The position numbers were made by a program, and so were the translations under genes. This document shows, piece after piece, positions 1 through 51,166 of a stretch of 51,166 nucleotides of DNA (position 1 is its first letter; every line of letters starts with the position of its first letter). A model generated the notes under the pieces. The model saw only the letters and a list, made by a program, of their open reading frames with translations. It was not told the origin of the DNA and made no database searches. The stretch is taken from the NCBI GenBank assembly GCA_001797615.1, contig MGPV01000009.1:1-51166 (forward strand), in the 5' to 3' direction. This DNA comes from Deltaproteobacteria bacterium GWC2_65_14. GTDB taxonomy: Bacteria > Desulfobacterota > Deferrimicrobia > Deferrimicrobiales > Deferrimicrobiaceae.

Positions 1-989
1 CCCTTATTCCCCAGGGCGAGGGAGGTCGACAGGGCGACCCAGCAGAGGAACCCGATGAGCAGTCCGGCGCCGATGCTTCTCCAGACCCCTCCCTTCCGGG
101 GAGACCGGAGGGCGACCGGCACGGCGAGCAGGCTCACGATCACGTTCAACAGCGGGTACGAGAGCTTCGCGTGCAGGTCCACCTCGTACCGGTGCACGTC
201 GTACCCCCGCTCCCGGGAATCCCGGACATAGTCGGACAGCTGGAAGTAGGTCATCTCCCCCGGCGGGGTCTCCCCGTCCAGGAAGGCCTGCATCGTCTCC
301 GGGAAGTCGAACCGCTGGATCCGGAACGGCTTGGCCTCCGCGTCTCCCGCGAAGATCCGCTCGCTCCCTTCGCCAAGCTCCCAGGCTCCCCCCTCCAGGA
401 AGATCGCGGTGCGGGCATCGACGCGCCGGACCGGGCGGAACCGCCCGTCGAGCTCGAAATACTGGAATCCGGACAGCTTCCGCCCCTGGGGGTCGACCAC
501 CTGGGCGGAGAGGATGCCGCCCGGCCCGCGGACCCAGTACCGGTTCAGGGAGAACTGGGCGTCGATCTTTCCGGGACGGACCCGGAGTCTGGCGATCTCC
601 CTCGCCTTCCGGTTTGCCCAGGGGACGAGGCTCTCCTGGGCGGACAGGGTGGCGCCGGCGAGGAGGGCGCAGCACAGGATCATCGGCGCCACGGCGCGCA
701 GGAGACTGATCCCCCCGGAAAAGAGAGCGGTGAACTCGTTCGCCCGGGCCCTCAGCGAAACGGTGATCAGTACCGCCAGCAGCACCGCGACCGGAGAGAT
801 CATGAGAAAGATGTTCGGCGCCCCGTACAGGTAGTACCGGAGGATTTCCCCTACGCTTGCCTGGTGCCTGAAGAACTCGTCCGCCCGGTCGACGAAGTCG
901 ATCACCAGGAACAGGACCAGAACCGCTCCGAGGCAGGCGGCCGCCATCCGGAGGAATTCCTTCAGCAGGTAGCGGGTGACGACCCTCAT
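1..989 (-). CDS. lptG: LptG, LPS export ABC permease (C-terminus cut by window edge)
   Basis: Inner-membrane permease of the LptB2FG transporter, which extracts lipopolysaccharide from the inner membrane. The 329 residues visible begin with a hydrophobic segment at about residues 14-34 and further membrane segments at about 55-80 and 95-112. A soluble periplasmic (beta-jellyroll-like) stretch follows, then more hydrophobic segments before the sequence runs off the window. This matches YjgP/YjgQ-family layout, and only some 20-30 residues should be missing. The ATG overlaps the lptF stop codon as ATGA, so the two subunits are coupled. Assignment as LptG rather than a second LptF rests on gene order and sequence impression. 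Confidence 0.9.
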   Translation of the reverse strand, partial: MRVVTRYLLKEFLRMAAACLGAVLVLFLVIDFVDRADEFFRHQASVGEILRYYLYGAPNIFLMISPVAVLLAVLITVSLRARANEFTALFSGGISLLRAVAPMILCCALLAGATLSAQESLVPWANRKAREIARLRVRPGKIDAQFSLNRYWVRGPGGILSAQVVDPQGRKLSGFQYFELDGRFRPVRRVDARTAIFLEGGAWELGEGSERIFAGDAEAKPFRIQRFDFPETMQAFLDGETPPGEMTYFQLSDYVRDSRERGYDVHRYEVDLHAKLSYPLLNVIVSLLAVPVALRSPRKGGVWRSIGAGLLIGFLCWVALSTSLALGNK

Positions 990-2119
990 CGCGATCCCCG
1001 GAGCCTCTCGAACAGGTTCGGAATCAGCACCAGCCGGGACTCGGAACGGACCAGGAACCAGCCCGCCAGAACGATCCCGACGGCATTGGGGGTCCACAAA
1101 AGAACTTCCATCACCCACGGCATGGTCGGTTCCAGCGCTCCCCCCGCGGCGAGGAAGATGTAGTACAGGAGAATCACCGCGACGGTCAGCGCGAGGGCCG
1201 GAGACTTCCCCCGCGCCCGCTGGGAAAGGCCCAGCGGAATGGCGAGAAGGCCGAAGGCGAAGCAGGAAGCGGCGAGCGAAAGGCGTCTGTGGAAGTGGTA
1301 CCGGAAGGAGGCGAAGCGGCCCGTTCCCCCCGTCTCCACGATCCGGGTCCACAACTGCGGGAGGGTGAGACGGCGCGGGGAGTCCCCGTCTTCGGGCCCG
1401 GAAGCCTCCCGGGGGAGACGGAACTCCATGCTGGAGAACGCCGCGAGACGGTACACTTCCGATTTCCGGTCTTCATGGTGGATGCTTCCCCGGGAGAGCA
1501 CGATCCCGAGGGGAGTGTCCCCCGCTTCCGGAAGGAACTCCCCCTCTTCCGCGAAGACGATCAGCGGGTCCTGCCTCTCCATGCGCTGGGAGAGCATCAC
1601 CCCCGTCATCCTCGTGCCGTCGGAGGAGACCCGGTCGGGAAACAGGAGAATGCCGGGGGCGATCTCCCGGAACACATGCTCCTCGGCGGCCGCCCCCGCC
1701 CGCAGCGAGACGATCCGGGCGATCGTCGCCTCGAGCTGCCGGTTCCCCCACGGAATTCCCGCCCAGCCGATGTAGAGATTTGCGAGGCCGGTCACGACGC
1801 TCACCAGCAGCACCGGGAGCACGAGCCCCCGCATCCCCACTCCCGCCGTGCGCAGGGCGGTCGTTTCCGAGTCGGAGGCGAGCCTCCCGAAGGCGAGCAA
1901 AATGGCCAGGAGCAGGGCCGCCGGGAGGGTGATCTGCAGAAAGGTGGGGAAGAGGCAGAGCAGCATCTTCCCGACGAGCTTCGCGGGGACCCCTTTCGCC
2001 ACCACGAGGTCGGCCAGCCTGGCGAACCGGTGGAGAAGGATGACCAGGCTGAAGGTGAACAGGCCGATCAGGTACGGCCCCGAGATCTCGGCCAGGAGAT
2101 ACCGGTGGATGACCTTCAT
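986..2119 (-). CDS. lptF: LptF, LPS export ABC permease
   Basis: Partner permease of LptG in the lipopolysaccharide transporter. 377 aa, the usual family length. N-terminal membrane segments lie at about residues 12-35 and 50-75, a periplasmic domain in the middle, and three hydrophobic segments near the C-terminus. The start at MKVIHRYLL is the family-typical N-terminus; an upstream in-frame ATG would add 11 residues. No Shine-Dalgarno is visible before this ATG, and a perfect TATAAT lies only 8 bases upstream, which raises the possibility of a leaderless message. First gene of an lptF-lptG operon divergent from ribF. Confidence 0.95.
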   Translation of the reverse strand: MKVIHRYLLAEISGPYLIGLFTFSLVILLHRFARLADLVVAKGVPAKLVGKMLLCLFPTFLQITLPAALLLAILLAFGRLASDSETTALRTAGVGMRGLVLPVLLVSVVTGLANLYIGWAGIPWGNRQLEATIARIVSLRAGAAAEEHVFREIAPGILLFPDRVSSDGTRMTGVMLSQRMERQDPLIVFAEEGEFLPEAGDTPLGIVLSRGSIHHEDRKSEVYRLAAFSSMEFRLPREASGPEDGDSPRRLTLPQLWTRIVETGGTGRFASFRYHFHRRLSLAASCFAFGLLAIPLGLSQRARGKSPALALTVAVILLYYIFLAAGGALEPTMPWVMEVLLWTPNAVGIVLAGWFLVRSESRLVLIPNLFERLRGSR

Positions 2120-2126
2120 GCGCCCG

Positions 2127-2132
2127 ATTATA
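2127..2132 (-). promoter_or_regulatory. Candidate -10 box for lptF
   Basis: On the minus strand the sequence reads TATAAT, a perfect sigma-70 -10 element, 8 bases before the lptF ATG. The corresponding -35 region (about 2150-2157) is poor. Transcription from it would begin at or next to the start codon. Confidence 0.4.
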
Positions 2133-2256
2133 CCTTCGGGAAGGGCCGGCATGACGACATTTCCGGGGGATGCGGAGGAATACGGATGTAGTATCCTACA
2201 AGTCGGGGGACCTGCCGGGGCATGAGCGGGAGGCCCCCGGGAAAGAGGCGGCGAAG

Positions 2257-3234
2257 ATGATCGTGGTGCGAGGATCCTCCGCGTTTTCGTCCCGGCAGGG
2301 CGTTTCGCTGACGGTCGGGAACTTCGACGGAGTGCATCTCGGGCACCAGGAGCTGCTCCGGCGGACCGTCGACCTGGCAAAACGGGAAGGAACGGTCTCG
2401 GTCGCCCTCACCTTCTCGCCCCATCCGGTCCGGTATTTCTCCCCCGGCGCCCGCTTCTACGAGATCACGACCGGGGAGGAGAGGGCGGCGCTCATCGCCG
2501 CCGCGGGGATCGACGCGCTGGTGGTGGAGTCCTTCGACGAGGGGATCGGGCGGATGTCCCCGGAGGAGTTCGGGCGGGAGATCCTCTCCCGGAGGCTTTC
2601 CGCCCGCTGGGTGACGGTGGGATACGATTTCACGTTCGGGAAAAGCCGGAGCGGTTCCCCGTCCGAGCTCCGTCGGATCGGACAGGAGGCCGGGTTCGAG
2701 GTCTGCGTCGTCCCCCCCGTCCTCCGCGGCGGACTCATCGTCAGCTCCACCCGGATCCGGGACCTGCTCCTGGCGGGCAGGGTGCGCGAGGCGGAGGAGC
2801 TTCTGAGTCGCCCCTTCGTGCTGTCGGGGCCGGTGGTGACCGGCGCGGGGCGCGGGAAGAAGCTGGGGTTTCCCACCGCGAACGTCCGGTTCTCGCAGGA
2901 GCTGGTCCCCCTGCCCGGGGTCTATGTCGTGGAGGCGGAGGTCGACGGCGCGCTGCACCGGTCGGTGGCGAACGTGGGGTTCTCCCCGACCTTCGGGGAA
3001 AACTCTCTGGGGCTTGAGGTGTACCTGATCGACTTCGAGCGGGATCTCTACGGGAACCAGGTTGCCGTCCACTTCCGGGACCGGATCCGGGACGAGCGGA
3101 AGTTCAAGACGGTCTCCGACCTCGCGCGCCAGATCGAGGCGGACGTCCGCTTCGCCCGGGAGGCGAAATATCCCAGAAGAAGACCCCTTGGAGGGAGGGA
3201 GGAGTCGGCCGGGGCGGGAGGCTCTCCGGCATGA
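2257..3234 (+). CDS. ribF: Bifunctional riboflavin kinase/FAD synthetase
   Basis: Makes FMN from riboflavin and then FAD from FMN plus ATP. 325 aa. The N-terminal nucleotidyltransferase domain shows GNFDGVHLGH at residues 21-30 and the SSTRIR motif near 163-168. The C-terminal riboflavin kinase domain shows GRGKKLGFPTAN at about 198-209. The start was chosen at the ATG preceded by GAAAGAGG; the reading frame is open 29 codons further upstream but that stretch is unlike the family. No FMN riboswitch is visible upstream. Its stop overlaps the start of the protease gene as ATGA. The last 20 or so residues are low-complexity. Confidence 0.95.
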   Translation: MIVVRGSSAFSSRQGVSLTVGNFDGVHLGHQELLRRTVDLAKREGTVSVALTFSPHPVRYFSPGARFYEITTGEERAALIAAAGIDALVVESFDEGIGRMSPEEFGREILSRRLSARWVTVGYDFTFGKSRSGSPSELRRIGQEAGFEVCVVPPVLRGGLIVSSTRIRDLLLAGRVREAEELLSRPFVLSGPVVTGAGRGKKLGFPTANVRFSQELVPLPGVYVVEAEVDGALHRSVANVGFSPTFGENSLGLEVYLIDFERDLYGNQVAVHFRDRIRDERKFKTVSDLARQIEADVRFAREAKYPRRRPLGGREESAGAGGSPA

Positions 3235-4637
3235 AAGGCCTTTTTCCGGCGCTGCTCGCCCTCTGCGCCTTCCTCCTTCTTGCCGCCTGTTCCCCCGGGG
3301 GAGGCGACCCCTCCCGGAACCTGCCGGACGTCGCCGCGCTGCAGCAGGCGTTCGTCGGGGCGGTCGAGCGGGCGGTTCCGGCGGTGGTGAACATCCGGAC
3401 GGTCACGCGGTATCCGCTCCGGGGGCCGTCGGGTCCCCGGTCCGGGAGGGAGGAGATCCAGGACTACCTCCGGGACATGCTCGAGGAGAACGGGGGATTC
3501 CGGGAGAACTCCCTCGGGTCCGGCGTCATCGTGGGGGAAGACGGCCTGATCGTGACGAACGAGCATGTCATCCTGGACGCCGACGAGATCGTCGTCCGGC
3601 TGGCCGACCGCTCCGAGTACCGCGCGAAGGTGATCGGCGCAGACTCGCGGACCGACATCGCGCTCCTCCGGATCCAGCCTTCCCGGAAGCTTCCCGTGGT
3701 TGTCCTCGGGGATTCCTCCCGCCTCCGGGTCGGGGAGTGGGCCATCGCGGTGGGGAATCCCTTCGGGCTGGAGAGCACCGTGACCGTGGGCGTGATCAGC
3801 GCGACGGGGCGGACCGATCCGGGAAACGACTCCGTCTCCGAGTTGATCCAGACCGACGCTTCCATCAACCCCGGAAACTCCGGAGGCCCGCTCCTGAACA
3901 CGCGGGGGGAGGTGATCGGGATCAACTCCTCGATGGTGAGCGCGGGGCAGGGGATCGGCTTCGCGATTCCGATCAACACGGTGCTCGCGATCGAGGAGGA
4001 ACTGGCGCGCAGCGGGACGGTTCGCCGCGGATGGCTCGGGGTCGGCATCCAGCCGCTGACCGGGGACCTGGCGGAATCGTTCGGCGCCCGGGGGGAGGCC
4101 GGGGTTCTCGTGAACCGGGTCTTCCCGGACAGCCCGGCCTCCGCCGGGGGCCTTCGCGGGGGGGACATCGTGATCGCCTTCAACGGCGCGGCGGTCAAGG
4201 GGGTGAAGGAGTTCCAGAAGCAGGTCGCCTCCGCATCCCCGGGAGACCCGGTGACGCTGGAGATTCTGCGGGAAGGGAAGCGGATGTCGGCCCGGGCCGT
4301 CGTCGCCGAGATGGACGCGCCGGCGCCGCGTCGCGCCTCGAAAAAGGTTCCGCTGGACCCCTGGGGGCTGTACGTCACCGGGATCCCGAGGAAGGTCCTG
4401 CGCGGGATGGAAATCGAAGGCGGGGTGGAGGTGGCGACGGCCGACCCGTCGGGTCCTGCGGGGAGAGGAGGAGTGCGCGAGGGAGACATCCTGCTGCGGA
4501 TCAACCGGGAGCCGGTGACGGGGATCGCCGCCTACCGGAAGATCCTCGCGAAGCTTCCCGCCGGGAAGATGGTGTCGGTCCTGGTGCTGCGGGAGGGCGG
4601 ACAGATGTATCTGGCGTTCCGGAACAAAGACCGGTAA
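3231..4637 (+). CDS. HtrA/DegP-type serine protease, predicted lipoprotein
   Basis: Periplasmic quality-control protease. 468 aa. The N-terminus is a lipoprotein signal with lipobox LAAC, giving lipidated Cys20, whereas many DegP proteins are soluble. The trypsin-like domain has His112 (TNEHV), Asp142 (RTDIALL) and Ser217 (NPGNSGGP), the full catalytic triad. Two PDZ domains follow at about 250-345 and 370-460; the second is more divergent. The gene overlaps ribF by four bases. Membrane anchoring is inferred only from the lipobox; residues +2/+3 (Ser-Pro) would favour the outer membrane under E. coli Lol rules, which may not apply here. Confidence 0.93.
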   Translation: MKGLFPALLALCAFLLLAACSPGGGDPSRNLPDVAALQQAFVGAVERAVPAVVNIRTVTRYPLRGPSGPRSGREEIQDYLRDMLEENGGFRENSLGSGVIVGEDGLIVTNEHVILDADEIVVRLADRSEYRAKVIGADSRTDIALLRIQPSRKLPVVVLGDSSRLRVGEWAIAVGNPFGLESTVTVGVISATGRTDPGNDSVSELIQTDASINPGNSGGPLLNTRGEVIGINSSMVSAGQGIGFAIPINTVLAIEEELARSGTVRRGWLGVGIQPLTGDLAESFGARGEAGVLVNRVFPDSPASAGGLRGGDIVIAFNGAAVKGVKEFQKQVASASPGDPVTLEILREGKRMSARAVVAEMDAPAPRRASKKVPLDPWGLYVTGIPRKVLRGMEIEGGVEVATADPSGPAGRGGVREGDILLRINREPVTGIAAYRKILAKLPAGKMVSVLVLREGGQMYLAFRNKDR

Positions 4638-4677
4638 AAAGGAAGGGAAGACACGGGATCGCCCAAGGAGGGGAGAG

Positions 4678-4944
4678 ATGGGGGTCGTGAAGGATCCTGA
4701 TGTGGCCCGCCGGATCGCGCGGGCCGTCGTTTCGGACATCGCGCTCTACAACTCGAAGAAGGTGGAGGAGGGGATCGCGAACGACAACCTGTTCGACCTG
4801 CTCCGGGACGAGATCGAGGAGGGGCGCAGCTACTATCTGAGCCGGGTCGACCCCGAGGTCGTGCAGAGCACGAACTTCTTCAACCGGGCGCTCGTCGACC
4901 TCCTCGTGAAGCCGGCGGGCCGGATCCCCTCCAGGGTCTGGTAG
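4678..4944 (+). CDS. Small conserved-looking protein of unknown function
   Basis: 88 aa, with a strong AAGGAGGGG ribosome binding site a few bases before the ATG, so a real gene is likely. The protein is mostly predicted helical and charged (ARRIARAVVSDIALYN, then LRDEIEEG), with no signal peptide or membrane segment. It resembles small proteins I recall from Geobacter and Myxococcus-like genomes that share a 'VSDIxLYN' core, but no function is known to me. It lies between the protease and the pseudouridine synthase genes in the same direction. Confidence 0.75.
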   Translation: MGVVKDPDVARRIARAVVSDIALYNSKKVEEGIANDNLFDLLRDEIEEGRSYYLSRVDPEVVQSTNFFNRALVDLLVKPAGRIPSRVW

Positions 4945-4979
4945 CCGCCGCCGGGCGGCCGCCCGGCGCGCAAGGCGTC

Positions 4980-5966
4980 TTGACGGAGATCCGCAGGATC
5001 CAGGTTTCCCCGGAACGCGCGGGAGAGCGGCTGGACCGCTTCCTCTCCGAGTCCCTTCCCGGCGTTTCCCGTTCCCGAGCACGCAATCTCATCGACGAGG
5101 GGCACGTCACCGTCCGGGGAAAGGCCGCGCGTCCTTCCGCGCGCGTCCGGGAAGGGGAGGAGATCGCGGTCCGCATTCCGCCGCCGCGACCCATGGAGCT
5201 GCTTCCCGAGGACCTCCCGGTGAAGGTGCTGTTCCAGGATCCCCACCTGATGGTGGTGGAGAAGCCGGCCGGGATGGTGGTCCATCCTTCGCCCGGGCAT
5301 CCGGGCGGCACGCTGGTCCATGCGCTCCTCTCCCGCGCCGACCGCCTTTCCGGGATCGGCGGGGTGGAGCGGCCCGGCATCGTCCACCGGCTGGACCGCG
5401 ACACCTCCGGCATTCTCGTGGTGGCCAAGCACGACGCGGCCCATGCGAAGCTGTCCGCGCAGCTGGCGACCCGCAACATGGCGCGCCTCTACCGGGGGAT
5501 CGTCTGGGGAAGGCCGCCGGAGGCATCCGGCATCGTCCGCACCCGGATCGGGAGGCACCCCGTGCACCGGAAGAAGATGGCGGTACTCCCGGAACCGGGC
5601 GGGGAGAGCGGTTCCGCCCGCGGGCGCTCCCCCGGGCGCGCCGCGGTGTCCCGGTACCGCTGGATCGAATCGTTCGGCCCCTGCTCCCTGGTGGAGTTCC
5701 GGCTCGAGACCGGCAGGACGCATCAGATCCGCGTCCACTGCAGGCATCTGTCCTGCCCGATCGTCGGGGACGACGTCTACGGGAGGTCCCGGGAGGTGCG
5801 CCTCGCGGGAGTTCCGCCCTTCCGGGTCTCCCGGTTCCTTCTCCATGCGTGCCATCTGGGGTTTTCCCATCCCCTCACCGGGGAATGGCTGGAATTCTCG
5901 GTGGAGGATCCCCCGGAGTTCGCGCGGTTCCGGGAGTCCCTTCTGCGGGAAGGGGAACCGGGATGA
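4980..5966 (+). CDS. rluD: RluD-type 23S rRNA pseudouridine synthase
   Basis: Isomerises uridine to pseudouridine, probably in 23S rRNA. 328 aa, with an N-terminal S4 RNA-binding domain (residues 8-70) and an RluA-family catalytic domain. The catalytic motif HRLDRDTSG places the nucleophile at Asp139, and the RTHQIRVH motif is present. The start is TTG with no good alternative ATG. An insertion of about 20 Gly/Ser/Arg-rich residues lies around 206-222. The next gene starts inside its stop codon (ATGA), a pairing of rluD and pgeF seen in many bacteria. RluD versus RluC-type specificity cannot be settled from sequence alone. Confidence 0.9.
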   Translation: MTEIRRIQVSPERAGERLDRFLSESLPGVSRSRARNLIDEGHVTVRGKAARPSARVREGEEIAVRIPPPRPMELLPEDLPVKVLFQDPHLMVVEKPAGMVVHPSPGHPGGTLVHALLSRADRLSGIGGVERPGIVHRLDRDTSGILVVAKHDAAHAKLSAQLATRNMARLYRGIVWGRPPEASGIVRTRIGRHPVHRKKMAVLPEPGGESGSARGRSPGRAAVSRYRWIESFGPCSLVEFRLETGRTHQIRVHCRHLSCPIVGDDVYGRSREVRLAGVPPFRVSRFLLHACHLGFSHPLTGEWLEFSVEDPPEFARFRESLLREGEPG

Positions 5967-6724
5967 TCCTTCCCCGGATGGTCCAGTCCCCCCTGCTCCG
6001 CTCCGCATCGGGGGTCTTCCACGTCTTCCAGGGGATCGACCCGCAGCCCGGGAGGGGCGAGGAAGAGAGGCTGCGCGCGGTATTCTGCGTGCCCCCCGAC
6101 AGGGTGGGAACCCTGCTGCAGGTCCACTCCGGGACCGCCCTGGAGATGGAGGAGGGAGACGCCTGGGACGGACGCCGCGCGGGGGACGCCCTGTGGACCG
6201 CCGTCCCCGGTACGGGCGCCGGCGTGTACACCGCGGACTGCGTGCCCGTCCTGCTCGCGCATCCCGGCGTGCCCGTGTGCGCCGCGATCCATGCCGGCTG
6301 GCGGGGGCTCGCCGCGGACGTGATCGGGGAGGCGGTGCGCGCCATCGCCGCGCGGTTCGGGAGCTCCGCGACGGACCGGATCCTCGCCGCCGCCGGTCCC
6401 TCCGCCCGGGGGTGCTGCTACGAGATCGGGGAGGAGGTGGCGGATCTCCTGGCCCCCCTGCCCGGCGGGGGCAGGCACCTGCGGAAGGGAGGGGCGCCGG
6501 GGAAGTGGACCGCCGACCTTCCCTCGCTCGCCGCGGAGGCGCTCGTCGTTTCCGGGATTCCCCGGGATCGCCTGGAGATCGCCGGCCCCTGCACGGTGTG
6601 CAGCCGCGCGTTCCATTCCTGGCGGAGGGAAAAGTCCTTGACCGGCCGCCAGCTAAGCTTTATCTATATTGCTGGACCCCCCGGCGGAGGGGCCGATCCC
6701 CGAAGATCCGGAAGACTCCGGTGA
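5963..6724 (+). CDS. pgeF: PgeF/YfiH family peptidoglycan editing/laccase-domain protein
   Basis: Member of the YfiH (DUF152, 'multi-copper polyphenol oxidase') family, which in E. coli removes mis-incorporated L-Ser from UDP-MurNAc peptides; purine nucleoside phosphorylase-like activity is also reported for relatives. 253 aa. The zinc-type ligands are visible: His55 in LQVHSG, Cys93 in TADCVPVL and His110 in IHAGWRG. The start overlaps the rluD stop. The last ~15 residues, after the usual C-terminal TGRQLSF, are Gly/Pro/Arg-rich and probably a tail. Confidence 0.88.
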   Translation: MILPRMVQSPLLRSASGVFHVFQGIDPQPGRGEEERLRAVFCVPPDRVGTLLQVHSGTALEMEEGDAWDGRRAGDALWTAVPGTGAGVYTADCVPVLLAHPGVPVCAAIHAGWRGLAADVIGEAVRAIAARFGSSATDRILAAAGPSARGCCYEIGEEVADLLAPLPGGGRHLRKGGAPGKWTADLPSLAAEALVVSGIPRDRLEIAGPCTVCSRAFHSWRREKSLTGRQLSFIYIAGPPGGGADPRRSGRLR

Positions 6725-6760
6725 GCGGCGGACCGGGAGGGATGCGGATGGGGATTTTCC

Positions 6761-6790
6761 TTGACATCCGGAATCCCCGGGGCGGAAAAT
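6761..6790 (+). promoter_or_regulatory. Candidate sigma-70 promoter for rho
   Basis: A perfect TTGACA at 6761-6766 is followed after 18 bases by GAAAAT, a 4/6 match to the -10 consensus. The predicted message would have a leader of about 100 bases before rho, consistent with the leader-dependent autoregulation known for rho elsewhere. Confidence 0.5.
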
Positions 6791-6899
6791 GAATCATAAG
6801 GTCGGATGAGTCGCCTGCCGGAGTGTTTCCACCCAATCGTTGACCACAGACACCATGTCGGGAAATCCGCACAGGATCATCGTATCCAGGAGAACATGC

Positions 6900-8147
6900 A
6901 TGAATCTGAAAGAGCTGAAGGCCATGCGGATCGGGGACCTTACCGAAATCGCGAAAAGCCTCCACGTGGACGGGGCGGCCGGGCTGAAGAAGCAGGAGCT
7001 GATCTTCGCCATCCTGCAGGCCCAGACCGACCAGGAAGTCGTCGTGTCGGGAGAAGGGGTGCTCGAGGTGCTCCCGGACGGGTACGGGTTCCTCCGCTCG
7101 CCGGACTCGAACTACCTCCCCGGCCCCGACGACATCTACGTGTCCCCCTCCCAGATCCGCCGGTTCGCCCTCCGGACGGGAGACACCGTGACCGGACAGA
7201 TCCGCTCTCCCAAGGGGGACGAGCGCTACTTCGCCCTCCTGAAGGTGGAGAAGATCAACACCGAGGATCCGGAGGTCAGCAAGGACAAGATCATCTTCGA
7301 CAACCTGACCCCGCTCTATCCGCAGGAAAAGTTCATGATGGAGCATGTCCACGACAACTACTCGACGCGGGTCATCGACCTCATGGCGCCGATCGGCATG
7401 GGGCAGCGGGCGCTGATCACCTCCCCGCCGCGCGCCGGGAAGACGATCATCCTCCAGAACATCGCGAACGCCCTCTCGAAGAACCACCCCGAGGTCGTCC
7501 TCATCGTCCTGCTCATCGACGAGCGGCCCGAGGAAGTCACCGACATGCAGCGCAGCGTGAAGGGGGAGGTGATCTCCTCGACCTTCGACGAGCCGGCCCA
7601 GCGGCACGTGCAGGTGGCCGAGATGGTGCTGGAGAAGGCCAAGCGCCTCGTGGAGCACAAGAAGGACGTGGTGATCCTCCTGGACAGCGTCACCCGGCTG
7701 GCGCGGGCCTACAACGCCGTCGTCCCGCCGTCGGGCAAGGTGCTCTCGGGCGGGGTGGACGCGAACGCGCTCCAGAAGCCGAAGCGGTTCTTCGGCGCTG
7801 CACGGAACATCGAGGAGGGGGGATCGCTGACCATCATCGCCACCGCCCTCATCGAGACCGGGAGCCGGATGGACGAGGTGATCTTCGAGGAGTTCAAGGG
7901 AACGGGGAACATGGAGCTGGTCCTCGACCGGAAGATCTCGGAGAAGCGGATCTTCCCGGCCATCGACATCAACAAGTCGGGGACGAGGAAGGAGGAGCTC
8001 CTGCTGGAGAAGAGCGTCCTCCAGAGGATCTGGGTCCTGCGGAAGTTCCTCTCCCCGCTCTCCCCGGCGGAAAGCATGGAGTTCCTCCTGGACAAGATCT
8101 CCAAGACGAAGACGAACAAGGAATTCCTCGAATCGATGAATACGTAA
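6900..8147 (+). CDS. rho: Transcription termination factor Rho
   Basis: Hexameric RNA-dependent ATPase that ends transcription of untranslated RNA. 415 aa, standard length, with no large insertion between RNA-binding and ATPase domains. The N-terminal helical domain begins MNLKELKAM; the cold-shock-like RNA-binding domain covers about residues 48-120 (GYGFLRS motif); Walker A (PPRAGKT) is at 176-182 and the Walker B aspartate lies in [10 protein letters not shown]. The start was chosen at the ATG behind AGGAGA that gives the family-typical N-terminus; a TTG 20 codons upstream is in frame but less likely. Confidence 0.97.
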
Positions 8148-8178
8148 GGCTCGACCCCGCGAGAGGAGCCATGGTCCC

Positions 8179-8382
8179 ATGAGGGAAAACATCCACCCGA
8201 ACTACGTGAAGTCGGCCGTGAAGTGCGCCTGCGGCAACACCTTCGAGACCGAGTCGACGGTTCCGGAGATCAAGGTCGCCATCTGCGCGAACTGCCACCC
8301 CTTCTTCACCGGCAAGCAGAAGCTGATCGACACCGCGGGCCGGATCGAGAAGTTCGAGAAGAAGTACAGGAAGGTCCGCTAG
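8179..8382 (+). CDS. rpmE: Ribosomal protein bL31 (zinc form)
   Basis: Large-subunit ribosomal protein. 67 aa with the four zinc ligands Cys16, Cys18, Cys36 and Cys39 (CAC and CANC), so this is the zinc-containing C+ type. Located directly after rho, the usual placement. A GAGAGGAG ribosome binding site precedes the ATG. Confidence 0.96.
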
Positions 8383-8404
8383 AAGGCGCCGCCCCCAATT
8401 TTCC

Positions 8405-9121
8405 GTGAACGTCCTCCTCCTGCAGTGCACCCCGGAGCCCGAGCGGCTGGTGGCCCTTGCCGCCCGTCTCTGCTACTCGCCGGCGACCATCGGCGACCTG
8501 CGGGAGGAGATCACCCGGAAGGATGTCCGCAGCCTCGTCCGGCGGGTTCTCTCGATGGGGCACGCCTCCGTCCTCGAGCATGTCGCCTTCACCTTCGGCG
8601 TGGAGGGGATCTCCCGGGCCGCTTCCCATCAGCTCGTGCGCCACAGGATCGCCTCCTACTCCCAGCAGAGCCAGCGGTACGTCTCCTCCGACTTCGGGTA
8701 CGTGGTTCCAAAGGCGCTCCGGGACGGGAATCCGGGCGGCGGGAAGGGCCGGCTGGCGGGGCGGTTCGAGCGGCACATGCGGCAGAGCTCGGCGCTCTAC
8801 GGGGAGATGCTCCGCGGGGGGATCCCGGCGGAGGACGCCCGCTTCGTGCTCCCGAACGCCACGGAGACGAAGATCCTGGTGACGATGAACGCCCGGGAGC
8901 TGCATCACTTCTTCTCGCTGCGCCTCTGCCGCCGCGCCCAGTGGGAGATCCGGGAGATGGCGGGGCGGATGCTCGCGATCGCCCGGGAGCAGGCCCCCCT
9001 GCTCTTCGAGAAGGCGGGCCCGGGGTGTGTCCGCGGCCGCTGCCCCGAGGGGGAGATGAGCTGCGGGGACCCGAAGGGGGTCCGGGCGGAAATCGCGGCC
9101 CTGGGGAAGGGGTCCCCGTGA
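8405..9121 (+). CDS. thyX: Flavin-dependent thymidylate synthase ThyX
   Basis: Makes dTMP from dUMP using FAD and methylene-tetrahydrofolate, in place of ThyA. 238 aa, starting with GTG. The signature RHRxxSxxxxSxRY is present as RHR at residues 79-81 with Ser84, Ser89, Arg91 and Tyr92. The usual asparagine of the signature is replaced (YSQQS). No obvious Shine-Dalgarno is seen. Its presence suggests, but does not prove, that the genome lacks thyA. Confidence 0.94.
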   Translation: MNVLLLQCTPEPERLVALAARLCYSPATIGDLREEITRKDVRSLVRRVLSMGHASVLEHVAFTFGVEGISRAASHQLVRHRIASYSQQSQRYVSSDFGYVVPKALRDGNPGGGKGRLAGRFERHMRQSSALYGEMLRGGIPAEDARFVLPNATETKILVTMNARELHHFFSLRLCRRAQWEIREMAGRMLAIAREQAPLLFEKAGPGCVRGRCPEGEMSCGDPKGVRAEIAALGKGSP

Positions 9122-9151
9122 GAACGCCTACGAGAATGCCGGAGGTCGCCG

Positions 9152-10219
9152 TTGCAGGATAAGCTGGCATCGATCGCGGCGCGGGTCGAGGAGATCAACC
9201 GCATCCTCTCCGATCCGGCGGTGTCGGGGGATCGGCGGGAGCTCCAGAAACTCGGCCGGGAGCTGGCCGAGCTGCGCCCCCTCTCCGACGCCTACGGAGA
9301 GCACCGGAGGATCGTCCGGGAACTGGAGGAGAACCGGGAGCTCGCCCAGTCGGAAAAGGATCCCGAGATGCGGGCGATGGCCAAGGAGGAGATCGCGCGG
9401 CTCTCGGCGGAGCAGGAGCGGATCGAGGCGCAGCTCCGGGTCCTCCTCCTGCCGAAGGACCCCAACGACGAGAAGAACATCCTGATCGAGATCCGGGCGG
9501 GCGCCGGCGGGGAGGAGGCGGCGCTCTTCGCCTCCGAGCTCTTCCGGTCCTACTCCATGTACGCGGCGGGAAAGGGCTGGAAGGTGGAGGTGCTCTCCCA
9601 AAGCGACACGGGAATCGGGGGCACCCGGGAGGTCATCGCGATGATCGAGGGGAAGGGGGCCTACAGCCGCCTGAAGTACGAGAGCGGGGTCCACCGGGTC
9701 CAGCGGGTTCCGGAGACGGAGGCGGGGGGGAGGATCCACACCTCGACCGTCACCGTGGCCGTGATCCCGGAGGCCGAGGAGGTGGATGTGCAGATCGGCC
9801 CCGACGACCTCAGGATCGACGTCTTCCGCTCCTCCGGGCCCGGGGGGCAGAGCGTGAACACCACCGACTCGGCGGTCCGGATCACCCACACCCCCACCGG
9901 CCTGGTCGTCTCCTGCCAGGACGAGAAGTCCCAGCTGAAGAACAAGTCGAAGGCCTTGAAGATCCTCCGGTCCCGGCTCTACGACCTCGAGCTGGAGAAG
10001 CAGCGGTCGGAACGGGCCGACATGCGGCGCTCCCTGGTGGGGACCGGAGACCGGAGCGAGCGGATCCGGACCTACAATTTCCCCCAGCACCGGGTGACGG
10101 ATCACCGGATCGGCCTCACGGTCCACCAGCTTTCCCAGGTGATGGACGGGGGGTTCGACCCGTTCGTGGAGGCGCTGGTCGCCCACGCCCAGGTCGAGGC
10201 GCTCAAGCACACCGGGTGA
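9152..10219 (+). CDS. prfA: Peptide chain release factor 1
   Basis: Terminates translation at UAA and UAG. 355 aa. The catalytic GGQ lies at residues 231-233 in SSGPGGQSVN, and the stop-codon recognition tripeptide is Pro187-Glu-Thr189 (PxT type), as expected for RF1. The start is TTG, supported by GGAGGTC at a normal spacing. Its stop overlaps the GTG of prmC, which methylates this protein's GGQ glutamine. Confidence 0.96.
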   Translation: MQDKLASIAARVEEINRILSDPAVSGDRRELQKLGRELAELRPLSDAYGEHRRIVRELEENRELAQSEKDPEMRAMAKEEIARLSAEQERIEAQLRVLLLPKDPNDEKNILIEIRAGAGGEEAALFASELFRSYSMYAAGKGWKVEVLSQSDTGIGGTREVIAMIEGKGAYSRLKYESGVHRVQRVPETEAGGRIHTSTVTVAVIPEAEEVDVQIGPDDLRIDVFRSSGPGGQSVNTTDSAVRITHTPTGLVVSCQDEKSQLKNKSKALKILRSRLYDLELEKQRSERADMRRSLVGTGDRSERIRTYNFPQHRVTDHRIGLTVHQLSQVMDGGFDPFVEALVAHAQVEALKHTG

Positions 10220-11085
10220 GGACCTCTCCCATGCGCCTTGCCGAACTCCTCGCTCGGTGCCGGCGGGAGATGGAATCCCGGGGGCTTCCCCCGGACCCCG
10301 ACTCCGAGATCCTCTCGGCCGCCCTCGCCGGCGTGGCCCGGCCCAGGCTGTTCGCGGAGCGGGAGCGCGAGGTGGGCGACCCGACCTCCGTGCTGGAAGG
10401 ATGGATCCGGCGGAGGGCCTCGGGGGAGCCGCTCCAGTATATTCTCGGCGACTGGGAATTCTACGGGAGGGAGTTCCGCCTCTCCCGAGACACCCTCATC
10501 CCCCGCCCCGAAACGGAAGGGCTGGTCGAAGGGGTGGTCGAGGGATGGAAGCGGTCCGGCAAATGCGCGGGGCTTCTGCTGGACGTGGGCACCGGGTGCG
10601 GGGCGATCGCCGTAACGTTGGCCGCGGAGCTCCCCCGGGTCCGGGTGGTGGCCGTGGACGTCTGCATGGGCGCCCTGTCCGTCGCCAGAGGGAACGCGCT
10701 GCGGCACGGGGTCCTGGGGCGTGTCCGGCTCCTCCGGTCGGACGCATATTCCGCCTTGAAAAGCGGGGCCCGTTTTGATGTAGTGATTTCAAATCCTCCG
10801 TACGTCTCCGAAACGGAATGGGAATCCCTTCCCCGGGAAGTGCGGGACTTCGAGCCTGCCGTCGCGCTGCTGGGAGGGCCGGACGGGCTTTCCGTGATCC
10901 GCCGACTGGTGCGGGAAGGGGCCGGGTTCCTCCTCCCCGGGGGGGAGCTCCGGTGCGAAATCGGGGAAACGCAGGGAGATGCGGTGCGTCGTCTCCCTTG
11001 CGGCCCGCTCCGTTTCGCAGGCGTGGAGAGGGATCTCGCCGGGCGCGACCGGGTGGCCCGCTGGGTGCTCCCGGCGGCGGAATAG
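10216..11085 (+). CDS. prmC: Release factor glutamine N5-methyltransferase
   Basis: Methylates the GGQ glutamine of release factors using S-adenosylmethionine. 289 aa. The helical N-terminal domain is followed by the SAM-binding motif DVGTGCGA (123-130) and the catalytic NPPY (193-196). Start chosen as the GTG in a GTGA overlap with prfA; an ATG five codons downstream is also possible. Confidence 0.95.
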
Positions 11086-11093
11086 GGGGAAGT

Positions 11094-12362
11094 CTGGACA
11101 CCTTTCATGTCCGGGGAGGGCGGCGGCTCCAGGGATCCGTCCCGGTTTCCGGGGCGAAGAACGCCGTCCTTCCGATCATGGCCGCAGCGCTGCTCGCGGA
11201 CGGCCCCGTCGAGATCCTCGGGGCCCCCTTCCTTCGGGACGTCGACACCTTCGGCCGGCTCCTCGGGCAGATGGGGGCCGGCGTGGAGCGGATCGCGCCG
11301 GAAGGGGGGCGGGGGGGGATCCGGGTCGTCTCCCGCCCGGATCTGAAGCCGGAGGCCCCCTACGACCTGGTCAAGACGATGCGCGCCTCCGTGCTGGTCC
11401 TCGGGCCGCTGGTGGCGAGGTACGGCAGGGCGAGGATCTCCCTTCCCGGGGGATGCGCGATCGGGGCGCGACCGATCGATCAGCACCTCAAGGGGCTGGA
11501 GCGGCTCGGAGCCCGGACGACCCTCACGGAGGGGTACATCGAGGCGGAGGCCGGACGACTGTCCGGGGCCACGGTCACCTTCGATCTCCAGACGGTCACC
11601 GGGACGGAGAACCTGATGATGGCCGCTACCCTCGCGCAGGGGACCACCGTGCTGAAGAACGCCGCCCGGGAGCCGGAGATCTGCGACCTGGCGAAGGCGC
11701 TCCGGGCGATGGGAGCGAGGATCGAGGGGGACGGGACCGGCGAGATCGTGATCCACGGCGTGCCCGCCCTCTCCGGCGCGCGGCACGAGGTGATGGCCGA
11801 CCGCATCGAGGCGGCGACCCTGCTGCTGGCGGGGGCGATCACCGGGGGCGACGTCACCGTGGAAGGGGCGGACCCCGCTGCGATGGACTCGGTCCTATCG
11901 AAGCTTGCCGAGAGCGGGGCTTCCGTCTCGACGGTTTCGGGCGGGGTGCGGGTCCTGCGGGACGGGCCGATCCGCTCGGTGAACGTGAAGACCTCCCCCT
12001 ACCCCGGGTTTCCGACCGACGTGCAGGCGCAGTTCATGGCCTACATGTGCCTGGGGGACGGCTTCAGCATCGTCCGGGAGACGATCTTCGAGAACCGGTT
12101 CATGCATGTGGCCGAGTTGCGGAGGATGGGGGGACGGATCGACGTCTCCGGGAACACCGCGGCGGTCAAGGGGGTTCCCGCGCTCTCCGGCGCTCCCTGC
12201 ATGGCGACCGACCTGCGGGCCTCGGCCTCCCTCGTGCTGGCCGGGTTGGCCGCGTCCGGGACCACCGAGATCCTCCGGATCTACCACCTCGATCGGGGGT
12301 ACGAGTCGCTGGAGAAAAAACTTTCCTCCCTGGGGGCGGAGATCGCCCGGGTCCAGGAATAG
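11094..12362 (+). CDS. murA: UDP-N-acetylglucosamine 1-carboxyvinyltransferase MurA, CTG start
   Basis: First committed step of peptidoglycan synthesis: transfers enolpyruvate from PEP to UDP-GlcNAc. 422 aa if started at CTG 11094. With that start, the catalytic Lys and Asn of SGAKNA fall at 22 and 23, exactly the E. coli numbering, and the active-site cysteine is Cys121 (PGGCAIG). No in-frame ATG, GTG or TTG exists in the right place: the first internal ATG would delete SGAKNA, and the nearest upstream GTG lies about 48 codons inside prmC. AGGGGGA precedes the CTG. Cys rather than Asp in the active site predicts fosfomycin sensitivity of the enzyme. Confidence 0.95.
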
Positions 12363-12371
12363 GAGGCGGAT

Positions 12372-13661
12372 GTGCGCTGGGTGAAGTCGGGGACTGCGGC
12401 ATTCCGGAACGCGCTGCTCGCCGCGGAGCGCCGCGGGGGAACGGAGTCGGACAAGGTCCGTCCGGTCGTCTCCGAGATCCTGGCCCGGGTCCGGAAGGGA
12501 GGGGACGACGCCCTGGCCGAATACACCCTCCGCTTCGACCGGTTCGACCCGCGGAGGACGGGGTTCCGCCTCTCCCCGCGGGCCGTGGAGGCCGGCTGGT
12601 CGCGGACGTCGAAGCGGCTCCGCGGGTCGCTCGAGGCCGCCGCGGAGCGGATCGACGCCTTCCACCGGAAGCAGCGGGAGGAGGGGTTCACCCTGGAATA
12701 TCCCGGGGCGGTCGTGGGACAGAGGGTCCTCCCGGTCGCCCGCGCGGGGGTGTACGTCCCCGGGGGAAAGGCGGCCTACCCCTCGACCCTGCTCATGAAC
12801 GCGATTCCCGCGCGGGTGGCGGGGGTTCGGGAGATCTACGCCGCCTGCGCCGCACCGGGAGGAACGGTTCCGGACGTCGTCCTCGCGGCGGCCCGGATCG
12901 CCGGGGTCACCGGCCTGTTCCGCATCGGGGGAGCGCAGGCGATCGCGGCGCTCGCGTACGGAACGGAATCCGTTCCGAAGGTCGACGTGGTGACCGGCCC
13001 CGGGAACGCCTACGTGACGGAGGCCAAGCGCCAGGTGTACGGGACGGTGGGGATCGACATGCTCGCGGGGCCCAGCGAACTGGTCGTCCTGGCCGACCGG
13101 ACCGCGCGGGCGGCCTACGTGGCGGCGGACCTGCTCTCCCAGGCCGAGCACGACGAGGACGCCTTCGTCGCCCTCGTGACCGATTCCCCGGCGCTCGCCC
13201 GGAAGGTCGGCGCGGAACTCTCCCGGCAGTCGGCGGCGCTTCCCCGGAAGAAGATCCTGGCCGCCGCGCTTTCCCGCGCCTGCGGTTTCCTGGTGAAGGG
13301 GATTCCCGAGGGGATCGAGACGGTGAACCGGCTGGCGCCGGAGCACCTCTCCGTGATGGTCGAGGACCCCTGGGCCGCGCTCGGAAAGATCCGGAACGCG
13401 GGGACCGCCTTCCTGGGGCCGTACAGCCCCGTCGCCGTGGGGGATTACATCGCCGGGATCAACCACACCCTCCCCACGGGAGGGGCGGCCCGCTTTTCCT
13501 CCCCTCTGGGGGTGGCGAACTTCCTCAAGAGAATTAACGTGGTATCATATCAATCCCAAGCCCTTGCCGTCGACGCGCCGCATGTCGTGCGGATCGCCGG
13601 GAAGGAGGGGCTGCTTGCGCACGCGAGGGCGGTGCGGGTGCGGACGGAAGGGGGGGGCTGA
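12372..13661 (+). CDS. hisD: Histidinol dehydrogenase
   Basis: Last two steps of histidine synthesis, L-histidinol to L-histidine with NAD. 429 aa, starting with GTG after AGGAGG. All key residues are present: zinc ligands Gln257, His260, Asp358 and His417, and catalytic Glu324-His325 (LAPEHL). First gene of the his cluster here. hisG, which I recall sitting between murA and hisD in Geobacter, is absent at this place. Confidence 0.97.
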   Translation: MRWVKSGTAAFRNALLAAERRGGTESDKVRPVVSEILARVRKGGDDALAEYTLRFDRFDPRRTGFRLSPRAVEAGWSRTSKRLRGSLEAAAERIDAFHRKQREEGFTLEYPGAVVGQRVLPVARAGVYVPGGKAAYPSTLLMNAIPARVAGVREIYAACAAPGGTVPDVVLAAARIAGVTGLFRIGGAQAIAALAYGTESVPKVDVVTGPGNAYVTEAKRQVYGTVGIDMLAGPSELVVLADRTARAAYVAADLLSQAEHDEDAFVALVTDSPALARKVGAELSRQSAALPRKKILAAALSRACGFLVKGIPEGIETVNRLAPEHLSVMVEDPWAALGKIRNAGTAFLGPYSPVAVGDYIAGINHTLPTGGAARFSSPLGVANFLKRINVVSYQSQALAVDAPHVVRIAGKEGLLAHARAVRVRTEGGG

Positions 13662-13662
13662 C

Positions 13663-14259
13663 ATGGCCATGCCGAGGGAAGCGCAGAGTTCCCGGAAGAC
13701 GAAGGAGACCGACATCTCGGTGACGCTCCGGCTGGACGGGGCCGGAGAGGGGAGAATCTCCACCACGGTCCCCTTTTTCGACCACATGCTGACGCTCTTC
13801 GCTCGCCACGGCTTCTTCGACCTGGCCGTCGCGGCGAAGGGGGACACCGACGTCGACTTCCACCATATCGTCGAGGACGTGGGAATCTGCCTCGGGGAGG
13901 CGTTCCGGCGGGCGCTCGGGGACATGACGGGGATCGCCCGGTACGGCCACGCGAGCCTGCCGATGATCGAGGCGCTGGCCGAGGTCTCGGTGGACGTCTC
14001 GGCCCGCCCCCACCTCGTGTTTCGGTGCCCTCTCGCGCGCGAGAAGGTCGGGACGTTCGACGTCGAGCTTGTGGAGGAGTTCCTCCGGGCCTTCTCCCAG
14101 TCCTCCGGCATCTGCCTCCACGTGAATGTGCCGTACGGATCGAACGCCCACCACACCGTCGAGGCGGTCTTCAAGGGGCTGGGGCGGGCGATGTCCGATG
14201 CGGTCCGGCCCGACCCGAGGGTCCGGGGGGTTCATTCGTCGAAAGGCGTCCTGGGATGA
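13663..14259 (+). CDS. hisB: Imidazoleglycerol-phosphate dehydratase
   Basis: Dehydrates imidazole glycerol phosphate, sixth step of histidine synthesis. 198 aa, monofunctional, without the phosphatase domain seen in enterobacteria. Both metal-binding motifs are present, HHIVED and HHTVEA. A second ATG two codons downstream is an equally good start. It begins right after the hisD stop and overlaps hisH by ATGA. Confidence 0.96.
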   Translation: MAMPREAQSSRKTKETDISVTLRLDGAGEGRISTTVPFFDHMLTLFARHGFFDLAVAAKGDTDVDFHHIVEDVGICLGEAFRRALGDMTGIARYGHASLPMIEALAEVSVDVSARPHLVFRCPLAREKVGTFDVELVEEFLRAFSQSSGICLHVNVPYGSNAHHTVEAVFKGLGRAMSDAVRPDPRVRGVHSSKGVLG

Positions 14260-14921
14260 GCGGGGAGGCGGCCATCGGGGTCGTCGACTACGGCATGGGG
14301 AACCTGCGCAGCGTCGGCAAGGCGCTGGAGTCGCTCGGGTTCCCGGTGATCGTGAGCGGAAGCCCGCGGGATCTCTCCCGGTGCCGGGGGATCGTGCTGC
14401 CGGGAGTGGGGGCGTTCCGCGACTGCATGGAGAATCTGCGGCGGCAGGGGCTGATTCCCTTCCTGTCCGACCGCCTCGCGGAGGGGAGTCCGTTCCTCGG
14501 GATCTGCCTCGGGCTGCAGGTCCTCTTCACCGAGAGCGAGGAGTTCGGGCGGTACGAAGGGCTCGGGTTCCTCCCCGGGAAGGTGGTCCGGTTCCCGCGC
14601 GGTCTTTCCGGGCCCTCTCCGTCGGGGAAGAAGTCGGTCCTCAAGGTGCCCCATATGGGATGGAACCAGGTCGCGCGTGTGCAGGACCATCCCGTGCTGC
14701 GGGGGATCCCGGACGGGACCTACTTCTACTTCGTCCACTCCTATTACGTGTCGCCGGAGGACCCCTCGGTGGTCGCCTGCCGCACCTCCTACGGCGTCGA
14801 GTTCGCCGCCGCCGTGGGGAAGGGGAACCTGCTGGCGGTCCAGTTCCACCCGGAAAAGAGCCAGGCGGCGGGCCTTGCGGTTCTCTCGAGCTTCGGGCGT
14901 CTGTGCCGCGAGGCGGCGTGA
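14256..14921 (+). CDS. hisH: Imidazole glycerol phosphate synthase, glutaminase subunit
   Basis: Supplies ammonia from glutamine to HisF. 221 aa. The class I amidotransferase triad is Cys84 (GICLGLQ), His198 and Glu200 (QFHPEKS). Start inside the hisB stop codon. Separated from its partner hisF by hisA, the common order. Confidence 0.97.
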   Translation: MSGEAAIGVVDYGMGNLRSVGKALESLGFPVIVSGSPRDLSRCRGIVLPGVGAFRDCMENLRRQGLIPFLSDRLAEGSPFLGICLGLQVLFTESEEFGRYEGLGFLPGKVVRFPRGLSGPSPSGKKSVLKVPHMGWNQVARVQDHPVLRGIPDGTYFYFVHSYYVSPEDPSVVACRTSYGVEFAAAVGKGNLLAVQFHPEKSQAAGLAVLSSFGRLCREAA

Positions 14922-14931
14922 AGGAGGCGGG

Positions 14932-15663
14932 ATGGCGTTCCATGTGATTCCCGCGATCGACATCCAGGCAGGCAAGGCGGTGCGGCTGCGCCAGGGGCGG
15001 GCGGACGCCGCGACCGTCTTCTCCGACTCCCCCGTCGACGTCGCGAAGCGGTTCGCCTCCGGGGGCGCGTCGATGCTCCACGTGGTGGACCTGGACGGCG
15101 CCTTCACGGGACGTCCGGTGAACGTCGAGACGATCCTGCGGATCGTGTCCGGCACGGGGGTCCCCGTGCAGGTGGGCGGCGGGGTGCGCAACTACGACAT
15201 CGCCTCCCGCTACCTGGGCGCGGGCGTTTCCCGGGTCATCCTGGGGACCTCGATCGTCCGGAACCCCGAGGAGGTCCTTCGGATCACGAAGGCCTATCCC
15301 GGGAAGGTGGCGGCGGGGATCGACGCGAAGGAGGGGTTTGTCGCCATCCGGGGATGGGTGGAGGTCACGGGGGTCCGGGCGGTCGACCTCGCGCGGCAGA
15401 TGGAGGAGAGGGGGATCTCCTGCTTCGTCTACACCGACATCGCGCGGGACGGCATGATGGAAGGCCCGAATTTCACCAGCATCCGGGAGTTCGCCCGGGG
15501 GCTGTCGACCCCGGTGATCGCCTCGGGCGGAGTCAGCGCGATCGGTGACCTGGAGGAACTCCGGAAGATGGAATCGGACGGGGTGGTCGGCGTGGTGATC
15601 GGGAGGGCGATGTACGACGGCACCCTCTCCCTCGCGGACGTCCTCCGCATGGAAAGCCGGTAG
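14932..15663 (+). CDS. hisA: Phosphoribosylformimino-5-aminoimidazole carboxamide ribotide isomerase
   Basis: Amadori-type isomerase of the histidine pathway, a (beta/alpha)8 barrel. 243 aa. The catalytic aspartates are Asp10 (PAIDIQ) and Asp131 (AGIDAK). An AAGGAGG ribosome binding site precedes the ATG. Phosphate-binding loops GGGVR and ASGGV are visible in the two barrel halves. Confidence 0.97.
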
Positions 15664-15671
15664 ACCGGAGG

Positions 15672-16505
15672 ATGCTCGCGAAGCGGATCATCCCCTGCCT
15701 CGACGTGAAGGACGGGAGGGTGGTGAAGGGGGTCCGGTTCGTGGAGCTTCGGGACGCCGGGGATCCGGTGGAGATCGCCCGGCGCTACGACGAGGAGGGG
15801 GCGGACGAACTGACCTTCCTCGACATCACCGCGTCCCACGAGAAGCGGGACATCCTGATCGACGTGGTCCGGAGGACCGCGGAGCAGGTGTTCATGCCGC
15901 TGACGGTGGGGGGAGGCGTCCGGACGCTGGAGGACATCCGCAGGCTGCTCACCGCGGGAGCCGACAAGGTGTCGATCAACACCGCCGCCGTGGCCGAACC
16001 GGAGTTCGTGCGGCGGGCAGCCGAGCGGTTCGGAAGCCAGTGCACGGTGGTCGCGATCGACGCCCGGCAGGTTCCGGGCCGGGCCGGAACCTGGGAGGTG
16101 TTCACCCACGGCGGGCGCCGGCCCGCGGGGATCGATGCCCTGGAGTGGTCGGAGCGGATGGAGGAATACGGGGCGGGCGAAATCCTGCTCACGAGCATGG
16201 ACCGGGACGGGACCCGGGCCGGGTACGACATCCCCCTCACGCGGGCCGTGGCCGACCGCGTGGGGATCCCGGTCATCGCCTCGGGCGGCGTGGGAACGCT
16301 GGACCATCTCGTGGAAGGGTTGACGGCGGGCGGGGCGGACGCGGTCCTCGCCGCCTCCATCTTCCACTACCGGGAGCATACGATCCGGGAGGCGAAGGAC
16401 TACCTGGAGCGTCGCGGGGTCCCGGTGCGCGGTGTCTTCCCGGGGGCCGGGGGGGGCGGTTCTCCTCAGGCAGGCGGGGCGGGCCATCCCGGGTGCGTCG
16501 CGTGA
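15672..16505 (+). CDS. hisF: Imidazole glycerol phosphate synthase, cyclase subunit
   Basis: Barrel enzyme forming imidazole glycerol phosphate and AICAR with HisH-derived ammonia. 277 aa. Catalytic Asp11 (CLDV) and Asp130 (AIDAR) are present. The family normally ends near residue 253 (RRGVPVR here); the remaining ~24 residues are Gly/Pro-rich and unlike the family, so they may be a harmless read-on into the intergenic space or the result of a lost stop codon. Confidence 0.95.
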
Positions 16506-16521
16506 AAGGGGGAACCACCGG

Positions 16522-16866
16522 ATGACGGCGGAGGAATTCATCGCCATCGTGAAGTTCGACGAACGGGGGCTGGTCCCCGTCGTCACGCAGGACGTGAGCG
16601 ACAACGCGGTCCTCATGGTCGCCTGGGCGAACGCCGAGGCGCTGCGGAACACCGTTTCGTGCGGACGGGCCTCCTATTGGAGCCGCTCCAGGAAGTCCCT
16701 GTGGGTCAAGGGGGAAACCTCGGGCAACGTCCAGGAGGTGGAGGAAGTGCTGTACGACTGCGACGCGGACACGATCCTCTACCGGGTCCGGCAGTCCGGG
16801 CCCGCCTGTCACACGGGGGAGAGAACCTGCTTCTATCGGAGCGCCTACAAACGCCGGGGGGAATGA
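16522..16866 (+). CDS. hisI: Phosphoribosyl-AMP cyclohydrolase
   Basis: Opens the purine ring of PR-AMP, third step of histidine synthesis. 114 aa, a stand-alone HisI without the HisE domain. The metal-site motifs [10 protein letters not shown] and the [11 protein letters not shown] cysteines are present. The next gene starts inside its stop codon. Confidence 0.96.
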
Positions 16867-17216
16867 GCATGGCCGAGGAATGCATTTTCTGCAAGATCGT
16901 CCGGAAAGAGGTTCCGTCGCAACCGCTGCATGAGGACCACGACCTGCTCGCCTTCCCGGACCAGAATCCCGTGGCTCCGGTCCATGTGATTATCGTTCCC
17001 AAGGAGCACATGGTGAACCTGAACGAGGCGGGCGCGAAGGACGTGCCGCTGCTCGGGAAAATGCTGCGGTTGGCCTCCCGGATCGCGAACGAGAAGGGGA
17101 TCGCCGAGTCCGGCTACCGGGTGGTCGTCAACAACGGGGAGGACGGCGGACAGGTGGTCCCGCACCTCCACCTCCACCTGATCGGGGGGAAGGGGCTCGG
17201 GCACAAGCTGGGCTGA
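16863..17216 (+). CDS. HIT-family (HINT-like) nucleotide phosphoramidase
   Basis: Small purine nucleotide-binding hydrolase. 117 aa. The histidine triad is His101, His103 and His105 (HLHLHLIGG); an N-terminal CIFC pair (Cys7, Cys10) is typical of the HINT group. The alternative start two codons downstream (MAEEC) is equally plausible. Coupled to hisI by ATGA, although no role in histidine synthesis is known; some HINT proteins hydrolyse AMP derivatives. Confidence 0.93.
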
Positions 17217-17236
17217 GAGGGGGAGCCTCTTCTTTC
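17216..17236 (+). terminator. Weak candidate terminator after the his/HIT operon
   Basis: AGAGG-GGGAG-CCTCT forms a 5-bp stem followed by TCTTT. It sits between the HIT stop codon and the rpsU promoter. The stem is short, so this is a weak call. Confidence 0.3.
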
Positions 17237-17237
17237 C

Positions 17238-17265
17238 TTGACAAATCGGGATACTTGCGTAATAT
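17238..17265 (+). promoter_or_regulatory. Sigma-70 promoter of the rpsU-yqeY-dnaG-rpoD operon
   Basis: Perfect TTGACA at 17238-17243, then 16 bases, then TAATAT; an overlapping TATATT lies at 17263-17268. The surrounding 40 bases are AT-rich in an otherwise very GC-rich region. Predicted transcription start about 40 bases before rpsU. Confidence 0.8.
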
Positions 17266-17311
17266 ATTGTAGTTTTAGGCTAAATGTCGACCCAGGAAGG
17301 GGTGATCTGGA

Positions 17312-17509
17312 ATGCCGGGCGTCCGGGTGAAGGAAGAGGAGCCCTTTGAGAGTGTGCTGAAGCGGTTCAAGAAGCAGTGCGAAAAGGCCGGGATCCTGTC
17401 GGAGATCCGCAAGCGCGAGCACTACGAAAAGCCGAGCGTGAAGCGGAAGAAGAAGGCACTCGCGGCCAGGAAACGAGCGCTGAAGAAAATGAAGAAGATG
17501 AGCCGGTAG
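17312..17509 (+). CDS. rpsU: Ribosomal protein bS21
   Basis: Small-subunit ribosomal protein. 65 aa, highly basic, with the family core [17 protein letters not shown] and a Lys/Arg-rich C-terminus. AGGAAGGGG precedes the ATG. First gene of the macromolecular synthesis operon. Confidence 0.96.
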
Positions 17510-17512
17510 CGG

Positions 17513-17959
17513 ATGGACCTGAGGGAACGGATACGGCAGGACATGCAGAAGGCGGCCAAGGAGCGGGACTCCTTGGCCCTTTCTGCTTTGCGGATGGCGG
17601 TTGCCGCCATCCAGAACGGCGAAATCGAGGCCCGCGGGGAGCTCGCGGACGACGCGGTCCTCCGGCTGCTCGGGACACTGGTGAAGCAGCGCCGGGAGGC
17701 CATCGACCTGTACCGGCGGGGGAACCGGCCCGAGCTGGCCGAGAAGGAAGCGCAGGAGATCACCGTGCTCGAGCGATACCTGCCCGAGGCGCTCTCCACG
17801 TCGGAGATCGAAGCGCTCGCCGGGGAAGCCATCCGGGCGGCCGAAGCCAAGGGTCCGGGCGACCTGGGCCGCGTCATGAAGGAACTGATGCCGAAGGTGG
17901 CGGGACGGGCCGACGGCAAGGCCGTCCGCGAGATTGTCCATCGTCTGCTGGCCGGGTAG
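17513..17959 (+). CDS. yqeY: YqeY/GatB-tail family protein
   Basis: 148 aa protein of the GatB_Yqey family, related to the tRNA-binding tail of amidotransferase subunit GatB. The hallmark ERYLPEALS and the C-terminal GRVMKELMPKVAGRADGKAV are present. It may take part in tRNA-related metabolism, but no activity is established. Starts three bases after the rpsU stop. Confidence 0.93.
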   Translation: MDLRERIRQDMQKAAKERDSLALSALRMAVAAIQNGEIEARGELADDAVLRLLGTLVKQRREAIDLYRRGNRPELAEKEAQEITVLERYLPEALSTSEIEALAGEAIRAAEAKGPGDLGRVMKELMPKVAGRADGKAVREIVHRLLAG

Positions 17960-17978
17960 CGGGATACCGGAAGCGGAG

Positions 17979-18010
17979 ATCCCAGGCGCCGGGGGCGCCC
18001 GGGATTTTTT
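17979..18010 (+). terminator. Intrinsic terminator between yqeY and dnaG
   Basis: Arms ATCCCAGGCGCC (17979-17990) and GGCGCCCGGGAT (17994-18005) pair over 12 positions with one mismatch around a GGG loop, followed directly by a run of six T (18005-18010). It lies inside the operon, just after yqeY, and probably lowers dnaG and rpoD transcription relative to rpsU. The E. coli operon has a comparable terminator in front of dnaG. Confidence 0.85.
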
Positions 18011-18044
18011 CGTCCGTTTCCCGGGAGCGAGGTCGGGTGAAATC

Positions 18045-19825
18045 GTGGCAGGACGCATCACCGACAGCACGCTCCGCGAGATCCGGGACAGGGCGGACAT
18101 CGTCGAGGTGGTTTCCGAGACCGTTCCCCTCTCGCGCAGCGGCGCCAGTTTTCGAGGCCTTTGCCCGTTCCACCGGGAGAAGACCCCGTCCTTTTTCGTC
18201 CACCCGTCCAAGCAGATCTTCCACTGCTTCGGCTGCGGGGAAGGAGGGTCCGTTTTCCACTATCTGATGAAGGTCCGAAACCTTTCGTTCGCCGAGGCGG
18301 TCGAAGATCTCGGGTCCCGGTACGGGATCCAGGTCCGGTACGAGCGGGGGCAGGGACCTTCCCGGCCCCGGGAGGACCTGCACGAGATCCTCCGGGCGGC
18401 CGCCGAGTCGTTCCGGAAATTCCTGGGCTCCTCCCGGGGGGCGGAGGCGGCCAGGAGCTTCCTGCGGAGGCGGGGCGTGACCCCCGAGGCGGAGCAGGAG
18501 TTCTCCGTCGGGTACGGCGGTTCCGGGGACGAGTTGCTCCGGGCGCTCTCGGCGTCGGGCGTGGACCCCGCGAAGGCGGCCCAGGCGGGGCTGTTGATCC
18601 CACGGGAGCGGGGAGGATACGGGGAGCGGTTCCGCGGGCGGGTGATCTTCCCGGTGGCCGACTCCCGCGGGCGCATCTGCGGCTTCGGGGCGAGGGCGGT
18701 CGACGACGCGGTCCCCAAGTACCTGAACTCCCCCGAGTCGCCGGTCTACCGGAAAAGCGCCCTGCTCTACGGCCTCTACCAGGCGATGCCGGCGATCCGA
18801 AAGGAGGGAACGGTCGTCGTCGTGGAAGGATACATGGACCTGATCGCCCTGTGGCAGAAGGGGATCCGGAACGTGGTCGCGACCTGCGGCACCTCGCTGA
18901 CGGAACACCACGCCAGGCTCCTGAAGCGGTCGTCGGAAGGAGTCATCCTGTTGTTCGACGGGGATGTGGCCGGGAAGCGGTCGGCCGTCCGGTCGGGAGC
19001 CCCGCTCTACGCGGCGGGAGTCAGCCCGATGGTGCTGTTCCCCCCCAAGGGGATGGATCCCGACGACTGGGCGAAGGAATCCCGCGGGACGGAGCTGGCC
19101 GAGAAGATCGGGCGGGCGGTTCCGCTCATGGAATACATCGAGCGGTCGGCAGCGAGGAAATACGACCTCGCACAGATCGCCGGGAAGCTGGCCTACCTGA
19201 AGCTCATGGGGACCTACCTCCCGTGGGTGACCGACGCCGCGGAGCATCGCCTCTACGTGCAGCGGATGGCGATGGCGTCCGGCCTCCCCGAGGAGACGAT
19301 CCTCCAGCGGGTGGAGGGGAGCAGGAAAGGGAAAAGGGATCCCCCGCCTCCCCCGGCGCCCCCGAGGGGGGACGCCTCCAGGCCGGAGGAGGACCTGCTG
19401 CTCGGTCTCCTGTTCCGGGATCCGACGCTCGCGGCCGAGGTCCGCCGGGACGGCGTCGAGGATCTGCTGGAGGGGGAGGAGGTCCGGGAGGCGGTGTCCC
19501 GGCTCTGCGAAAAGATCGGAACGGGGGAGGAGGCCGACCTGCGGGACCTGCTGGACGGGGAAACCCGGGACGGGGTCCGCAACAGGCTTACCGGGCGGCT
19601 CCTGCAGGAGGACCTTTCCGGGGAGGAGCTCCGCCGTACCTACCCCGACGTGGTGTCGGGACTGCGCATCCGGAAGGCGCGGCGGGAGCTCGACCGGTTG
19701 AAGAAGGAGATCGGGGTGGCGGGGGAGGAGAGGGCCCGGGACCTCTTTTCCCGCATGGTGAACGTCAGGAACGAGCTGGAACGGCTGACGCTGGAGCGCA
19801 GAACGCGCGGACGAGGTGATGCGGA

Positions 19826-19829
<4 letters not shown>
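18045..19829 (+). CDS. dnaG: DNA primase
   Basis: Synthesises RNA primers at the replication fork. 594 aa. The zinc-binding domain has Cys40, His43, Cys61 and Cys64, the same numbering as E. coli. The TOPRIM core follows, with the catalytic Glu in [10 protein letters not shown] and the aspartates in LFDGDVAGK; the C-terminal third is the helicase-binding region. The start is GTG (MAGRITDS...), chosen because it gives the family N-terminus; the in-frame extension upstream runs through the terminator hairpin. Overlaps rpoD by ATGA. Confidence 0.96.
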
Positions 19830-21598
<1,769 letters not shown>

Positions 21599-21634
21599 GA
21601 GAGGCGGCCAGCGCGCGGAGGGTCCTCCGGAGGA

Positions 21635-21664
21635 TTGACAGGGGGGAAACCCCCGGGAGATACT
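21635..21664 (+). promoter_or_regulatory. Promoter for the tRNA gene
   Basis: Perfect TTGACA at 21635-21640 and GATACT at 21659-21664, spacing 18. The spacer holds a perfect GGGGG/CCCCC inverted repeat around GAAA. The tRNA begins about 22 bases after the predicted start point. Confidence 0.7.
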
Positions 21665-21692
21665 TTAGTGTTACGTCGAGATGCAGCTTCAC

Positions 21693-21769
21693 GGGCCCAT
21701 AGCTCAGTTGGTCAGAGCCACCGGCTCATAACCGGTCGGTCCCTGGTTCGAGGCCAGGTGGGCCCACCA
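21693..21769 (+). tRNA. tRNA with CAT anticodon (Met elongator or Ile2)
   Basis: 77 bases, folds as a full cloverleaf. The acceptor GGGCCCA pairs with TGGGCCC; D arm GCTC/GAGC; anticodon stem ACCGG/CCGGT with loop CTCATAA; T arm CCTGG/CCAGG with loop TTCGAGG; encoded CCA end. The anticodon is CAT. G1-C72 pairing argues against initiator tRNA. Distinguishing elongator Met from lysidine-modified Ile2 needs identity-element comparison; the anticodon arm resembles some Ile2 genes, while position after rpoD matches a tRNA-Met I recall in Geobacter. Confidence 0.95.
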
Positions 21770-21808
21770 TCGTGCGATCATGCGGGCTGAAGACGCAGAG
21801 GAAGCGGC

Positions 21809-22978
21809 GTGACGGCCGCGAAGGGCACCCGGACCGGCTCCGTCCCCATCGTGCGGGAGGTCGGACAGGCGCTCGACGACCGGTATCCCTTCGCCCACCG
21901 GGCCGACTGGGACAACGTCGGGATTCTCCTGGGAGACCCGGAGGCCCCGGTGAAAAGGGTCCTGGTCGCGCTGGACGCGACCCCCGCGGCGGTCGCGGAG
22001 TGCCGCCGCAGGAAGACCGACCTCCTCGTGACGCATCACCCGGTGATTCTCTCTCCCCTCAAGGCGATCCGGCCGGACCGGCCCGATTCCTCCGCCGCCT
22101 TTCATCTCCTCTCGATGGGGGTCGCGGTCATCTCCGCACATACGAACGCGGATGTCGCGCCGGAGGGGGTTTCCCATGCCCTCGCGCGCCGGATCGGCCT
22201 CCGGAAGATCCGGCCGCTCATCCCGGGAGAGCCTTCCGACGCATGCAAGGTGGCGGTGTTCGTTCCGCCCGCACAGGCGGATGCGGTGCTCGCGGCGCTC
22301 TCCGCGGCGGGAGGGGGAAGGATCGGCGCCTACACCCGCTGCTCGTTCCGCACCATCGGGACCGGAACCTTCCTGCCCGCGGAGGGAGCGACCCCATACG
22401 TGGGGAAGCCCGGCGTCGAGGAGCGTGTGGAGGAAGTCCGTCTCGAATCGGTCGTGGCGGGGTCGCTGGTGCCGGCCGTGCTGCAGGCGATCCGGTCGGT
22501 GCATCCCTACGAGGAGCCGGCGATCGACGTCATCTCCCTGCGGGGAGGCGCATTCGGGGGCGGCGTCGGGGCGGTCGGTGAGCGCGGGAAAGCGGCGCCG
22601 CTGGAACGGGTGCTGGAGGAGATCCACCGTGCGGTGCGCCCCTCCTGGATCAAGATCGCCGGCCCGGCCCGGAAATCGGTGCGCCGGATCGCGCTCGTGG
22701 CCGGCAGCGGGTCGGAGTTCGCGGAGGCGGCGCGTGCATCCGGGGCCGACCTCTTCGTGACCGCGGACGTGAAGTACCACTCGGCGCTGGAGGCGGCGGC
22801 CGGGAACATGCCGGTGGCGGATATCGGGCACGGATCGGGGGAGAAATGGATCCTGCCGGAGTTCCGGAGGACGATCGTCGCACGGTTCGGCAAACGGATC
22901 GCGGTGCAGGTGCTCATGGAGGACGAACCCCTTCGGCCCTGGCGGCCGGGAGGAAGCAGGGGAGGAAAACGGCATTGA
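21809..22978 (+). CDS. Nif3/YbgI (DUF34) family metal-binding protein, long form
   Basis: 389 aa, annotated in databases as 'GTP cyclohydrolase 1 type 2 homolog'. Metal-binding motifs include TDLLVTHHP and ISAHTNAD near the N-terminus and a C-terminal histidine (DIGHGSGEK). The middle, about residues 145-245, is the PII-like insertion of long-form members, with the conserved HPYEEPA. True function is unresolved in the family. The GTG start is preceded by GAGGAAG. It overlaps the following zinc-ribbon gene by one base (TGATG), a pairing widely conserved. Confidence 0.93.
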   Translation: MTAAKGTRTGSVPIVREVGQALDDRYPFAHRADWDNVGILLGDPEAPVKRVLVALDATPAAVAECRRRKTDLLVTHHPVILSPLKAIRPDRPDSSAAFHLLSMGVAVISAHTNADVAPEGVSHALARRIGLRKIRPLIPGEPSDACKVAVFVPPAQADAVLAALSAAGGGRIGAYTRCSFRTIGTGTFLPAEGATPYVGKPGVEERVEEVRLESVVAGSLVPAVLQAIRSVHPYEEPAIDVISLRGGAFGGGVGAVGERGKAAPLERVLEEIHRAVRPSWIKIAGPARKSVRRIALVAGSGSEFAEAARASGADLFVTADVKYHSALEAAAGNMPVADIGHGSGEKWILPEFRRTIVARFGKRIAVQVLMEDEPLRPWRPGGSRGGKRH

Positions 22979-23703
22979 TGGAGCAGGTGAAAGTGCTGAT
23001 CGATCTGCAGCAGATCCTGAGCAGGGCCAGGATCGTGGAAACGGAGAAGCAGAAGGTCCCGCTCGAGGTGGCGGACCTGAAGAGCCTCTTCGATGAGCGG
23101 GAGGCGAAGTTCCTGACGACCCGGCAGGAGTTCGAGCAGGTCCAGAAGGAGAGGCGGGAGAAGGAACGGGAGATCGAGGAGGAGCGGGACAAGGTCGAGA
23201 AGGCCAAGGCGAAGCTGATGTCGATCAAGACGAACAAGGAATACTACGCGATGCTCAAGGAGGTCGAGGCGACCAAGCGGGCGAACCACTCCCGGGAGGA
23301 GGAGTTCCTCGCGATCCTGTCCCGCTACGAGGAGCTGGAGAAGCGCCTTTCGGACCTCAAGGCCGAGGTGGAGGAGGTCGGGGGGCGCTACCGGGAGCGG
23401 ATGGTGGACATCGAGGCGAGGATGGCGAAGTTCGACAAGGACATCTTGTCCCTTCTCGCCAAGAAAACCGAGGTCGCCTCCCGGATCGAAGCGAACCTCG
23501 CCCGCCGCTTCGAGATGATCTTCGAGCGCCGGGACGGAATCGCGATCGTGCCCGCCCGGAACCAGTCCTGCACCGGGTGCCACATGAACATCGCTCCCCA
23601 GCTCTTCAACCTTCTCCAGCGGGACGACCGGATCCACTCCTGCCCGAATTGCAACCGGATCCTCTACTACGAGGGGAACGCCGCTTCGCCGGCGGAAGGA
23701 TGA
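22978..23703 (+). CDS. Coiled-coil protein with C-terminal zinc ribbon (CT398-like)
   Basis: 241 aa. Residues 10-180 are a long Glu/Lys/Arg-rich coiled coil; the C-terminus is a C4 zinc ribbon with Cys198, Cys201, Cys222 and Cys225. This is the architecture of the CT398/YbgI-neighbour family, for which binding to sigma-54 and flagellar export components was reported in Chlamydia. GGAGGAAAA precedes the ATG. Role here unknown; constant neighbour of the Nif3 gene. Confidence 0.9.
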   Translation: MEQVKVLIDLQQILSRARIVETEKQKVPLEVADLKSLFDEREAKFLTTRQEFEQVQKERREKEREIEEERDKVEKAKAKLMSIKTNKEYYAMLKEVEATKRANHSREEEFLAILSRYEELEKRLSDLKAEVEEVGGRYRERMVDIEARMAKFDKDILSLLAKKTEVASRIEANLARRFEMIFERRDGIAIVPARNQSCTGCHMNIAPQLFNLLQRDDRIHSCPNCNRILYYEGNAASPAEG

Positions 23704-24119
23704 AGGGGAAGGCGCTCACCCTGCGGACCGACGGGGCGAGCCGGGGGAACCCGGGGCCCGCCGGAGCGGGAGCGGTGATCGAGGCGGACGGAACCCGGGA
23801 CCGGATCGAGATCTCCGAGTATCTCGGGGAGACCACGAACAACGTGGCCGAGTACCGCGCGCTCCTGCTCGCGCTGGAGAAAGCCGAAACGCTCGCCCCC
23901 TCCTCCGTGACGGTCTTCTCGGACTCCGAACTTCTCGTGCGCCAGATCAACGGGGAGTACCGGGTCAAGTCCGAGGGGCTGCGCCCCCTCCACCTCGAGG
24001 CGATCCACCGTTTGCGGCGGTTTCCTTCCGCGCGTATACTGCATGTAGGGCGCGACGGGAACGAGGAGGCCGACCTGCTCGCGAACCGCGCCATCGACGC
24101 TCATTTCCAGAAGGTCTGA
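23700..24119 (+). CDS. rnhA: Ribonuclease HI
   Basis: Cleaves RNA in RNA-DNA hybrids. 139 aa. The catalytic acids are Asp11 (TDGASRGNPG), Glu51 (NNVAEYRALL), Asp75 (FSDSELL) and Asp125 (GNEEADLLAN). The fold resembles the short, handle-less type found in Gram-positive and archaeal proteins. Start inside the stop codon of the zinc-ribbon gene; its stop codon overlaps the 5' end of the RNase P RNA. Confidence 0.94.
   Translation: MKGKALTLRTDGASRGNPGPAGAGAVIEADGTRDRIEISEYLGETTNNVAEYRALLLALEKAETLAPSSVTVFSDSELLVRQINGEYRVKSEGLRPLHLEAIHRLRRFPSARILHVGRDGNEEADLLANRAIDAHFQKV
24012..24040 (+). promoter_or_regulatory. Candidate rnpB promoter inside rnhA
   Basis: TTGCGG, 17-base spacer, TATACT (5/6 match). 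Predicted start about 70 bases before the mature RNase P RNA. Confidence 0.4.
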
Positions 24120-24537
24120 GGAGGCCAGTCGGCCGCCGGCCCCCCTTCGCCTAGGCGACGGGGGGCGGGAGGAAAGTCCGGGCTCCGCAGGGCAGGGTGC
24201 CGGGTAATTCCCGGTGGGGGCGACCCCGAGGACAGCGCCACAGAAAAGATACCGCCCTCCGAAGCGATGGCGAGAGCCATCGCGAAGGAGGGTAAGGGTG
24301 AAATGGCGAGGTAAGAGCTCACCGCGTGCCGGGCGACCGGCACGGCAATGCAAGCCCCACCCGGAGCAAGACCGAATAGGAGGGCGATCCCGGCGGTGAA
24401 AACCGCCGGGGGAAGGGCGGCCCGCCCGAAGCCCTCGGGTCAAGGTCGCTGGAGGCGCGCGGAGACGCGCGCCGTAGAGAAATGGTCGGCCGCGGCGGTT
24501 TACGCCGCGCACAGAACCCGGCTTACGGCCTCCTCAG
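24118..24537 (+). ncRNA. rnpB: RNase P RNA (bacterial class A)
   Basis: Catalytic RNA that processes tRNA 5' ends. The ends pair as GAGGAGGCC / GGCCTCCTC (helix P1). Conserved blocks are present: GAGGAAAGTCCGGGCTCC near the 5' end (24169 onward), GGTAAGGGTGAAATGG in the middle, AGAGAAATGG near 24476 and ACAGAACCCGGCTTA near the 3' end (24511-24525). Length about 418 matches the ancestral type. A run of five T (24542-24546) follows. P1 begins within the rnhA stop codon, so the two genes touch. Confidence 0.97.
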
Positions 24538-24628
24538 CCTGTTTTTCCGTGGAATCGGCTCTTTCAGGTCCGGTAGAACGGTTTTTGGTTTCCGCCCCGC
24601 AAGGACACCGCCGATCCCCATAAAGTTC

Positions 24629-24656
24629 TTGACAGACCTCGGGTGTGCTATAGAAT
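24629..24656 (+). promoter_or_regulatory. Promoter of the dcw (mraZ) cluster
   Basis: Perfect TTGACA (24629-24634), 16-base spacer, TAGAAT (5/6). Transcription would begin just upstream of or within the MraZ operator, so MraZ binding can block it. Confidence 0.8.
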
Positions 24657-24665
24657 GGCCGGTAG

Positions 24666-24690
24666 TGGGTAATTGTGGGGAAAGGTGGGT
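24666..24690 (+). promoter_or_regulatory. MraZ operator, three TGGGN repeats
   Basis: TGGGT-aattg-TGGGG-aaagg-TGGGT: three TGGGN boxes, each separated by exactly 5 bases, between the promoter and mraZ. This is the published MraZ-binding architecture (one turn of the helix per repeat) and indicates autorepression of the cluster. Confidence 0.85.
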
Positions 24691-24702
24691 TAAGCGGCCA
24701 CT

Positions 24703-25158
24703 ATGATCTTCCGGGGACGGTTCGAATACACCATCGACCCCAAGGGAAGGGTGAACATCCCTTCCCGGTTCCGGGACCAGCTCACCGAATCCGGCCAGCA
24801 AACCGTCGTGATCACCAACAACGAGAACTGCCTTTTCGCCTACCCGGCGGGGGATTGGGAGAGGATCGAGCAGAAGCTTGCCGCCAACGTGTCGAGCGTC
24901 AACCGGAAGAAGAACGCCTTCGTGCGGTTCTTCGTGGGCGGGGCCGTCGAGGTCGCGCCCGACAAGCAGGGCCGGATCCTGATCCCTCCCTCGTTGCGCG
25001 GCTACGCGAACCTCGAGCGGGACGTCGTGATCATCGGGATGCCGAACCGGTTCGAGATCTGGGACCGGGAGAGGTGGAACGTGGAGGTGGGCAGGTTCGA
25101 GAAGGAAGGAATCGAGGATCCCGAGCTGGCCCGGGAGATCGACGCGCTGGGGATATAG
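24703..25158 (+). CDS. mraZ: MraZ transcriptional regulator
   Basis: AbrB-fold DNA-binding regulator of the division and cell wall cluster; forms a ring of subunits that binds repeated TGGGN boxes. 151 aa with two DxxxR half-domains, DPKGR at 12-16 and DKQGR at 87-91. The ATG lacks a strong Shine-Dalgarno. First gene of the dcw cluster, 13 bases after its own predicted operator. Confidence 0.96.
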   Translation: MIFRGRFEYTIDPKGRVNIPSRFRDQLTESGQQTVVITNNENCLFAYPAGDWERIEQKLAANVSSVNRKKNAFVRFFVGGAVEVAPDKQGRILIPPSLRGYANLERDVVIIGMPNRFEIWDRERWNVEVGRFEKEGIEDPELAREIDALGI

Positions 25159-25161
25159 CGC

Positions 25162-26076
25162 GTGGCGGACGGCCACGTGCCCGTTCTTTTACAGGAGACT
25201 TTGGAATGGCTGGCCCCCGCTCCCGGGGAGACCTTTCTGGACGGGACGGTCGGGGCCGGCGGGCATGCGGCGGAGATCGCCGCGAGGGTGGGGCCCGCCG
25301 GACGCGTGGTCTGCGCGGATGCCGACCCCGCGATGCTGCGGATGGCCGCGGACCGTCTCCGGGATTTCCCCTGGGTCCGTCCGGTGCAGGCCGATTTTTC
25401 CGACCTCGGGCGGCTGGTGGAGGAGGCGGGAGGAAAGAGGTTCGACGGGATTCTGCTCGACCTGGGGATCTCCTCCCAGCAGCTGGACGACCCGTCGCGG
25501 GGGTTCTCCTTCCGGGGGGACGGCCCGCTCGACATGCGCCGGGACCCGGGGAGCCGCGGGGCGGATGCCCGGGAGATCCTCCGCCGGGCGGGGGAGAAGG
25601 AGCTCGCGGAGATCTTTTTCCGGTTCGGGGAGGAGCGCTTCTCCCGCCGGATCGCCCGGGCGATCGTGGCCCGCCGACGCAGGGAGCCGCTGGAGAGGAC
25701 CTCCCAGCTGGCGGAACTGGTCCTCTCGGTAGTGCCGAGGAAGGCGTGGCCGAGGAAGATCCACCCCGCCACGCGGGTGTTCCAGGCGCTGCGGATCGCG
25801 GTGAACCACGAACTGGAGTCGCTGTCGCTGTTCCTCGACCGGTTCGTGCCGTGCCTGGCGCCGGGAGGGAGGGTGGCGGTGATCAGTTTTCATTCGCTGG
25901 AGGACCGCCTGGTGAAGAGGACCTTCCGGACGATGTCGACGGGAAGCGCGGCCCCGCTGGCCGTGTCGACCCGGAAGCCGGTCGTCCCCGGGGAGGAGGA
26001 GATCGGACGGAATCCACGGGCCGCGAGCGCGAAGCTTCGGGCGGCCCGGAGAATCGGAGAGGAGGAGCGCACATGA
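25162..26076 (+). CDS. rsmH: 16S rRNA (cytosine-1402-N4)-methyltransferase
   Basis: Methylates C1402 of 16S rRNA. 304 aa, GTG start. The SAM-binding motif FLDGTVGAGGH lies at about residues 24-34, and the family motifs LDLGISSQQLDD and FHSLEDRLVK are present. It starts three bases after the mraZ stop and overlaps ftsL by ATGA. Confidence 0.96.
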   Translation: MADGHVPVLLQETLEWLAPAPGETFLDGTVGAGGHAAEIAARVGPAGRVVCADADPAMLRMAADRLRDFPWVRPVQADFSDLGRLVEEAGGKRFDGILLDLGISSQQLDDPSRGFSFRGDGPLDMRRDPGSRGADAREILRRAGEKELAEIFFRFGEERFSRRIARAIVARRRREPLERTSQLAELVLSVVPRKAWPRKIHPATRVFQALRIAVNHELESLSLFLDRFVPCLAPGGRVAVISFHSLEDRLVKRTFRTMSTGSAAPLAVSTRKPVVPGEEEIGRNPRAASAKLRAARRIGEEERT

Positions 26077-26411
26077 GTCGAATCCTGGTCGGAGGCGGGG
26101 GGGGGATGATCACAGAGATCCGCCGCGAGCCCCCCGTCTTCCCGTCGGTTCCACGCCGGGGGATCTTTCTGGTGCTCGGCGTCCTGTTTCTGGCGGTCGC
26201 CCTGTTCAACGTCTGGATGTCCGGCCGGTACTACCGGATCGGGTACACGACCTCCCGCGCGGTCGAGGAGCGAAGGGGGCTGGAGCAGGAGCGGATGCTG
26301 CTGAAGACCGAGCAACTCACGCTTCGGAGCCCCGCCAGGATCGAGGATATCGCCCGGAACCGGCTGGGGATGGTGGACCCGAAAACCGAGAGGATCCTCC
26401 GGGTGAGATGA
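26073..26411 (+). CDS. ftsL: Cell division protein FtsL
   Basis: Bitopic membrane protein of the FtsQLB complex. 112 aa: a short cytoplasmic tail, one membrane segment (about residues 31-50), then a periplasmic coiled coil and the LRSPARIEDIARNRLGM region typical of FtsL ends. Start in the rsmH stop codon; an internal ATG at residue 12 is a possible alternative. Sequence conservation is low in this family, and the call rests on position, length and layout. Confidence 0.9.
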   Translation: MSRILVGGGGGMITEIRREPPVFPSVPRRGIFLVLGVLFLAVALFNVWMSGRYYRIGYTTSRAVEERRGLEQERMLLKTEQLTLRSPARIEDIARNRLGMVDPKTERILRVR

Positions 26412-28384
26412 ACGGCCGCGCCCGGATCATCCTCGGCGGGCTGGCGGTCGTCTACCTGCTGATCGTCCTCCGGGCGTTCCATATCCAGGTGCTGGGAATG
26501 CGCGGTATCCGGGATCGGGGCGCCCAGCAATACGGCGTGAAGATCCCGCTGTTTCCGAAGCGCGGGGCGATCCTCGACCGCACGGGGAACGAACTGGCGG
26601 TCAGCCTCCCCACGAAGTCGATCTTTGTCCAGCCCGCAAAACTCTCCTCCCCCGGGAGAGCCGCCGAGGTCCTCTCCCGACGGCTCTCCCGCCCACCCGC
26701 CGAGCTCCGGAAGCTTCTCGCCTCGGACAAGAGCTTCGTGTGGGTGAGCCGCCAGATCCCGACCTCGGTGGCCGACGAGGCCGTCGTGAAGGTGCGGGAG
26801 GCGCTCGGGGTGAAGGGCGGAGACACCGGCATCGGGACGGTGGAGGAGCCCCGCCGCTTCTACCCGAACCGGGAGCTCGCGGCCTCCCTGCTCGGATTCA
26901 CGGATGTCGACAGCGTCGGCATCGAGGGGGTGGAGCTGGCGCTGGACAACTCCCTGCGGGGGGAGCGGGGGTTCCTCGTCTGCGAACGGGACGCCCTCGG
27001 GAGGATCATCGTTCCGGCGGACACCCAGGTCGAGACGAACTCGGCGGGGAACTCCGTTTCCCTCACGATCGACCGGAACATCCAGCACGTGGTGCAGAGC
27101 GAGCTCCTCGGGACGGTGAAGCGGTACGGCGCGAAGGGAGGAACGGCCCTGGTCCTGTCCCCCCGGACGGGGGAGATCCTGGCGATGGCCACGGTCCCCT
27201 CCTTCAATCCGAACGCGATCTCGGGATCGCCGCCGGAAACCCGGAAGAACCGGGCGATCACCGACGTGATGGAGCCGGGGTCCACCTTCAAGGTCTTCAC
27301 GCTGGCCTCCGCCCTCGAGCTGGGGGCGGTCGACGTGCGGGACCGGATCCACTGTGAAAACGGGGCCTATCGGGTCGCCGGGAGGGTGATCCACGACACC
27401 CATCGCCACGGCCTGCTCACTGTGCCCGAGGTGCTCAAGTTCTCGAGCAACATCGGGGTGGTCAAGATCGCCGAACGGATGGACTCGGGCCGGTTCTACG
27501 GCATGATCCGGGCGTTCGGGTTCGGCACGAGGACGGGAATCGAGCTCAAGGGAGAGGTTCCGGGGCTGGTTCCCCCGGAAGAGGGGTTCACCCGGATCCG
27601 GAATGCGACCGTCTCCTTCGGGCAGGGGATCGCCGTGACCCCGCTGCAGCTGGCCTCCGCCATGGCCTCCGTGGTCAACGGGGGGAGGATGATGAAGCCG
27701 TACCTCGTTCGCGAGATCCTCGACCCGGAGGGGAAGGTCGTGTACCGAGGGGAGCCCCGCGAGCTGCGGCGGACCGTTTCCCCGAAGACTTCTGCGCAGA
27801 TGCGCGAGATCCTCGGGAAGGTGGTCCAGGAGGACGGCACGGGAGCGCAGGCCCGGATCAAGGGGTTCCTCGTGGGAGGGAAGACCGGGACGGCGCAGAA
27901 GGTCGAGGTGGGGACGGGAAAGTATTCCCCGACCAAGCGGATCTCCTCGTTCATCGGGTTTCTCCCGCTGCAGGACCCCGAGCTCCTGATCCTGGTGGTG
28001 ATCGACGAGCCGAAGGGCGAGGTGTACGGCGGCGTGGTCGCGGCGCCCGCCTTCAACCAGATCGCGGTGAAGACCGCCTACTACCTGGGGATCACCCCCA
28101 CGGAGACGGTCCACGGGACCGTCGCGAAGGCGGACACGACGGAGAGGGCGGCGCAGGAGGCTCCGTCGGCGCGGAGGACCCCCGTGTCGACGAGGACGGC
28201 GGACGCGGCGCTGGTCATGCCGGACCTCCGGGGGCTGAGCATGGGCCGGGTGGTCGACGTCATGGGGCGCTACTCGGTGAGGCTTCGGATGGAGGGATCG
28301 GGGGTGGCGAGGAGCCAGTCGCCCCGGCCGGGGGAGGTCCTGGTCCCCGGCTCGGAATGCACCGTGCAGTTCGGAGGGGATTGA
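26408..28384 (+). CDS. ftsI: Division-specific transpeptidase FtsI (PBP3) with PASTA domain
   Basis: Crosslinks septal peptidoglycan. 658 aa. One N-terminal membrane segment (about 7-25); a pedestal domain; the transpeptidase domain with Ser292-Thr-Phe-Lys295 (SxxK), Ser346-Ser-Asn348 (SxN) and Lys492-Thr-Gly494 (KTG). A PASTA domain of about 60 residues closes the protein (from about 595), as in SpoVD/PBP2x-type proteins, which is unlike E. coli FtsI. Coupled to ftsL by ATGA. Confidence 0.96.
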   Translation: MNGRARIILGGLAVVYLLIVLRAFHIQVLGMRGIRDRGAQQYGVKIPLFPKRGAILDRTGNELAVSLPTKSIFVQPAKLSSPGRAAEVLSRRLSRPPAELRKLLASDKSFVWVSRQIPTSVADEAVVKVREALGVKGGDTGIGTVEEPRRFYPNRELAASLLGFTDVDSVGIEGVELALDNSLRGERGFLVCERDALGRIIVPADTQVETNSAGNSVSLTIDRNIQHVVQSELLGTVKRYGAKGGTALVLSPRTGEILAMATVPSFNPNAISGSPPETRKNRAITDVMEPGSTFKVFTLASALELGAVDVRDRIHCENGAYRVAGRVIHDTHRHGLLTVPEVLKFSSNIGVVKIAERMDSGRFYGMIRAFGFGTRTGIELKGEVPGLVPPEEGFTRIRNATVSFGQGIAVTPLQLASAMASVVNGGRMMKPYLVREILDPEGKVVYRGEPRELRRTVSPKTSAQMREILGKVVQEDGTGAQARIKGFLVGGKTGTAQKVEVGTGKYSPTKRISSFIGFLPLQDPELLILVVIDEPKGEVYGGVVAAPAFNQIAVKTAYYLGITPTETVHGTVAKADTTERAAQEAPSARRTPVSTRTADAALVMPDLRGLSMGRVVDVMGRYSVRLRMEGSGVARSQSPRPGEVLVPGSECTVQFGGD

Positions 28385-28386
28385 GC

Positions 28387-29889
28387 GTGGGGAAGCGGCT
28401 CGGAGAGATCGTCCGGGGGATCGCGCAGCTCGACGGCGTGCTGGGAGACCTCGCGATCGGCGGCATCTCCGTCGACTCCCGGACCGTCCGGCGGGGGGAC
28501 CTGTTCGTCGCCCTGCGCGGCGCCCGGACGGACGGGCACGACTTCCTCGCGGCCGCGGCCCGGTCCGGGGCCGCCGCCGCCCTGGTGGAGAAGGAAGCGG
28601 CCTCCCCGCTCCTTCCCTGCGTGCGCGTACCCTCCACCGCCTCCGCGCTTCCGGCCGTCGCGGCCGCCTTCCACGGAGATCCTTCCTCGAAGCTCGCGGT
28701 GGTCGGGGTCACCGGGACGAACGGGAAGACCACCGTCACCTATCTGCTCGAGTCGATCCTCGCGGCGGCGGGGTTCCGGGCGGTCGTCATCGGGTCGATC
28801 GACTACCGGCTGAACGGCCGGGCGCTGCGCACGGGGCTGACGACCCCCTTCCCCCACGAGCTCCAGGAGGTGATGGCCGAGGGACTGGCGAAGGGGGCGA
28901 CCCACGTCGCGATGGAGGTTTCCTCCCACAGCACGGTGCAGGGCCGGATCGAGGGGGTGCGCTTCGACGCGGGACTGTTCACGAACCTCTCCCACGACCA
29001 CCTCGATTTCCACGGGGACATGGAATCCTATTTCCTGGCCAAGGCGCGTTTCTTCCGGGAGTTCCTCCCCGCCGGGGGGAAGGGCGCCCGGATGGCGGTG
29101 AACGCGGGGGATGCCTACGGGAGACGCCTGGCGCGGGAGTTCCCGCAAGCGCTCACCTACGGGATCTCGGAAGAGTGGGCGGTCCGCCCGGAGTCGGTCG
29201 AAATGACCCGGGAGGGCACGCGGATGACCCTCGCCACCCCGGGCGGCTCCCTCGCGCTCGAGTCGAACCTGATCGGACCGCACAACGTCTCGAACGTCAT
29301 GGCCGCCGTCTGCGGGGCGATCCTGCTCGGCATCCGCGGGGAGGCGGTCGCGGAAGGGGTAAAGCGGCTCCCGGGAGTTCCCGGCAGGGTGGAGGGGATC
29401 CCGAACGGGCGCGGGATCCACATCTTCGTGGATTACGCCCACACCCCCGACGGGCTCGACCAGGTGCTGGCCGGCCTTCGGGAGATTTCCGCGGACCGCC
29501 TGATCGCCGTCTTCGGGTGCGGGGGGAACCGGGACCGGACGAAACGGCCGGAAATGGGGCGGGCGGCGGCCCGCCGGTCGGACGTGGTCATCGTCACCTC
29601 GGACAACCCGAGGGACGAGGATCCGGAGGCGATCATCGGGGAGATCGTTCCGGGGGTCGCCGCGGAAGGGTTCGTCCCGGCGGGCGGCGGCGGCCCGGGG
29701 GACAGGGGAACGTACGAGATCATTCCGGACAGGAAATCGGCGATCCGACGCGCCCTGGACATCGCGCGTCCGGGGGACACGGTCGTGATCGCCGGGAAAG
29801 GACACGAACATGTCCAGATCATCGGGGACCGATGCCTGCCGTTCGACGACCGGGAGGCCGTCAGGGCGGTCCTGGCCAGTGGCGGGTAG
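28387..29889 (+). CDS. murE: UDP-MurNAc-tripeptide synthetase, meso-DAP type
   Basis: Adds the third residue of the stem peptide. 500 aa. ATP-binding GTNGKTT is at 110-116, and the substrate-selecting motif is Asp406-Asn-Pro-Arg409 (DNPR), which indicates meso-diaminopimelate, not lysine. Start chosen as the GTG with GGAGGGGA at normal distance; a TTG two codons upstream overlaps the ftsI stop. A Gly-rich insert lies at about 432-438. Confidence 0.96.
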   Translation: MGKRLGEIVRGIAQLDGVLGDLAIGGISVDSRTVRRGDLFVALRGARTDGHDFLAAAARSGAAAALVEKEAASPLLPCVRVPSTASALPAVAAAFHGDPSSKLAVVGVTGTNGKTTVTYLLESILAAAGFRAVVIGSIDYRLNGRALRTGLTTPFPHELQEVMAEGLAKGATHVAMEVSSHSTVQGRIEGVRFDAGLFTNLSHDHLDFHGDMESYFLAKARFFREFLPAGGKGARMAVNAGDAYGRRLAREFPQALTYGISEEWAVRPESVEMTREGTRMTLATPGGSLALESNLIGPHNVSNVMAAVCGAILLGIRGEAVAEGVKRLPGVPGRVEGIPNGRGIHIFVDYAHTPDGLDQVLAGLREISADRLIAVFGCGGNRDRTKRPEMGRAAARRSDVVIVTSDNPRDEDPEAIIGEIVPGVAAEGFVPAGGGGPGDRGTYEIIPDRKSAIRRALDIARPGDTVVIAGKGHEHVQIIGDRCLPFDDREAVRAVLASGG

Positions 29890-31288
29890 GATCACCCTCG
29901 AGGAGGTGATCGGGATCCTCCATCCCCTCCGCGGGAGCGGGCCCTTTCCTCCCCGCACCCCCATCGGCCCGGTCACGACCGACAGCCGCGAGGTCGAACG
30001 CGGCTCGCTGTTCGTCGCGATTCCCGGGAGCCGGGTGGACGGAACGGATTTCGTGGAGGAGGCCTTCGGAAAGGGGGCGCTCGCGGCGGTCGTCCCGGAG
30101 GAGGGGGCGGGAAAGATCCCTCCCTCCCTGCTCGCGGAGAAGCCGGTGTTCGTCGTCCGGAATCCGGTGGAGGCGCTCGGGGATCTCGCGAAGGCCCACC
30201 GGATGCGCTACCGGGAGATCCCGCTCGTGGGGATCACCGGAAGCTCCGGGAAGACCTCGACCAAGGAGATGCTGGCCGCGCTCCTGTCTCGCGGGAAGAG
30301 GGTCCTGCGCAACCCCGGTAACCGGAACAACCTGATCGGGATGCCGCTCGCCCTGCTGACCCTGTCCGCGGAGCACGAGGTCGCCGTGATGGAGATGGGG
30401 ACGAACCGGCCGGGGGAGATCGGGAGGCTCTCGGAGGTAGCGGAGCCCGACGTCGGGATCGTCACGAACATCGGCCCGGCCCACCTCGAGGGGCTTCGGA
30501 CCCTGGAGGGGGTCGCGCGGGAGAAGGGAGACCTCTACCGCGCCCTGGGGGAATCCGGCACCGCGGTCGTGAACGCGGCCGACCTGCGGGTGGTCCGGGA
30601 GGCGGGACGCAGCAAGGCGGCGAAGGTCTACTACGGGGTCGCCCTCAGCGAATTCTCCGGCCGGATCCTGTCCCTGGACGACAGCGGGATGCGGATCGCC
30701 GTGCGGACCCCTTCCGGGGAGTTCCGCTCGGAGATCCCGGTGACGGGGGAGCACAACCTGACGAACGCGCTGGCCGCCTCGGCGGCCGCCTACACGCTCG
30801 GGATGCGCCCCCCGGAGATGGAGAACGGCTTCGCGTCGGTCGCGCCGGAGCGCGGCCGTTTCCAGGCGCGTCCGCTGCGGGGCGGGGGGCTGCTGCTCGA
30901 CGATTCCTACAACGCGAATCCCGCCTCCATGGAGGCGGCGATCCGGAGCCTCCGGGCGCTGCGCCGGTCGCGACGGGTCGTCGCGGTGCTGGGGACCATG
31001 CTGGAACTGGGGGAGAGCTCTCCCGCCTCCCACTTCCGGATCGGCCACCTGCTCGCGGCGGCGGAGGTGGACCTGCTGATCACCCATGGGGAAGGCGGGG
31101 AGTCGATCGCGCGCGGAGCGCTCGAGGGGGGGATGGACCCGGGCCGGGTGAGGCACGAGGCCGACCGGGCGCTGCTGCGCGCCGCGGTGTCGGAAGCGGT
31201 CCGCGAGGGGGACCTCGTCCTGGTCAAGGCCTCCCGCGGGATGAAGCTCGACGAGATCGCGGAACAGATCCGACAGGAGCGGGCATAA
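29879..31288 (+). CDS. murF: UDP-MurNAc-tripeptide:D-Ala-D-Ala ligase
   Basis: Adds the D-Ala-D-Ala dipeptide made by Ddl. 469 aa. ATP-binding GSSGKTS at 121-127, and the Mur ligase motifs EMGTN and DDSYNANP are present. Starts with GTG inside the end of murE (11-base overlap), without a clear Shine-Dalgarno, so coupling to murE translation is likely. Confidence 0.96.
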
Positions 31289-31292
31289 CGGC

Positions 31293-32369
<1,077 letters not shown>

Positions 32370-32370
32370 G

Positions 32371-33717
32371 ATGGAATCGTTCCGGGAAAGACATGTCTTC
32401 GTGGTGGGGGCGGGCCGGTCGGGATTCTTGTCCGCGCTGCGGCTGTACGGGGAGGGGGCGCACGTCACCCTCCTGGACGAGCGGCCGAAGGAGGCGGTGG
32501 AGAAGACTCTCCGGCAGGCTATCCCCCCCCAGGTCGCCTTCCTCCACGGAAGGATGTCCGGGAAGGCCGCGCAGGGGGCCGATCTGGTCGTCCTGTCTCC
32601 GGGGGTCCCCCGGGACAAGCTTCCGCTGGAGGCCCTCCGCCGGGCCGGGGCACCGGTCTGGGGGGAGCTGGAGCTGGGGTACCGCCTCTTCCGCGGGAAG
32701 GTGGCCGCCGTCACCGGAACGAACGGGAAGTCCACGGTAACCACCCTCCTGGGAGAGATGGCGGCGCGCGCCTTCCCCCGCGTCTTCGTCGGGGGGAACC
32801 TGGGTGTCCCCTTCGTCGCGGCGGCCGGGGAGGAGATGGACTGGGCTGTCGTCGAGGCGTCGAGCTTCCAGCTGGAGTCGATCGAGAGTTTCCGCCCGAA
32901 GGTGGCGGTCCTGCTGAACCTCACCGAGGACCACCGGGACCGCTATCCGGATTTCGCCTCCTACGCCGGGGCGAAGATGGAGATCTTCCGGAACCAGGGG
33001 TCAGGAGACATCGCCGTCCTGAACGGGGACGACCCGGAAGTCTCGGCTCGCGCCGCGCAGGTGCGCGCGGAAAAGCTCCTGGTGTCCCTCTCCCGGCCCC
33101 TCGATCGGGGCGCCTTCGTAAGCGGGGAGGAGATCCTCTTCCGAGACGGGACCGTCGAGGAGCGGTATCCCCGCTCCCTGTTGAGGATCCGGGGGCTGCA
33201 GAACCTGGAGAACGCCCTGGCGGCGGTAGCGGCCGCCCGCTCCATGGGGGTCCCTCCCGACGCCGTGCGGGAGAGCCTGGAGGCCTTTCCCGGCCTGCCC
33301 CACCGTGTGGAGTTCGTCCGGAAGGTGCGGGAGGTTTCCTACGTGAACGATTCCAAGGGGACGAACGTGGGAGCGGTGCTCAAGTGCCTCGAGGGGTTTG
33401 CGGAGCCGGTCGTGCTCATCGCGGGGGGGAAGGACAAGGGGGTCGATTTCCGCCCCCTCCGGGAGCCGCTGGCCCGCAAGGCGAGAGCGGCGATCCTGAT
33501 CGGCGAGGCGCGGGCGAGGATGGAGCGGGAGATCGCCGGGGCCGTGCCGGTCCACGGGGCCGCCTCCATGGAGGAGGCGGTGCGGGAGGCCGCCGCGCGG
33601 GCCCGGGCGGGGGACGTCGTGATCCTGTCGCCGGCCTGCTCGAGCTTCGACATGTTCCGCGACTTCGAGGAGCGCGGCGAGGCGTTCCGCGAGGCGGTGA
33701 GGGGGCTTCCGGAATGA
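32371..33717 (+). CDS. murD: UDP-MurNAc-alanine:D-glutamate ligase
   Basis: Adds D-glutamate to UDP-MurNAc-L-Ala. 448 aa. Rossmann-like N-terminal motif VVGAGRSG; ATP loop GTNGKST at 116-122; the Mur motifs NLTEDH and NDSKGTN are present. Starts one base after the mraY stop and overlaps ftsW by ATGA. Confidence 0.97.
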   Translation: MESFRERHVFVVGAGRSGFLSALRLYGEGAHVTLLDERPKEAVEKTLRQAIPPQVAFLHGRMSGKAAQGADLVVLSPGVPRDKLPLEALRRAGAPVWGELELGYRLFRGKVAAVTGTNGKSTVTTLLGEMAARAFPRVFVGGNLGVPFVAAAGEEMDWAVVEASSFQLESIESFRPKVAVLLNLTEDHRDRYPDFASYAGAKMEIFRNQGSGDIAVLNGDDPEVSARAAQVRAEKLLVSLSRPLDRGAFVSGEEILFRDGTVEERYPRSLLRIRGLQNLENALAAVAAARSMGVPPDAVRESLEAFPGLPHRVEFVRKVREVSYVNDSKGTNVGAVLKCLEGFAEPVVLIAGGKDKGVDFRPLREPLARKARAAILIGEARARMEREIAGAVPVHGAASMEEAVREAAARARAGDVVILSPACSSFDMFRDFEERGEAFREAVRGLPE

Positions 33718-34895
33718 ACCTCGGGAGGCGGCACGAGAACCTGGTCCTGACGCTGTGCACCGCCATTCTGGCCGGCCTTGGCGCGGTGATGGTGTACAGC
33801 GCCTCCTCGGTCACCGCCGGCGCCAACGCGAAGCTCGGTTACGACGCGGCCCACTACTTCAAGCGGCAGATCCTCTTCCTCGTGATGGGGGGCTCCCTCG
33901 CCCTGTTCCTCTCCCGGATCGACTACGACCTCTACCGCCGGCGGATCTGGCCGATCCTGGGGGTCACCTTCGTCCTCCTCGTCCTGGTGTTCGTCCCGGG
34001 AATCCGGCATGTGGCGAACGGGGCCTCCCGCTGGATCAACGCCCGGGCCTTCACCTTCCAGCCCTCCGAGCTCGCGAAGTTCGCGCTGATCGCCTACGCG
34101 GCCTACGCGATCGACCGGAAGGGGGAGAACCCCCGGGAGGGATGGCGCGTCTTCCTGCCGATGCTCGGGGTGATGGGGATCCCCGTGGCGCTGATTCTCA
34201 AGGAGCCGGATTTCGGGATGGCGGTCGTGATCGCCGTCTCCTTCCTGGCGGTCCTGTTCATCGCGGGGTTCCCGTGGAAGCTTCTGGCGGGCGTCGGTGC
34301 GGCGGGGGCGATCGGGGTCGCTCTGGCGATCGCCGCCAAGCCCTACCGGATGGCCCGGCTGGCCGCCTTTCTCGACCCCTTCTCCCAGGCGCAGACCTCG
34401 GGATACCAGGTGGTCCAGTCGCTCATCGCCTTCTCGAACGGGGGGCTCCTCGGCACCGGGATCGGCGCGGGGAAGCAGAAGCTCTTTTACCTGCCCGAGA
34501 TGCACACCGACTACATCTTCTCGGTGATCGGGGAGGAGCTCGGGTTCGCGGGAGTGGTCGCGGTGGGGGCCTGCTTCGTCACGCTGGTCTGGGTGGGGTT
34601 CCGGATCGCCCGGCGGGCCCGGGATCCGTTCGGGAAATATCTCGCGATGGGGCTGTCGACCACGATCGGCGTCCAGGCGCTGACGAACATGATGGTGGGG
34701 CTGAAGATGCTTCCCCCGAAGGGGATGGTGCTCCCCTTCCTGAGCTACGGGGGGAGCTCCCTGGTTCTCCACCTGGCCGTGATCGGGGTCCTGACGAACA
34801 TTTCGATGAAAGGAGCGGAAGCGGTTGTCGCTGAGGATGATCCTCGCAGGCGGCGGGACCGGCGGTCACGTGTTCCCGGGGATCGCATTGGCTGA
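33714..34895 (+). CDS. ftsW: FtsW, SEDS-family septal glycosyltransferase
   Basis: Polymerises glycan strands at the septum together with FtsI. 393 aa with about ten membrane segments. Family motifs include NGASRWI, the LKEPDFG loop containing a conserved acidic residue, and LPFLSYGGSS near the end. The basic C-terminal tail of some 24 residues is encoded entirely within the overlap with murG (71 bases), longer than is usual in this cluster. Confidence 0.96.
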   Translation: MNLGRRHENLVLTLCTAILAGLGAVMVYSASSVTAGANAKLGYDAAHYFKRQILFLVMGGSLALFLSRIDYDLYRRRIWPILGVTFVLLVLVFVPGIRHVANGASRWINARAFTFQPSELAKFALIAYAAYAIDRKGENPREGWRVFLPMLGVMGIPVALILKEPDFGMAVVIAVSFLAVLFIAGFPWKLLAGVGAAGAIGVALAIAAKPYRMARLAAFLDPFSQAQTSGYQVVQSLIAFSNGGLLGTGIGAGKQKLFYLPEMHTDYIFSVIGEELGFAGVVAVGACFVTLVWVGFRIARRARDPFGKYLAMGLSTTIGVQALTNMMVGLKMLPPKGMVLPFLSYGGSSLVLHLAVIGVLTNISMKGAEAVVAEDDPRRRRDRRSRVPGDRIG

Positions 34896-35931
34896 GGCCT
34901 TCCTCTCCCTCTGTCCCGGCGGCGTCGTCTCCTTCGTCGGGACGGAGGGGGGGCTGGAGGCGAAGGCGGTCCCGGCCCGGGGGTTCGAGATCGATTTCGT
35001 TCCCGCCGGGCAGATCCGGGGGAAAGGAGCCGGAGGGCTGCGCGGGGCGGCGAGGATGATCGGGGGGCTGGGCGCGGCGGTGTCGGTGCTGCGCCGCCGC
35101 CGGCCGGACTTCGTCTTCGGGGTCGGGGGGTACGCCTCCGTGCCGGTCTCCCTGGCCGCCTTCGGTGCGGGGGTCCCTCTGTTCCTCCAGGAGCAGAACG
35201 CGGTCCCCGGCCGGTCGAACCGGGCGCTCGGACGGCTGGCGAGGCGGGTGTACGCCGGGTTCGAGGGATCGGCGGCCCGGTTCCCCGCGGGGAAGGCCGT
35301 CGTGACCGGGAACCCGGTCCGCCGGGAGATCGTCGAGGCCGCCTCGACGTGCGGCGGCCGCTTCCCGGGCGGCCCCTTCACCCTGTTCGCCCTCGGGGGG
35401 TCCCAGGGGGCGAGAGCGATCAACGAGCTCGTGATCGCGCTGGCGCGGACGGTGAAGCGGGAAGGGGGGGAGATGCGGTTCCTTCTCCAGACGGGGGCCT
35501 CGGGGTTCGACGGGACGGAGAGGACGGTGCGAGAGGAGGATCTTCCCGTGGAACCGTTCCCCTTCACGGAACGGATCGGCGAGATCTTCCCCCGCTGCCA
35601 CGCGGTCCTGATGCGCGCGGGGGCGCTCTCCGTCGCGGAGGCGGCGCTGTTCGGCAGGCCCTGCCTCCTGATCCCCTACCCGTTCGCGGCGGACCGGCAC
35701 CAGGAGAAAAACGCGGAGGAGTTCTGCGCGTCGGGGGGCGGGGTCTGGATGCGGCAGGAAGAGGCTTCCCCCGATCGGGTGATGGAGGCGCTGGCCGCCT
35801 GGGCGAAGCATCCGGATAGGCTCCGGAGCGCCGGCGAGCAGGCTGCCCGGTTCGCCCGCCCCGGGGCTGCGAATGCGATCCTCCGGTCGGCCCTGGCCGA
35901 GCTGGGGAGGGAGGCGGTGGGACGTGTATAG
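34825..35931 (+). CDS. murG: MurG, lipid II-forming GlcNAc transferase
   Basis: Adds GlcNAc to lipid I at the cytoplasmic membrane face. 368 aa, GT28 family. The N-terminal glycine loop GGGTGGH is at 9-15; [11 protein letters not shown] and the C-terminal GGSQGA motif are present. The TTG start is preferred because AAAGGAG lies about 10 bases upstream; an ATG four codons later is the alternative. It overlaps murC by 8 bases. Confidence 0.96.
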
Positions 35932-37291
35932 GAAGGGGCTCGGGATCCACTTCGTCGGGATCGGCGGGATCGGGATGAGCGGCATCGCCGAGCTGCTGCT
36001 GAACCTCGGGTATCTCGTCTCCGGCTCGGACCTGCGCCGCTCCGATACGACGGCGCGGCTGGAGAGCCTGGGAGCAACGATCCGGATCGGGCACGCGGCC
36101 GGCCATGTCCCGGACGACGGGCATGTCGTGGTGGTGTCCTCCGCGGTCCGGCCGGGGAACCCGGAGGTGGAGGAGGCGCGGCGGCGGAAGATCCCCGTGA
36201 TCCAGCGGGCGGAGATGCTGGCGGAGCTGATGCGGATGAAGTACGGGATCGCGATCGCCGGGACCCACGGGAAGACGACCACGACCTCGATGGTGGCGAC
36301 GGTGCTGGCCGCGGCCGGATGGGACCCCACGGCGGTGGTGGGGGGGAAGCTGAACAGCCTGGGGTCGAACGCGAAGCTCGGCTCCGGCGATTTCCTCGTG
36401 GCGGAGGCGGACGAGAGCGACGGATCGTTCCTCCGGCTCTCCCCGACCGTGGCCGTCGTGACGAACATCGACCCCGAGCACCTCGACTACTATTCCGGGA
36501 TCGGGCAGATCAAGGAGACCTTCCTCCACTTCATCAACCGGGTTCCCTTCTACGGGTTCGCGGTCCTCTGCATCGACCATCCGAATGTCCAGGAACTCCT
36601 CCCGTCGGTCACGAAAACCTTCGTCACCTACGGGTTCTCCGCGCAGGCCGATTACCGGGCGGAGGAGCCGGTTCCGGACGGGATGAGCAGCCGCTTCCTC
36701 GTCCAGCGCAGGGGGGAGCGGCTCGGGGAGATCGAGGTCCGGGCCCCGGGCCTCCACAACATGAGCAACGCCCTCGCGGCGGTCGCGGTCGCCTCCGAGC
36801 TGGGGATCCCGTTCGGAAAGATCCAGGAGGGACTGGCCGACTACCAGGGGGTCCTGCGGAGATTCCAGGTGAAGGGGGAGCGGGGGGGGGTGACGGTGGT
36901 GGACGACTACGCGCATCACCCCGCGGAGGTCCGCGCCACGCTGGCCGCCGCGCGATCGGTCTGGCCGGGGAGGAGGATCGTGGCGGGATTCCAGCCCCAC
37001 CGGTTCTCCCGGACGCAGGCGCTCTTCCGCGATTTCCTCTCCGCGTTCCACGAGGCGGACCTCCTGGTCCTGTTCGAGGTCTACCCCGCGGGGGAGGAGC
37101 CGATTCCCGACGCCACGGGGGAGCGCCTCGGGGACGCGATCCGGGAGCACGGGCACAAGGCGGTGATCTACGCCGGGCAGGCCGGGGAGGCGGCGGAAGC
37201 CGTCGCCTCCCGGCTGCAGCCCGGCGATATCTTTCTGACCATGGGGGCCGGCGATGTCTGGAAAGTCGGAGAACGCGTTCTATCCGGTTAG
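35924..37291 (+). CDS. murC: UDP-MurNAc:L-alanine ligase
   Basis: Adds the first amino acid of the stem peptide. 455 aa, GTG start behind GGGAGG. N-terminal GIGGIGMSG motif; ATP loop GTHGKTT at 113-119; DDYAHHP is present in the C-terminal domain. Confidence 0.97.
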
Positions 37292-37325
37292 GGGAAAGGC
37301 GGGCGGGTTCCGTACGGGAGGCGCG

Positions 37326-38210
37326 ATGGGAACGGTCGAAGAGGTCTTCGGCGCCAGGATGCGGGAGTTCACGACGGTCGGGATCGGCGGGGCCGCCGAC
37401 CGGATGATGTTCCCCCAGTCTTCGCGGGAGGTCCAGGCGGTCCTGGAGCCGCTGCGGGAGTCCGGCGCGGAGCCGCTGGCGCTCGGGGCGGGAAGCAACC
37501 TGCTGGTGTCGGACGAGGGGGTCCGGGGAACCGTGCTCTGCCTGAAGCGGCACATGGGGAAGGTCCTCTTTTCCGGGGGCGCCTCGGTCGTCGCCGAGGC
37601 GGGGACGATGCTCCCGCGGCTCGCCGTCCTGTGCGCGCTCTCCGGCCTCTCCGGCGCGGAGGAGCTCGCCGGGATCCCCGGGACGGTCGGGGGGGGGCTG
37701 ACGATGAACGCCGGGGCCTACGGGCGGTCGATCGCCCAGATCCTCGAGTGGGCCGAGATCGTCTCCTTCGAGGGGGGGCTGCACCGCGTCGCCGCACGGG
37801 AGATCCGGTTCTCCTATCGGGAATCCGGATTCCCCCTCCGGGGAATCGTCGTCCGGGCCGGATTCCGGATGGAGCCGGCGCCGACGGACCGGGTGTTCAC
37901 CCGGATGAAGGAACTGAACGAGAAGCGGCGCGCCGCGCAGCCCTGGGGGGAGCGCACCTTCGGGTCCATCTTCCGGAACCCGGGAGGGAAGGAGGGGGCG
38001 GGGCGCCTGCTCGAGAGGGCGGGGATGAAGGGGGCCCGCGAAGGGGACCTCTCGATCTCGGAGAAGCATGCCAATTTCATGATCAACCGGGGGCGGGGGA
38101 GCTCGGGCGACGCGCTGCGGCTCATGGAGCGGTGCCGGGAGGCGGTCCATGCCAACGCAGGCGTCGCACTCGTCCCGGAGGTGCGGATCTGGGGGAAGCG
38201 GGATGGCTGA
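37326..38210 (+). CDS. murB: UDP-N-acetylenolpyruvoylglucosamine reductase
   Basis: FAD/NADPH-dependent reduction of the MurA product to UDP-MurNAc. 294 aa. Catalytic residues fit the family: Arg165 (SYRESG), Ser214 (GSIFRNP) and Glu285 (VPEVRI). It is the short type IIb form lacking the extra tyrosine loop. Start chosen at the ATG behind GGGAGG; an in-frame ATG 24 codons upstream, inside murC, is the alternative. Confidence 0.96.
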   Translation: MGTVEEVFGARMREFTTVGIGGAADRMMFPQSSREVQAVLEPLRESGAEPLALGAGSNLLVSDEGVRGTVLCLKRHMGKVLFSGGASVVAEAGTMLPRLAVLCALSGLSGAEELAGIPGTVGGGLTMNAGAYGRSIAQILEWAEIVSFEGGLHRVAAREIRFSYRESGFPLRGIVVRAGFRMEPAPTDRVFTRMKELNEKRRAAQPWGERTFGSIFRNPGGKEGAGRLLERAGMKGAREGDLSISEKHANFMINRGRGSSGDALRLMERCREAVHANAGVALVPEVRIWGKRDG

Positions 38211-39138
38211 GAAGGGACGGTTCCGTGGGAAGCGCGTAGGGGTCTTTCTCGGGGGGGAGTCCTCCGAGCGGGAGGTGTCGCTCCGCACGGGCGCCGCGGC
38301 GGTCGCCGCCCTGCGCCGGAAGGGATACGAGGTGAAGGAGATCGACGTGCAGGGCGACTGGCTCTCGGCCGTGCGCGACTCGGGGGTCGCGGCGGCGTTC
38401 CTCGCGCTGCACGGCCGGTTCGGAGAGGACGGCTGCATCCAGGGGGCCCTGGAGCTCGCCCGCCTGCCGTACACCGGGTCGGGCGTCGCCGCGTCGGCCG
38501 TCTCCATGAGCAAGGTGCTGGCGAAACGGGTGGCCGCGTCGGCGGGGGTCCCCTGCGCGCAGGACGTCCTCTTCGAGGAGGAGGGGGACGACCCGCCCCC
38601 CCCTCCGGGGATCGGCTACCCGCTGGTCGTCAAGCCGGACCGGGAGGGATCGACGGTCGGGGTGAGCGTCGTGCGGAGCCCGGAGGAGTGGGGCGCGGCG
38701 TACGCGGGGGCACGGAAGTTCGACCCGCGGGTGCTGGCCGAGGCCTTTGTGCCGGGAAGGGAGATCACGGTGGGGATCCTCAACGGCAGGGTCCTCCCCG
38801 CGATCGAGATCGTTCCGAAGTCCGGCACCGGTTTCTACGACTACCGATCCAAGTACACGGCGGGGCAGACCGAGTACGTGATCCCGGTGCCGATGCACCG
38901 GGACCTCCTCCTGCGCGCGGCGGAGTTCACCCGGAAAGCGGCGGCCGCGCTGCAGCTGCGCGGGGCGGCCCGGCTGGACTACCGGGTCGACCCGGCGGGA
39001 AACCTCTTCTTCCTGGAGGCGAACACGATTCCCGGGATGACCGAGACGAGTCTCCTCCCGAAGGCAGCCCGGTTCGACGGGCTCTCCTTCGAGGATCTCG
39101 TCGAGGAGATCCTGGACGATGCGGGGCTGTACAAGTAG
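38203..39138 (+). CDS. ddl: D-alanine:D-alanine ligase
   Basis: Makes the D-Ala-D-Ala used by MurF. 311 aa, ATP-grasp fold. N-terminal GGESSEREVSL, the substrate loop YDYRSKYTAGQTEY and the metal-binding C-terminal motif FLEANTIPGMT are all present. It overlaps murB by 8 bases. The Tyr-containing loop predicts D-Ala-D-Ala rather than D-Ala-D-Lac product. Confidence 0.96.
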   Translation: MAEKGRFRGKRVGVFLGGESSEREVSLRTGAAAVAALRRKGYEVKEIDVQGDWLSAVRDSGVAAAFLALHGRFGEDGCIQGALELARLPYTGSGVAASAVSMSKVLAKRVAASAGVPCAQDVLFEEEGDDPPPPPGIGYPLVVKPDREGSTVGVSVVRSPEEWGAAYAGARKFDPRVLAEAFVPGREITVGILNGRVLPAIEIVPKSGTGFYDYRSKYTAGQTEYVIPVPMHRDLLLRAAEFTRKAAAALQLRGAARLDYRVDPAGNLFFLEANTIPGMTETSLLPKAARFDGLSFEDLVEEILDDAGLYK

Positions 39139-39978
39139 ATGATCGAGTACAAGGCCTATCACAAGAAGTCGCTCGGGAAGCACCGGCGGAGGCATGCCGC
39201 GCGCAGGAAGAAGAAAGGGGAGAAGGAGACGTCCCGGGGGATGGACCGCCTCCGGCGGTCGCTTCCCGTGGCTGTGGCGCTTCTGGTGGTCGTCTTCGTC
39301 GGGGCGGCGGGAGCGGCGGTCTACTCCTGGCTCGGCCACTCCCGGATCTTCTCCGTCCGGGTCGTGGACATGAACGAGTGCGTCCACGTGACGCGGGACG
39401 AGGTGGTCGGCATGCTCGGCGGGGCGGCGAACGGGAACATCTGGTCGCTCTCCAAGGAGGAGATCGGCCGCCGGCTGGGGAGCCACCCCTTCGTGCGGGA
39501 GGTGTCCGTCCGGAAGGCCTTCCCGGACCGGCTCGTCGTGCGGATCGTCGAGCGGATTCCGGTCGCGATGATCAACCTGGACTCCCTCTACTACGTGGAC
39601 GACCGGGGGCACGTGTTCAAGCGGCTGACGGCATACGACGCGAAGGACTTTCCCATCCTGACGGGGTTCTCCCGGAAGGACCTCCTGGGCAGGGACACGG
39701 TCACGCTGCAGAACCTGAGGAAATCGGTCGGCCTGCTGAAGCGGGCGGAGGCCGGGAGCCTCCGGCGGAACATCTCCGAGGTCCACTACGACGCGACGGA
39801 AGGCTACACCCTGGTGAGGCGGGACGACGGGCTCCAGCTGAAGATCGGGACGATGGAGTGGGAGGAGGCGATGCGCCGGATCGAGGAGGCGCTTCCGAAG
39901 CTCGCCCGCCTCGGTCAGTCGCGGGGGACCGTGGACCTGAGAACAGCGGGCCGCATCTTCGTGCGGTCGGGGGAGTGA
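39139..39978 (+). CDS. ftsQ: Cell division protein FtsQ
   Basis: Bitopic membrane protein that links early and late division proteins. 279 aa: a strongly basic cytoplasmic tail (Lys/Arg-rich to about residue 40), one membrane segment (about 42-64), a POTRA domain (about 70-138) and the FtsQ beta domain. Begins immediately after the ddl stop codon, and ftsA begins immediately after its own. Confidence 0.93.
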   Translation: MIEYKAYHKKSLGKHRRRHAARRKKKGEKETSRGMDRLRRSLPVAVALLVVVFVGAAGAAVYSWLGHSRIFSVRVVDMNECVHVTRDEVVGMLGGAANGNIWSLSKEEIGRRLGSHPFVREVSVRKAFPDRLVVRIVERIPVAMINLDSLYYVDDRGHVFKRLTAYDAKDFPILTGFSRKDLLGRDTVTLQNLRKSVGLLKRAEAGSLRRNISEVHYDATEGYTLVRRDDGLQLKIGTMEWEEAMRRIEEALPKLARLGQSRGTVDLRTAGRIFVRSGE

Positions 39979-41208
39979 ATGGAAACGGACCTGGGGCCGG
40001 TGATCGTCGGGCTGGATGTCGGCTCGAGCAAGGTGGCGACGGTGGTCGGGAGGAAGGGGCCCGAAGGGGTCGAGATCCTCGGCGTGGGGACCTGCCCGAC
40101 GGAGGGGATGCGCAAGGGATCCGTCGTGAACGTGGACGCCACGGTGAAGTCGATCGAGCAGAGCGTGGCCGAGGCGGAGAAGATGACCGGGATCTCGCTG
40201 ACCTCCGTCCTGGTGGGGGTTTCCGGTCCGCTGATCAAGTCCTTCAACAGCCACGCCGCGGTGTCGGTGAAAAACGAGCGGGAGGTCTCCGAGACCGACA
40301 TCGCGCGGGTGCTCGAGCTGGCCAAGGAGGTGGAGCTGCCGAAGGACCGGGAGGTCCTGCACGTGCTGAACCAGGAGTTCATCGTGGACGACGTCGGGGG
40401 GATCAAGGACCCCCGCGGGATGAGCGGGATCCGCCTCGATGCCCGGGTCCATGTCGTGACCGACGACCTCCCGAGCACGAGGAACCTGGCCCGGTGCGTG
40501 GAGAAGGCGGAGCTGGAGGTGGTCGACATCGTGCTGTGCCCGCTCGCCTCCGCGGAGGCCGTGCTGACGCCGGAGGAGCGGGAGGTCGGGGTCGCCCTGC
40601 TCGACTTCGGAAGCGGGACGGTCGACATGGCGATTTTCTACGACGGGGCGCTCCGGCACACCTTCGTGCTGCCGCTGGGCGGATCGAACATCACCTCCGA
40701 CGTGGCGGTGGGCCTTCGGATCCCGGCGGCGGACGCGGAAAAGCTGAAGATCGCCTCGGGGTGCGCCGCGATCCAGAAGGTCCGGCGGGACGACCTCGTG
40801 GAGCTCCCGGGGGTCGGGGGGCGCCAGCCGCGGCCGATCCGCCGCCAGTACCTGGCCGAGATCATCGAGCCGCGCGCGGAGGAAATCTTCACCCTGCTCC
40901 GGAAGGAGATCCTCCGTTCGGGGTGCGAGGAGATGCTGGGGGCAGGGATCGTCCTGACCGGAGGAAGTTCCCGCCTGGACGGGCTCTCCGAGCTCGGGGA
41001 GCGGGTCTTCCATCTCCCGGTCCGCCGGGGAGCCCCGATCGGGGTCGGGGGGATGGTGGAGCTGGTGGGCACCCCCGATCTCGCCACGGGGGTGGGGCTT
41101 CTCCTCTACGGGGCGAGACTGGCCGGGAGCGGGGGGCGGAGGGGAGCGGAGGAGGCGGAGGAGGGGTTCCTCGGCCACCTGAAGCGGCTGATGACGGAGT
41201 ATTTCTAA
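39979..41208 (+). CDS. ftsA: Cell division protein FtsA
   Basis: Actin-like ATPase that tethers FtsZ to the membrane. 409 aa. Phosphate loop GLDVGSSK near the N-terminus; second motif LLDFGSGTVDMA; the adenosine motif VLTGGSSRLDG. The C-terminus ends in an amphipathic helix (GFLGHLKRLMTEYF), the expected membrane-targeting sequence, after a Gly/Arg-rich linker. Confidence 0.97.
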   Translation: METDLGPVIVGLDVGSSKVATVVGRKGPEGVEILGVGTCPTEGMRKGSVVNVDATVKSIEQSVAEAEKMTGISLTSVLVGVSGPLIKSFNSHAAVSVKNEREVSETDIARVLELAKEVELPKDREVLHVLNQEFIVDDVGGIKDPRGMSGIRLDARVHVVTDDLPSTRNLARCVEKAELEVVDIVLCPLASAEAVLTPEEREVGVALLDFGSGTVDMAIFYDGALRHTFVLPLGGSNITSDVAVGLRIPAADAEKLKIASGCAAIQKVRRDDLVELPGVGGRQPRPIRRQYLAEIIEPRAEEIFTLLRKEILRSGCEEMLGAGIVLTGGSSRLDGLSELGERVFHLPVRRGAPIGVGGMVELVGTPDLATGVGLLLYGARLAGSGGRRGAEEAEEGFLGHLKRLMTEYF

Positions 41209-41235
41209 CCATCCGGAAGGGATAAGGAGGACGGC

Positions 41236-42396
41236 ATGTTCACGATTGTCGAGGAGAACCGGTGCAACGCGGTCATCAAGGTGTTCGGCATGGGAGGCGG
41301 GGGAGGAAACGCGATCAACACGATGATCGAGGAGGGGCTGAAAGGGGTGGAGTTCATCGCCGCGAACACGGACGCCCAGGCCCTCTCGAAGAACCTCGCG
41401 CCGCTGAAGATCCAGCTCGGCGCGAAGCTGACCAAGGGGCTCGGCGCCGGCGCCAATCCCGACATCGGGCGACAGGCCGCCCTGGAGGACAGCGAGGTGC
41501 TGCGGGAGGCGCTCTTCGGCGCCGACATGGTATTTCTGACGGCCGGGCTCGGGGGCGGTACCGGGACCGGCGGCGCTCCCGTCCTGGCGGAGGTGGCCCG
41601 GGAGGTCGGCGCCCTGACCGTCGCGGTGGTCACCCGTCCCTTCTCCTTCGAGGGGGCGACGAGGCGCCGCCAGGCGGAGAAGGGGCTGAAGGAGCTTCGA
41701 TCCATCGTGGACACCCTCATCGTGGTCCCCAACGAGAAGCTGCTCCTGATCGCGGGGAAGGAGATGCGCTTCGTGGAGGCGTTCCGGAAGGTGGACGAGG
41801 TGCTCTACCAGGCGGTCCGCGGGATCTCCGAGCTGGTGACGAACCCCGGCTACATCAACCTCGACTTCGCGGACGTGAAGACGATCATGTCCGCCTCCGG
41901 GGTGGCGCTGATGGGGACCGGGTCCGCCTCCGGGCAGAACCGGGCGGTGGCGGCCGCGGAAAAGGCGATCTCCAGCCCGCTCCTGGAGGATGTCTCCATC
42001 CGGGGCGCTCGCGGGGTCCTCATCAACATCACGGCGGGGCCTTCCCTCTGCCTGAGCGAGATCAACGAGGCGGCGAGCCTCGTCCAGGAGGAAGCGGACG
42101 AGGAGGCGAACATCATCTTCGGCACCGTCATCGACGAGACGATGGGCGACGAGCTGAAGGTGACCGTCATCGCCACCGGCTTCGAGTCGGGGGTGACCGA
42201 GACGATCTGGAAGGCGCCGCGACGCACCATCAAGCTCATCGGGAGGGAAGACCTGGAGAAGCCGACCTTCCTCCGGGCCGCGCAGGCGCGGGAACCGGAG
42301 AGGGTCGAACATCTTCCGCTGATCGACAAGGAACCCGAGGAGGAGAAGCCGGAGGAGTTCGAGATCCCGACCTTCCTCCGCCGCCGATCCGAGTAG
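41236..42396 (+). CDS. ftsZ: Cell division protein FtsZ
   Basis: Tubulin-like GTPase forming the division ring. 386 aa. GTP-binding GGGTGTG at 106-112 and the synergy-loop motif NPDIG region are present. The C-terminal conserved peptide IPTFLR, which binds FtsA and other partners, is at 377-382; a second near-copy, KPTFLR, occurs at 342-347. AAGGAGG precedes the ATG, the best ribosome binding site of the cluster, consistent with high expression. Last gene of the dcw cluster. Confidence 0.98.
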
Positions 42397-44130
42397 ATGG
42401 CGCGGCGTCCCCGGCGGCGGGAGTCAATCCTGTCCCGCGAAGTCGGGGCGGTCCGCAAGGAGTGGGGGGGGAAGCTTCGGGTCGCCCTGGTCTACCCGAA
42501 CCGGTACGAGACGGGGATGTCGAACCTGGGCTTCCTCACCGTCCACGCCCGGGTCAACGCGCGGCCGGACGCCCTCTGCGAGCGCGCCTTCCTCTCCGTT
42601 CCGGGGGAGGGAGCCCGTCCGTCCCACCGGGGAAGTGCCGGAAAACCGGCCCCCGTCGTCACGGTGGAGAGCGGCCGCCCCCTTTCCGAGTTCGACATCG
42701 TTGCCGTTTCCCTTTCCTTCGAGAACGACCTGCTCCACCTTCCTCCCATCCTCGCCTCGGGGGGCGTGTCCCCCTTCCGGGAGGAGAGAAGTTCCGGGGC
42801 GGAAGCCGGGTTTCCGCGAAGCCGTGCGGTCCCGCTGGTCCTCATGGGGGGATTCGCCGCCTCCCTCTCCCCGGAGCCGGCCGGGACGCTGGCGGACGCG
42901 GTAGTGGTCGGCGACGGGGAGCGGGCGCTCGACGCGGTGCTCGACCTGGGGACGCCCCGCCCCGTCGAACCGGGGTACCTGCGGGAGCTGTCCGCGATCC
43001 CCGGCGTGTATGTCCCCGGCGGCTACCTTCCCGAGTACTCCGCTCCGCGGGAGGGGGACCCGCCCGGCGTGCGGCGCCTTTGCGCCCTTCGTCCCCGGCC
43101 GGGGTTCCCTCCCCGCGTCCGGCGGGAAACCCTTTCCCCGGCGGAGTATCCTCAGCTTCCGGTGGTGCTCTCCGAAGAGGCCGAGCTGGGACGGATGGCG
43201 CTGGTGGAGACCTCCCGCGGTTGTCCGCAGATGTGCGGGTTCTGCGCGGCGTCCCACGCCTGTCCCGGCTTCCGGGAAGTTCCCCCGGACCGGTTCCGCG
43301 CCGCGGTCGACGCGGCCTGGCCGCACCGCAGGACGATCGGCTTCGTCGGGGCCGCGGTGCTCGACTGGGCCCCGTTCCGCGAGATCGCCCGCGAGATCCT
43401 CGCCCGGGGAGGCGCCGTGTCGCCCGCCTCGGTCCGGGCGGAGCTGGTGGACGAGGAGATCGCCGAAATCCTCGGGCGAAGCGGCCACCGGACCGTCGCC
43501 CTGGCTCCGGAGTGCGGAAGCCAGGAACGGCGGCGCAGGATCGGCAAGCGGGTCGACGACGACCGGTTCCTTTCCGCGGCGCGCGTCCTCGCCCGGGCGG
43601 GGATCGTCTCCTTCAAGCTCTATTTTCTGACCGGGGTTCCCGGCGCGGAGCGGGAGGAGGAGGTGGAGGGGACAATCCGATTCCTGAAACGCTTCCGGGA
43701 GACGGTTCTCGAGGAGGGGCGGGCGATCGGAAGGATGGGAACGGTGACCGCCGTCCTGTCCCCGTTCGTCCCCAAGCCCTTCACCCCGCTCCAGTGGGCG
43801 CCGATGGCGCGGCAGGAGGAGCTGTCCGCCAGGCACGAGGCGATCGCGTCCGCCGTCCGTCCGGTGGCCAATCTCCGGGTCTCCGCCGAGCCGCCCCGGT
43901 CCGCCGTGCTCCAGGGATACCTCGGGCTCTCCGACCGCCGGGTCGCGGGGGCGCTCCGGAAAAGCGGTTCGGGGAGGCTGCGCCTTTCCGACCGGGGGTT
44001 CTCCCCGCCCGTTTCCTGGGTGGTCTTCCGGGAGAAGGAGGCGGACGAATACCTTCCCTGGGATGTCGTCGAGGGAGGGCTTCCGAAAGAGGCGTTGCGG
44101 ACCCGCTACCGGGCCGTCATTCGGAGGTGA
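42397..44130 (+). CDS. Radical SAM protein with N-terminal B12-binding-like domain, function unknown
   Basis: 577 aa, starting directly after the ftsZ stop codon. The radical SAM 4Fe-4S motif CxxxCxxC is Cys276, Cys280, Cys283 (SRGCPQMCGFC). The N-terminal half (about 25-185) looks like the cobalamin-binding-type fold common in this superfamily (ALVYPNRYETGMSNLGF, then MGGFAASLSPEP and VVGDGE), though no DxHxxG motif is evident. The C-terminal third contains VTAVLSPFVPKPFTPLQW, as in YgiQ/TIGR-type unclassified radical SAM proteins. Substrate unknown. Its 3' end overlaps the convergent yjbQ by 14 bases. I recall a radical SAM gene after ftsZ in Geobacter. Confidence 0.88.
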   Translation: MARRPRRRESILSREVGAVRKEWGGKLRVALVYPNRYETGMSNLGFLTVHARVNARPDALCERAFLSVPGEGARPSHRGSAGKPAPVVTVESGRPLSEFDIVAVSLSFENDLLHLPPILASGGVSPFREERSSGAEAGFPRSRAVPLVLMGGFAASLSPEPAGTLADAVVVGDGERALDAVLDLGTPRPVEPGYLRELSAIPGVYVPGGYLPEYSAPREGDPPGVRRLCALRPRPGFPPRVRRETLSPAEYPQLPVVLSEEAELGRMALVETSRGCPQMCGFCAASHACPGFREVPPDRFRAAVDAAWPHRRTIGFVGAAVLDWAPFREIAREILARGGAVSPASVRAELVDEEIAEILGRSGHRTVALAPECGSQERRRRIGKRVDDDRFLSAARVLARAGIVSFKLYFLTGVPGAEREEEVEGTIRFLKRFRETVLEEGRAIGRMGTVTAVLSPFVPKPFTPLQWAPMARQEELSARHEAIASAVRPVANLRVSAEPPRSAVLQGYLGLSDRRVAGALRKSGSGRLRLSDRGFSPPVSWVVFREKEADEYLPWDVVEGGLPKEALRTRYRAVIRR

Positions 44131-44518
44131 CCCGGAAGAGGATGTTGCGCGTTCTCGGTCCGTCGAACTCGCACAGGTAGACCGATTGCCAGGTCCCGAG
44201 CACCAGCTGGCCGGACTCGACGAAGACGAACACGGAGGAGCCGACGATGCTGGCCTTCGCGTGGGCGTGGGCGTTTCCCTCGGTGTGCAGGTATTTCCCC
44301 TTCGAGGGGACGACCGACTCGAGTATGTTGAGGAGGTCCTGCTTCACGTTCGGATCGGTGTTCTCGTTGATCGTGACCGCCGCCGTGGTGTGGGGGACGA
44401 AGATCGTGCAGGTACCCCGCGTAACGCCGCTCTCCCGGACCACGAGGCGGGTGGTCTGGGTGATGTCGATCATCTGCTGGGGACTTTCGGTCCGGACCGT
44501 GACGCTCTTCAGATTCAT
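44117..44518 (-). CDS. yjbQ: YjbQ/UPF0047 family protein
   Basis: 133 aa, the usual family length. Conserved blocks are visible: TIFVPHTTAAVTINEN, the histidine-rich GNAHAHAKASIVG, and the terminal GTWQSVYLCEFDGPR. Weak thiamine-phosphate synthase activity was reported for relatives; the true role is unclear. Start chosen at MNLKSVTVRT; two upstream ATGs are in frame. On the opposite strand to its neighbours: convergent with the radical SAM gene and divergent from maf. A TTGACC at 44570-44575 (minus strand) could serve as a -35, but the -10 is poor. Confidence 0.92.
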   Translation of the reverse strand: MNLKSVTVRTESPQQMIDITQTTRLVVRESGVTRGTCTIFVPHTTAAVTINENTDPNVKQDLLNILESVVPSKGKYLHTEGNAHAHAKASIVGSSVFVFVESGQLVLGTWQSVYLCEFDGPRTRNILFRVTSE

Positions 44519-44579
44519 CCTCCCCCCGGGGAACATGTTTTTCATCTTGTAACACAGGAACTTTGCGAGGGTCAAGGAA

Positions 44580-45233
44580 ATGGGATCCCGTTATAATGAG
44601 AGTCCGGAGGGAGCGCCTCCCGGGCTGATCCTGGCCTCTTCCTCTCCCCGGCGGCGGGAGCTGATGCGCGTCATCGGCGTGCCGTTCCGCGTGGTGCCGT
44701 CCCGCGTCGAGGAAACGTCCCACGCGGGGGAGCCGTTCCGGAACTTCGTCCGGAGGGCCGCGCGGGAGAAGGGAGAGGAGGTGGCCTCCCGGTACCCGGA
44801 GGCGTTCGTGCTCGCCGCGGACACGGTCGTCGTGGTCGGAAACCGGATGCTGGGCAAGCCGGAGGACCGGGCGGACGGAGCCCGGATGCTCCGGCTCCTC
44901 CAGGGAAGGGAGCACAGGGTTCACACCGCGGTCTGCCTCCTCCGGCGGTCCACGGGATACGCCGACGAGGCGGTCGAGACGACGCGGGTCGCCTTCCGAT
45001 CCCTCACCGGGCAGGAGATCCGGGCCTACCTCCGGACGGGGGAGAGCGACGACAAGGCGGGGGCCTACGCGGCGCAGGGGAGAGGAAACCTGCTGATCGA
45101 GAGGATTTCCGGGTCCTACACGAACGTCGTGGGGCTTCCGATGACGCGCGTCCTGGAAATGCTCCAGAGGACCGGCATGCTCGCCGTGTCCCGGGAAGGG
45201 ACGAAATGGTACCGGCGCGAGGGGTGCCGATGA
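44580..45233 (+). CDS. maf: Maf-family nucleoside triphosphate pyrophosphatase
   Basis: Hydrolyses non-canonical or pyrimidine nucleoside triphosphates. 217 aa. The hallmark LILASSSPRR lies at residues 16-25 and the catalytic AADTVVVV further on. The ATG start gives a 15-residue extension before the usual N-terminus. A perfect TATAAT at 44592-44597 and a GGAGGGAG followed by CTG at 44625 (exactly before LILASSS) suggest an alternative, non-standard start. Overlaps yggS by ATGA. Confidence 0.93.
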   Translation: MGSRYNESPEGAPPGLILASSSPRRRELMRVIGVPFRVVPSRVEETSHAGEPFRNFVRRAAREKGEEVASRYPEAFVLAADTVVVVGNRMLGKPEDRADGARMLRLLQGREHRVHTAVCLLRRSTGYADEAVETTRVAFRSLTGQEIRAYLRTGESDDKAGAYAAQGRGNLLIERISGSYTNVVGLPMTRVLEMLQRTGMLAVSREGTKWYRREGCR

Positions 45234-45937
45234 CGCGCCCGGAAAATGTGCAGGACCGGGTCCTCCGCGTGCGCGAGCGGATCGAGAGGGCCGCCGGCAG
45301 GGCCGGGCGTTCCGCCAGGGAGATCCGCCTGGTCGCGGTGGGGAAGACGCACCCCCCGGACCGCATCGGGGAGGCCGCCGCGGCCGGAGTGACCTCCTTC
45401 GGGGAGAACTACGTCCAGGAGGCGGAGGGGAAGATCCGCGCCTACCCCGGGCTGGAATGGCACATGGTCGGGAAGCTCCAGGGGAACAAGGTGAAGAAGG
45501 CGGTGTCGCTCTTCTCGTGGGTCCAGACGGTCGACTCCTCCCGCCTTCTCTCGGAGATCTCCCGGCGGTGCGTGGAGGCGGGAACCGGGATGCCGGTCCT
45601 GCTGGAGGTCAACCTGGCGGAGGAGTCGAGCAAGGCGGGGATCTCTCCGGGAGAGCTTCCGGAGCTGGTGGAGGCGGCCGAGGCGCTTGCCGGAGTGCGG
45701 CTTGCGGGGCTGATGGCCATTCCCCCGGTCTTCGAGAGCCCGGAGGAGAGCCGCCCCTGGTTCGCTCGCCTCCGGAAGCTTCTGGAGGACTGCGCGGGGC
45801 GGAGCACGGCGGGAAAAGGGATGCGGGAGCTTTCGATGGGGATGTCCCACGATTTCGAGGTGGCGGTCGAGGAGGGCGCGACGATGGTGCGGATCGGCAC
45901 GGCCATCTTCGGGAGCCGCCCGGGGAGGCGGGGATGA
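45230..45937 (+). CDS. yggS: YggS-family PLP homeostasis protein
   Basis: Pyridoxal-phosphate-binding protein without known enzyme activity that controls PLP and amino acid pools. 235 aa, alanine racemase-like barrel. The PLP lysine is Lys39 (VAVGKTHP), and the HMVGKLQGNK and MGMSHDFEVA motifs are present. Coupled by ATGA to both maf and proC; the yggS-proC-yggT arrangement is conserved in many bacteria. Confidence 0.95.
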   Translation: MTRPENVQDRVLRVRERIERAAGRAGRSAREIRLVAVGKTHPPDRIGEAAAAGVTSFGENYVQEAEGKIRAYPGLEWHMVGKLQGNKVKKAVSLFSWVQTVDSSRLLSEISRRCVEAGTGMPVLLEVNLAEESSKAGISPGELPELVEAAEALAGVRLAGLMAIPPVFESPEESRPWFARLRKLLEDCAGRSTAGKGMRELSMGMSHDFEVAVEEGATMVRIGTAIFGSRPGRRG

Positions 45938-46740
45938 AGGGAATCGGGTTCATCGGAGCCGGAAACATGGGGGAGGCGTTGATCCGGGGAATCCTGGCGG
46001 CCAAGCTGCTCCCCCCGAAGGAGCTGGTCGTCATGGACCTGCGCGCAACGCGCTGCGAGGAGATGCGGGAACGGTTCGGCGTCTCTGTGGCGAAGGATCC
46101 GGCGGGGCTGATCCGGCGCTGCGGGACGGTCGTCGTCGCGGTCAAGCCGCAAGGGGTGGCGGGGCTCCTGCGCTCCCTCTCGCCGACGGACGCCCGGGGA
46201 AGGCTCTTCGTCTCGATCGCCGCGGGGATCCCGGTCCGGGTCTTCCTCGACGCCCTCGGGGAGAAGGCCGCCGTGGTTCGGGCGATGCCGAACACGCCGG
46301 CGCAGGTGATGCGGGGCAGCACGGGGCTCTTTTATTCCCCCGCGGTGACGAAGGTGCAGAAGGCGCGGGCGCAGAAGATCTTCGCCTCGGTGGGGACGGC
46401 GGTGGAGTTCCCCCGCGAGGAGCTGCTCGACGCGGTCACGGCGCTTTCGGGATCGGGCCCCGCCTACGTCTTCCTCTTCATCGAGGCGCTGGCAGACGGC
46501 GCGGTCCGCGCGGGAATGCCCCGGGAGGAGGCGGTCCTGCTGGCGGCCTCCACCGTGGAGGGGGCGGCCCGGATGGTTCTTACGACCGGGACGCACCCCG
46601 GGGCCCTCAAGGACATGGTCACGTCGCCGGGGGGCACCACGGCGGCGGGGCTCGCGGCCCTGGAGGTCGGCGCCTTCCGGGGGACGGTGCTCGAAGCCGT
46701 CCATGCCGCCTGGAAGCGCTGCCGCGAACTTTCCGGCTGA
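45934..46740 (+). CDS. proC: Pyrroline-5-carboxylate reductase
   Basis: Last step of proline synthesis, reducing pyrroline-5-carboxylate with NAD(P)H. 268 aa. N-terminal Rossmann motif GFIGAGNMGE; the C-terminal dimer domain shows ALSGSGPAYVFLFIEAL and TSPGGTTAAGL, the family signature. Confidence 0.97.
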   Translation: MKGIGFIGAGNMGEALIRGILAAKLLPPKELVVMDLRATRCEEMRERFGVSVAKDPAGLIRRCGTVVVAVKPQGVAGLLRSLSPTDARGRLFVSIAAGIPVRVFLDALGEKAAVVRAMPNTPAQVMRGSTGLFYSPAVTKVQKARAQKIFASVGTAVEFPREELLDAVTALSGSGPAYVFLFIEALADGAVRAGMPREEAVLLAASTVEGAARMVLTTGTHPGALKDMVTSPGGTTAAGLAALEVGAFRGTVLEAVHAAWKRCRELSG

Positions 46741-46751
46741 GGAGGCAAACG

Positions 46752-47051
46752 ATGTTCGTCGCGAAGAACCTGCTCATGGCGGTGGCCAGGATCCTGGACA
46801 TCGCCCTTTCGGCCTACATGTGGATCCTGATCATCCGCGCCGTGCTCACCTGGGTGAGCCCGGATCCCTACAACCCGATCGTCCGGGCCCTCTATTCCAT
46901 CACCGAGCCGGTCCTCTCTTTCCTGCGGCGGAGATTTCCCCTGATGGCGGGGAGCATCGATTTCTCCCCGATGGTGGCGATCCTCGTCATCCTCTTCCTC
47001 CAGTACTTCCTGGTGAGGACCCTCTTCGATCTGGCGGCGCGCCTTTCGTGA
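46752..47051 (+). CDS. yggT: YggT-family small membrane protein
   Basis: 99 aa with two hydrophobic segments (about 10-35 and 72-92) separated by the conserved SPDPYNPIVRALYSITEPVL loop, a single YGGT repeat. Implicated in cell shape, division or osmotic tolerance in other bacteria; mechanism unknown. GGAGGCAAACG precedes the ATG. Confidence 0.93.
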   Translation: MFVAKNLLMAVARILDIALSAYMWILIIRAVLTWVSPDPYNPIVRALYSITEPVLSFLRRRFPLMAGSIDFSPMVAILVILFLQYFLVRTLFDLAARLS

Positions 47052-47371
47052 GAACTCCCCGGGGCAGGGAGGGCGAAAGGGGCGGGGTTTTCGCCGTCGT
47101 CGCCGTCCATGTCCTTCCCCGGGCGTCTCGGGAGGAGGTGGCGGGCTTCTCCGGGGAAGCCGTCCGGATCCGGTTGACGGCCCCCCCCGTCGAGAACCGG
47201 GCGAACGAGGCGCTCCAGCGGTTCCTGGCCGGGGCGCTCGATATTCCCCGCCGGAGCCTCGGGATCGTCGCGGGCGGGCTCGGCCGCAGGAAGCTGGTCC
47301 GGGTGGAGGGACTCACCCGGGAGGAGTGCCTCCGCCGCCTCGGCCTCACCCCCCCGCGGGATCGCGAATGA
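47048..47371 (+). CDS. yggU: YggU/DUF167 (UPF0235) family protein
   Basis: 107 aa small basic protein. The DUF167 core is clear: VLPRASREEVAGF, LTAPPVENRANEAL and VAGGLGRRKLVRV. Function unknown in the family. GTG start in a GTGA overlap with yggT; the first ~15 residues are poorly conserved. Overlaps the next gene by ATGA. Confidence 0.9.
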   Translation: MRTPRGREGERGGVFAVVAVHVLPRASREEVAGFSGEAVRIRLTAPPVENRANEALQRFLAGALDIPRRSLGIVAGGLGRRKLVRVEGLTREECLRRLGLTPPRDRE

Positions 47372-48318
47372 CGGAACCGATCCGGATCCTGATCAGTTCC
47401 TGCCTGCTCGGGGAGACGGTCCGGTACGACGGGGGGCACAAGCGGGACGGCTTCCTCGTGGATACGCTCGGGGAGTTCGTCGAGTGGGTCCCGGTCTGCC
47501 CCGAGGTCGACTGCGGGCTGCCGACCCCTCGAGAGGCGATGCGCCTGACGGGCGACCCTTCCTCCCCCCGGCTGGTCACGTCGAAGGGGGGGGTCGACCA
47601 CACCGACCGGATGATCCGGTGGGCCCGCGCCCGCCTTCGGGAACTCGAACCGCTGGAGCTTTGCGGCTACATCTGCAAGAAGGACTCCCCGAGCTCGGGA
47701 ATGACCCGCGTCAAGGTATACGGGGGATCGGACATTCCGGCCAGAACGGGGGCCGGGATCTTCACGAAGGCCTTCCTGGGGCATTTTCCCCTCATCCCGG
47801 TCGAGGAGGAGGGGCGCCTCCAGGACCCGGTCCTCCGGGAGATGTTCATCGAAAGGGTGTTCACCCTCAGGCGCTTCCGGGACCTCCTGGCGCGCGACAG
47901 GACCCGGGGAGGGCTCGTCGCGTTCCACACCGACCACAAGCTGCTCCTGTTGTCGCACGGGAGGAAGGGCTACACCGAGATGGGAAGGCTGGTCGCCCGC
48001 GCGAAGGAGCTGCCGACCGCCGAGCTGTTCGACCGGTACCGGAGGCTTCTCATGGAGGCGCTCTCCGCGAAGCCGACCCCGAAGAAATGCTCCGACGTCC
48101 TGTTCCACATGGTGGGCCATTTCCGGAAGATGCTCACCCGGGACGAGAAGGAGGAGCTGCTGGAGGTGGTGGAGCGGTACCGGGAGCGGCGGATCCCGCT
48201 GATCGTCCCGCTCACCCTCTTCCGCCACTATGTCCGGAAGTACCGGGTCGACTATCTCGCCCGGCAGGTCTTCCTCGATCCGCACCCGGCGGAGCTGATG
48301 CTCCGAAACCACGTGTAG
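47368..48318 (+). CDS. DUF523 (TudS-like) and DUF1722 two-domain protein
   Basis: 316 aa. The N-terminal half is DUF523 with conserved cysteines Cys12 (SSCLLG), Cys44, Cys49, Cys99 and Cys103. DUF523 members include TudS, a 2-thiouracil desulfidase using a [4Fe-4S] cluster held by three cysteines. The C-terminal half (about 185-316) is DUF1722, as in E. coli YbgA (FHTDHKLLLLSHGRKGY). The two-domain fusion is common in bacteria. A role in sulfur removal from thiolated nucleobases is an inference from the family. Tied by ATGA to yggU at the end of the maf-yggS-proC operon. Confidence 0.9.
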   Translation: MTEPIRILISSCLLGETVRYDGGHKRDGFLVDTLGEFVEWVPVCPEVDCGLPTPREAMRLTGDPSSPRLVTSKGGVDHTDRMIRWARARLRELEPLELCGYICKKDSPSSGMTRVKVYGGSDIPARTGAGIFTKAFLGHFPLIPVEEEGRLQDPVLREMFIERVFTLRRFRDLLARDRTRGGLVAFHTDHKLLLLSHGRKGYTEMGRLVARAKELPTAELFDRYRRLLMEALSAKPTPKKCSDVLFHMVGHFRKMLTRDEKEELLEVVERYRERRIPLIVPLTLFRHYVRKYRVDYLARQVFLDPHPAELMLRNHV

Positions 48319-48735
48319 CGGAGATTCTTCGGCTCCGAGTGCAACGGGTGCTCCTCCGCCTCGGAGGGATACACTCGGCACGCCTCGTTGCGCGGCCGAC
48401 CGGGACCGGCTCCGCATCCTCGGAGGGGGCGGCTTGCTCCGCCGTCCCGAGGGGGACCCTGCTCCACCCCCGGATCTCCCCCGGGAGTCCGCAAAGACTT
48501 CCATCTCCGCTCGCCCCCCCCTCCTGCGGATGCTGCGCCGGCAACCGGGGACCCCCCCCGCATCGCTGCGGGTCCCCGGTCGCCGGCGAAGCCGGTCACA
48601 GGCGCCCTCACGATGGGGCGCATTACGGGCGCAGCCAGCCGAAGGAGGGGGGAAGAGCGGAGATAAAAAGATTGAACAGGGGGCGGAGGGCGGGCGAAGC
48701 GAAGCCCCCCTCCAAGGCGGCGTAGCCTGTCCCGG
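48319..48735. other. Hairpin-rich non-coding region
   Basis: About 415 GC-rich bases without a credible gene on either strand (short frames are Pro/Arg/Gly-rich and lack ribosome binding sites). Several strong hairpins occur in a row: GCAACG 48341-48346 with CGTTGC 48386-48391, enclosing GTGC/GCAC and CCTCCG/CGGAGG; CCTCGG 48418-48423 with CCGAGG 48447-48452, enclosing GGCGG/CCGCC; an 18-position stem 48537-48554/48570-48587 with one mismatch; GCGCCC 48602-48607 with GGGCGC 48616-48621; and GGAGGG 48685-48690 with CCCTCC 48708-48713. It may be a structured RNA, a non-autonomous mobile repeat or gene decay; sequence alone does not decide. Confidence 0.6.
48504..48663. repeat. 160-base element bounded by 36-base imperfect inverted repeats
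   Basis: Left arm 48504-48539 (TCTCCGCTC...CTGCGCC) and right arm 48628-48663 (GGCGCAG...GAGCGGAGA) are imperfect reverse complements (about 28 of 36 positions with one gap per arm). They enclose two further hairpins. The 9-mer AGCGGAGAT marks the ends and also occurs in direct orientation at 48317-48325, where the intergenic region begins. No target-site duplication is evident. Confidence 0.65.
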
Positions 48736-48762
48736 GCGCCCATTTGGAATCGTGCCGCGGGA

Positions 48763-48942
48763 TCAGCGCAGCGGGCCGAGGGTGATGTCGCCGTACCAGG
48801 CGACCGCCTCCTCGCCGGTGTTGTCGGTGTCGGTCATGATCGCGACGGCCCCGAGGTCCGGCGGATCCTTCCCGAACAGCGCCCGGTAGTCCTCGTAGAT
48901 GTTCCTCTCCTCCCGTTCCGTTTCATCTCCTGTTTCCTCCGC
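48763..48942 (-). pseudogene. Relic: C-terminal fragment of a DUF3047 protein
   Basis: On the minus strand, 60 codons lie in frame directly after the oxidoreductase stop codon. They encode an end matching what I recall of DUF3047 C-termini: a YEDYRALFGKDPP block, then GAVAIMTDTDNTGE and AWYGDI, followed by TGA. The rest of the ~200-residue protein is missing, and there is no start codon or ribosome binding site at a sensible place. The first ~13 codons (Glu/Thr/Arg-rich) are doubtful. Probably left by a deletion that fused its 3' end to the oxidoreductase gene. Function of DUF3047 is unknown. Confidence 0.6.
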
Positions 48943-49932
48943 CTATCTCTCCGGGATACTGAGTACGATCTTTCCCACGTTCGCGTTGGACTCCATCCGT
49001 TCGTGCGCGGACGCGGCGTCGGTCCAGTCGAATACGGAGTCGACGACGGGAACGAGCCTTCCGTCGGCGAACCGGGGGAGGGCGAACGCCGAAAACTCCC
49101 GGACCAGACGTTCCTTCTCTTCCCGATCCAGGTGGCGCAGGGTCGAGCCCTTGATCGACAGGTGATTCATCAGGATCCGCGCCAGGTCGATCCCTTCCGC
49201 GCGGGATCCCCCCATCATGCCGATGACGAGCAGCCTCCCTCCCCGCGCCAGCGACCGGAGGTTCTGGTCCAGGTAGGGGGCCCCGACGCAGTCCAGGACG
49301 ATGTCGACTCCCTTTCCGGACGTGCGGGACGCCACCCACGGGGCGAAGGGCCCCTCCCGGTAGTTCCATCCGCCTTCCGCCCCCAGTTCCCTGCACCGGG
49401 AGATCTTTTCCGGGGAACCGGCGGTCACCAGCGACCTGCCTCCCCCTTCCCGGATCAATTGGATGGCCGCGGTTCCCACACCGCTTCCCCCCGCGTGCAC
49501 AAGGACCGTCTCGCCGGGACGCAACAGACCGAGAGGAAAAAGGTTCCGGTAGGCGGTGAGAAAGGCCTCGGGGATCGCCGCTCCCTGCTCGAACGAGAGG
49601 CCCGGGGGAATCGGCATCGCCATATCCGCCGGAACCGCCGCAAGTTCCGCGTAACCGCCGCCCGGAAGGATGGCGCAGACCCGGTCGCCCGGCGAAACCC
49701 CCGCGACGGCCCTGCCCGCGTCGGCCACTTCTCCCGCGATCTCCAGCCCCAGGATCTCCGAGGCTCCCGCCGGAGGAGGGTACTTTCCGCGGCGCTGCAG
49801 CAGATCCGCCCGGTTCAGGCCGGCCGCCCGAACCCGTACGAGCAGATCCCCTTTCCCGAAGGACGGGTCGGGACACTCCCCGATCCGTAAAACTTCCGGA
49901 CCCCCGAACCCGGATGGAAGGACCGCTTTCAT
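48943..49932 (-). CDS. Zinc-independent NAD(P)H:quinone oxidoreductase (MDR superfamily)
   Basis: 329 aa medium-chain reductase of the QOR/PIG3 type. GroES-like N-terminal domain with NRADLLQRRGKYPPP; Rossmann loop HAGGSGVGTAA at about 146-156. The cysteine/histidine zinc ligands of alcohol dehydrogenases are absent. Start chosen at MKAVLPSGF with AGGAT upstream; an ATG nine codons earlier is in frame. Substrate not predictable. Stands alone on the minus strand, divergent from the next gene. Confidence 0.93.
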   Translation of the reverse strand: MKAVLPSGFGGPEVLRIGECPDPSFGKGDLLVRVRAAGLNRADLLQRRGKYPPPAGASEILGLEIAGEVADAGRAVAGVSPGDRVCAILPGGGYAELAAVPADMAMPIPPGLSFEQGAAIPEAFLTAYRNLFPLGLLRPGETVLVHAGGSGVGTAAIQLIREGGGRSLVTAGSPEKISRCRELGAEGGWNYREGPFAPWVASRTSGKGVDIVLDCVGAPYLDQNLRSLARGGRLLVIGMMGGSRAEGIDLARILMNHLSIKGSTLRHLDREEKERLVREFSAFALPRFADGRLVPVVDSVFDWTDAASAHERMESNANVGKIVLSIPER

Positions 49933-50081
49933 GATCCTATTGTCCCTTTTTTCTCCCAAGAAATGGATGGGAAGTCGGCGGGATCGCAGGTATTCTCAAG
50001 AAACCCGCGGCCGTTCCGCCGACAGGGAACTACCGTCGCCGCGAAGAAAAGGCGCCCCGGCGCCGAACGGGAGGTGTCCGG

Positions 50082-50411
50082 ATGGGCACGAGGGAAAAGA
50101 AGCTGCCGAAGGCGTACCGAAATCTCAAGGAGCGCTACGGCGGGTATATCGGAGCCGTCGAGGCTCTCGGGACCTCCGTCAAACAGGCCGGCCCGATCGA
50201 CGAAAAGACGGCGCAGTTGATCCAGCTGGCCGCCGCCGCGGCCATCCGCTCCGAAGGATCGGTCCACAGCCATGCGAGAAGGGCCCTGGAGGCCGGCGCC
50301 ACTCCGGAGGAGATCCGGCACGCGCTGATCCTGCTGACATCGACGATCGGGTTTCCCACGGTGGTGGCCGGCCTGACCTGGGCGGGCGATATCCTGGAGG
50401 GGAAACGGTAG
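50082..50411 (+). CDS. Carboxymuconolactone decarboxylase-like (AhpD fold) protein without cysteines
   Basis: 109 aa alpha-helical protein of the CMD family. The core EGSVHSHARRALEAGATPEEI aligns with the AhpD/CMD motif region, but the redox cysteines (ExxCxxC) are replaced and the protein has no cysteine at all, so a peroxidase-type role is unlikely. Preceded by GGGAGGTG. Function unknown. Confidence 0.88.
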   Translation: MGTREKKLPKAYRNLKERYGGYIGAVEALGTSVKQAGPIDEKTAQLIQLAAAAAIRSEGSVHSHARRALEAGATPEEIRHALILLTSTIGFPTVVAGLTWAGDILEGKR

Positions 50412-50458
50412 ACGGGATTCGCCTGCAGGCATGCACGTTTCGGGCGGATCGGGACGGA

Positions 50459-50481
50459 CGGGGCCGGAGGCCCCGCCCTTT
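50459..50481 (+). terminator. Candidate terminator hairpin between convergent genes
   Basis: CGGGGCC-GGA-GGCCCCG forms a perfect 7-bp stem with a 3-base loop, followed by CCCTTT only. It lies between two convergent genes; the short T-run makes termination uncertain. Confidence 0.4.
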
Positions 50482-50498
50482 ATCACAACGTCCCTTGG

Positions 50499-50798
50499 CT
50501 ACTGTTTCTTCAACTTGTTGAGAATGGAAGGGATTTCCTTCGCGGTGAAGGCTTTCAGCGTCGTCGTTTTCACATTCCCCTGCGAACTGAGCGCCAACGC
50601 AAAAGCCGTCTGCACTTCATCGCTCGGGCATTCCCCGATCGTGACGTAGTCATATTCCCCCATGACCAGGTACACGCCGAGCACCTTGCCGCCCATCTTC
50701 TGATACAACTTGATTCCCTCCTCGATGCGGTCGGGCGCGTTCATGATGTCCTTGCTTCCCTGCTCCGTCAGTTTCAGCAGGCCGATATAGGTCGGCAT
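50499..50798 (-). CDS. GYD-domain protein
   Basis: 99 aa protein of the GYD family (ferredoxin-like fold), with the motif VMGEYDYVTIGECPSDE that includes the name-giving region, and a C-terminal EIPSILNKL. AGAGGTGACCG precedes the ATG. No function is established. The gene is markedly less GC-rich (near 50-55%) than the rest of the window. Confidence 0.9.
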   Translation of the reverse strand: MPTYIGLLKLTEQGSKDIMNAPDRIEEGIKLYQKMGGKVLGVYLVMGEYDYVTIGECPSDEVQTAFALALSSQGNVKTTTLKAFTAKEIPSILNKLKKQ

Positions 50799-51166
50799 CG
50801 GTCACCTCTTCTTTCCCCAGGTTCCTCTTCCGCGGTTTCGCCCCCGATACGCTCGTATGGATATCCGGGTCCGTCAGGGCGGGCGGAATTGGCACAAGTC
50901 GGATGAATGGAGGGAAAAAGAGACCGTTCCGGGAATGCGGGGAAGCATCCCAGTCCCTTTCTTCGGAAGGGTGACGTTTGTCCGAAGGTTGCCGAAAGTC
51001 GAAAGGCTGATTGGGTTGGTTCAGGGGTGACGGGACTTCTATCCCTTGAATACTGGAAATCCCTGCGCAAGTCAAGAATGGCGCCGGAGGAGGGGGTCGC
51101 CCGCCTTAAGCCTCGGCGATCACGCCATCGGCCTTAGCGGCAGGGCGTCGGGCTTCCGCGCTCCGC
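50799..51166. other. Right-edge intergenic region, no gene recognised
   Basis: 368 bases with lower GC content than the core. On the minus strand TTGACT (51070-51075) and TATTCA (51047-51052) are 17 bases apart and could form a distant promoter for the GYD gene, leaving a leader of about 240 bases. A small hairpin CCCTTTC-TTC-GGAAGGG lies near 50955. I see no convincing ORF, tRNA or riboswitch; a gene may begin beyond the edge. Confidence 0.4.

Follow-up and report, generated by a model that had tools for sequence, protein, structure and literature searches.

The window, by which we mean the whole stretch of 51,166 nucleotides of DNA that was analysed, carries between two convergent genes a mosaic cluster that is best explained as two non-autonomous REPIN/BIME-like elements, one of type 2 on the minus strand and one of type 1 on the plus strand, accompanied by accessory hairpins. 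In this reading, to which we assign a probability of roughly 60%, they are members of a lineage-restricted family that probably derives from a form designated type 0, and that would be mobilised in trans as a folded single strand. The elements are REPIN/BIME-like by architecture and by distribution; that they are mobile is something we infer.

A DNA search of the 2.26 Mb genome with positions 48300-48760 as the query returned 90 matches at about 45 places, which together span 48377-48741 of the query, and the limits of the repeat block fall at about 48407/48408 and about 48741. Repeats that recur elsewhere in the genome make up the interval 48408-48741 as a mosaic, in which the two elements are arranged head to head with two hairpin modules between them (Table 1). 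Beyond the DUF3047 fragment lies a zinc-type dehydrogenase gene.

Table 1. Features of the repeat cluster and its flanking genes (window coordinates).
Feature	Position	Strand	Sequence or remark
Upstream gene, 2-thiouracil desulfurase/DUF1722	47368-48318	+	TAG stop 48316-48318
Upstream stop codon, then chance 9-mer copy	48316-48325	+	outside the repeat
Gap between flanking genes	48319-48761		convergent pair: desulfurase/DUF1722 (+), DUF3047 fragment (-)
Type 2 element	48408-48541	-	GGCGCAGCATCCGCAGGAGGGGGGGGCGAGCGGAGATGGAAGTC...CCCCCTCCGAGGATGCGGAGCC
Hairpin module	48543-48580	.	CCGGGGACC/GGTCCCCGG around CCCGCATCGCTGC
Hairpin module	48601-48621	.	GGCGCCCTCACGATGGGGCGC; on either side of most type 1 copies
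Type 1 element	48627-48727	+	GGGCGCAGCCAGCCGAAGGAGGGGGGAAGAGCGGAGATAAAAAG...GCGAAGCCCCCCTCCAAGGCGGCGTAGCC
Type 1 left end	48628-48652	+	GC-GNA-GC motif + GCCGAAGGAGGGGGG arm
Type 1 right end	48703-48727	+	CCCCCCTCC arm + GC-GNA-GC motif (window copy GCGTAGC)
Outer repeat tail	48728-48741	+	common to other copies
C-terminal fragment of DUF3047 gene	48762-48910	-	Pfam E 1e-17, profile end 156-198

A preliminary description of this region had divided it into two modules delimited by copies of a 9-mer, AGCGGAGAT. The copies are located where they had been placed (48317-48325 and 48656-48664 on the plus strand, 48503-48511 on the minus strand), and the window contains four copies versus 0.75 expected; by itself the 9-mer is weak evidence for an element. 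The first of the proposed modules had to be abandoned, given that its bounding copy at 48317 overlaps the TAG stop of the upstream gene and that no repeat copy recovered in the own-genome search reaches 48300-48376; because these matches never cover that stretch, we regard the copy as a chance occurrence. The real units are the type 2 and type 1 elements, each of which is matched elsewhere in the genome. On the other hand, the inverted-repeat arms and inner stem that had been described are present, as imperfect 42-nt arms (48503-48544/48623-48664) and a 23-nt stem of 91% complementarity (48532-48554/48570-48592), and on both strands this part of the window folds far more strongly than its shuffled versions (z -6.6 and -7.3). 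The view that such structure is not that of decayed sequence was likewise upheld. None of the outcomes that the description had named as refuting was obtained: the stretch is not single copy, its type 0 homologues show covariation, and its homologues are not an eroded protein gene, although the DUF3047 fragment is located immediately downstream. Elsewhere in the window an RNase P class A RNA gene is found at 24117-24540 (Rfam RF00010, 260.6 bits).

The type 1 anchor GAGCGGAGATAAAA is present in 43 exact copies in the genome, and when up to 2 mismatches are allowed it yields 56 matches as compared with 8 for the reversed control. Alignment of all anchors delineates a type 1 core of about 101 bp, consisting of the left end GGCGNAGCCAGCCGAAGGAGGGGGG followed by ATGAGCGGAGATAAAAAG, a variable middle, and the right end GCGAAGCCCCCCTCCGAGGCGGCGNAGCC. 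Type 2 has both ends in common with type 1 and a different middle, and is represented elsewhere in the genome by three near-full copies and one partial copy with 93-98% identity to the window copy. At many other places in the genome type 1 forms tandem arrays with a unit period of ~134 bp. Two hairpin modules are repeated around the elements, namely GGGGACC...GGTCCCC with CCCGCATCGCTGC inside, which is seen again next to many further copies, both here and in one related genus, and GGCGCCC...GGGGCGC. A further repeat, CTTGTCCTCCGTAGCAGCGTGAGCAGCGAAGGAGGAGGCGGCG, which contains GTAG, is joined to type 1 elements at loci L081, L099, L068 and L106.

Searches of nine genomes from other genera of the same family with the type 1 core recovered mainly the ends, which in those relatives flank a different and highly conserved middle, GCGCAGTGAGGTAAAGCGCAGCCGTGCGGGTTCAYCGCACGGCGAGCCACGAACGGAG, that defines type 0. 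Common ends with genus-specific middles were observed across genera g4, g6, g7, g9 and g10, and the ends of both type 1 and type 2 are shared with the ~105 bp type 0 element, a few copies of which also reside in the genome of the window. Of the 24 genomes of the taxonomic family, 12 contain type 0, at 2 to about 44 matches each. A scan of a sample of 395 genomes of the phylum with its covariance model, run under filters strict enough to miss weak matches, recovered type 0 in that family alone. The elements form a lineage-restricted family, with type 0 as its probable ancestral form. A type 0 variant in one related genus (L131, L133 and L146) has GAGCGGAG and GAAGCGAAG in common with type 1, and type 1 may therefore derive from type 0, a descent that the shared sequence suggests without proving. 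Some type 0 copies in genera g4 and g10 (flanks L175-L184) lie within a longer common context, GGAAGGCGCACGC...GGGTCCG / GAAGGGGGATCCGGCGCAGCGACTTCCGG, which is apparently an outer inverted repeat. A phage or plasmid origin was also considered and set aside, the window stretch having no match in the phage collection and type 0 none in the plasmid collection. One viral contig of 42.9 kb (IMGVR_UViG_3300038466_000104) does bear a type 0 copy (L308:1-97) at the end of the stretch examined, perhaps reflecting a prophage edge or a misassembly, and in eight viral contigs the 17-mer of type 1 is present but the element is not.

An alignment of 24 type 0 sequences supports a single long hairpin. When a hairpin of 26 pairs is specified, pairing holds in 95.8% of cells and 9 pairs are changed on both sides yet remain paired (2.9 +/- 0.9 when shuffled, with 0 of 500 shuffles reaching 9), the covariation score is 0.117 versus 0.042 +/- 0.006 in shuffles and beyond all 500 of them, and slid versions of the structure used as a control give 34.7-51.1% pairing and 0-3 both-side pairs, figures to be read with the structure having been partly drawn from the same alignment, and hence favoured in both controls, and with the test bearing on type 0 copies while the window holds type 1 and type 2 middles. 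Lying among these covarying pairs are G.A mismatches that have been kept, invariant at alignment columns 3-115, 5-113 and 35-85 (24/24) and found in 23/24 sequences, with one gap, at columns 34-86. The element tips carry GC-GNA-GC (N being any base) on the same strand at both ends. A pattern match recognises it in 40 of the 41 left tips and in 35 of the 41 on the right, and limits of the pattern account for part of the rest. The GNA motif thus has the same sense at both ends and is preserved as G.A mismatches, so that the ends are not simple inverted repeats. In general, tips of the form d(GCGNAGC) fold into mini-hairpins of high stability, and sheared G.A pairs are stable both in DNA and in RNA. 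Because the complementary strand would carry C.T mismatches in place of G.A, and because the plus strand has the better fold of the two in 23 of the 24 copies, these features point to one strand being recognised or stabilised in single-stranded form, whether as DNA or as RNA.

As judged by a simple codon-model gene caller, all element anchors in the genome and 48 of 48 type 0 sites examined are outside predicted genes. The elements often adjoin gene 3' ends, including those of convergent pairs such as the one at the window site, and the genes beside the own-genome copies are unrelated, ordinary housekeeping genes. With respect to their neighbours, type 0 copies are sense with both at 13 sites, antisense to both at 18, between convergent genes at 7 and between divergent genes at 7, and by hand tally type 1 runs antisense to the gene downstream of it in about 26 of 38 cases. 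The C-rich strand carries the element's plus strand at 24 of 33 loci, a figure to which we give no weight (nominal p 0.014, one of several tests, and confounded with gene orientation). At the orthologous site in a genome of another genus (G020), the desulfurase/DUF1722 and DUF3047 genes are adjacent, with 123 bp between their stops versus 444 bp here, and the excess of 321 bp approximates the length of the repeat block. This is suggestive only: the shorter interval could represent the site without the repeat insertion, and across this distance a deletion could also explain it. The DUF3047 orthologue in G020 continues well beyond the part left in the window, and the rest of the gene seems to have been deleted here beside the repeat cluster.

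The usual account of REP and REPIN elements invokes RAYT transposases and GTAG tags. REPINs are REP doublets that form hairpins (Bertels and Rainey 2011, PMC3116915). Like REPINs, the elements described here have two inverted conserved ends of ~25-30 bp around a spacer, ~100 bp in total, and a predicted single long hairpin with compensatory changes, and they make up an intergenic population that numbers dozens in one genome, partly as tandem clusters whose units are nearly identical. Unlike REPINs, they neither flank a RAYT gene nor are linked to one, their ends have no GTAG tag and are not those of the RAYT gene flanks, and the presence of RAYT does not predict that of the element; in addition, invariant G.A pairs frame the covarying pairs, and subtypes with wholly different middles share their ends. 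Neither GTAG nor CGTC, the unpaired tetranucleotides that mark one end of a tagged REP palindrome, is conserved at either boundary among 41 complete type 0 and 28 type 1 copies. BIMEs and GTAG- and CGTC-tagged REPs (PMC3733652, PMC8266576) are similar in that short hairpins of alternating orientation make up intergenic mosaics, with several repeat types per site. Their basic unit, however, is a palindrome of 20-40 bp, whereas ours is a doublet of ~105 bp, and the conserved terminal GTAG or CGTC of the tagged REPs is lacking.

The obvious candidate enzyme is the resident RAYT, yet it is not supported by the evidence here. Genomes of the family encode at most one RAYT-like Y1 transposase (C13:12063-12383, L076, in the genome of the window; L118-L130 in relatives), and among the loci inspected its surroundings mostly look alike across genera, with an epimerase-like gene on one side, indicating that it is apparently vertically inherited. 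It is flanked by different hairpins, GGGACGTTC... / GGGACGTTCYTAA, and the element ends do not occur at the flanks of the resident gene, for which reason a RAYT-borne REP was rejected; likewise, the long inverted repeats that border some known RAYTs have no relation to REPs (PMC3733652, PMC8266576). RAYT is present in 8 of the 12 genomes with the element and in 6 of the 12 without it, and two genomes that are 95-98% complete (G003 and G006) yield 14-22 matches to the element but none of RAYT type. Either RAYT acts in trans on a sequence that it does not itself carry, and some lineages have lost it, or the elements are moved by a different enzyme. As a separate observation, in the genome of the window the hairpins that flank the RAYT also border a few of the arrays, and the RAYT-flanking sequence GAACCGGGACGTTCCTAAGAAGT occurs directly beside some repeat arrays (L037 near 600, L042 near 290 and L051 near 365). 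The genome also encodes an ordinary IS200/IS605-type TnpA (C6:10653-11018, L075) that adjoins a TnpB-like gene on the other strand.

The preliminary description had proposed a structured RNA or a MITE-like element. In the broad sense the latter term still applies, the elements being short, non-coding, multicopy and intergenic with inverted ends of ~24 bp, with covarying pairs among homologues, and within the 70-300 bp range of bacterial MITEs such as ERIC/RU, NEMIS and Nezha (PMC3733652, PMC2759123). A classic MITE, that is, an insertion sequence of the DDE-transposase type that was reduced by deletion and is mobilised by that transposase through its terminal inverted repeats, is unlikely. Inspection by eye of the flanks of the 41 complete type 0 copies revealed no flush target-site duplication, and because of this the REPIN/BIME-like reading fits better. 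Moreover, as compared with the 15-30 bp terminal inverted repeats of DDE-type MITEs, the arms here are inverted but interrupted by the conserved, strand-specific G.A mismatches of the same-sense GNA; no autonomous partner or insertion sequence with the same ends was found, and no transposase recurs among the genes neighbouring the own-genome copies. Marginally less likely still is a dispersed structured RNA, either a small RNA or a cis-acting mRNA element, with a regulatory role and only incidental copying. The strong fold, the covariation and the strand-specific non-canonical pairs are what would be expected of a conserved RNA; against it are the mixed orientations given above, which bear no sign of selection for a sense transcript, the unrelated housekeeping neighbours, and the half of the family's genomes that do without the element. 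A structured RNA of known family was discarded as a candidate, with no match to Rfam covariance models at either the gathering or a relaxed threshold.

The exclusively intergenic location, often beside gene 3' ends and at a convergent site in the window, would also suit an element used by the host in the manner of BIMEs, for mRNA 3'-end protection, as a bidirectional transcription stop, or as a binding site for nucleoid or topoisomerase proteins. We consider this improbable as the primary explanation, in that it leaves the spread, the arrays and the lineage-specific subtypes unaccounted for and sits poorly with the patchy presence among relatives, but host use may coexist with mobility. Lastly, the units carry GGAGG-N-ATG with an overlapping ATGA start/stop, and by hand count the ATGA of successive units is in frame in the 134-bp arrays, as a tandem coding repeat would require. 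This reading has scarcely any likelihood and was dropped: because unit variants differ by one base (119 vs 120 nt windows) the frame is broken, the ATG is AAG in the window and CTG, TTG or GTG elsewhere, and single copies have no conserved stop.

Returning to REPIN/BIME-like elements mobilised in trans, we consider that they are probably moved as folded single-stranded DNA. The plus strand would be exposed by replication or transcription and recognised as a folded single strand, and a trans-acting transposase of HUH/Y1 type would copy or move the element without target duplication; tandem arrays could then grow through recombination between units. A bolder proposal, which we advance tentatively and with the odds against it, is that of a miniature mobile family defined by its strand-specific single-strand fold (covarying Watson-Crick pairs framed by invariant G.A pairs, with GC-GNA-GC tips), whose mover is neither the resident RAYT nor a known REP transposase. 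In general, these genomes harbour an abundant REPIN-like architecture that has no tag and is uncoupled from the RAYT of the same genomes, and its strand-specific structural signature singles out the bases to test, making concrete within one bacterial family the question of what moves untagged REP-like elements. Finally, copies in the genome of the window are often found at contig ends, and the elements may therefore help to account for the fragmented assemblies of these genomes.
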